A DNA stretch of 32,812 nucleotides from Candidatus Arthromitus sp. SFB-turkey. Lineage in GTDB: Bacteria > Bacillota > Clostridia > Clostridiales > Clostridiaceae. The notes beneath the pieces were generated by a model. The model was not told where the DNA came from. It made no database searches and was given only the letters and a program-made list of their open reading frames with translations. Both the position numbers and the translations under genes were made by a program. Below, one piece after another: positions 1 through 32,812 of the stretch. Each line of letters opens with the position of its first letter. The stretch's first letter is position 1. The stretch lies in assembly GCF_001655775.1 (NCBI RefSeq), contig NZ_LXFF01000014.1, positions 1 through 32,812 of the forward strand, in the 5' to 3' direction.

Positions 1-247
1 CTACATCTATAATATTTTTAATCGTAATATTTTTCGGATTCCTAGTTAAAGAATAACCACCTTTTGCACCACGAACACTTTTAATTAATTGTGCTTTTCT
101 AAGCATAGAAAATATTTGTTCCAAATAAAGTTCAGATATGTTCTGTTTTTTTGCAATACTTTTAACAGACATTGTTTCTATTTCATAAACAAGTGCAAGT
201 TCAAGCATAGCCTTTATACCATATCTACCCTTAGTAGACATTTTCAT
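1..247 (-). CDS. Rrf2-family transcriptional regulator, N-terminal part
   Basis: The first 82 residues of an Rrf2-type winged-helix repressor are visible; the rest lies left of the window. The start (MKMSTKGRYGIKAMLELA) and the recognition-helix region (SELYLEQIFSMLRKAQLI, then SVRGAKGGYSL) are typical of Rrf2/IscR/CymR proteins. The ATG at 247 has AAGGAG at 255-260. Family members control iron-sulfur cluster, cysteine or nitrite-stress genes. The Cys ligands that would mark an IscR-type cluster protein would be beyond residue 90, so the subtype cannot be decided here. The gene has its own promoter and is separated from the fatty-acid operon by a terminator, so it probably starts a new unit running left. 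The family call is sure; the regulon is unknown. Confidence 0.93.
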   Translation of the reverse strand, partial: MKMSTKGRYGIKAMLELALVYEIETMSVKSIAKKQNISELYLEQIFSMLRKAQLIKSVRGAKGGYSLTRNPKNITIKNIIDV

Positions 248-279
248 TTAAATTCTCCTTAATTCCATAATAATTCAAG

Positions 280-308
280 ATTATAACAATTTCATTTTTC
301 ACAGTCAA
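280..308 (-). promoter_or_regulatory. Sigma-A promoter of the Rrf2 gene
   Basis: On the minus strand TTGACT (303-308) and TATAAT (280-285) are 17 bases apart, about 35-60 bases upstream of the Rrf2 start codon. This is a near-consensus vegetative promoter. Rrf2 proteins often repress their own gene, but I see no clear palindromic operator here. Confidence 0.8.
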
Positions 309-330
309 CACAGCACAAATCTAATAAATC

Positions 331-371
331 AAAAAATAAAAAATCTAATCCACTTAACATCAGATTAGATT
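331..371 (-). terminator. Rho-independent terminator of the fatty-acid operon
   Basis: A perfect 9-bp stem (342-350 with 363-371, AATCTAATC/GATTAGATT) with a 12-nt loop lies 9 bases after the accA stop codon. In the minus-strand transcript it is followed by a U-rich run (331-341). It ends the fab-acc operon before the Rrf2 promoter. Confidence 0.85.
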
Positions 372-379
372 CTCTATAC

Positions 380-1186
380 TTATTCAATTCCATACTCGCC
401 AATTTTTCTAAATTTTTTATATCTATGCTCTTTAATCTCTTCTCCAGATTTACCTTTAAATCTTTCGATAAAACCAAGAATTTCATCTTTCATATTTTTC
501 GCAATTTCATTTTTTGTAACATGAGCACCTTCTCCAAGCTCATCAACTATTTTATCTATAATTTTAAATTCATACAAATCATAAGATGTAAGCTTTAAAA
601 CTCCAGCTGCTTCCTTAACTTTTGAAGAATCTTTCCATAAAATACTCGCACAACCTTCAGGAGATATTACAGAATATATAGAATTTTCAAGCATCCAAAC
701 TTCATTTGCTACAGCAATTCCTAAAGCTCCTCCACTTCCACCTTCTGATATAACTATTGAAAGTATTGGCACTTCAAAACCCATCATCTCATACAAATTT
801 TTAGCAATCGCCTCTCCTTGACCTCTTTCCTCAGCTTGCTTACCACAAAACGCTCCAGGAGTATCAACAAAAGTAATAATAGGTCTTCCAAATTTATTAG
901 CTTGATGCATTAATCTGAGAGCTTTTCTATATCCTTCAGGATTAGGCATACCAAAGTTTCTCGCTATATTTTCTTTTGTATTTTCACCTTTCATCTGAGC
1001 AATAATTGTTACAGGTATATCATTAATACTTCCAATACCACCACAAATTGCTCTATCTTCTCCGTAAAATCTATCACCATGTAATTCTTCGAAACAATCA
1101 AACACATTATCTATGTAAAACTTAGAATTAGGTCTCATTGGCATTCTTGCAAGTGTAACACGTTCCCAAACTGTTAAATCACTCAT
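380..1186 (-). CDS. accA: Acetyl-CoA carboxylase carboxyltransferase, alpha subunit
   Basis: AccA pairs with AccD to transfer the carboxyl group from carboxybiotin on AccB to acetyl-CoA, giving malonyl-CoA in the cytoplasm. The 268-residue protein is a crotonase-fold subunit with the typical segments LARMPMRPNSKFYIDNVF near the N-terminus, GFGxP-type loop FGMPNPEGYRKALRLM (about 79-94), FVDTPGAFCGKQAEERGQGE (about 106-125) and SEGGSGGALGIAVANEV (about 148-164). It is shorter at the N-terminus than E. coli AccA, as clostridial members are. The ATG overlaps the accD stop codon (TAATG), with AGGAGGTG just upstream inside accD, so the two subunits are translationally coupled. It is the last gene of the operon. 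Confidence 0.97.
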   Translation of the reverse strand: MSDLTVWERVTLARMPMRPNSKFYIDNVFDCFEELHGDRFYGEDRAICGGIGSINDIPVTIIAQMKGENTKENIARNFGMPNPEGYRKALRLMHQANKFGRPIITFVDTPGAFCGKQAEERGQGEAIAKNLYEMMGFEVPILSIVISEGGSGGALGIAVANEVWMLENSIYSVISPEGCASILWKDSSKVKEAAGVLKLTSYDLYEFKIIDKIVDELGEGAHVTKNEIAKNMKDEILGFIERFKGKSGEEIKEHRYKKFRKIGEYGIE

Positions 1187-2046
1187 TAGTTACACCTCCT
1201 ATGCATTTTCAATACATAAGATATAAATTTTTTCATATCTTTCCTATGTACTATTTTATCTAAAAAACCTTTTTCTAAAAGAAACTCTGCTTTCTGAAAA
1301 TCATCTGGTAAACTTTCATTTATAGTTTTTTCTATAACTCGTCTTCCTGCAAAACCAATTAAAGCATCAGGCTCACTTATAATAATATCACCAAGCATCG
1401 CAAAGCTTGCAGTAACACCACCTGTTGTAGGATCAGAAATTACTGTTAAATACAACAGCTTATTCTCAGACAATTTCTTCAAAGCTCCACTTATTTTTGC
1501 CATTTGCATAAGTGAAAAAACACCTTCTTGCATCCTAGCTCCACCAGAAGAAGTGACTATTATAACCGGAAGTTTAAGTTCAATTGCCATCTCTATAGCA
1601 CGTGTTATTTTTTCTCCAACAGCACTTCCCATACTTCCCATCATAAAAAAACTATTCATAACACAAATAACAACTTCATTGCCATCTATAGAACATTTCC
1701 CACAAACTACAGCATCTTTTTCCATAGACTTTTCTTTTCCTAATTCTATTTTTTTTGCATAATCAGGAAAATTTAAAGGATCCACACTTACAACATCGTT
1801 ATCAAATTCCTCAAAACTATTTTCATCTGATAAATAATCAATTCTTTTTCTAGGCTCTAATCTAAAATGATATTCACAAAAAGGACACACCATCAAATTT
1901 GCACTAATATCTTCTTTATACAATATCCTTGAACATTTATTACATTTAATCCAATGGTCATTTGGTATATATACTTTTCTATCTTCTTCAAAGGTAGTAG
2001 TACTAACAGTAATATACTTATTTTTTTTAAAAAAATCAATTATCAC
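1186..2046 (-). CDS. accD: Acetyl-CoA carboxylase carboxyltransferase, beta subunit
   Basis: This is the beta partner of AccA in malonyl-CoA synthesis. The N-terminus carries the four-Cys zinc ribbon typical of bacterial AccD (C35, C38, C54, C57), followed by the crotonase-fold domain with [20 protein letters not shown] and [19 protein letters not shown]. The 286-residue length is normal. Its start overlaps the accC stop by 4 bases (ATGA) and its stop overlaps the accA start, so accC, accD and accA are likely produced in a fixed ratio. Confidence 0.97.
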
Positions 2047-3389
2047 TTATTATTCACCAACTTATTTAAAAATCCTGTGTTATAATTACCCGAATTAAAA
2101 TCCGGATCATTTAAAATTTTAAATTGAAAATCTATATTACTCTCTATACCATCAATAACAAACTCTGCCAATGCTCTTTTCATTTTCATAATAGCTTCCT
2201 GTCTATTTTTACCATGAACTATAAGTTTTGCAATCATAGAATCATAAAAAGAAGGAATAGTATACCCTTGATAAACAGCACTATCTAATCGAACTCCAAA
2301 TCCTCCTGGAACATTTAATTGTTCAATCTTACCTGGCGAAGGAAGAAAATTTCTTTTTGCATCCTCAGCATTTATTCTACATTCAATAGAATGTCCATTA
2401 ATTTTTATATCATCTTGATTAAAACTCAATTTATAACCACTAGCAATTTTAATTTGCTCTTTTATAAGATCAATTCCCGTTATCATTTCAGTAATAGGAT
2501 GCTCAACCTGAATTCTTGTATTCATTTCCATAAAATAAAAATTTTTATCATCATCCACAAGAAATTCTATTGTTCCAGCATTTACATATCCAACAATTTT
2601 ACAAATCTTTAGAACAACATCTCCCATTTTTTTTCTAGTAACTTCATCTAAAATAGTAGATGGTGCTTCTTCTAATAATTTTTGATTTTTTCGTTGTACT
2701 GAACAATCCCTTTCAAACAAATGAACAACATTGCCGTGACTATCAGCTAAGACTTGAAATTCTATGTGATGTGGATTTTTTACATATTTTTCTAAATAAA
2801 CCGTGTCATTATTAAAACATGCTACAGCTTCACTTTTAGCCATTATGTAAGCATTTATAAAATCCTTTTCATTTTCAACAATTCTTATTCCTTTTCCTCC
2901 ACCACCAAGTGCAGCTTTTATCATAATCGGAAATCCTATTTTTTTTGCAATATCCAAAGCGTGGTTTTCATCTTTGATATGCCCTTCATATCCATCAACA
3001 ATAGGAATACCATTTTCTTTCATTGTTCTTCTTGCATTAGCCTTATCACCCATTAAATCCATAGTTTTATAACTAGGACCAATAAATGTTATATTACAAT
3101 CGCCACACATTTTAGCAAACTTAGAATTTTCAGATAAAAAACCAAATCCTGGATGTATTGCCTCAGCACCACTCAATGCTGTAGCTTCTAAAATATTTGG
3201 TATATTTAAATAAGAGTCTCTAGATGAACTTGGCCCTATACAAATCGCTTCATCAGCAAGTTGTGTATGTAACGCTTCCTTATCAGTTTCAGAATAAACA
3301 GCTACTGATATAATTCCCAATTCTCTACAAGCTCTTATAATTCTAACCGCTACTTCACCTCTATTTGCAATCAAAACTTTTTTTATCAT
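2043..3389 (-). CDS. accC: Biotin carboxylase subunit of acetyl-CoA carboxylase
   Basis: AccC uses ATP and bicarbonate to carboxylate the biotin on AccB. The 448-residue ATP-grasp enzyme shows the glycine-rich ATP loop GGGGKGIRI (162-170) and the active-site stretch [15 protein letters not shown], with E288, N290, R292 and E296 at the same numbers as in E. coli AccC. The N-terminus [18 protein letters not shown] is typical of biotin carboxylases rather than pyruvate carboxylase, and no fused biotinyl domain follows. The ATG is preceded by AGGAGAAG. It lies 13 bases after fabZ. Confidence 0.98.
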
Positions 3390-3402
3390 AAACTTCTCCT
3401 AA

Positions 3403-3834
3403 CTATTGAATAGCAAATGATATTTCTGCTTCACAAGCAATTTCATCTCTAACTTTAGCAATACATTTTGCTACTCCAAAATTAGATCTATATCTAAGCA
3501 TTTCACATTTTAATTCCAAAACATCTCCTGGAACTATCATTCTTCTAAATTTAACATTATTAGCTCCAACAAATAATGCAATTCTACCTCTATTTTCTTC
3601 AATCGATAAAACTACAGCAGCTCCTGTTTGAGCTAAAGCTTCTAATATCAAAACTCCAGGCATAATAGGAGTGCCTGGAAAATGTCCTTGAAAAAAAGGT
3701 TCATTAAAAGTAACGTTTTTTATGGCTGTAACACTTTTATTAGCTTCAATATCAACTATTTTATCTATAAGCAAAAATGGATACCTATGCGGAAGAATTT
3801 TTAATATCTCTGTTATGTTTATTTGTTTTTTCAT
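3403..3834 (-). CDS. fabZ: 3-hydroxyacyl-ACP dehydratase
   Basis: FabZ removes water from 3-hydroxyacyl-ACP to form trans-2-enoyl-ACP. The 143-residue hot-dog protein has the family signature LPHRYPFLLID (15-25), the catalytic His in GHFPGTPIMPG (H51) and the catalytic Glu in ILEALAQTGA (E65). Its product would normally go to an enoyl-ACP reductase, which is not encoded in this operon. It sits between accB and accC, the standard clostridial place. Confidence 0.97.
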   Translation of the reverse strand: MKKQINITEILKILPHRYPFLLIDKIVDIEANKSVTAIKNVTFNEPFFQGHFPGTPIMPGVLILEALAQTGAAVVLSIEENRGRIALFVGANNVKFRRMIVPGDVLELKCEMLRYRSNFGVAKCIAKVRDEIACEAEISFAIQ

Positions 3835-3854
3835 TTACGTTCACTCACCTTTTA

Positions 3855-4361
3855 TTAACTCTTTTTTATCTTAAATAATTTTTGTCCATATTCTACCATC
3901 TGACTATTTTTAACTAAAATTTCTATAACTTTTCCAGAATATTCACTTTCAATTTCATTCATTAATTTCATAGCTTCTATTATACAAACAACATCCCCAT
4001 TTTTTATATCTTGATCTTTAGATACATATGTTTGTTTACCTGGTGATGGAGCTAAATAAACAGTACCAACCATAGGAGAAAGTATGTATTGAACATTCTC
4101 ATCTTCTTCTAATACATCATTTACATTTACGTTCGTATTTTTAACATTTTCTTTTACAACATCACAAATTTCTTCAGTTTCAACCCCATAATTTTTATCA
4201 TTAATTTTAACTTGATTATTAAAATCTTTAACATTAGTAGTTTCACCACGATTTAGAGACTTATCTAACTTTAAATAAACTTTTTCATAATTCAATTCCA
4301 TAAATGAAATTTGTGATTTATCAATTATATTTATTAATTCTGTTATTTCTTTAAAAGACAT
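3855..4361 (-). CDS. accB: Biotin carboxyl carrier protein of acetyl-CoA carboxylase
   Basis: AccB carries the biotin that shuttles carboxyl groups between AccC and AccAD. The C-terminal biotinyl domain (about 91-168) contains the modification motif EAMKLMNE, with the biotinylated Lys at 132, preceded by SPMVGTVY and followed by YSGKVIEI. Residues 35-90 are an acidic, Asn-rich linker rather than the Ala/Pro-rich linker of many homologues. The N-terminal 30 residues match the family's assembly segment. It starts 6 bases after the fabF stop, and its ribosome-binding site lies inside the end of fabF. Confidence 0.95.
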   Translation of the reverse strand: MSFKEITELINIIDKSQISFMELNYEKVYLKLDKSLNRGETTNVKDFNNQVKINDKNYGVETEEICDVVKENVKNTNVNVNDVLEEDENVQYILSPMVGTVYLAPSPGKQTYVSKDQDIKNGDVVCIIEAMKLMNEIESEYSGKVIEILVKNSQMVEYGQKLFKIKKS

Positions 4362-4367
4362 TAATAC

Positions 4368-5609
4368 CTAACCTCTCCATTTTTTAAATAATAAGACTCC
4401 ATTATGTCCACCAAATCCTAAAGAATTTGACATCGCATAATTTACTTCATGTTTTATACCACAATTAGGAACATAATTTAAATCACACTCTTCATCAAAA
4501 ACACTATATCCCGCAGTAGGATGTATAAAATCTTCTTCACATGATTTAATACAAGCTATAGCTTCAACTGCACCTGCTGCTCCCAATAAATGACCTGTCA
4601 TAGATTTTGTAGAATTAATTTTTAAATTATAAGCATGATCCTTAAATAAATTTTTAATAGCTTTAGTTTCTACTGCATCATTAATTTTAGTACCAGTTCC
4701 ATGAGCATTTATATAATCTACATCTTTATAAGAAATACCTGCCTCTTTAATTACATTCTCCATAGCCTTTGAACTCATCTCACCACTTGGCATTGGAGCA
4801 GTTATATGATAAGCATCTGTTGTACATGAATATCCAACTATTTCAGCATGAATATTAGCTCCTCTTTTTTGTGCATGTTCTAAAGTTTCTAGAACTAAAA
4901 TGCCCGCACCTTCTCCCATAACAAATCCATTTCTTTCTTTATCAAAAGGAATTGATGCCCTACTTGGATCATTTGTCGTATTAAGAGCTGTTAATGCTGT
5001 AAAACCTCCAAGTGCAAGAGTTGTTATAGCTGATTCACTTCCACCTGCTATACAAATATCTAAATACCCATGCTTTAATAATCTATACGCATCTCCGATA
5101 GAATGAGTTGATGTTGCGCATGCAGTAACAACTGACTTAGACTCTCCTCGCGCTCCATATTTTATAGCAATATTTCCAGAAGCCATATTAATAATTAATT
5201 TAGGTATTGTAAGTGGAGACATTCTAACACTATTAGTTTTTCTCATTTTACCAATTACTTCTTCTAGAGTATTAAACCCTCCAACTCCTGATCCAACAAC
5301 AACACCAAATCTAGTTTTATCGACAACCTCCAAATCAAGTTTAGAATCTTGTACAGCTTCTTCTGCGGCATAAAGTGCATATATGGAATACTCATCAAGT
5401 CTAGAACATTCTTTTACATTTAATCTCTTAGATACATCGAAATTTTTTAATGGTGCAACCACTTTAACTTTATCGTTTTCGATTTTTCTATCTTCTGAAA
5501 TTTTCTCTATTCCAATTATACCTTCTTTTGCATTATTCCAAAATTCCACAACATCATTTCCTATGGGTGTAACAGCACCCATTCCCGTAACAACAACTCT
5601 ATTATTCAT
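4368..5609 (-). CDS. fabF: 3-oxoacyl-ACP synthase II (elongation condensing enzyme)
   Basis: FabF condenses malonyl-ACP with a growing acyl-ACP. The 413-residue thiolase-fold protein has the Cys-His-His active site of elongating KAS enzymes: C164 in TACATSTHSIG, H303 in NAHGTGT and H340 in SMTGHLLGAAG. This distinguishes it from FabH, which has Cys-His-Asn. GGAGG precedes the ATG. It is the only elongating condensing enzyme here, so it may serve all chain lengths unless another copy exists elsewhere. Confidence 0.97.
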   Translation of the reverse strand: MNNRVVVTGMGAVTPIGNDVVEFWNNAKEGIIGIEKISEDRKIENDKVKVVAPLKNFDVSKRLNVKECSRLDEYSIYALYAAEEAVQDSKLDLEVVDKTRFGVVVGSGVGGFNTLEEVIGKMRKTNSVRMSPLTIPKLIINMASGNIAIKYGARGESKSVVTACATSTHSIGDAYRLLKHGYLDICIAGGSESAITTLALGGFTALTALNTTNDPSRASIPFDKERNGFVMGEGAGILVLETLEHAQKRGANIHAEIVGYSCTTDAYHITAPMPSGEMSSKAMENVIKEAGISYKDVDYINAHGTGTKINDAVETKAIKNLFKDHAYNLKINSTKSMTGHLLGAAGAVEAIACIKSCEEDFIHPTAGYSVFDEECDLNYVPNCGIKHEVNYAMSNSLGFGGHNGVLLFKKWRG

Positions 5610-5623
5610 GCTTTAAAATCCTC

Positions 5624-6364
5624 CTACATCACCATTCCGCCATCTACAGTTATCACTTGACCAGTTATATAACTTGCTAAATCACTAGCTAAAAATACTG
5701 CAAGATTAGAAACATCCTCTACACTTCCCATTCTCTTTAATGGTATGTGTGACATAATTGTTTCCTTTGTTTTATCTTCTAGTACACTAGTCATATCTGT
5801 TTCAATAAAACCAGGAGCTATAGCATTTACATTTATTCCTCTAGATCCAAGTTCTTTAGCTAAAGATTTAGTCATTCCTATTATACCCGCTTTAGAAGCT
5901 GCATAATTAATTTGTCCAATATTTCCAATAAGTCCTATAACAGAACTAATATTTAATATTTTTCCATACTTTTGTTTAATCATAAAAGATGAAGCGTGTT
6001 TTACACAATTAAAACTTCCTTTTAAATTAACATTTATAACACTATCAAAATCTTCCTCTTTCATTCTTAAAAGAAGTGTATCTCTAGTTATTCCAGCATT
6101 GTTAACCAATATATCTATTCTAGAAAATTTTTCTATACAAAATTTTATTAAATCCTCTGCAACAGAAAAATCACTTACATCTCCCTTATGTAAAAATGCA
6201 ACCCCACCACTGTTTTCAATTTCTTTTAAAACTTCTTGAGCACCATTATCATCGCTTCTATAATTTAAAACAACCTTTGCTCCTTCTTTAGCAAAATTAA
6301 TCGCAATAGCTCTTCCGATACCTTTCGAAGCTCCAGTAACAATTGCAACTTTATCCTTAAGCAT
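5624..6364 (-). CDS. fabG: 3-oxoacyl-ACP reductase
   Basis: FabG reduces 3-oxoacyl-ACP to 3-hydroxyacyl-ACP with NADPH. The 246-residue short-chain dehydrogenase has the cofactor loop TGASKGIGRAI (10-20), NNAG (88-91) and the catalytic S141, Y154 and K158 (YAASK), with spacing equal to E. coli FabG. The C-terminal SYITGQVITVDGGMVM is typical. It starts 2 bases after the fabD stop, and its ribosome-binding site GAGGTG lies inside the last codons of fabD. Confidence 0.96.
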   Translation of the reverse strand: MLKDKVAIVTGASKGIGRAIAINFAKEGAKVVLNYRSDDNGAQEVLKEIENSGGVAFLHKGDVSDFSVAEDLIKFCIEKFSRIDILVNNAGITRDTLLLRMKEEDFDSVINVNLKGSFNCVKHASSFMIKQKYGKILNISSVIGLIGNIGQINYAASKAGIIGMTKSLAKELGSRGINVNAIAPGFIETDMTSVLEDKTKETIMSHIPLKRMGSVEDVSNLAVFLASDLASYITGQVITVDGGMVM

Positions 6365-6366
6365 AA

Positions 6367-7305
6367 TTACACCTCACTCAAAACTTTTAAAAATTTTTCT
6401 AAAGATGCTTGATCTTCTACATTCAAAACTGTTATTTTCCTATCTATCTTTTTTATAAAACCAGACAAAGTTCTTCCTGGTCCTATCTCAACAAAAACAT
6501 CTGTTCCCATTTCAATCATTTTATGTACACTCTTTTCCCACAAAACAGAACTCATAACCTGTTTTGACAACAAACCAACTAAACTATCATAAGAAATTTC
6601 TTCAGCTGTAACATTTGATATAACAGGAATTTTTGATTCTTCAAAATTAATCTTAGATAACTCAACTTTAAATTTTTCTGCTGCACTTGACAAGAAACTA
6701 GTATGAAATGGAGCTTTCACTGACAATCTTACACTTTTTATCGCACCATTTTCAAGAAATAATTCTTCAGCTTTTTCAAGAGCCGAAACCTCACCTGAAA
6801 CTACAATTTGTCCGGGGCAATTATAATTTGCAACTTCCAAAACTCCATAATTTTTAACTTCATCAATAACTTTTAATATTTTTTCCTCAGACAAACCAAT
6901 AACAGCAGTCATTCCATATTCACCATCAGACAAAGAACTTACCATAAACTCAGCTCTTTTTTGAACTAATGGAATAGCTTGAGTAAAATCTAAAAAACCT
7001 GAACATATCAATGCTGAATATTCACCCAAACTCAAACCTGCTGTACAAAAAGTTTTTATATCACAAATGCTTTTTAAAGCTTCCAAAATCGCCATACTAA
7101 CAGTCAATATACCTGGTTGTGTAATTTTCGTCTCACTTATTTCATCCATAGTACCATTAAATATTTTATCTGACAAATTAAATTTCAAAATGTCATCAGC
7201 TCTATCAAAAACATCTTTTGATTCTTTAAAATTATCATAAAAATATTTACCCATACCTACATATTGAGAACCCTGTCCAGGAAAAATAAACGCAAACTTT
7301 TTCAT
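6367..7305 (-). CDS. fabD: Malonyl-CoA:ACP transacylase
   Basis: FabD moves malonyl groups from CoA to acyl carrier protein. The 312-residue protein shows FPGQGSQYVGMG (8-19), the nucleophile elbow GLSLGEYSAL with S92, R117 in QKRAEF and the partner H201 in PFHTSF. Normally acpP and fabK lie between fabH and fabD in clostridia; here only 31 bases separate the two genes, and these hold just the fabD ribosome-binding region. Confidence 0.96.
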   Translation of the reverse strand: MKKFAFIFPGQGSQYVGMGKYFYDNFKESKDVFDRADDILKFNLSDKIFNGTMDEISETKITQPGILTVSMAILEALKSICDIKTFCTAGLSLGEYSALICSGFLDFTQAIPLVQKRAEFMVSSLSDGEYGMTAVIGLSEEKILKVIDEVKNYGVLEVANYNCPGQIVVSGEVSALEKAEELFLENGAIKSVRLSVKAPFHTSFLSSAAEKFKVELSKINFEESKIPVISNVTAEEISYDSLVGLLSKQVMSSVLWEKSVHKMIEMGTDVFVEIGPGRTLSGFIKKIDRKITVLNVEDQASLEKFLKVLSEV

Positions 7306-7336
7306 AATTTAAATACACTCCTAAACATTAAACAAA

Positions 7337-8317
7337 TTACCATCTAACTAAAATTGATCCATAAGTAAGTCCACCACCAAAACCTACCAATATAACTAAA
7401 TCACCTTTTTTGCAATTACCAGATCTATTAACCTCATCGAGTGCTATAGGTATACTTGCAGCAGAAGTATTACCGTACTTATGTAAATTAGTAAAAAACT
7501 TTTCAACTGAAATTTTCAATTTTTGTGCTGCTGCTTCAATTATTCTTATATTTGCTTGATGTGGTACAATGCATTTAATATCATTTATTGATAATTTATT
7601 ATCCTTCAATAATTTTTCAATACTTTCAACAATCGATGATACTGCAAATTTAAATACTTCTCTTCCATCCATTTCAATATATGGATATATTTCTTCAGTA
7701 TTTTCCACCATAAAATTAGAAACAGGTATAGACCTAGATATTAAAGAATCTGACTTCTCTCCAATAGACCTTGTATATGTATCAATTATTCCTGTGTTAA
7801 TATCTGAAGTAGCTTCAATAAATACAGCTCCTGCTCCATCCCCAAATAAAACACACGTATTTCGATCTTTCCAATTTATAAGTTTAGATAAAACTTCACT
7901 ACCTATAACAATAGCATTCTTATACTTTCCAGTTTTTATCAAACTATCTGCCAAAACAAGTCCATAAATAAAACCTGTACACGCTGCATTAATATCAAAT
8001 GCCGTAGCATTTTTAGCGCCTATATGTTTTTGAACTAAACAAGAACAAGAAGGAGTATTATTATCTGGTGAAATTGTACAAAATACAATCAAATCTATAT
8101 CAAGTGGATTTTTATCGATTTTTGTTAATAAATCATTAACAGCTTTCAATCCAAGAACCGAAGTTGCAAAAGAAGAAATACGCCTTTCTTTTATACCTGT
8201 TCGGCTATATATCCACTCATCACTTGTATCCACCATTTTTTCCAAATCATCATTAGTTAAAATTTTATCAGGTACATACATACCTGTATCTACAATACGA
8301 CTATGTACATTAAACAT
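7337..8317 (-). CDS. fabH: 3-oxoacyl-ACP synthase III (initiating condensing enzyme)
   Basis: FabH starts chains by condensing an acyl-CoA primer with malonyl-ACP. The 326-residue protein has the Cys-His-Asn triad of KAS III: C113 in NAACTGFIYG, H253 in VPHQANIRII and N283 in YGNTSAAS. It ends with the usual GFGGGLTYGSILVRW. It is first in the operon, with GAGGAG 7 bases before the ATG and a near-consensus promoter upstream. No FapR or FabT-type regulator gene is in the window. Confidence 0.97.
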   Translation of the reverse strand: MFNVHSRIVDTGMYVPDKILTNDDLEKMVDTSDEWIYSRTGIKERRISSFATSVLGLKAVNDLLTKIDKNPLDIDLIVFCTISPDNNTPSCSCLVQKHIGAKNATAFDINAACTGFIYGLVLADSLIKTGKYKNAIVIGSEVLSKLINWKDRNTCVLFGDGAGAVFIEATSDINTGIIDTYTRSIGEKSDSLISRSIPVSNFMVENTEEIYPYIEMDGREVFKFAVSSIVESIEKLLKDNKLSINDIKCIVPHQANIRIIEAAAQKLKISVEKFFTNLHKYGNTSAASIPIALDEVNRSGNCKKGDLVILVGFGGGLTYGSILVRW

Positions 8318-8352
8318 CTAAAATCTCCTCGCATGTTAATTAGCGTTTTTTA

Positions 8353-8381
8353 AGTATATTACATTATAAAATTCATGTCAA
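8353..8381 (-). promoter_or_regulatory. Sigma-A promoter of the fatty-acid operon
   Basis: Minus-strand TTGACA (8376-8381) and TATACT (8353-8358) are separated by 17 bases, about 35 bases upstream of the fabH start. The -35 is a perfect match. I looked for a FapR-like inverted repeat over the promoter and did not find one. Confidence 0.85.
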
Positions 8382-8409
8382 CTCTTACAGTTTTTTACAA
8401 TTATCAAGA

Positions 8410-9630
8410 TTAATATGAAAATAATGGAAATTTACTGGTAATGTCTCTAACCCTTTGAATTAAAGCTTTATTATTAATTTCTCTACTTTTAACTGCTTCA
8501 TCAATTAATTCAGCAATTAATACCATTTCATTTTCTTTAAAACCTCTAGTAGTCATAGCAGCAGTTCCTATTCTTATTCCACTTGTGATAAATGGACTTT
8601 GTTCATCAAATGGAATACAATTTTTGTTTACCGTTATACCAATTGAGTCCAATAATAACTCACAATCTTTTCCCGTTATATTTTTATTTCTCAAATCAAT
8701 AAGAATTAAATGATTATCAGTTCCACCAGATATTAAATTAAATCCTCTATTTTTTAATTCATCACTTAATTTAATTGAATTTCTCACAATCTGTTTAGCA
8801 TAATTTTTAAAATTTTCACTCATAGCTTCTTTAAAGCAAACAGCTTTTGCAGAAATAACATGCATAAGTGGCCCACCTTGAACTCCCGGAAAAATTGATT
8901 TATCTAATTTCTGTGCATACTTTTCTTTACATAAAATCGCTCCACCTCTTGGACCTCTTAAAGTTTTATGAGTTGTAGTAGTTACAAAATCCGCATATTT
9001 AACTGGATTTTCATGTTCTCCTCCTGCAATTAATCCTGCTATATGAGCCATATCAACCATCATATAAGCACCAACAGCATCACAAATTTCTCTGAACTTT
9101 TTGAAATCTATTTTTCTTGGATAAGCACTGTATCCACAAACAATAAGTTTTGGCTGTACTTTCTTAGCAATCTCCATAACATTTTCATAATTTATAGTTC
9201 CAGTCTCTCTATCAACTCCATAAAACTCAAAGTTATATGTCTTACCTGAAAAATTAACTGGACTTCCATGAGTTAAATGTCCTCCATGATCTAAACTCAT
9301 GGAGAGAATTGTATCATTATGGTTTAAAACTGAAAAATATACAGCCATGTTAGCTTGAGAGCCAGAATGTGCCTGAACATTAGCATGCTCCGCATCAAAT
9401 AATTTCTTCATTCTATCAATCGCTAAATTTTCAACTTTATCTACTATTTCACATCCACCATAATACCTTTTATTTGGATAACCCTCTGCATATTTATTAG
9501 TTAAAATTGTTCCCATCGCCTCAAGCACATCATTACTAACAAAATTTTCAGAAGCAATAAGTTCTATATTATTAAGTTGTCTATTCTTTTCATCTAAAAT
9601 TAAATTTACCAATTCTCTATCATTTATCAT
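8410..9630 (-). CDS. glyA: Serine hydroxymethyltransferase
   Basis: GlyA converts serine and tetrahydrofolate to glycine and 5,10-methylene-tetrahydrofolate, the main source of one-carbon units. The fold-type I PLP enzyme carries the Schiff-base Lys in [15 protein letters not shown] (about residue 222), HSGSQAN near residue 90 and the N-terminal ELIASENF. An in-frame TTG lies 9 bases upstream (9637-9639), but the ATG at 9630 sits 9 bases after AAGGAG (9640-9645) and matches the family N-terminus, so I use the ATG (406 residues). A gap of 84 bases holding a terminator-like hairpin separates it from aspS, and 92 bases separate it from fabH; I see no clear terminator after it. Confidence 0.97.
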
Positions 9631-9652
9631 TAAAATCAACTCCTTAAAATGT

Positions 9653-9715
9653 AAAAAAATAATGCTATGTTAACATACTACTAATATTACAAGCAATTAC
9701 ATTAAACATAGCATT
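9653..9715 (-). terminator. Terminator-like hairpin after aspS, next to the glyA ribosome-binding site
   Basis: A perfect 11-bp stem (9661-9671 with 9705-9715, AATGCTATGTT/AACATAGCATT) encloses a 33-base loop and is followed in the minus-strand transcript by seven U residues (9653-9659). It follows the aspS stop and ends only 7 bases before the glyA AAGGAG. The long loop makes it a weaker terminator than the others here. It could also limit read-through into glyA. Confidence 0.6.
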
Positions 9716-9729
9716 TTATTCAACCAAAT

Positions 9730-11502
9730 TTAATCTTCATTTTTTATTTCAATTCCAATTTCATCAAGCTGAGCTTCACTAACTTCATTTGGAGCTTGAG
9801 ATAATAAACATTCTGCCTTCTTATTTTTAGGAAAAGCAATTACATTTTTAATATCATTAGTATCAGTTAAAAACATAACAATTCTATCAAAACCAAAAGC
9901 TATTCCTCCGTGAGGTGGTGTTCCATATTTAAGAGCTTCAACGAAGAATTCAAATTTATTTTGTACATCTTCTTCACTTAATCCTAAAGCTTCAAACATT
10001 TTCTTTTGGATTTCATCATTATAAATTCTTATACTTCCTCCACCAATTTCCTCACCATTTAATACTAAGTCATAAGCCTTAGCTCTAATTTTTGAATACT
10101 CTTTAGTATCAAAATATTTAATATCATCTTCATTAGGCATAGTAAATGGATGATGTGCTGCATAGTATCTTCCATCTTCCTCGCTATACTCATACAATGG
10201 AAAATCCGTAACCCATAAAAATTTAAATTCTTTATTGTCTTTCAATAATTCCAAATGGTTCGCTAACTCTAATCTTAACGCTCCTAATGCAGATAAAACA
10301 ACTTTCTTTGTATCTGAAATTATAAACAAACAATCTCCATTTTTAAGATTATATTTTTCAGTTAAACGCCCCTTATCTTCCTCTGTAAGAAACTTGTTAA
10401 TTGAAGATGCTATTTGCCCGTCTTTATAATTAATATAAACCAAACCTTTTGCTCCGAAATGATTCTTCACAAACTCAGTAAATTTATCAAATTGTTTTCT
10501 TGAAAAACTAGAATTCTCTGCTTTAATTCCACGTATCTCTTTATTATTTTCAATACAATCTTTAAATATTGGAAATTCTGAGTTTAAAAAATCTTCTTTC
10601 ATATCCATAATTTTCATTTCAAATCTTATGTCTGGCTTATCGCTTCCATAAAAATTCAAACAATCTTCGTAACTCATTTCTATAAATTTATCTTCTATTG
10701 TTAAACCAATTGTTTTGTGAAACACATGCTTTATTAATCCTTCCATTTTCGATTTTACATCTTGCTCATCCACAAAACTCATTTCAATATCTACCTGAGT
10801 AAATTCAGGTTGTCTATTTGCTCTAAGATCCTCATCTCTAAAACAAGTAGCCATTTGATAATATTTGTCAAAGTTACTTATCATTAAAAGTTGCTTGTAA
10901 ATTTGAGGAGATTGAGGTAACGCATAAAATGTTCCCTTATTAATTCTACTTGGAACTAAAAAGTCTCTTGCTCCTTCAGGTGTACTCTTATTTAAAATAG
11001 GAGTTGAAATTTCAATAAACCCATCATTATGTAAAAATTCTCTAAAAGCGTAAGACGCTTCATTTCTCATTTTAAATACTTTTTGACATCTCTCATCCCT
11101 TAAAGATAAATATCTGTATTTAAATTTCAAATTTTCATTCACGTCATATCCTTCTTCAATCAAAAATGGCAAAGCTTTAGATTTTGAATAAATTTCAATT
11201 CCATCACAAATAACTTCAATCTCACCAGTGTATAAATTAGGATTTTTAGACTCGCGTTCTTTTACAATTCCTTTTACTTTTATACAATACTCTGGTTTAA
11301 GAGAGTCAGCAATTTCAAAAATTTCATTTCCTTCTTTAAACACTATCTGTACAAGACCTTCTCTATCTCTTAAATCAATGAAAATTAATGATCCAAGATT
11401 CCTTTTCCTATTAACCCAACCTTCAAGAACAATTTCTTGATTTGAAAATTCTCTAGTAACTAAACCACAATATGTAGTCCTCTTTAATCCCTTTAACTCC
11501 AT
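9730..11502 (-). CDS. aspS: Aspartyl-tRNA synthetase
   Basis: This class IIb synthetase charges tRNA-Asp. The 590-residue bacterial-type protein has an N-terminal OB-fold anticodon domain (about 1-110), class II motif 2 at FRDEDLRANRQPEFTQ (221-236), an inserted GAD domain (about 285-420) and motif 3 in GGIAFGFDRIVMFL near the C-terminus. In the OB-fold, NLGSLIFIDLRD resembles discriminating AspRS rather than the His-containing loop of non-discriminating forms; this is only suggestive. It lies 11 bases after hisS in one transcription unit. No T-box leader is present. Confidence 0.97.
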   Translation of the reverse strand: MELKGLKRTTYCGLVTREFSNQEIVLEGWVNRKRNLGSLIFIDLRDREGLVQIVFKEGNEIFEIADSLKPEYCIKVKGIVKERESKNPNLYTGEIEVICDGIEIYSKSKALPFLIEEGYDVNENLKFKYRYLSLRDERCQKVFKMRNEASYAFREFLHNDGFIEISTPILNKSTPEGARDFLVPSRINKGTFYALPQSPQIYKQLLMISNFDKYYQMATCFRDEDLRANRQPEFTQVDIEMSFVDEQDVKSKMEGLIKHVFHKTIGLTIEDKFIEMSYEDCLNFYGSDKPDIRFEMKIMDMKEDFLNSEFPIFKDCIENNKEIRGIKAENSSFSRKQFDKFTEFVKNHFGAKGLVYINYKDGQIASSINKFLTEEDKGRLTEKYNLKNGDCLFIISDTKKVVLSALGALRLELANHLELLKDNKEFKFLWVTDFPLYEYSEEDGRYYAAHHPFTMPNEDDIKYFDTKEYSKIRAKAYDLVLNGEEIGGGSIRIYNDEIQKKMFEALGLSEEDVQNKFEFFVEALKYGTPPHGGIAFGFDRIVMFLTDTNDIKNVIAFPKNKKAECLLSQAPNEVSEAQLDEIGIEIKNED

Positions 11503-11513
11503 AAAGCAACTCC

Positions 11514-12776
11514 CTATCGTTTTATTTCTAATGCTTCTTTTATACTCTTAGCATCAAGTTCTGTTTTTACTGTCTCTCCTGTGGACATATTCTTAATATT
11601 CAAATAATTATTTGATATTTCATCTTCACCAATAACAATTACATTTTTAACATTAATCTTATTTGCATATTTCATTTGAGATTTAAGATTTCTATCTAGA
11701 TAATCAAGATCACAAGATATATTTAGTTTTCTTAACTCGTTACATAATTTAAGAGCATCTTTCCCAAATAATTTATCAAACATAACAATAAATACATCTA
11801 AAGTCTCTTCTTCTGAAACCTTTATTCCCTCATTTTCTAGAGCAATCATCAATCTTTCTATTCCCATACCGAATCCAACAGCTGGAACATCTTTACCACC
11901 GATTTGCTCAATTAAATTATCGTAACGTCCACCACCACAAAGAGCCAAACCATTCTTATCTAAAATTTCAAAAACTGTTCTAGTATAATAATCAAGTCCT
12001 CTAACAATACTAGAATTAACATTAAATTTTATATTAAACACTTTTAAAAAACTTTTAACTTCTTCAAAATGATTTGAACAATCATCACATATAAAATCAA
12101 GTATCTTAGGTGCATCAACTAAAACATTTTGACACTTTTCATTTTTACAATCCAAAATTCTTAATGGATTCTTCTCAAGTCTATCTTTACATATTCCGCA
12201 TAAACAATCTACATTTTTATGTAAAAACTTTTCAAGCTCTTTTGTATAAGTCGGCCTACACTCTCTACATCCAAGAGAATTTATATTTACATAATTATCT
12301 TTAATTCCCAAATCTTCATAAATCGAGTAAGCCATATTAATAAGCTCTGCATCGCAAACTGGAGATGGTGAACCAAAAATTTCAACACCAAATTGATGGT
12401 GCTGTCTTAATCTTCCTTTTTGAACATTTTCATATCTAAATACTGGTGTTATATAAAAAACTTTTGTGGGCTGAGTTTGAGCATATAAACTATGCTCAAT
12501 AAACGCCCTTATTGTTGGAGCAGTTCCCTCAGCCTTAAGAGTAATACTCCTATTTCCTTTATCATTAAATGTATACATCTCTTTTTGAACAATGTCTGTC
12601 GCCTCACCGATTCCTCTTAAAAAAAGCTCTGTATATTCAAAAATAGGTGTCCTGATTTCTTTTATACCAAACTTTCTGGCTTTATCTCTCAAAAATGATT
12701 CAACATATTGCCAAACATAACTTTCTTGAGGTAAGCAGTCTTTCGTACCCTTAGGTATTTGTATAAAGTTGCTCAT
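11514..12776 (-). CDS. hisS: Histidyl-tRNA synthetase
   Basis: HisRS charges tRNA-His. The 420-residue class II enzyme begins with the typical PKGTKDCLPQES and has motif 2 TLKAEGTAPTIRAFIEH, the His-specific GLDYYTRTVFEI and CGGGRYDNLIEQIGG, and motif 3 GFGMGIERLM, then a C-terminal anticodon-binding domain. A four-Cys-pair insert (residues about 168-215) is usual in clostridial HisRS. Only 18 bases separate it from the hydrolase gene upstream; in many clostridia a radical SAM coproporphyrinogen gene (hemZ) lies there. Confidence 0.97.
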   Translation of the reverse strand: MSNFIQIPKGTKDCLPQESYVWQYVESFLRDKARKFGIKEIRTPIFEYTELFLRGIGEATDIVQKEMYTFNDKGNRSITLKAEGTAPTIRAFIEHSLYAQTQPTKVFYITPVFRYENVQKGRLRQHHQFGVEIFGSPSPVCDAELINMAYSIYEDLGIKDNYVNINSLGCRECRPTYTKELEKFLHKNVDCLCGICKDRLEKNPLRILDCKNEKCQNVLVDAPKILDFICDDCSNHFEEVKSFLKVFNIKFNVNSSIVRGLDYYTRTVFEILDKNGLALCGGGRYDNLIEQIGGKDVPAVGFGMGIERLMIALENEGIKVSEEETLDVFIVMFDKLFGKDALKLCNELRKLNISCDLDYLDRNLKSQMKYANKINVKNVIVIGEDEISNNYLNIKNMSTGETVKTELDAKSIKEALEIKR

Positions 12777-12794
12777 TTTAAAACATACCTTCTC

Positions 12795-13403
12795 CTATTT
12801 TAAAAACTCATTATTTCTAATTTCTTCTCCGATAGTTGTATCTTCACCATGTCCTGAATGAACAATAGTATCTTCAGGTAATACCAACAATTTATTTTTT
12901 ATACTGTCCATTAAAGTTTCAAAGTTTCCACCATAAAAATCCGTTCTACCAATTGATCCTTTAAATAGAGTATCTCCAGTAAAAACGTGATTTCCCAACT
13001 TGTAAGTCATTCCACCTTTAGTATGCCCTGGTGTCCATATAACTCCAACTTTGAAATCTTCAAAATTCATCTCTATTCCATCATAAACTATATTAACATC
13101 TTTTACACCTGGAAACAAATATGGCTCTTCATACTGAGCTTGAAGATCTTCAAGTCCTATAAAAAAAGTTGTACCAAAATTCTTCTGAACATATTCAATT
13201 CCACCAACATGATCAAAATGACCATGAGTAATTAGTCCATATTCAATTTTAATGTCTAACAAATTATCGTCTATATATTGTTGTAACTCTTCTCCATCAC
13301 CACAATCAATTATAAGTGCATTATGAGTTTCAAGATTTTCAACTAAAAAACAATTTGCCTGATAACTTCCAAGTGGAATTCTATGAATTTTAATATTATC
13401 CAT
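12795..13403 (-). CDS. Metallo-beta-lactamase-fold hydrolase, glyoxalase II-like
   Basis: A 202-residue binuclear metal hydrolase. The metal ligands are all present: H60, H62, D64 and H65 in THGHFDHVGG, H127 in TPGHTKGG, D144 in FTGDTLF and H185 in HSGHGED. Short proteins of this kind are annotated as hydroxyacylglutathione hydrolase-like, but the substrate is not established and clostridia often lack glutathione. It is in the rel-dtd-hisS-aspS operon, a conserved clostridial position. I am sure of the fold and chemistry, not of the substrate. Confidence 0.9.
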   Translation of the reverse strand: MDNIKIHRIPLGSYQANCFLVENLETHNALIIDCGDGEELQQYIDDNLLDIKIEYGLITHGHFDHVGGIEYVQKNFGTTFFIGLEDLQAQYEEPYLFPGVKDVNIVYDGIEMNFEDFKVGVIWTPGHTKGGMTYKLGNHVFTGDTLFKGSIGRTDFYGGNFETLMDSIKNKLLVLPEDTIVHSGHGEDTTIGEEIRNNEFLK

Positions 13404-13423
13404 AATAATTAATCTCCCAATTT

Positions 13424-13876
13424 TTAAAATCTTTTCTCACTATCTAATAATATTGTCACAGGACCATCATTAATTATTTCTACTTCCATATCAGAACCAA
13501 AAAATCCAGTTTTAATATTTAGATTACATTCCTTTTTAAACATCTCCACAAAATCATTAAACAAATCTTGTGCTTCTTCTCTTTTCATTGCATTTATAAA
13601 AGAAGGTCTATTGCCTTTTCTCCCATCACCATATAAAGTAAATTGTGAAACTAAAAGTAGCTCTCCACCAATATCCAAAACAGATTTGTTTAAATTTCCA
13701 TTTTCATCTTCAAAAATTCTAAGCTTAATAATTTTATCTCTTATATATTTAAGATCATCAATAGACTCACCACACTTTATACCAATAAGACAACATAAAC
13801 CTTTTTCAATTTTACTAAATACTTTTCCATTAACATTAACAGAAGACTTCTTAACTCTTTGAACAACAGCTCTCAA
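13424..13876 (-). CDS. dtd: D-aminoacyl-tRNA deacylase
   Basis: Dtd hydrolyses D-amino acids (and glycine on tRNA-Ala) from mischarged tRNA. The 150-residue protein has the two family signatures, SQFTLYGDGRKGNRPSF (about 77-93) and the Gly-cisPro region NDGPVTILLDS near the C-terminus, plus the N-terminal MRAVVQRVKKSSV. The start is TTG at 13876, with GAGGAG 6 bases upstream; no ATG fits the family N-terminus. It lies 11 bases after rel, as in many Firmicutes. Confidence 0.95.
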   Translation of the reverse strand: MRAVVQRVKKSSVNVNGKVFSKIEKGLCCLIGIKCGESIDDLKYIRDKIIKLRIFEDENGNLNKSVLDIGGELLLVSQFTLYGDGRKGNRPSFINAMKREEAQDLFNDFVEMFKKECNLNIKTGFFGSDMEVEIINDGPVTILLDSEKRF

Positions 13877-13887
13877 TTTTATCTCCT

Positions 13888-16071
13888 CTAATTTAAACTA
13901 TTTGGTCTAAAAACATTAACGCATCCTGGAATATTTTTTAATGAATAAAAAAGTATATCTAAATTTTGCTTAGAATCTACAGTAACTCTAATATCAATTC
14001 TAGAAATTTCAAAATCTTCTTCTCTAAAATTAATACTTTTTAAATATACATGAAGACTTCTAATAACCTTAGTAACATCTTCTATAATAGAGGATGTAGC
14101 ATTTTTTATAGATATACAAATATCTACATCATATTTTTCATTTTTAAAATTATACCATTCAACATCAATAATTCTTTCCGAATCAATACACTTAGTTATG
14201 TTTTTGCAATTTTTTCTATGAATTGTTATACCTCTTCCTCTTGTTATAAAACCTATTATTTCATCACCATAAACAGGAGTGCAACATTTAGCAAATTTAC
14301 TTAACATATTATTTTCACCTTTTATCAATACACTTTCCTGTTTATTTTTCTTCTTTCTCTGACTAATTTCATTATTTATATTTTTTTGAGTCAATTGATC
14401 GTTTAATTTTTTTACATCAAACTTTTCCTTCTCATCATCAAAAACAATTTCGTTAAACTTATTTATCACAGAAGAAGAATTTATATTTCCCATTCCAGCT
14501 ACAGCATATAAAGCATCCATAGAAGAAAAACCAAGTAACTTAATAAATTTATTTATATCACGGTGACTTAAAAAATCATTAAATTTTATCCCTCGTTTTT
14601 TACACTCTTTTTCTAATAAATATTTTCCTTTAGAAATACTATCTCCCTTAATAATTTTATTAAACCATTGTCTTATCTTACTTTTTGCGTGATTGCTCTT
14701 TACAAAATTTAACCAGTCTATACTTGGTCCTTTAAGCTGTTTAGATGTTAAAATTTCAACTATATTTCCAGTTTCAAGTTCATAATCAAGAGAAACCATT
14801 TTTCCATTAACCTTAGCTCCCTCACATCTATATCCAATATCTGTGTGAATTCTAAAGGCAAAATCAACTGGGGTTGATCCTACTGGAAGTGAAATTACTT
14901 TCCCTTTTGGAGTAAAAGCAAAAATTTCCTGAAATATTAAATCAGTTTTAAAATTTTCCATAGCTTCTTTTGGATTTTCTGTTTCTGTTAACCATTCTAC
15001 AATTTCACGTATCCAAACAAACTTTTCATCGAAGTCATCTTTATCATTTTTTTGTTCTTTATATTTAAAATGAGCCGCAATTCCCAATTCTGCAACTTTA
15101 TGCATTTGCTTTGTCCTAATTTGAATTTCAAAAGGCTTACCATTTTTACTTAAAACCGTTGTATGCAAAGATTGATAATTATTAGGTTTAGGCATTGCAA
15201 TATAATCTTTAAACTTGTTTGAAATTGGGTTATACATTTCATGAGCCAGTCCTAACGCTAAATAACAATCCTTTATATCATCAACAATAACCCTAATTGC
15301 TATAAGATCAAATATATCTTCTATTGTTTTATTTTTTTGAACAATTTTCTTATATATACTATATAAGTGCTTAGGTCGCCCCTCAACATTTGCAACTATT
15401 CCTGCATTTTCTAAAACACTTTTAAATTCATCTATAATATAATTAGTAAATTTCTCACGATCATCTCTTTTCTGAGAAACTAATTTTGCAATCTCATAAT
15501 ATTCATCTGGTTTTAAATATCTAAATGATAAATCTTCAAGTTCCCACTTTATCTTAGAAATTCCAAGTCTATGAGCCAAAGGAACAAATATATTTAGAGT
15601 TTCTTCTGATTTTTCTTTCTGTTTTTCTTTAGATAAATACTTTAATGTTCTCATATTATGTAATCTATCTGCTAACTTAATTAAAATAACTCTAATATCT
15701 TTGGTCATAGCCACAAGCATTTTTCTTATATTACCTGCTTGTGCTTCTTCTTTTGTTTTATAATTTATTTTATCTAATTTGGATACACCCTCAACTAAAA
15801 TTGCAACTTCCTCACCAAATATGGAGGTTATATCTGAATATGTAAATTCTGTATCTTCTATCACATCATGTAAAAGGCCACCAATTATAGTATTAACATC
15901 TAAATTCATTTCAGAAAGAATATACGCAACTTCCAAAGGATGCACTATATATGGTTCTCCATCTATTCTTTTTTGACTTTTATGAGCATTAAACGCAAAC
16001 TTAAATGCTTCTAATACTAACTCCTTATTTTCATTAAGCTTATCTATTATGGCCTCTAATCTTTGATACAT
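13888..16071 (-). CDS. rel: Bifunctional (p)ppGpp synthetase/hydrolase Rel
   Basis: Rel makes and degrades the stringent-response alarmone. Domains in order: HD hydrolase (about 25-150, with GEPYIVHPLEVAYIL, LLHDVIEDTE and RLHNMRTL), synthetase (about 220-330, with GRPKHLYSIYKK, IFDLIAIRVI and NNYQSLHTTV), TGS (about 390-450), zinc-finger region with KCCTPVYGDEIIGFITRGRG, and a C-terminal ACT domain. Both catalytic halves look intact, so this is the bifunctional form. A TTG 12 bases upstream has no ribosome-binding site; the ATG at 16071 follows GGGGG (16078-16082) and is preferred (727 residues). It has its own promoter and a hairpin leader. Confidence 0.96.
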   Translation of the reverse strand: MYQRLEAIIDKLNENKELVLEAFKFAFNAHKSQKRIDGEPYIVHPLEVAYILSEMNLDVNTIIGGLLHDVIEDTEFTYSDITSIFGEEVAILVEGVSKLDKINYKTKEEAQAGNIRKMLVAMTKDIRVILIKLADRLHNMRTLKYLSKEKQKEKSEETLNIFVPLAHRLGISKIKWELEDLSFRYLKPDEYYEIAKLVSQKRDDREKFTNYIIDEFKSVLENAGIVANVEGRPKHLYSIYKKIVQKNKTIEDIFDLIAIRVIVDDIKDCYLALGLAHEMYNPISNKFKDYIAMPKPNNYQSLHTTVLSKNGKPFEIQIRTKQMHKVAELGIAAHFKYKEQKNDKDDFDEKFVWIREIVEWLTETENPKEAMENFKTDLIFQEIFAFTPKGKVISLPVGSTPVDFAFRIHTDIGYRCEGAKVNGKMVSLDYELETGNIVEILTSKQLKGPSIDWLNFVKSNHAKSKIRQWFNKIIKGDSISKGKYLLEKECKKRGIKFNDFLSHRDINKFIKLLGFSSMDALYAVAGMGNINSSSVINKFNEIVFDDEKEKFDVKKLNDQLTQKNINNEISQRKKKNKQESVLIKGENNMLSKFAKCCTPVYGDEIIGFITRGRGITIHRKNCKNITKCIDSERIIDVEWYNFKNEKYDVDICISIKNATSSIIEDVTKVIRSLHVYLKSINFREEDFEISRIDIRVTVDSKQNLDILFYSLKNIPGCVNVFRPNSLN

Positions 16072-16093
16072 ATTAACCCCCAAAATTATAATA

Positions 16094-16131
16094 ATTTTAG
16101 GGAGATCAAATTTATTGAAGCTCCCTAAAAT
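16094..16131 (-). promoter_or_regulatory. Leader hairpin just upstream of rel
   Basis: A perfect 11-bp stem (16094-16104 with 16121-16131, ATTTTAGGGAG/CTCCCTAAAAT) with a 16-base loop lies about 10 bases upstream of the rel ribosome-binding site. The tract after it is U-rich but interrupted by A, so it is not a textbook terminator. It may end apt transcription in part, or act as a translational control element for rel. Confidence 0.6.
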
Positions 16132-16181
16132 ATTTGCTATTTAATTTTTATTATATCCAAAACATTTTCTATTATCTGCTA

Positions 16182-16210
16182 ATTATAGTACAACAACAAA
16201 AAAAACTCAA
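16182..16210 (-). promoter_or_regulatory. Sigma-A promoter of the rel operon
   Basis: Minus-strand TTGAGT (16205-16210) and TATAAT (16182-16187) are 17 bases apart, directly after the apt stop codon. The predicted 5' leader before rel is about 105 bases and includes the hairpin at 16094-16131. Confidence 0.75.
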
Positions 16211-16217
16211 CCATTAA

Positions 16218-16736
16218 CTAACAATCATATTTAACAAAAGACTTAACTTCATATTGACTTAAAAGTTTTCTTCCACCAATTTTCTCAAGTTCTATAAGAA
16301 AATCAAGTTCAATAACTTGTCCTCCAGCTTTTGTAACCAAATCAGCAACCGCCTTAATTGTACCACCTGTAGCTAACAAATCATCAATTATAACTACTCT
16401 GCTTCCTTGTTTTATGACATCTTTATGTATTTCTAAAACATCTTCCCCATACTCTAAACTATAACTTACTTCAATAGTTTCTCCAGGAAGCTTCCCTTTT
16501 TTTCTCACTGGAACAAATCCTACTCCTAAAGCATAAGCAACAGGAACCCCAAATATAAATCCTCTTGCTTCAGGTCCAACGATTAAATCTACATTTTTAT
16601 TTTTCAAATTATCTACAATCAAATCTATAGTGTATTTTAATTTTTCTCCATCTTGAATCAAAGTTGTAATATCTTTAAAACTTATTCCTTTTTTAGGAAA
16701 ATCTTCAACAATTCTTATACTATCTTTTAAGTCCAT
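16218..16736 (-). CDS. apt: Adenine phosphoribosyltransferase
   Basis: Apt salvages adenine with PRPP to form AMP. The 172-residue protein has the PRPP-binding motif VVIIDDLLATGGT (about 114-126), the substrate loop LIVGPEARGFIFG (51-63) and the N-terminal DFPKKGISFKDIT typical of Apt. The ATG lies inside the end of the recJ-like gene (10-base overlap), with GGAGG upstream, so the two are translationally coupled. The recJ-apt-rel order is conserved in clostridia. Confidence 0.97.
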   Translation of the reverse strand: MDLKDSIRIVEDFPKKGISFKDITTLIQDGEKLKYTIDLIVDNLKNKNVDLIVGPEARGFIFGVPVAYALGVGFVPVRKKGKLPGETIEVSYSLEYGEDVLEIHKDVIKQGSRVVIIDDLLATGGTIKAVADLVTKAGGQVIELDFLIELEKIGGRKLLSQYEVKSFVKYDC

Positions 16737-17566
16737 AATTTTTCCTCCACTTTATCATTGACTTCTTTAATCAAATATTTACAAATTTGATTAGCTTTTA
16801 AAGGATTTGAAACCGTAAGAAGTTCTACTATCAATCTAGCATTTGTTATTTTATTTTTACTCATATATTCAGGATTTATAAAAGTAATCAACTCGTTTAT
16901 AGTAAGATTTTTAGAATTCATATTTATTAATTCTCTCAAACCATAGTTTCGAGTATTTTTTAAAAAATACGATCCCTCTTTTAAAAGCTCATAATTTTCA
17001 CCACACACTTTAACATTATCGTTAAACAAACTTATAAAAACTAAATCTATAAATTTCACCATACTTTTCAAATTATAAAATCTACTTATTGCTTGTAAAA
17101 TTTTATATGTTAAAGCTGGGAGTGTAAGCTCTTTAAAAGAATATAAACAATTATCTTGATGTGGATTTATAAGTATATACTCTGGAGATCTTTCAATATT
17201 ATTTGATTTGTTAGATATATTCACACACTTTATTGGAAAATCAAGTTTGATTATTCTGTCTAATGAAAAAATTACATCCGCTCTCATAAGTTCAACATGA
17301 TTTTTAAATTCCAATTCATCAAAATCTTCATTTTCATCATATATGTAATGTGAAACTTTTAATTTTAAATATCGTAAAGCTAATAATAAAATAGATGTAG
17401 ATAATACACCATCTAAATTACTTGGTGCACAAATCAAAATATTCGTATGCTTATTCATAAGATTATCTATTATATAAAGTACTTCTCTAATTCCATTAAT
17501 TTCAAAAGGATTATAATTATTATCTATACACCCTTTTTTAAAAACAACATTACGATAATCTTCCAT
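16727..17566 (-). CDS. RecJ-like DHH-family protein, C-terminally truncated and lacking catalytic motifs
   Basis: It occupies the recJ position (secF-recJ-apt-rel) and aligns by eye along the N-terminal half of RecJ: the LDGVLSTS segment (51-58) matches DVDGVTST, ILINPHQ...CLYSFKELTLPALTYKI (131-155) matches the NPKR/YPFKELAGVGVAFKL region, DLVFISLFND (174-183) matches DLVALGTIAD, and GENYELLKEG (189-198) matches GENR-LVK. However, the first two Asp of DxDxDG are Pro48 and Asn50, DHH is replaced around 116-121 (NISNKS), and GPRINAAGR is NPEYMSKNK. The protein ends at 279 residues, before the DHHA1 and OB domains of RecJ (usually over 550 residues). A nuclease is therefore unlikely. The ATG at 17566 with GGAGG is preferred over an upstream one. 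The long open frame suggests it is still made. Confidence 0.8.
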   Translation of the reverse strand: MEDYRNVVFKKGCIDNNYNPFEINGIREVLYIIDNLMNKHTNILICAPSNLDGVLSTSILLLALRYLKLKVSHYIYDENEDFDELEFKNHVELMRADVIFSLDRIIKLDFPIKCVNISNKSNNIERSPEYILINPHQDNCLYSFKELTLPALTYKILQAISRFYNLKSMVKFIDLVFISLFNDNVKVCGENYELLKEGSYFLKNTRNYGLRELINMNSKNLTINELITFINPEYMSKNKITNARLIVELLTVSNPLKANQICKYLIKEVNDKVEEKLWT

Positions 17567-17603
17567 AATAATAGTCCTCCAAATCATTAGAAAAACACAT
17601 TTA

Positions 17604-17632
17604 ATTATAATTTACAATCATAAGTTTTACAA
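17604..17632 (-). promoter_or_regulatory. Sigma-A promoter of the recJ-like/apt unit
   Basis: Minus-strand TTGTAA (17627-17632) and TATAAT (17604-17609) are 17 bases apart, upstream of the recJ-like start and downstream of the secF terminator. Confidence 0.7.
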
Positions 17633-17639
17633 TATATTT

Positions 17640-17678
17640 AACAAAAATAAAGCAGATTAATTTAATAAACTAATCTGC
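17640..17678 (-). terminator. Rho-independent terminator of the secD-secF unit
   Basis: The stem GCAGATTA/TAATCTGC (17652-17659 with 17671-17678) has an 11-base loop and is followed in the minus-strand transcript by a U-rich run (17640-17651). It lies 8 bases after the secF stop. Confidence 0.85.
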
Positions 17679-17686
17679 AAACAAAA

Positions 17687-18544
17687 CTATTTCTTTTTTT
17701 TAGATTTTCTAGAATTTAATAATGTCCATATAGGAGTCGCAATAAATAGAGAAGAGTATGTTCCTGATATCATTCCAATAAGTATTGGAAAAGAAAATTC
17801 TCTTACACTTGGTACAAAAATATAAACTGAAAGTATTATAACTATTGTTGTTAAAGAAGTATTTATACATCTAACAAAACTTTGTTTCAAACTCAAATCT
17901 GCAATAAATTCATCTGATTTACCAGAATGTATTTTTTTATTTTCCCTTATTCTATCAAAAATTACTATCGTATCGTTTATAGAATAACCAACTATAGTAA
18001 GTATTGCAGCAATAAATGGTGAATTTATAGGTACGAAAAAAATTGAGTATGCACTTAACGTAATTAAAACATCATGAATAAGTGCAATTATTGCAGCTAT
18101 CCCAAAAAAGATTTCAAACCTTATAACTATGTATATAAGCATACAAATTGTAGCAATAAAAACAGCAATTAATGCACGATTTGAAAGTTCCTTACCTACT
18201 GACTCACCTATCTCGTTTTGTGATAACAAAGCTGATTCTTCTAATTCATATTTTTCTTTCAATTCATTAAAAAACTCTTTTACTTTATCAACTGTAAATT
18301 CTTTACTTCTTATCTCTAACTGAGTTTCATTAACTTTTTTTGAGGTCGCATCTTTTGAATATTTAGATAATATTTGATCAATTTCCTCTTTATTAAATTC
18401 TTTTCCAATTTCTATAGATACAGTAGTACCTCCCACAAAATCTATACCTATATTAACTCCTCGATAGAAAAACATACCAACACCAATTAATATTATAATT
18501 ATAGATATTAAAAACCAAAGTTTATATCTCTTCACTATACTCAT
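17687..18544 (-). CDS. secF: Protein translocase subunit SecF
   Basis: SecF forms, with SecD and YajC, the membrane accessory complex that uses the ion gradient to finish Sec-dependent export. The 285-residue protein has a first membrane helix (about 10-30), the GIDFVGGTTV motif (about 33-42) opening the extracytoplasmic domain, then five C-terminal membrane helices with the family motif GYSINDTIVIFDRIREN (about 186-202). It overlaps the secD end by 23 bases and GGAGGGG inside secD precedes its ATG. It ends in a Lys-rich tail. Confidence 0.95.
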   Translation of the reverse strand: MSIVKRYKLWFLISIIIILIGVGMFFYRGVNIGIDFVGGTTVSIEIGKEFNKEEIDQILSKYSKDATSKKVNETQLEIRSKEFTVDKVKEFFNELKEKYELEESALLSQNEIGESVGKELSNRALIAVFIATICMLIYIVIRFEIFFGIAAIIALIHDVLITLSAYSIFFVPINSPFIAAILTIVGYSINDTIVIFDRIRENKKIHSGKSDEFIADLSLKQSFVRCINTSLTTIVIILSVYIFVPSVREFSFPILIGMISGTYSSLFIATPIWTLLNSRKSKKKK

Positions 18545-19826
18545 CTTTTATCGCCCCTCCACTTTTTTGCTCTATCGATTTAGTTAATCCATAGCTTGCT
18601 TTGGATCTTAATCCTATATTATAAATAAGTTTAATCATAAATTTTGTTATAACTATAGAGCTAAACATACTTAAAACAGTACCAATAAGTAATGTAGTGG
18701 CAAATCCTTTAACTCCACCTGTTCCAATAAAATATAAAACAAGTCCTGCTATTATTGTTGTTATATTAGAATCAAGAATCGAACTCATAGCTTTATCAAA
18801 TCCAATTCTTATAGCAATTTTAACAGATTTTCCTTTTATTAATTCTTCTCTTATTCTTTCAAAAATCAAAATATTAGCATCAATAGCCATACCAAGAGTT
18901 AAAAGTATCCCTGCTATACCTGGAAGAGTAAGTACTGCTTGTATTAATGAAAAAATAAATAAAAATAAAAGCATATATATGAATAATGACATAGTAGCAA
19001 TAACCCCTGGAAATCTATATCTAATAAACATTATAATAAATATAAATATAAATCCAATAATTCCTGCTTTGACTGTATTAGGTATAGCTTCAGCACCAAG
19101 TGTAGGTCCAACTGTACTCACAGAAATAGTTTTTAATGTTACAGGCAACGCTCCTGATTGTATTATACTTGCAACCTTATTAGCTTCTTCAAAGCTCCTG
19201 CTACCTTCAATTACTGCTTCTCCTTCAGTTATTTCAGTATTAACAACAGGTTTTGTTAATACTTGATCATCCATACTTATTTCTATAGTTTTATTAAGAT
19301 TATTTTTAGTAGCTTCTGCAAACTTTTGAGTACCCTCCGGAGTAAATTTCAATTGTATTATTGCTTTTCCTTCATTAGTGAGCACCGCCGTTGCATCTTT
19401 AACATCATTCCCCGTAAGAAGAACATTGCCATTTTCATCTTTAAAAGTAAGTTCACCCGTAGATGTAAGTGTTTTAACAATATCGTCTGAATCAAATACA
19501 CCTGCAAGATCAATTCTTATACGATTATCTCCTTCTATTGCAACAACCGGCTCGCTTAAACCAAATTTATTAACCCGTAATGATAATAACTCTCTAGTCC
19601 TTTGCAAAGTATCTTTTGTTACTTCCTCATCTACAATCTCTTGTAGTACAGAAACTCCTCCTTGAAGATCTAATCCCTTCTTTATGGATTCATTAAAGTT
19701 CATAAATTTATATCCAAATATTTCAAATCCTAAAAATCCCCAGACTGAAAAAAATATAACTAAAATAACTATAATAATAAAAATAAAAACAGAAGATTTT
19801 TTTGAAGTAAAACCGTTTTTTCCCAC
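18522..19826 (-). CDS. secD: Protein translocase subunit SecD
   Basis: SecD partners SecF in late-stage protein translocation. The 434-residue protein has a first membrane helix (about 12-33), the motif GLDLQGGVSVL (about 51-61), an extracytoplasmic region, and a C-terminal bundle of membrane helices with LGMAIDANILIFERIREEL. The start is GTG at 19826, 6 bases after AGGAGG; the two nearby ATGs are out of frame. It follows scfB by 35 bases with no terminator seen, so it probably shares transcripts with the SCIFF maturase gene. Confidence 0.95.
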   Translation of the reverse strand: MGKNGFTSKKSSVFIFIIIVILVIFFSVWGFLGFEIFGYKFMNFNESIKKGLDLQGGVSVLQEIVDEEVTKDTLQRTRELLSLRVNKFGLSEPVVAIEGDNRIRIDLAGVFDSDDIVKTLTSTGELTFKDENGNVLLTGNDVKDATAVLTNEGKAIIQLKFTPEGTQKFAEATKNNLNKTIEISMDDQVLTKPVVNTEITEGEAVIEGSRSFEEANKVASIIQSGALPVTLKTISVSTVGPTLGAEAIPNTVKAGIIGFIFIFIIMFIRYRFPGVIATMSLFIYMLLFLFIFSLIQAVLTLPGIAGILLTLGMAIDANILIFERIREELIKGKSVKIAIRIGFDKAMSSILDSNITTIIAGLVLYFIGTGGVKGFATTLLIGTVLSMFSSIVITKFMIKLIYNIGLRSKASYGLTKSIEQKSGGAIKDEYSEEI

Positions 19827-19861
19827 ATCATACCTCCTGAAAATTTTTTATACAAATAAAA

Positions 19862-21253
19862 CTAGTTATTTATATAAGTATCTTTAGAGTTTTCATAGAC
19901 TTTCAAAGCTATAGCCATCTCTATTCTCTTCTTTTGTAGATAACATCCAATTTTATATGGTTTCAATATAGAGTTTGTAAACTCATGATTATTAGCTTGA
20001 CATCCACCACTACAATAAAATCTTGCCCAACATTTATTACAATCTTCTTTTTTATAAATGTTTGCTTCTTTAAATTCCTCAACAATTTGTGGTTCTCTTA
20101 TTCCATAGTTCAATAAATCATTAACATTACCTATAACAAATTCTTTCTTACCAACAAATTGATGACAAGGATATATATCACCACTAGGTGTTATTGCTAT
20201 GTACTCAAATCCTGCTCCACAAGCAGAAACCCTCTTGTATACGCATGGACCACCTTGAAGATTTATATTATAATGATAAAAATTTATCTTTTTCCCATCA
20301 TCTATCATATCTTTCAAATATCTGTAAATTTTATCATACTCGTCATAAATTTGTTCTAAATCTTCAAATCTTATAGATATTTCAGAATCATCTTTAACAA
20401 CAACAGGTTCAAGTGAAATTTCTTTAAATCCTTCATTAACCAAATGCATAAAATCATTTGAAAAATCTAGATTTTGATGTGTATATGTACCTCTCAAATA
20501 ATATTCTTGACCTTCTTCTCTTCCATCTACGAGCTTCTTTATTTTGTCAATTATAATATCATAAGACCCAGTTCCTACAGCAGTTAATCTCATCTTATCA
20601 TTAACTTCTTTTCTTCCATCTATAGACAGTATTATATTTTTCATATTTTTGTTTAAATATTCAATTATTTCATCATTTAGTAGAAGTCCGTTTGTAGTTA
20701 TAGTAAATCTTATATTTTTATTAGCTTGTTTTTCAATACTTCTCGCATAATCCACTAATTGTTTTATCATATCAAATGCCATTAATGGTTCACCACCAAA
20801 TAAATCAACTTCTATATTATATCTTGGACCACTTTGGCTAATAAGAAAATCTAATGCTCTTTTCGCAACATCAAAAGTCATGATTTCACGCTTACCTTTA
20901 TATTCTCCCTCATCAGCAAAACAATATTTGCATTTAAGATTACAATCATGAACAACATTCAAACACATTGCTTTCATATATTCTTGCTCATTATTTTTCT
21001 TAACCTTTTCTTCATACATATCTTTTGTATAAAGAACTCCTTCTTCAACTAAATTATTTATTTCATCTAGAGCTTCTTTTATTTGATCAAAAGAATATTT
21101 AGATGAAAATTTTTCGATTGCTTCATCTAAAGTTAAAACTCTATCATCTTCTAAAAGATCATATACAAGCTCATCAATTTCCATAATCGAACCTGTGTTA
21201 ACATCCAAAACATATTTTAAACCATCTATTGAAAATTTGTGAATTAATTCCAT
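19862..21253 (-). CDS. scfB: SCIFF peptide maturase, radical SAM/SPASM protein
   Basis: This enzyme installs thioether cross-links in the six-cysteine peptide ScfA. Domains: an N-terminal PqqD-like precursor-recognition domain (about 1-78, with IDELVYDLLED), the radical SAM core with CNLKCKYC (C104, C108, C111) and DLFGGEPLMAF, and a SPASM region rich in Cys (SACGAGFEYIAITPSGDIYPCHQF, then CNKCWARFYCSGGCQANN and IGCYLQ) for auxiliary Fe-S clusters. At 463 residues it matches the clostridial SCIFF maturase family. AAGGAG precedes the ATG. The precursor gene lies 114 bases upstream, separated by an attenuator-like hairpin. Confidence 0.95.
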   Translation of the reverse strand: MELIHKFSIDGLKYVLDVNTGSIMEIDELVYDLLEDDRVLTLDEAIEKFSSKYSFDQIKEALDEINNLVEEGVLYTKDMYEEKVKKNNEQEYMKAMCLNVVHDCNLKCKYCFADEGEYKGKREIMTFDVAKRALDFLISQSGPRYNIEVDLFGGEPLMAFDMIKQLVDYARSIEKQANKNIRFTITTNGLLLNDEIIEYLNKNMKNIILSIDGRKEVNDKMRLTAVGTGSYDIIIDKIKKLVDGREEGQEYYLRGTYTHQNLDFSNDFMHLVNEGFKEISLEPVVVKDDSEISIRFEDLEQIYDEYDKIYRYLKDMIDDGKKINFYHYNINLQGGPCVYKRVSACGAGFEYIAITPSGDIYPCHQFVGKKEFVIGNVNDLLNYGIREPQIVEEFKEANIYKKEDCNKCWARFYCSGGCQANNHEFTNSILKPYKIGCYLQKKRIEMAIALKVYENSKDTYINN

Positions 21254-21276
21254 TTACATACTCTCCTTACAATTAT

Positions 21277-21308
21277 AAAAAACAAATAGACTGAAATAAT
21301 CAGTCTAT
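21277..21308 (-). terminator. Attenuator-like terminator between scfA and scfB
   Basis: A perfect 9-bp stem (21286-21294 with 21300-21308, ATAGACTGA/TCAGTCTAT) with a 5-base loop is followed in the minus-strand transcript by a U-rich tract (21277-21285). It lies between the precursor gene and its maturase. Partial termination here would give more precursor than enzyme, as is common for RiPP operons. Confidence 0.8.
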
Positions 21309-21367
21309 CAAAAATAAATTCAAATATTTAATTGTTATTACAAATTGAAAACTGATTTAATCTTAAA

Positions 21368-21505
21368 CTATTTTTCACAAACTATGTTAGCTACAGTGCA
21401 AGATGTCTTACATGCAGATTGACAAGAATTAGCACACTCCTTACAATTTGTATCTTTAATTGTATCTTTAATTGTATTTTTAACAATAACTTTTATATGT
21501 TTCAT
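21368..21505 (-). CDS. scfA: SCIFF precursor peptide (six cysteines in forty-five residues)
   Basis: A 45-residue peptide with exactly six cysteines at 21, 24, 28, 32, 36 and 43, starting MKHIK and ending in the family hallmark SACKTSCTVAN...CEK. It is the substrate of ScfB, which links Cys sulfurs to backbone positions to form a ranthipeptide; the mature product's role is not established. The leader contains a tandem IKDT-IKDT duplication (12 bp repeated). The start ATG at 21505 has GGGGGAG upstream; an earlier ATG runs straight into a stop. It lies between yajC and scfB and has its own promoter. Confidence 0.96.
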   Translation of the reverse strand: MKHIKVIVKNTIKDTIKDTNCKECANSCQSACKTSCTVANIVCEK

Positions 21506-21527
21506 TACATCTCCCCCATTAATAATT

Positions 21528-21541
21528 AATTCTCAAGAATT
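21528..21541. promoter_or_regulatory. Perfect 14-bp palindrome over the scfA -10/start region
   Basis: AATTCTTGAGAATT (minus strand) is a perfect inverted repeat with a 2-base centre. It overlaps the upstream edge of the scfA -10 element and covers the predicted transcription start, a classic repressor position. No regulator gene sits next to it. Confidence 0.5.
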
Positions 21542-21568
21542 ATACCATATTTATAAAAATAATTTCAA
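21539..21568 (-). promoter_or_regulatory. Promoter of scfA with extended -10
   Basis: Minus-strand TTGAAA (21563-21568) and TATAAT (21539-21544) are 18 bases apart, and the -10 is preceded by TGG, giving an extended -10. It lies just downstream of the yajC terminator and about 35 bases before scfA. Confidence 0.8.
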
Positions 21569-21571
21569 ATT

Positions 21572-21599
21572 AAAAAGGCATTTGTTTTAAACAAATGCC
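21572..21599 (-). terminator. Rho-independent terminator after yajC
   Basis: The strong GGCATTTGT/ACAAATGCC stem (within 21577-21599) with a short TTTA-type loop is followed in the minus-strand transcript by U5 (21572-21576). It ends the ruvA-yajC unit 9 bases after the yajC stop. Confidence 0.9.
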
Positions 21600-21608
21600 C
21601 AACATTTT

Positions 21609-21938
21609 TTATTTTTCTGTGTTACTTTCAACTTTAGATTCGTTAACAATAGAAGAATTTTTATCAACTGATTCAACAGTTACTGATCCAATTGCATTTC
21701 TTAAAAAAGTCATTCTAACTCTATCTGGACCAGTTTCCAAAACAACCTCGTTTTTATCATCATTAATTGATATAACTTTCGCAACTATACCACCACGAGT
21801 AACAACTTTGTCATTAACTTTTAAATTATCTAACATAGATTGATACTTCTTTCGTCTTCTAGTTTCAGGTAATATCATTATAACATACAAAATTACCAAA
21901 AAAACAATAGGTATAAGTAAATTAACAAAAGATGCCAT
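21609..21938 (-). CDS. yajC: Preprotein translocase subunit YajC
   Basis: YajC is the small single-pass partner of SecDF. The 109-residue protein has one membrane helix (about 5-24) followed by the signature LPETRRRKKYQSMLDNLKVNDKVVTRGGIVAKV. The extended C-terminal tail is rich in Ser, Asn and Val. Its ribosome-binding site AGGAGG follows the tgt stop by a few bases. Confidence 0.95.
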   Translation of the reverse strand: MASFVNLLIPIVFLVILYVIMILPETRRRKKYQSMLDNLKVNDKVVTRGGIVAKVISINDDKNEVVLETGPDRVRMTFLRNAIGSVTVESVDKNSSIVNESKVESNTEK

Positions 21939-21948
21939 AAATACCTCC

Positions 21949-23079
21949 TCAAATCATTTTCCAATCTTCAAGCTTTTGTTTTTTAAACTTGGAAAATTCA
22001 TTTAACTCAATAGATTTTCTTACATCTCGTAATAGTGTATTATAAAAATTAAGATTATGCAATACACACAATCTTAATGCAAGCATTTCTTTTGCTTTAA
22101 ATAAATGTCTTATATATGCTCTTGAGTAATTACAACATGCTTCGCATTTACATTCTTCATCTATAGGATTATCATCTAATTCAAATTTTTTATTCAATAA
22201 ATTTATCTTTCCTTTATTTGTAAAAACTTGTCCATGTCTTCCGTTTCGGGCTGGTAAAACACAATCAAAAAAATCGACTCCACGTTCCACAGCCTCTAAT
22301 ATATTTTCTGGTGTACCAACTCCCATTAAATATATTGGTTTATTTCTAGGTAAATATGGTACAACTTTATCTAAAACTTCATACATTTCTTCTGTGCTTT
22401 CCCCAACAGCCAGTCCACCTATTGCGTAACCTGGAAGGTCAAATTCAGATATAATTTTAGCATGTTCAATTCTTATATCTTCATATACACCACCTTGATT
22501 TATACCAAAGAGCAATTGATTTTTATTTACTGTATCTTCTTGTTTATTAAGTCTATCCATTTCAACAATACATCTTTCAAGCCACCTTGTAGTTCTAGAA
22601 ACCGAATTACTAACATACTCCCTAGTAGAAGGATTAGGTATACATTCATCAAAAGCCATAGCAATCGTTGAACCTAAATTGCTTTGAATTCTAATACTTT
22701 CTTCTGGTCCTATAAATATTTTTCTACCATCTATATGAGAATTAAACTTTACTCCTCTTTCTGTTATATCCCTTAATCTAGCTAAAGAAAAAACTTGAAA
22801 TCCTCCTGAATCTGTCAAAATAGGTTTTTGCCAATTCATAAATTTATGTATACCACCAAGTTTTTTAATAATTTCATCTCCTGGTCTAATATGTAAATGA
22901 TACGTGTTGGATAATTCAACTTGACAATTTATCTTTTCTAAATCAATAGTAGATACCGCTCCTTTTATAACACCTAAAGTTCCAACATTCATAAAAACAG
23001 GTGTCTGTATTGTACCATGTACAGTTTTAAATTCTGCACGTTTTGCCATACCATCAGTATTTAATATCTTGTATAACAC
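21949..23079 (-). CDS. tgt: tRNA-guanine transglycosylase
   Basis: Tgt exchanges G34 in tRNAs with GUN anticodons for the preQ1 base. The 376-residue TIM-barrel enzyme shows TDSGGFQVFSLA with D90, the nucleophile region GVDFFDCVLPARNGRHGQ, and the C-terminal zinc site CKCEACCNYSRAYIRHL...CVLHNL. The start is GTG at 23079 with GGAG 8 bases upstream. It lies 16 bases after queA, whose product acts next on the tRNA. Confidence 0.97.
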   Translation of the reverse strand: MLYKILNTDGMAKRAEFKTVHGTIQTPVFMNVGTLGVIKGAVSTIDLEKINCQVELSNTYHLHIRPGDEIIKKLGGIHKFMNWQKPILTDSGGFQVFSLARLRDITERGVKFNSHIDGRKIFIGPEESIRIQSNLGSTIAMAFDECIPNPSTREYVSNSVSRTTRWLERCIVEMDRLNKQEDTVNKNQLLFGINQGGVYEDIRIEHAKIISEFDLPGYAIGGLAVGESTEEMYEVLDKVVPYLPRNKPIYLMGVGTPENILEAVERGVDFFDCVLPARNGRHGQVFTNKGKINLLNKKFELDDNPIDEECKCEACCNYSRAYIRHLFKAKEMLALRLCVLHNLNFYNTLLRDVRKSIELNEFSKFKKQKLEDWKMI

Positions 23080-23095
23080 AATAACTTCTCCTTAT

Positions 23096-24127
23096 TTATA
23101 TAATGAACATACTATCACCAAAGCTAAAAAATCTATAACCATTTAAAATAGCTTCACTATATGCATCTAAAATTTTATTTCTATCATAAAATGCACTAAT
23201 TAATATCAAAAGTGTAGACTTAGGTAAATGAAAATTTGTTATCAAAGAATCTACTATTTTAAAGTTATATCCAGGTTTTATAAAAATATCTGTATATCCA
23301 TACGATTCAAATAACAATCCATCATCAGACTTTGATGCTACAGTTTCAAGTGTTCTCATCGTAGTTGTACCTACGGATATTACTCTATTTCCATTTTTTT
23401 TAGCAACATTTATAATATCAACTACCTCTTTTTTTATTTCATAATATTCTGAATGCATTTTATGCTCATTTAAATCATTTACTTTTACAGGCATAAATGT
23501 TCCTAATCCCACATGAAGTGTAATATATACAATTTTTATACCTTTTAATTTTATTTCATTTAATAAATTATCTGTAAAATGTAATCCAGCTGTAGGAGCT
23601 GCTATAGAACCTATTTTGTCTGAATAAACTGTCTGGTAACGCTCACTATCATTTAATTTTTCCTTTATGTACGGAGGAAGTGGTACTTCACCAATTTCAT
23701 TTAATATTTCATAAATATTGCCATTGAATTTAAACTCTGCAATTCTATTTCCATCGTCTTTAATATCTATAATCTCTATTTCAAGTTTTCCATCTCCAAA
23801 CAGAAACTTTTTGCCAATTAAAGCTCTTTTTCCTGGTTTACACATTATCTCCCAAATATTATCTTTAACATTTCTAACCAACAACATTTCCATTTTGCCA
23901 TTTGATTCAATATTAATTCCCTTAATTCTAGCTGATATAACTCTAGTATTATTTAAAACCAAAACATCATCTTTATTCAAATAATCAATAATATCACAAA
24001 AATTTTTATGCTCTATCGTATCATTATTTCTATTGACAACCATCATTTTTGAATCTTGTCTATTTTTTAATGGCTTTTGTGCTATGCATTCAGATGGTAA
24101 ATGAAAATCAAAAAGATTTATATCCAT
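23096..24127 (-). CDS. queA: S-adenosylmethionine:tRNA ribosyltransferase-isomerase
   Basis: QueA transfers a ribosyl group from S-adenosylmethionine to preQ1 in tRNA, making epoxyqueuosine. The 343-residue protein has the family N-terminus FDFHLPSECIAQKPLKNRQDSKMM (residues 6-29), the central GSIAAPTAGLHFT and HVGLGTFMPV motifs, and the C-terminal TNFHLPKSTLL. It belongs to the ruvA-ruvB-queA-tgt-yajC unit with short gaps. No epoxyqueuosine reductase gene is in the window. Confidence 0.96.
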   Translation of the reverse strand: MDINLFDFHLPSECIAQKPLKNRQDSKMMVVNRNNDTIEHKNFCDIIDYLNKDDVLVLNNTRVISARIKGINIESNGKMEMLLVRNVKDNIWEIMCKPGKRALIGKKFLFGDGKLEIEIIDIKDDGNRIAEFKFNGNIYEILNEIGEVPLPPYIKEKLNDSERYQTVYSDKIGSIAAPTAGLHFTDNLLNEIKLKGIKIVYITLHVGLGTFMPVKVNDLNEHKMHSEYYEIKKEVVDIINVAKKNGNRVISVGTTTMRTLETVASKSDDGLLFESYGYTDIFIKPGYNFKIVDSLITNFHLPKSTLLILISAFYDRNKILDAYSEAILNGYRFFSFGDSMFII

Positions 24128-24145
24128 AACTTACTCCAAATAAAT

Positions 24146-25135
24146 TTATTTTCTTATACCAAAATAACTATAAGCTTTTTCTGTAGCAACTCTTCCCCTC
24201 GGAGTTCTAACTAAAAAACCTTGCTGAATCAAAAATGGTTCATATACATCTTCCAACGTATTTAATTCTTCAGACAAAAAATGAGCTATTGTTTCAACTC
24301 CAACAGGTCCACCATTAAAATTATAAATAATAGCATTTAATATTTTTTTATCTATTTTATCCAATCCCATCTCATCAACTTCTAAAACTTCCAATGACTC
24401 TTTAGCTAATAAAATATCTACAACATTAGTATTATTAACCTGTGCAAAATCACGTATTCTTCTAAGAAGTCTATTGGCAATTCTTGGAGTACCTCTAGAC
24501 CTTTTAGCTATCTCTAACGCTGCTTCATCTGTCACATCAACATTTAGTATTTTAGAAGAACGTGTAATTATTTTCTTTAACTCTTCATTTGTATAATAAT
24601 CCATTGCAAGTATAACACCAAATCTGTCACGCAATGGTGATGTTAAAAGACCTAATCTAGTAGTAGCACCTACTAAAGTAAATTTAGATAAATCAATTCT
24701 AATTGATTTAGATTGTGGACCTTTACCAATAATAATATCTAAACAATAATCCTCCATAGCGCTATATAATATTTCTTCAACAGTCCTGCTCAATCTATGT
24801 ATTTCATCTATAAAAAGAACTTCTCTATCTTCAAGAGAAGTAAGTATAGAAGCTAAGTCTCCTGGCTTCTCAATCACAGGTCCCGATGTAACCTTTAAAT
24901 TAGAATTCATTTCTTTAGAAATAATACTAGCTAAAGTAGTTTTCCCAAGACCAGGTGGACCATAAAACAAAACATGATCTAAAGGTTCTTTTCTAATTTT
25001 TGCCGCTTCAATAAAAACTTTCAAATTTTTCTTAACATTTTCTTGACCTATATACTCATCTAACCTTAACGGTCTTAAACTATATTCCTTAACATCATCA
25101 ACAGAGAATGATGCACCAACTAATCTTTCATCCAC
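24146..25135 (-). CDS. ruvB: Holliday junction branch migration ATPase RuvB
   Basis: RuvB is the hexameric motor that, with RuvA, moves Holliday junctions. The AAA+ protein has Walker [10 protein letters not shown] (about 59-67), Walker [11 protein letters not shown], sensor [18 protein letters not shown] and a winged-helix C-terminus with TPRGRVAT. The open frame extends to a GTG at 25165 inside ruvA, but the GTG at 25135 (GTG GAT GAA AGA) has GAGGT 7 bases upstream and gives the usual short N-terminus before EYSLRP, so I prefer it (329 residues). It then starts 5 bases after the ruvA stop. Confidence 0.95.
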
Positions 25136-25140
25136 AATAA

Positions 25141-25740
25141 TTACCTCATAAGATTTTTTAAACACTCTTTAATAATAGACTCTAGAGATTCGTCTGGAAA
25201 TCTTTCCATAACTTCCAACAGAACTACATTGATATGTTTTTCTTCAAATCCTAAAGATAAAAGAGCTTGTGTTGCTTCTAACGATTTATAATTAGTATCA
25301 ACGTAAGATTTTTCATCCATAATTTCTTGATTATTATCAACTTTAAATTTATCTTTTAATTCCAATATTATACGTTGAGCACTTTTCTTACCTACTCCAC
25401 TAGCTTTCATAAGAATAGTTTCATCAGAACAACAAATTGCTTTTTTTAGAGTATCAACTGTATTTACTGATAACAATGACAAAGCTGCCTTAGCACCAAT
25501 ACCATTTATGTTTATCAGCTTTAAAAACATCTCTAACTCTTGTTTATCTATAAAACCATACAATCCTATAAAATCTTGTCTTACTACTTGTTCAACATAT
25601 AATCTCACATTTTCATTTAACAACGGCATTGAACAAATACTATTTCCTGATGTAAATATTTTATATCCTATACCATTGTTATCAATAATAACATAATCTT
25701 TATTTAAACCTTTATATTTTCCTTCAATATACTCATACAT
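25141..25740 (-). CDS. ruvA: Holliday junction DNA helicase subunit RuvA
   Basis: RuvA binds the four-way junction and loads RuvB. The protein begins [20 protein letters not shown] (OB fold), has helix-hairpin-helix segments [16 protein letters not shown] and [18 protein letters not shown], and a C-terminal RuvB-binding three-helix domain (about 150-199). The ATG at 25740 fits the family start; a TTG 9 bases upstream is ignored. ruvC, normally just upstream in clostridia, is absent: only 78 bases separate ruvA from the BofC-like gene. Confidence 0.96.
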
Positions 25741-25818
25741 AAAACTCAACCTTCATATATCCAAACTAACAATATAAATTTACCATTCAAAAAAATTTTT
25801 TTCAAGTTAATGAATAGA

Positions 25819-26394
25819 TTAAGTTTCAAGTTCACTTAATATATCTTGTACATCTTCTCTTTCATGCGACTTTAGTTCATAATTAACAACCAATTCTCTA
25901 TCAGCTATTGGTAATGATTCAACCTTCTTACTACTTATATCTAAAGATTCATCTTCGATGAACAAATTTCCATCTTCATCTGACTTAAACACAGTTATGT
26001 AACCATCTTTTTCACCAATATAATACATATTAGGATCAAACTTTTTATCATCAACCTCTTTTAAGATAATAGATTTATCATTAAAATCAATTATTTCATA
26101 TCCTCCCAAAGGATACATGTCGGTAAAAATTTTATTTATATCAGATAATTCTAGCTTTATTCTATTCTTCTCTAAAAACTCTCCTTCAGAATTTTCATTT
26201 ACTATAACAAGTTCTCTTGTATTGTTTTTTGACATAATTTCATAATTATTTCTATTTACAAAATTTACATTGCTATTTAATTTATTTAAATTATATGTAA
26301 TTAAATAAGTCAATAAAAAAATTGAAACACAAAGTAATAATGAAGCAACTATAATAAATCTTTTTTTCTTATCTTTCAAAAATTTAATTTCCAT
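25819..26394 (-). CDS. BofC-like membrane-anchored protein
   Basis: A 191-residue protein with a basic N-terminus, one membrane helix (about 13-34) and an extracytoplasmic region. Residues about 120-188 (YYIGEKDGYITVFKS, then VESLPIADRELV) resemble the BofC C-terminal domain. In B. subtilis BofC is a forespore protein that restrains the SpoIVB protease in the sigma-K checkpoint. Clostridia often carry a BofC-domain protein between yebC and ruvC. Sequence similarity is modest, so the call rests on this motif, topology and position. A sigma-G-like promoter upstream fits forespore expression. AGGAG precedes the ATG by 9 bases. Confidence 0.65.
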   Translation of the reverse strand: MEIKFLKDKKKRFIIVASLLLCVSIFLLTYLITYNLNKLNSNVNFVNRNNYEIMSKNNTRELVIVNENSEGEFLEKNRIKLELSDINKIFTDMYPLGGYEIIDFNDKSIILKEVDDKKFDPNMYYIGEKDGYITVFKSDEDGNLFIEDESLDISSKKVESLPIADRELVVNYELKSHEREDVQDILSELET

Positions 26395-26414
26395 AATTTC
26401 TCACTCCTCATTAA

Positions 26415-26444
26415 CAGTATGTATACTTTGTGTAAATTTTATAC
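26415..26444 (-). promoter_or_regulatory. Sigma-G-like promoter of the BofC-like gene
   Basis: On the minus strand GTATA (26440-26444) is followed after 18 bases by CATACTG (26415-26421). This fits the Bacillus sigma-G pattern (gHATR, 17-18 bases, CATHHTA) except for the last base. No better sigma-A promoter is seen in the gap. Confidence 0.5.
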
Positions 26445-26460
26445 AAATTTATCATTCCAT

Positions 26461-26497
26461 AAATAAAAATAAGACGCTGCTACCTTGCATACGTCTT
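26461..26497 (-). terminator. Terminator after yebC
   Basis: Stem AAGACG/CGTCTT (26471-26476 with 26492-26497) with an inner GC/GC pairing is followed in the minus-strand transcript by a U-rich tract (26461-26470). It ends the hflX-yebC unit. Confidence 0.75.
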
Positions 26498-26528
26498 TTA
26501 AATTAAAAATATTTCATTATAAAACTTA

Positions 26529-27269
26529 TTATTTTTCGTAATATTCCGCATTATGATAAACTTCTTGAACATCGTCATCTTCTTCTAACATATCAATAAA
26601 CTTTTCAAATTTTTCAATTTCTTCATCATTATTTAACATAATATAATTGTCTGATTGCAATCGTATTTCTGCTTCTAAAAAATCTATATCCTCTACTTCT
26701 AATTCTTGTTTTATCTTTCTAAAATTTTCAACATTGCTTTTAATAACATAAACTCCATCTCTTTCATGAGTTTGAAAATCATAAGCTCCATGTTCAAAAG
26801 CTATTTCCATTATTTCATCTTCACTTATATTTTGAGATATATCTACGACAATTTCACCAATTTCATTGAACATGTATTTAACACATCCACTTGATCCCAA
26901 ATTTCCTGAGTTTTTTGAAAATAAAAATCTTAGATTTCCTGCAGTTCTATTTTTATTATCCGTAAGAGTTTTAACTATTACAGCCACACCAAAAGGTCCA
27001 TATCCTTCATAAATAAGAGTTTCATAATTATTTCCCATTAACTCTCCAGAACCTTTTTTTATAGCCCTTTCAATAGTATCTCTTGGAACATTATTTTGCT
27101 GAGCCTTTTCTATAGCATCTCTTAATCTAGAATTTCCTTCAATATTAACACCGCCAATTTTAGCTGCAACAGATATTTCTTTTATAAGTTTTGTAAAAAT
27201 TTTTGACCTTTTTGAATCTACTTTATTTTTTCGCGCCTGTATATTATGCCATTTACTATGACCAGCCAT
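26529..27269 (-). CDS. yebC: YebC/PmpR family protein
   Basis: A 246-residue member of the YebC/TACO1 family, with the typical start MAGHSKWHNIQARKNKVDSK, then IEKAQQNNVPRDTIERAIKKG and YEGYGPFGVAVIV. Members were long annotated as transcriptional regulators; more recent work ties the family to translation, relieving ribosome stalling at proline-rich stretches. Its place at the end of an operon with hflX and yigZ supports a translation role. GGGGGAT precedes the ATG. Confidence 0.95.
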   Translation of the reverse strand: MAGHSKWHNIQARKNKVDSKRSKIFTKLIKEISVAAKIGGVNIEGNSRLRDAIEKAQQNNVPRDTIERAIKKGSGELMGNNYETLIYEGYGPFGVAVIVKTLTDNKNRTAGNLRFLFSKNSGNLGSSGCVKYMFNEIGEIVVDISQNISEDEIMEIAFEHGAYDFQTHERDGVYVIKSNVENFRKIKQELEVEDIDFLEAEIRLQSDNYIMLNNDEEIEKFEKFIDMLEEDDDVQEVYHNAEYYEK

Positions 27270-27279
27270 TTTTATCCCC

Positions 27280-27615
27280 CTATTTAATTTTTGGATGTTT
27301 TATAGAATTTTTATGTAATTTATCCTTCACAATTTCAAACAAATCAATATCTAAACTATTAGCTAACGATACAGTGTATATAAACACGTCTGCCAACTCT
27401 TCTCCAAAATGTTCAAACTTATCACTTTCTTTTATTTTTAAAGCCTCATCTGTTGTATCCCACTGAAATATCTCCATCAATTCTGCTGCTTCAATAGCAA
27501 TACTCATACTTAAATCTTTAGGATTCCTAAATTTATCCCAACCACGCTCTATTTCAAACTCCTTTATCATAGACTTTATATACGAAATATTTACATTATT
27601 ATCATTTAAAGCCAT
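27280..27615 (-). CDS. MazG-like nucleotide pyrophosphohydrolase
   Basis: A short all-alpha NTP pyrophosphohydrolase of the MazG superfamily. The metal-binding acidic motif is present: IAIEAAELMEIFQW followed by EELADVFIYTVSLAN (an ExxE...ExxD pattern). Such proteins cleave unwanted or non-canonical (d)NTPs. The frame is open to an ATG at 27630, but the ATG at 27615 has GGGAG 8 bases upstream, so I start there (111 residues). It lies 10 bases before yebC and 17 after yigZ. The exact substrate is unknown. Confidence 0.88.
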   Translation of the reverse strand: MALNDNNVNISYIKSMIKEFEIERGWDKFRNPKDLSMSIAIEAAELMEIFQWDTTDEALKIKESDKFEHFGEELADVFIYTVSLANSLDIDLFEIVKDKLHKNSIKHPKIK

Positions 27616-27632
27616 AAACCATTCTCCCATTT

Positions 27633-28286
27633 TTAAATTTCATTATCTAAATAATATTTACCCTCACTTTTAAAATACATAACATCTTCACCAATTTCAA
27701 TATCTAAATTGTTTGATGTTAACTCTATGATATTTAATTTTATCTCTTCTAAATTATTTTTCTCACATCTAATTTCAAAAATCACTTTATCTTCATATTG
27801 AATATTTTTAACATCTATCTTATTTTCATTAAAAAAATATTGAATTTTACCTATTAAATCATAATTAACTTTTATTTTAATATTGTTTCCCAAAATCTTA
27901 TTAGCTATTTGAGAATTTTTTATAGCACCACTCGCGGATTTAACATAAGCTCTTGTTAAACCTCCAACGCCTAAAAGAGTTCCTCCAAAATATCTAGTAA
28001 CAACAACAACGATATCTTTTAAATCATTTTTCTTTATAACTTCTATTATTGGTATACCTGCTGTTCCTTGTGGTTCTCCATCATCTGTATATCTTTGAAT
28101 CATCATATCTTTACCGATTATATACCCATAGACATTATGTCTTGCATCACTATGTTTGTGTTTAATTTTATCTATAAAAATTTTTGCCTCATTTTCATTT
28201 TCAACACGTTTTGTATAACCAATAAAAACAGATTTCTTTTCTTCGAATTCATAAATGCCTTCTCTTAAAACAGTTTTATAATCCAA
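27633..28286 (-). CDS. yigZ: YigZ/IMPACT family protein
   Basis: A 217-residue protein with the N-terminal IMPACT domain (signatures KHKHSDARHNVYGYIIG, RYTDDGEPQGTAGIPI and TRYFGGTLLGVGGLTRAY) and a C-terminal ferredoxin-like domain. The eukaryotic homologue IMPACT/Yih1 regulates the translation-stress kinase Gcn2; the bacterial role is unclear, though the fold resembles domain IV of elongation factor G. The start is TTG at 28286, with GGAG 9 bases upstream and no suitable ATG. It follows hflX by 3 bases. Confidence 0.93.
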   Translation of the reverse strand: MDYKTVLREGIYEFEEKKSVFIGYTKRVENENEAKIFIDKIKHKHSDARHNVYGYIIGKDMMIQRYTDDGEPQGTAGIPIIEVIKKNDLKDIVVVVTRYFGGTLLGVGGLTRAYVKSASGAIKNSQIANKILGNNIKIKVNYDLIGKIQYFFNENKIDVKNIQYEDKVIFEIRCEKNNLEEIKLNIIELTSNNLDIEIGEDVMYFKSEGKYYLDNEI

Positions 28287-28289
28287 AAT

Positions 28290-30095
28290 CTATTTCTCCA
28301 AATCTTTAATTATATATTTTTCATATTTTTTAAAATCATCTTCAGGAACATCAAAATTTACAAAAGTACCATTATCTAAATGCTCCTCTTTTAGAACAAT
28401 GTAATTATTATAAATAGAATTTAAAATTGAATAATCACTATAAGGTATATTGACTGAAATATTTTTATTAGTAACATTCAATTTATTTTCTATACTCTCT
28501 AACAGCCCATCTATATTAATTTTTTCAATAGCTGAAATAAATATAGAATGAGTTCCATAATCAGCCTCTATTTTTGTTTTAATATCTTGAAACTCTGAGT
28601 CTTTTAATTTATCTATTTTATTAAATACCAAAATTTTATTTGGATTTTTTATCCCGATTTCTCCTAATACAAAATCTGTTGTTTCTATTTCTTCTTTCCA
28701 AGTCTTTGAAGAAATATCTACAACATGAATCAATAAATCACTATAAATAATTTCTTCGAGGGTAGACTTAAAAGCTTCAACCAAGTCATGCGGAAGCTTT
28801 TTTATAAAACCTACTGTATCTGTAAGAGAAATTATAGTTTTTTTAGGAAGAACAACTTTTCTTGTAGTTGTATCGAGTGTTGCAAATAACATATCAGCTT
28901 CAAATACAAATTTATCTTCTAAAACATTATCATTTGATATTGAATAAATATAATTTCTTAAAGTTGACTTACCTGCATTAGTATAACCAACTATAGACAC
29001 TTGAGGAATTTTATTTTTTATTCTGCATTCTCTTTGAACATTTCTTTCAGATTTAATAATTTTTAATTGTTCCTTTAAATAATCAATTCTATTTCTTATA
29101 TGTCTTCTGTCAGTTTCAAGTTTCTTTTCTCCTGGACCTCGTGTTCCAATTCCTCCACCTGTTCTATTTAAAACAAAACCAAGACCCTTTAATCTTGAAT
29201 ACCTATATTTTAATTGTGCAAGTTCAACTTGATATTTTGAAACTTTTGATTTTGCACGCCTAGCAAATATTTCTAAAATTAAATTTGTTCGATCAATAAC
29301 TTTAATTCCTGAAAATTCTTCTAAATTTCTAATTTGAGAAGGAGATAAATCTTCATCAAATATTAAAACATCCACATTTTTGTGATAAGTTGACTGTAAA
29401 ATTTCTTGAAGTTTTCCTTTTCCAATATAATAAGACTTATCAATTTTCTCTCGTTTTTGAAAAAACATATCACAAATATTAACGTTACAAGCAAAAGCCA
29501 ACTCTTTTAATTCTTCTAAACTTTCTTTAGAATCACATCCAATTAAAACTGTATTTTCATTTATTTCATTATCATAAATTTCAACTTTAAGATTTTTTTC
29601 AATCTCTTGAATAACTGAAAAAATATCAAAATTAAAATATTTCTGTTCTTCTTTAAAAATAATTTCAGTAAAATTATTCTGGTTATCAAAATTTAAAAAT
29701 CCAATTGAAAAACTTTTTAATAATTTTTCATTAGTAACATTGACTGCTGAAATTGCATCAAGTTTTAAATTTTTAAGGGAAGCTATATCGACATTTGACA
29801 AATTAGGAAATGAATTTAAATGAGTATGTACAACTCTATATCCACTTAATTTCTTTTTTTCATTTGAATCAATTTTAATTTCTGCATTCACATTTGTTCC
29901 GATTGAAATACTATGTACAATTCCAAGTCTTGATATAACCACACAAATCTCTTTATTTATCTTCAAACTTATTTCAGCAATTTTTTTTAAAACAAATTCA
30001 TCAATAATAAAATTTTTATTAACTTTAACGTCATATAAAAGTTCAAGTTCTTGTATATAAGATTTTTTTACACCATCTATCTCTCCGTATATCAA
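28290..30095 (-). CDS. hflX: HflX ribosome-associated GTPase with an N-terminal JAMM-like extension
   Basis: HflX splits stalled or stressed 70S ribosomes. At 601 residues it is about 180 longer than the B. subtilis or E. coli protein. The HflX core begins near residue 183 (VLIGCDSKESLEELKEL), with the glycine-rich GGGIGTRGPGEKKLETDRR (313-331), G1 GYTNAGKST (370-378), G3 DTVGF and G4 NKID. The N-terminal extension contains HTHLNSFPNLSNVD (90-103), an exact HxH-x7-SxxD JAMM pattern, with E49 placed like the JAMM catalytic Glu. The start is TTG at 30095, 7 bases after GAGG in a long anti-Shine-Dalgarno match (GAGGTGATC). It leads the hflX-yigZ-MazG-yebC operon and has a clear promoter. The HflX call is certain; the protease-like domain is inferred from motif reading. 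Confidence 0.95.
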   Translation of the reverse strand: MIYGEIDGVKKSYIQELELLYDVKVNKNFIIDEFVLKKIAEISLKINKEICVVISRLGIVHSISIGTNVNAEIKIDSNEKKKLSGYRVVHTHLNSFPNLSNVDIASLKNLKLDAISAVNVTNEKLLKSFSIGFLNFDNQNNFTEIIFKEEQKYFNFDIFSVIQEIEKNLKVEIYDNEINENTVLIGCDSKESLEELKELAFACNVNICDMFFQKREKIDKSYYIGKGKLQEILQSTYHKNVDVLIFDEDLSPSQIRNLEEFSGIKVIDRTNLILEIFARRAKSKVSKYQVELAQLKYRYSRLKGLGFVLNRTGGGIGTRGPGEKKLETDRRHIRNRIDYLKEQLKIIKSERNVQRECRIKNKIPQVSIVGYTNAGKSTLRNYIYSISNDNVLEDKFVFEADMLFATLDTTTRKVVLPKKTIISLTDTVGFIKKLPHDLVEAFKSTLEEIIYSDLLIHVVDISSKTWKEEIETTDFVLGEIGIKNPNKILVFNKIDKLKDSEFQDIKTKIEADYGTHSIFISAIEKINIDGLLESIENKLNVTNKNISVNIPYSDYSILNSIYNNYIVLKEEHLDNGTFVNFDVPEDDFKKYEKYIIKDLEK

Positions 30096-30117
30096 AAGAT
30101 CACCTCACATGCTTTGA

Positions 30118-30146
30118 ATTATACTCTTTATAAAAAATATTGTCTA
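30118..30146 (-). promoter_or_regulatory. Sigma-A promoter of the hflX operon
   Basis: Minus-strand TAGACA (30141-30146) and TATAAT (30118-30123) are 17 bases apart. The predicted transcript starts only about 10-15 bases before the hflX ribosome-binding site. Confidence 0.8.
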
Positions 30147-30152
30147 TTTAAT

Positions 30153-30190
30153 ATTGTTCTAAATTAAATTAATTGTTCTAAATTAAATTA
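30153..30190. repeat. Two perfect 19-bp tandem repeats upstream of the hflX promoter
   Basis: ATTGTTCTAAATTAAATTA occurs twice without a gap (30153-30171 and 30172-30190). The array begins 7 bases upstream of the hflX -35 element, the place of an activator site or an A/T-rich upstream element. Confidence 0.9.
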
Positions 30191-30279
30191 TTTGTAATTT
30201 TTATAAAAATTAAGCTATTCAAAAGTATAGTTTATTAATTTCATGAAAGAATCTAAAATATCCAAATAAGATTCAAAAC

Positions 30280-30306
30280 AATTAAAGTTAAATTTTAACT
30301 TTAATT
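30280..30306. repeat. Palindrome with 12-bp perfect arms
   Basis: AATTAAAGTTAA (30280-30291) and TTAACTTTAATT (30295-30306) are exact inverted repeats around a 3-base loop. There is no U-run on either strand, so a terminator role is doubtful. Confidence 0.8.
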
Positions 30307-30341
30307 ATATAAATTACAAACATTTGTTTTAACCCATTGTA

Positions 30342-30370
30342 TTTACATTTTTTTTTGATAGATATATAAT
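30342..30370 (+). promoter_or_regulatory. Likely promoter of the penicillin-binding protein gene
   Basis: TTTACA (30342-30347) and TATAAT (30365-30370) are 17 bases apart on the plus strand. Used alone it would give a leader of about 290 bases. A nearer candidate (TTGAAT at 30594, TATAAA at 30614) has only 14 bases between the boxes. Confidence 0.6.
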
Positions 30371-30576
30371 TTACTTTGACAATCTCATCAAAAAACAAAT
30401 AAAAATTTGCGGGAAAACTTTGTGTAAAATGATAATTTAAATTCACACAACAATAAAAATAATAAAAGTAAAAAACGACAATATATTTAAAATTTTTCAA
30501 AGCATTTTAGATTTTTATTTTTAAATAATAGCTAAATTTATAATCTTAAAATTTGTTGGAGAATTTATTTTACAAT

Positions 30577-30628
30577 GTTACCAACATGATTTATTGAATT
30601 TAATACTTAACTATATAAATTTGGTAAC
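30577..30628. repeat. Spaced inverted repeat GTTACCAA/TTGGTAAC upstream of the PBP gene
   Basis: Exact 8-bp inverted arms at 30577-30584 and 30621-30628 are 44 bases apart centre to centre, about four helical turns. They lie 40-90 bases upstream of the start codon and could be paired operator half-sites or the base of a leader RNA stem. Confidence 0.7.
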
Positions 30629-30667
30629 CTTATCAAACAACAAGCAAGAATTTACTGGGAGGTATAT

Positions 30668-32812
30668 ATGTCAAACAATAATAACTCTGGTACTAGTTCA
30701 AATTCAAATAATAATAATAACGCAATTACTCCGAACCAGCCAAAAAACGAAAATGACAATAACAACAATAATAAAGTTAAGAATTTTTTTAAGGTATTTT
30801 TAATTTTTATATTAGTTATATCGTTGATAGGTATAGTTACAATTTCAGGATTTGTTTTCGCAATAGTTAAGACTTCCCCTCCATTAACAATAGAAGCTGT
30901 TACAGATTTAGATCAAGCTTCTCAGCTTTTTGATGCTAATGGTGAATTTATGGATGAAGTTTTAACGGCAGAAAAAAGATACGTTATATCATTAGATGAG
31001 ATGCCACTCACCTTACGTAATGCTTTCATAGCTATAGAAGACGAACGGTTTTATGAACATTCAGGTATAGATATACAACGTATAATAGGTGCAGTTTTAA
31101 CTGATATCAAAAAAATAATAAATAAAGAATCAGGACTTCATGGTGCATCTACAATAACTCAACAAGTTATAAAAAATAATATTTTGACAAATGAAGTATC
31201 AATAATAAGAAAAATTCGTGAAATTTATCTTACTTTAGAATTAGAAAAGCAAATGTCAAAAGATGAAATTCTCCAAGTTTATTTAAATACTATCTTCGTT
31301 GGTGGTAATGCTTATGGAGTAGAAGCAGGAGCACTTCAATATTTTTCCAAAAATGCAAGTGATTTAACTTTAGCTCAATCTGCTTTTTTGGCAGGATCTA
31401 CTCAACATCCAACAAAATACTATTCTAGTGCTGCTAACATTGAAGATAGTCAATTCTACAAAAATAGAACTTTAACTGTACTAAGTAAAATGTTAGAACT
31501 TGGATACATCACTCAAGAAGAACACAATAATGCTGTAAACGAAGTTAATAATGATCAAATTGGATTTAATATTAAAAGAATTAGTGATAGTTATAACTAT
31601 GAATGGTTTTCAAGACCTGTTGTTAAAGAACTTACCAAAGATTTAAAAGAAGTATATGGTTACACTGACGAAGAAATCAAATTACACTTAAGAAACGATG
31701 GACTTAAAATATATACAACTATGGATAAAGCTTTACAGGAACATTCACAATATATTTTAGACAACGCAACAAATTATATAAATCTTGGTGAATGGACTGA
31801 TGAAAATGGAATAAAACAACCTCAAATGTCATCCGTTGTAATTGATTTTAAAACTGGTCATGTAAAATCAATTATAGGTGGTAGAGGTGAACAAAGTGCT
31901 AATTCATATAACCGTGCAGCATCCGACAAGTTTTTAAGATCAATAGGATCTACAGCAAAACCTCTTACTGCATATACTCCTCTTATTGATTTAAAATTAG
32001 GTCACGCTGGAACAGGTGTTGAAGATTCTCCTTTATCAAAAGAACTTTCATCCAAATATGGTGGATGGAATCCAAGTAATGAAGTAAAAGGAAACTTTAT
32101 CGGATATACAAATGTTAGATATTCGCTGGAAAGATCAATAAATTTATCTGCTATAAAAATAACTGATCTAGTTGGTTTAGATAAGGCTTTAGAGTATGGT
32201 GAAAAATTTGGATTACATTATAACGAAAATTCCAAAACAAGTATTGCTACATTAGCCCTTGGTCAATTTAATAATGACCCTAATGATTTAGATGGAGGTA
32301 ATCCTCTAATATTAGCAGCTGCATATAGTGTATTTGCTAATGGAGGAATCCTAACAGAACCGATCACCTATACTCATGTAGTTGACAAAAATGGTAAAGT
32401 TATCTTAGAAAATATTCCAGAGAAAACACAAGTTGTTACTCCTGAAACTGCTTATATAATGTATGATTTATTAAAAGGACCTGTTGAAAGATATTCCTCT
32501 AGACCAGCTAAATTTGGGGATATACCTGTTGCAGGTAAGACAGGTACAACAGAAAATAATAAAGATTTATGGTTTGCTGGAATAACACCTTATATGGCTG
32601 GAGCTGTATGGATTGGTGCAGATAAACCTACAGAATTAAAAGACAAATGGGGAAATAAACCGTTTAGTGGATCTACTGCAAGTGCTTTATTTGGTAAAAT
32701 AATGTCCTTTGCACACGAATCTTTGCCACCAGTTGATATTCCTAGACCAGAAGATATAGTTTCTGCTAATATATGCAGTGTTTCTGGTTTATTAGCAACA
32801 TCATATTGTTAT
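30668..32812 (+). CDS. Class A penicillin-binding protein (bifunctional peptidoglycan synthase), 3' end outside the window
   Basis: A 1A-type peptidoglycan synthase with 715 residues visible. An Asn-rich cytoplasmic tail (1-38) is followed by a membrane anchor (about 40-67). The glycosyltransferase domain has the catalytic Glu in EDERFYEH (E124) and GASTITQQ. The transpeptidase domain has S428-TAK, S490-IN and K624-TGT, all intact, so both activities are expected. The start ATG has GGGAGG 5 bases upstream. The frame is open to the window edge, where NICSVSGLLAT marks the beginning of the C-terminal region. It is the only plus-strand gene here and stands opposite hflX. Confidence 0.95.
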   Translation, partial: MSNNNNSGTSSNSNNNNNAITPNQPKNENDNNNNNKVKNFFKVFLIFILVISLIGIVTISGFVFAIVKTSPPLTIEAVTDLDQASQLFDANGEFMDEVLTAEKRYVISLDEMPLTLRNAFIAIEDERFYEHSGIDIQRIIGAVLTDIKKIINKESGLHGASTITQQVIKNNILTNEVSIIRKIREIYLTLELEKQMSKDEILQVYLNTIFVGGNAYGVEAGALQYFSKNASDLTLAQSAFLAGSTQHPTKYYSSAANIEDSQFYKNRTLTVLSKMLELGYITQEEHNNAVNEVNNDQIGFNIKRISDSYNYEWFSRPVVKELTKDLKEVYGYTDEEIKLHLRNDGLKIYTTMDKALQEHSQYILDNATNYINLGEWTDENGIKQPQMSSVVIDFKTGHVKSIIGGRGEQSANSYNRAASDKFLRSIGSTAKPLTAYTPLIDLKLGHAGTGVEDSPLSKELSSKYGGWNPSNEVKGNFIGYTNVRYSLERSINLSAIKITDLVGLDKALEYGEKFGLHYNENSKTSIATLALGQFNNDPNDLDGGNPLILAAAYSVFANGGILTEPITYTHVVDKNGKVILENIPEKTQVVTPETAYIMYDLLKGPVERYSSRPAKFGDIPVAGKTGTTENNKDLWFAGITPYMAGAVWIGADKPTELKDKWGNKPFSGSTASALFGKIMSFAHESLPPVDIPRPEDIVSANICSVSGLLATSYCY

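Follow-up and report, generated by a model that had tools for sequence, protein, structure and literature searches.

A JAMM/MPN-like domain with a predicted zinc site fused to the ribosome-splitting GTPase HflX in Candidatus Arthromitus and its relatives

The DNA analysed here (the window) is a stretch of 32,812 nucleotides from contig NZ_LXFF01000014.1 of Candidatus Arthromitus sp. SFB-turkey. Its minus strand carries an hflX open reading frame (ORF) of 601 aa at positions 28290..30095. The frame begins with a TTG start codon (30093..30095, minus strand), and an AGGTGA, which reads as a Shine-Dalgarno-like sequence, lies directly 5' of it, a few bases upstream. The gene directly downstream of hflX (27633-28286, minus strand) encodes what we take to be a YigZ/IMPACT-family protein. 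The 80 named loci used for comparison are the best 80 of 154 scan matches and come nearly all from Clostridium; a YigZ-like gene was matched near hflX in at least 5 of them, and the pairing is not general. Upstream of hflX a divergent gene (30611-32812, plus strand) reads like a penicillin-binding protein.

The HflX core occupies residues 189-601 (28293..29531, minus strand) and comprises the N-terminal, middle, GTPase, and C-terminal regions. The Pfam families GTP-bdg_N, GTP-bdg_M, and MMR_HSR1 match over cut-off, and the NCBIfam model TIGR03156 (GTP_HflX) matches residues 189-539 with 443.9 bits against a cut-off of 216.75. With a core that includes the GTPase domain over the curated cut-off, the window protein is a member of the HflX family. 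To this it adds about 180 N-terminal residues that are outside the family model. They consist of a JAMM/MPN-like domain (residues 1-157; 29625..30095, minus strand), recognised from an AlphaFold2 model and its Foldseek and VIA-align matches, which span approximately residues 26-160, and of a linker (residues 158-188; 29532..29624, minus strand) that is modelled as a helix from 158 to 182, the end of which is of low confidence. Neither Pfam nor NCBIfam has a family that matches the first 180 or so residues over cut-off, and a PDB sequence search with the window domain returned one meaningless match (E 0.75).

JAMM proteins are defined by the motif EXnHS/THX7SXXD, in which the His pair and the Asp hold zinc, the Glu works with water, and the Ser is predicted to stabilise the intermediate (excerpts of PMC300881). 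The initial annotation had noticed HxH-x7-SxxD at residues 90-103 of HflX and a glutamate, E49, upstream, and both are present in the ORF. Residues 90-103 read HTHLNSFPNLSNVD (window 29828 down to 29787, minus strand) and contain the HTH-x7-S-xx-D core H90, T91, H92, S100, and D103 (29787..29828, minus strand). E49 (29949..29951, minus strand) lies beside a strand of the model at residues 50-55 and is the predicted general acid/base. The window HflX fits the published motif at every position, including the Thr between the histidines, which is the S/T of a definition stricter than HxH-x7-SxxD. By the roles given in those excerpts, H90, H92, and D103 are predicted zinc ligands and S100 is predicted to stabilise the intermediate. 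Across the window's open frames of at least 60 aa (16,211 residues in total) the pattern HxHx7SxxD is found a single time, and when the 183-aa N-terminus was shuffled 20,000 times it arose in 2 of the shuffles.

Conservation of these residues extends well beyond the window. E49, H90, T91, H92, S100, and D103, together with eleven other columns, are invariant in all 78 sequences of a set that joins the window with 77 named loci, and all 80 of the named loci carry the motif. In a set of 56 diverse aligned sequences, with a mean column identity of 35%, the only invariant columns are E49, G58, G66, H90, T91, H92, S100, and D103. Besides the window, this set holds four Clostridiaceae-level loci and, from L113-L180, 51 loci chosen by the pattern HxH-x7-9-[ST]xxD; 13 loci of that range without the pattern were left out, as were L125, L177, L179, and L180. 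The conservation of His, Ser, and Asp among the 56 is partly by choice because the rows were picked by that pattern, whereas that of E49, T91, G58, and G66, which were not used in choosing rows, is independent. The widest set comprises 116 loci (112 distinct stretches) picked by H[ST]H-x7-SxxD. Each of the 115 rows that span position 49 has Glu there, and the one remaining row is a piece of a frame-broken gene. At position 93, 106 of the 116 loci have Pro and 10 have Leu; the replacement of the usual Pro by Leu, to which the annotation drew attention, is thus real, yet the window shares it with other loci.

Among the relatives, an HflX-like match was found in 56 of 57 genomes, and the JAMM motif is intact in all 56 loci examined, from 52 genomes. 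The His, His, Ser, and Asp residues on which the proposal of a metalloprotease site was built therefore hold in close homologues, as does E49 in the widest set, and the loss that the annotation had named as refuting was not observed. The count of 56 loci excludes G030 and G048, in which a contig end truncates HflX, G055 and G056, in which the match covers only the HflX core, and G053, which gave no match. It also excludes the short second copies of G012, G016, G022, and G028, each paired with a long copy, for which the match begins behind the domain. Two long copies, both with the motif intact, are found in G005 (L215/L230), G014 (L006/L233), G015 (L020/L229), and G033 (L004/L228).

The fold of the domain was predicted twice. 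The AlphaFold2 model of the window domain (78 sequences) has a pLDDT of 86.8 and a pTM of 0.84. The first three rows of a Foldseek search against the PDB are the Pyrococcus JAMM1 protein, PfJAMM1 (E 4.2e-4, 9.2e-4, and 1.0e-3), and the next are an archaeal Rpn11 homologue and JAMM/MPN complexes (proteasome, COP9, BRISC), with some later rows unrelated. In VIA-align the same model gave PfJAMM1 with a Z of 6.8 (107 aligned, rmsd 3.3 A). Entries for BRCC36, Rpn11, AfJAMM, RadC, and AMSH are within Z 1 of it. Judged by their titles, all 50 rows listed are JAMM/MPN proteins or complexes containing them; here the EMC and eIF3 chains are presumed to be of MPN nature, and the identities of chains in large complexes are likewise our assumption. 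The second AlphaFold model, of the locus L049 from Clostridium carboxidivorans P7 (81 sequences, pLDDT 88.7), has RadC as its first Foldseek match (E 3.3e-3) and no PDB row at E <= 0.001. In VIA-align PfJAMM1 is at the top (Z 7.0, 108 aligned, rmsd 3.5), the first five rows are PfJAMM1, RadC, and AfJAMM, and rank 6 is taken by a cytidine deaminase, whose Z of 5.6 is level with that of most JAMM rows. As the initial annotation supposed, the predicted fold is thus JAB/MPN-like: JAMM/MPN structures lead in both models, with deaminases appearing from rank 6 in the second, at a Z of at most 7.0. Since a Z below 8 may stem from a shared arrangement, the fold evidence is moderate when taken by itself. 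The predicted fold and the residue pattern taken together are strong evidence.

Sequence profiles point in the same direction, with a family signal that emerges only when relatives are included; the window domain alone gives none. A family sequence profile matched AMSH-like Sst2 structures (E 5.4e-4) with the HTHP...S..D motif in register. In Pfam scans, Prok-JAB matched 48 of the 78 near members, with a best E of 0.0017. The chorismate mutase family matched 9 of the 78 with a best E of 5.9e-4, below the best Prok-JAB value, and other unrelated families, DUF3929 among them, also match single near members. Prok-JAB matched 32 of the 56 diverse members with an E of 4.9e-5, the best of that scan, and RadC (PF04002) gave weak matches in 19 (best E 0.00042). 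A Prok-JAB search of the genomes of 19 relatives found one HflX, in a 613-aa frame, whose score of 22.1 bits falls short of the cut-off (25). In profile-profile comparison with eight RadC sequences the diverse alignment reached a probability of 49%, with the Glu, HxH, Ser, and Asp in register; column-shuffled controls reached at most 1% (n=30), and the narrower Clostridiaceae profile only 12.8%. RadC is a bacterial JAMM fold whose Glu and His/His/Ser/Asp align with those of the window-type domain in this comparison. The RadC sequences compared read HNHPSG, with Asn between the histidines, where the window domain has Thr. We conclude that the N-terminal domain of the window HflX is almost certainly a JAMM domain.

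The distribution of the domain was surveyed in 398 sampled genomes of the phylum, which we take to be the Bacillota, the named relatives being nearly all Clostridium. The domain was found in 73 (E <= 0.001) and none was shown in 325. It shares a reading frame with an HflX core in all 73; one of these cores (L125) is cut short. The metal site is intact in 60 of the 73 and absent from 13. The 13 site-less loci (L151-L163) keep R56 and G58, and the two histidines are present in none. In a tree of HflX cores they fall into two groups apart from each other, one of 7 rows and one of 6 (2 changes); the simplest explanation is that the metal site was lost twice while the domain stayed. A passage from MPN+ to MPN- is the usual pattern of metal-site loss.

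Many genomes have HflX without the domain: HflX was matched at E <= 1e-40 in 118 of 149 sampled genomes, and many of the frames are approximately 410-450 aa. In the HflX-core tree the starred branches require a minimum of 5 changes to account for the intact form and of 4 to account for the short one, which means that the domain has been lost or gained several times. The tree has 93 rows, one of which, L179, is wrongly labelled short: its gene is frame-broken, and the motif survives in an upstream fragment. The deep forks of the tree are weak. In an assembly titled uncultured Fusobacteriaceae (L087) there is a JAMM-HflX domain with 46% identity to the query, which may reflect a transfer or a misnamed assembly. 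In G105, G144, and G179, HflX is found in very long open frames (740-830 aa) of one family; in G105 (L211) approximately 43 in-frame residues precede the core, and the extra length lies behind the core or is overhang.

HflX splits stalled ribosomes, according to the portions available of PMC4770234 and PMC9067457. Its N-terminal domain sits on the 50S subunit and sends a loop in the direction of the peptidyl transferase centre; an N-terminal extension of the mycobacterial HflX makes contact with uL16 and helix 38 and stretches as far as the junction of helices 69-71 (excerpts of PMC12493154). Like the window domain, the mycobacterial extension precedes the first HflX subdomain. It is short, 39-58 residues, with no enzyme domain mentioned in those excerpts, whereas the window HflX has approximately 180 residues with a JAMM site. 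A position of the JAMM domain near uL16, helix 38, and helices 69-71 is accordingly suggested only by analogy, because the mycobacterial extension is so short.

On this basis the window HflX may be a two-enzyme protein that joins a ribosome-splitting GTPase to an N-terminal JAMM-fold zinc hydrolase. The HflX core would bind the 50S subunit of a stalled ribosome and split the ribosome, as other HflX proteins do, and the JAMM domain, joined by a helix to the first HflX subdomain, would be held near the 50S intersubunit face. There zinc on H90, H92, and D103 would activate water, E49 would shuttle the proton, S100 would steady the intermediate, and an amide bond would be cut in a polypeptide exposed by splitting. 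If the domain is near the intersubunit face opened by splitting, a polypeptide exposed there would thus be the likeliest target. The best candidate would be the stalled nascent chain or the peptide of a peptidyl-tRNA, and failing this the tail of a ribosomal or ribosome-bound protein. The domain is probably an active metal enzyme that binds zinc and catalyses hydrolysis. That it acts as a ribosome-tethered zinc peptidase, placed on the 50S and cutting polypeptide exposed by splitting, is a tentative reading to which we give a nearly even chance. The presence of the domain in one frame with the HflX core in each of the 73 domain-bearing phylum genomes argues that its work is tied to that of HflX. 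The cut would not be needed for HflX function in general, since in 325 of the 398 phylum genomes the domain was not found.

The surroundings of hflX and the content of the genomes were searched for clues to a substrate. Within flanks of up to 3 kb at the 80 named loci, an hpt-like gene is a neighbour at at least 67, and a divergent penicillin-binding protein-like gene is upstream at at least 63, often with the hpt-like gene between. A nucleotidyltransferase-like neighbour is found at at least 59, a secretion/sporulation-like protein at at least 57, and a transcription regulator-like protein at at least 47; the names come from reading the translations and, with some loci incomplete, these counts are lower bounds. 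No substrate-suggesting or translation-linked gene was found in these flanks. Matches to Prp, the protease known for cutting the bL27 tail, are present in the window genome, in its two genus mates, and in 33 of 54 relatives. The bL27 tail was set aside as a substrate after JAMM-HflX was found in genomes with and without a Prp match, in no pattern. RqcH-type NFACT proteins do not discriminate because they are matched in 53 of the 54 relatives.

The domain could instead have no catalytic role and assist the docking of HflX as an MPN module that binds zinc or a protein. The precedents are eIF3f and eIF3h, subunits of a eukaryotic initiation factor complex, which place an MPN domain on the translation machinery as JAMM-HflX would, and are not known to be fused to a GTPase. 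An eIF3 model chain is at rank 49 of the structural matches of the first model. Two separate clades keep the domain without its histidines, so the fold is useful without metal, and because 13 of the 73 genomes retain it in this form the domain has some non-catalytic use too. As the whole explanation we consider docking unlikely, since the catalytic set is invariant in the majority and includes Glu49, which is no zinc ligand and which a merely structural site does not need. Of the eukaryotic subunits, eIF3f is reported to have deubiquitinase activity (part of PMC2990700).

The placement of the domain on the ribosome rests on analogy, and this leaves room for a zinc peptidase whose work is unrelated to the ribosome: it would trim HflX itself or a free peptide, with HflX as its carrier or regulated partner. 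We judge this improbable, because a fusion to HflX in 73 of 73 domain-bearing genomes favours a shared site of action.

A different kind of substrate is suggested by the archaeal relatives. The window domain has the motif EXnHTHX7SXXD and the predicted fold in common with Prok-JAB and archaeal JAMM1 proteins (PfJAMM1, AfJAMM), and it might, like archaeal JAMM1 and some Prok-JAB proteins, remove a ubiquitin-like or sulfur-carrier tag of the ThiS/MoaD type from ribosome-linked proteins. PfJAMM1, the closest structure to the first model by both aligners, has also been solved with the ubiquitin-like SAMP2, and ThiF-family proteins are present in 54 of 54 relatives. The single ThiF match of the window genome presumably resembles the common tRNA-cyclising TcdA type. 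ThiS (PF02597) is matched in 31 of the 54 relatives and not in the other 23, which include the window genome and its two genus mates; a ThiS/MoaD partner in the window genome was sought by PF02597 only. An intact JAMM-HflX is present in 21 of these 23 (the other two are G053 and G030). Three of the 21 are less than 85% complete, and ThiS is short, such that a distant ubiquitin-like protein could be missed. A ThiS-type substrate is nevertheless less likely because the 21 genomes with an intact domain have no ThiS match, and this sets them apart from the Prok-JAB and archaeal JAMM1 proteins, as does the fusion to a ribosome GTPase in all 73 domain-bearing genomes. The window domain also differs from Prok-JAB in that Pfam does not detect it and detects its relatives weakly. 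Tag removal therefore has, in our estimate, a small probability.

Last and very improbable is that the motif arose by chance, which its rarity among shuffles, a conservation far beyond chance, and its retention in 60 of the 73 domain-bearing phylum genomes lead us to reject, or that the fold is not JAMM, for example a cytidine-deaminase type: nine deaminase rows (Z 5.1 to 5.6, best rank 6) are listed for the second model and one deaminase is at rank 43 of the Foldseek list of the first, but JAMM-type proteins hold the leading rows of both models, the 50 VIA-align rows of the first are free of deaminases, and the conserved residues fit the JAMM motif, from which the deaminase motif differs.

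Within the open-access literature searched, no description was found of HflX joined to JAMM, JAB, or MPN in the text available, and a search for HflX with RadC returned only matter unrelated by title. The accessible parts of Iyer 2006 (PMC1779556) hold no JAMM-HflX fusion under GTPase, ribosome, or Hfl, and those of the HflXr paper (PMC6310831) hold none either. The available text of a 2025 review notes HflX extensions in 'several Clostridium spp.', names no domain, and calls the variation of HflX between species an open question (PMC12493154). The suspicion voiced at the outset, that the fusion is common and overlooked, agrees with these searches within their limits: 73 of 398 phylum genomes have it, it is unannotated, and it was not found described. 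The component families are known, and HflX with an intact JAMM domain is new within the literature searched.

JAMM-type zinc proteases cut ubiquitin tags off proteins in human cells, and to our knowledge no zinc-dependent proteolytic step has been described in bacterial ribosome rescue. The domain gives a name to a stretch that is blank in Pfam and NCBIfam in what are probably many database proteins. The two site-less clades and the many genomes with a domain-less HflX provide natural controls. It is possible, if rather doubtful, that many Bacillota use HflX to split the stalled ribosome and its JAMM domain to sever, on the 50S subunit, the trapped nascent chain or a ribosomal tail. If so, ribosome rescue in many Bacillota, Clostridium included, would have a covalent cutting step, and the fusion would be the bacterial counterpart of the MPN subunits that eukaryotes have on their translation machinery.
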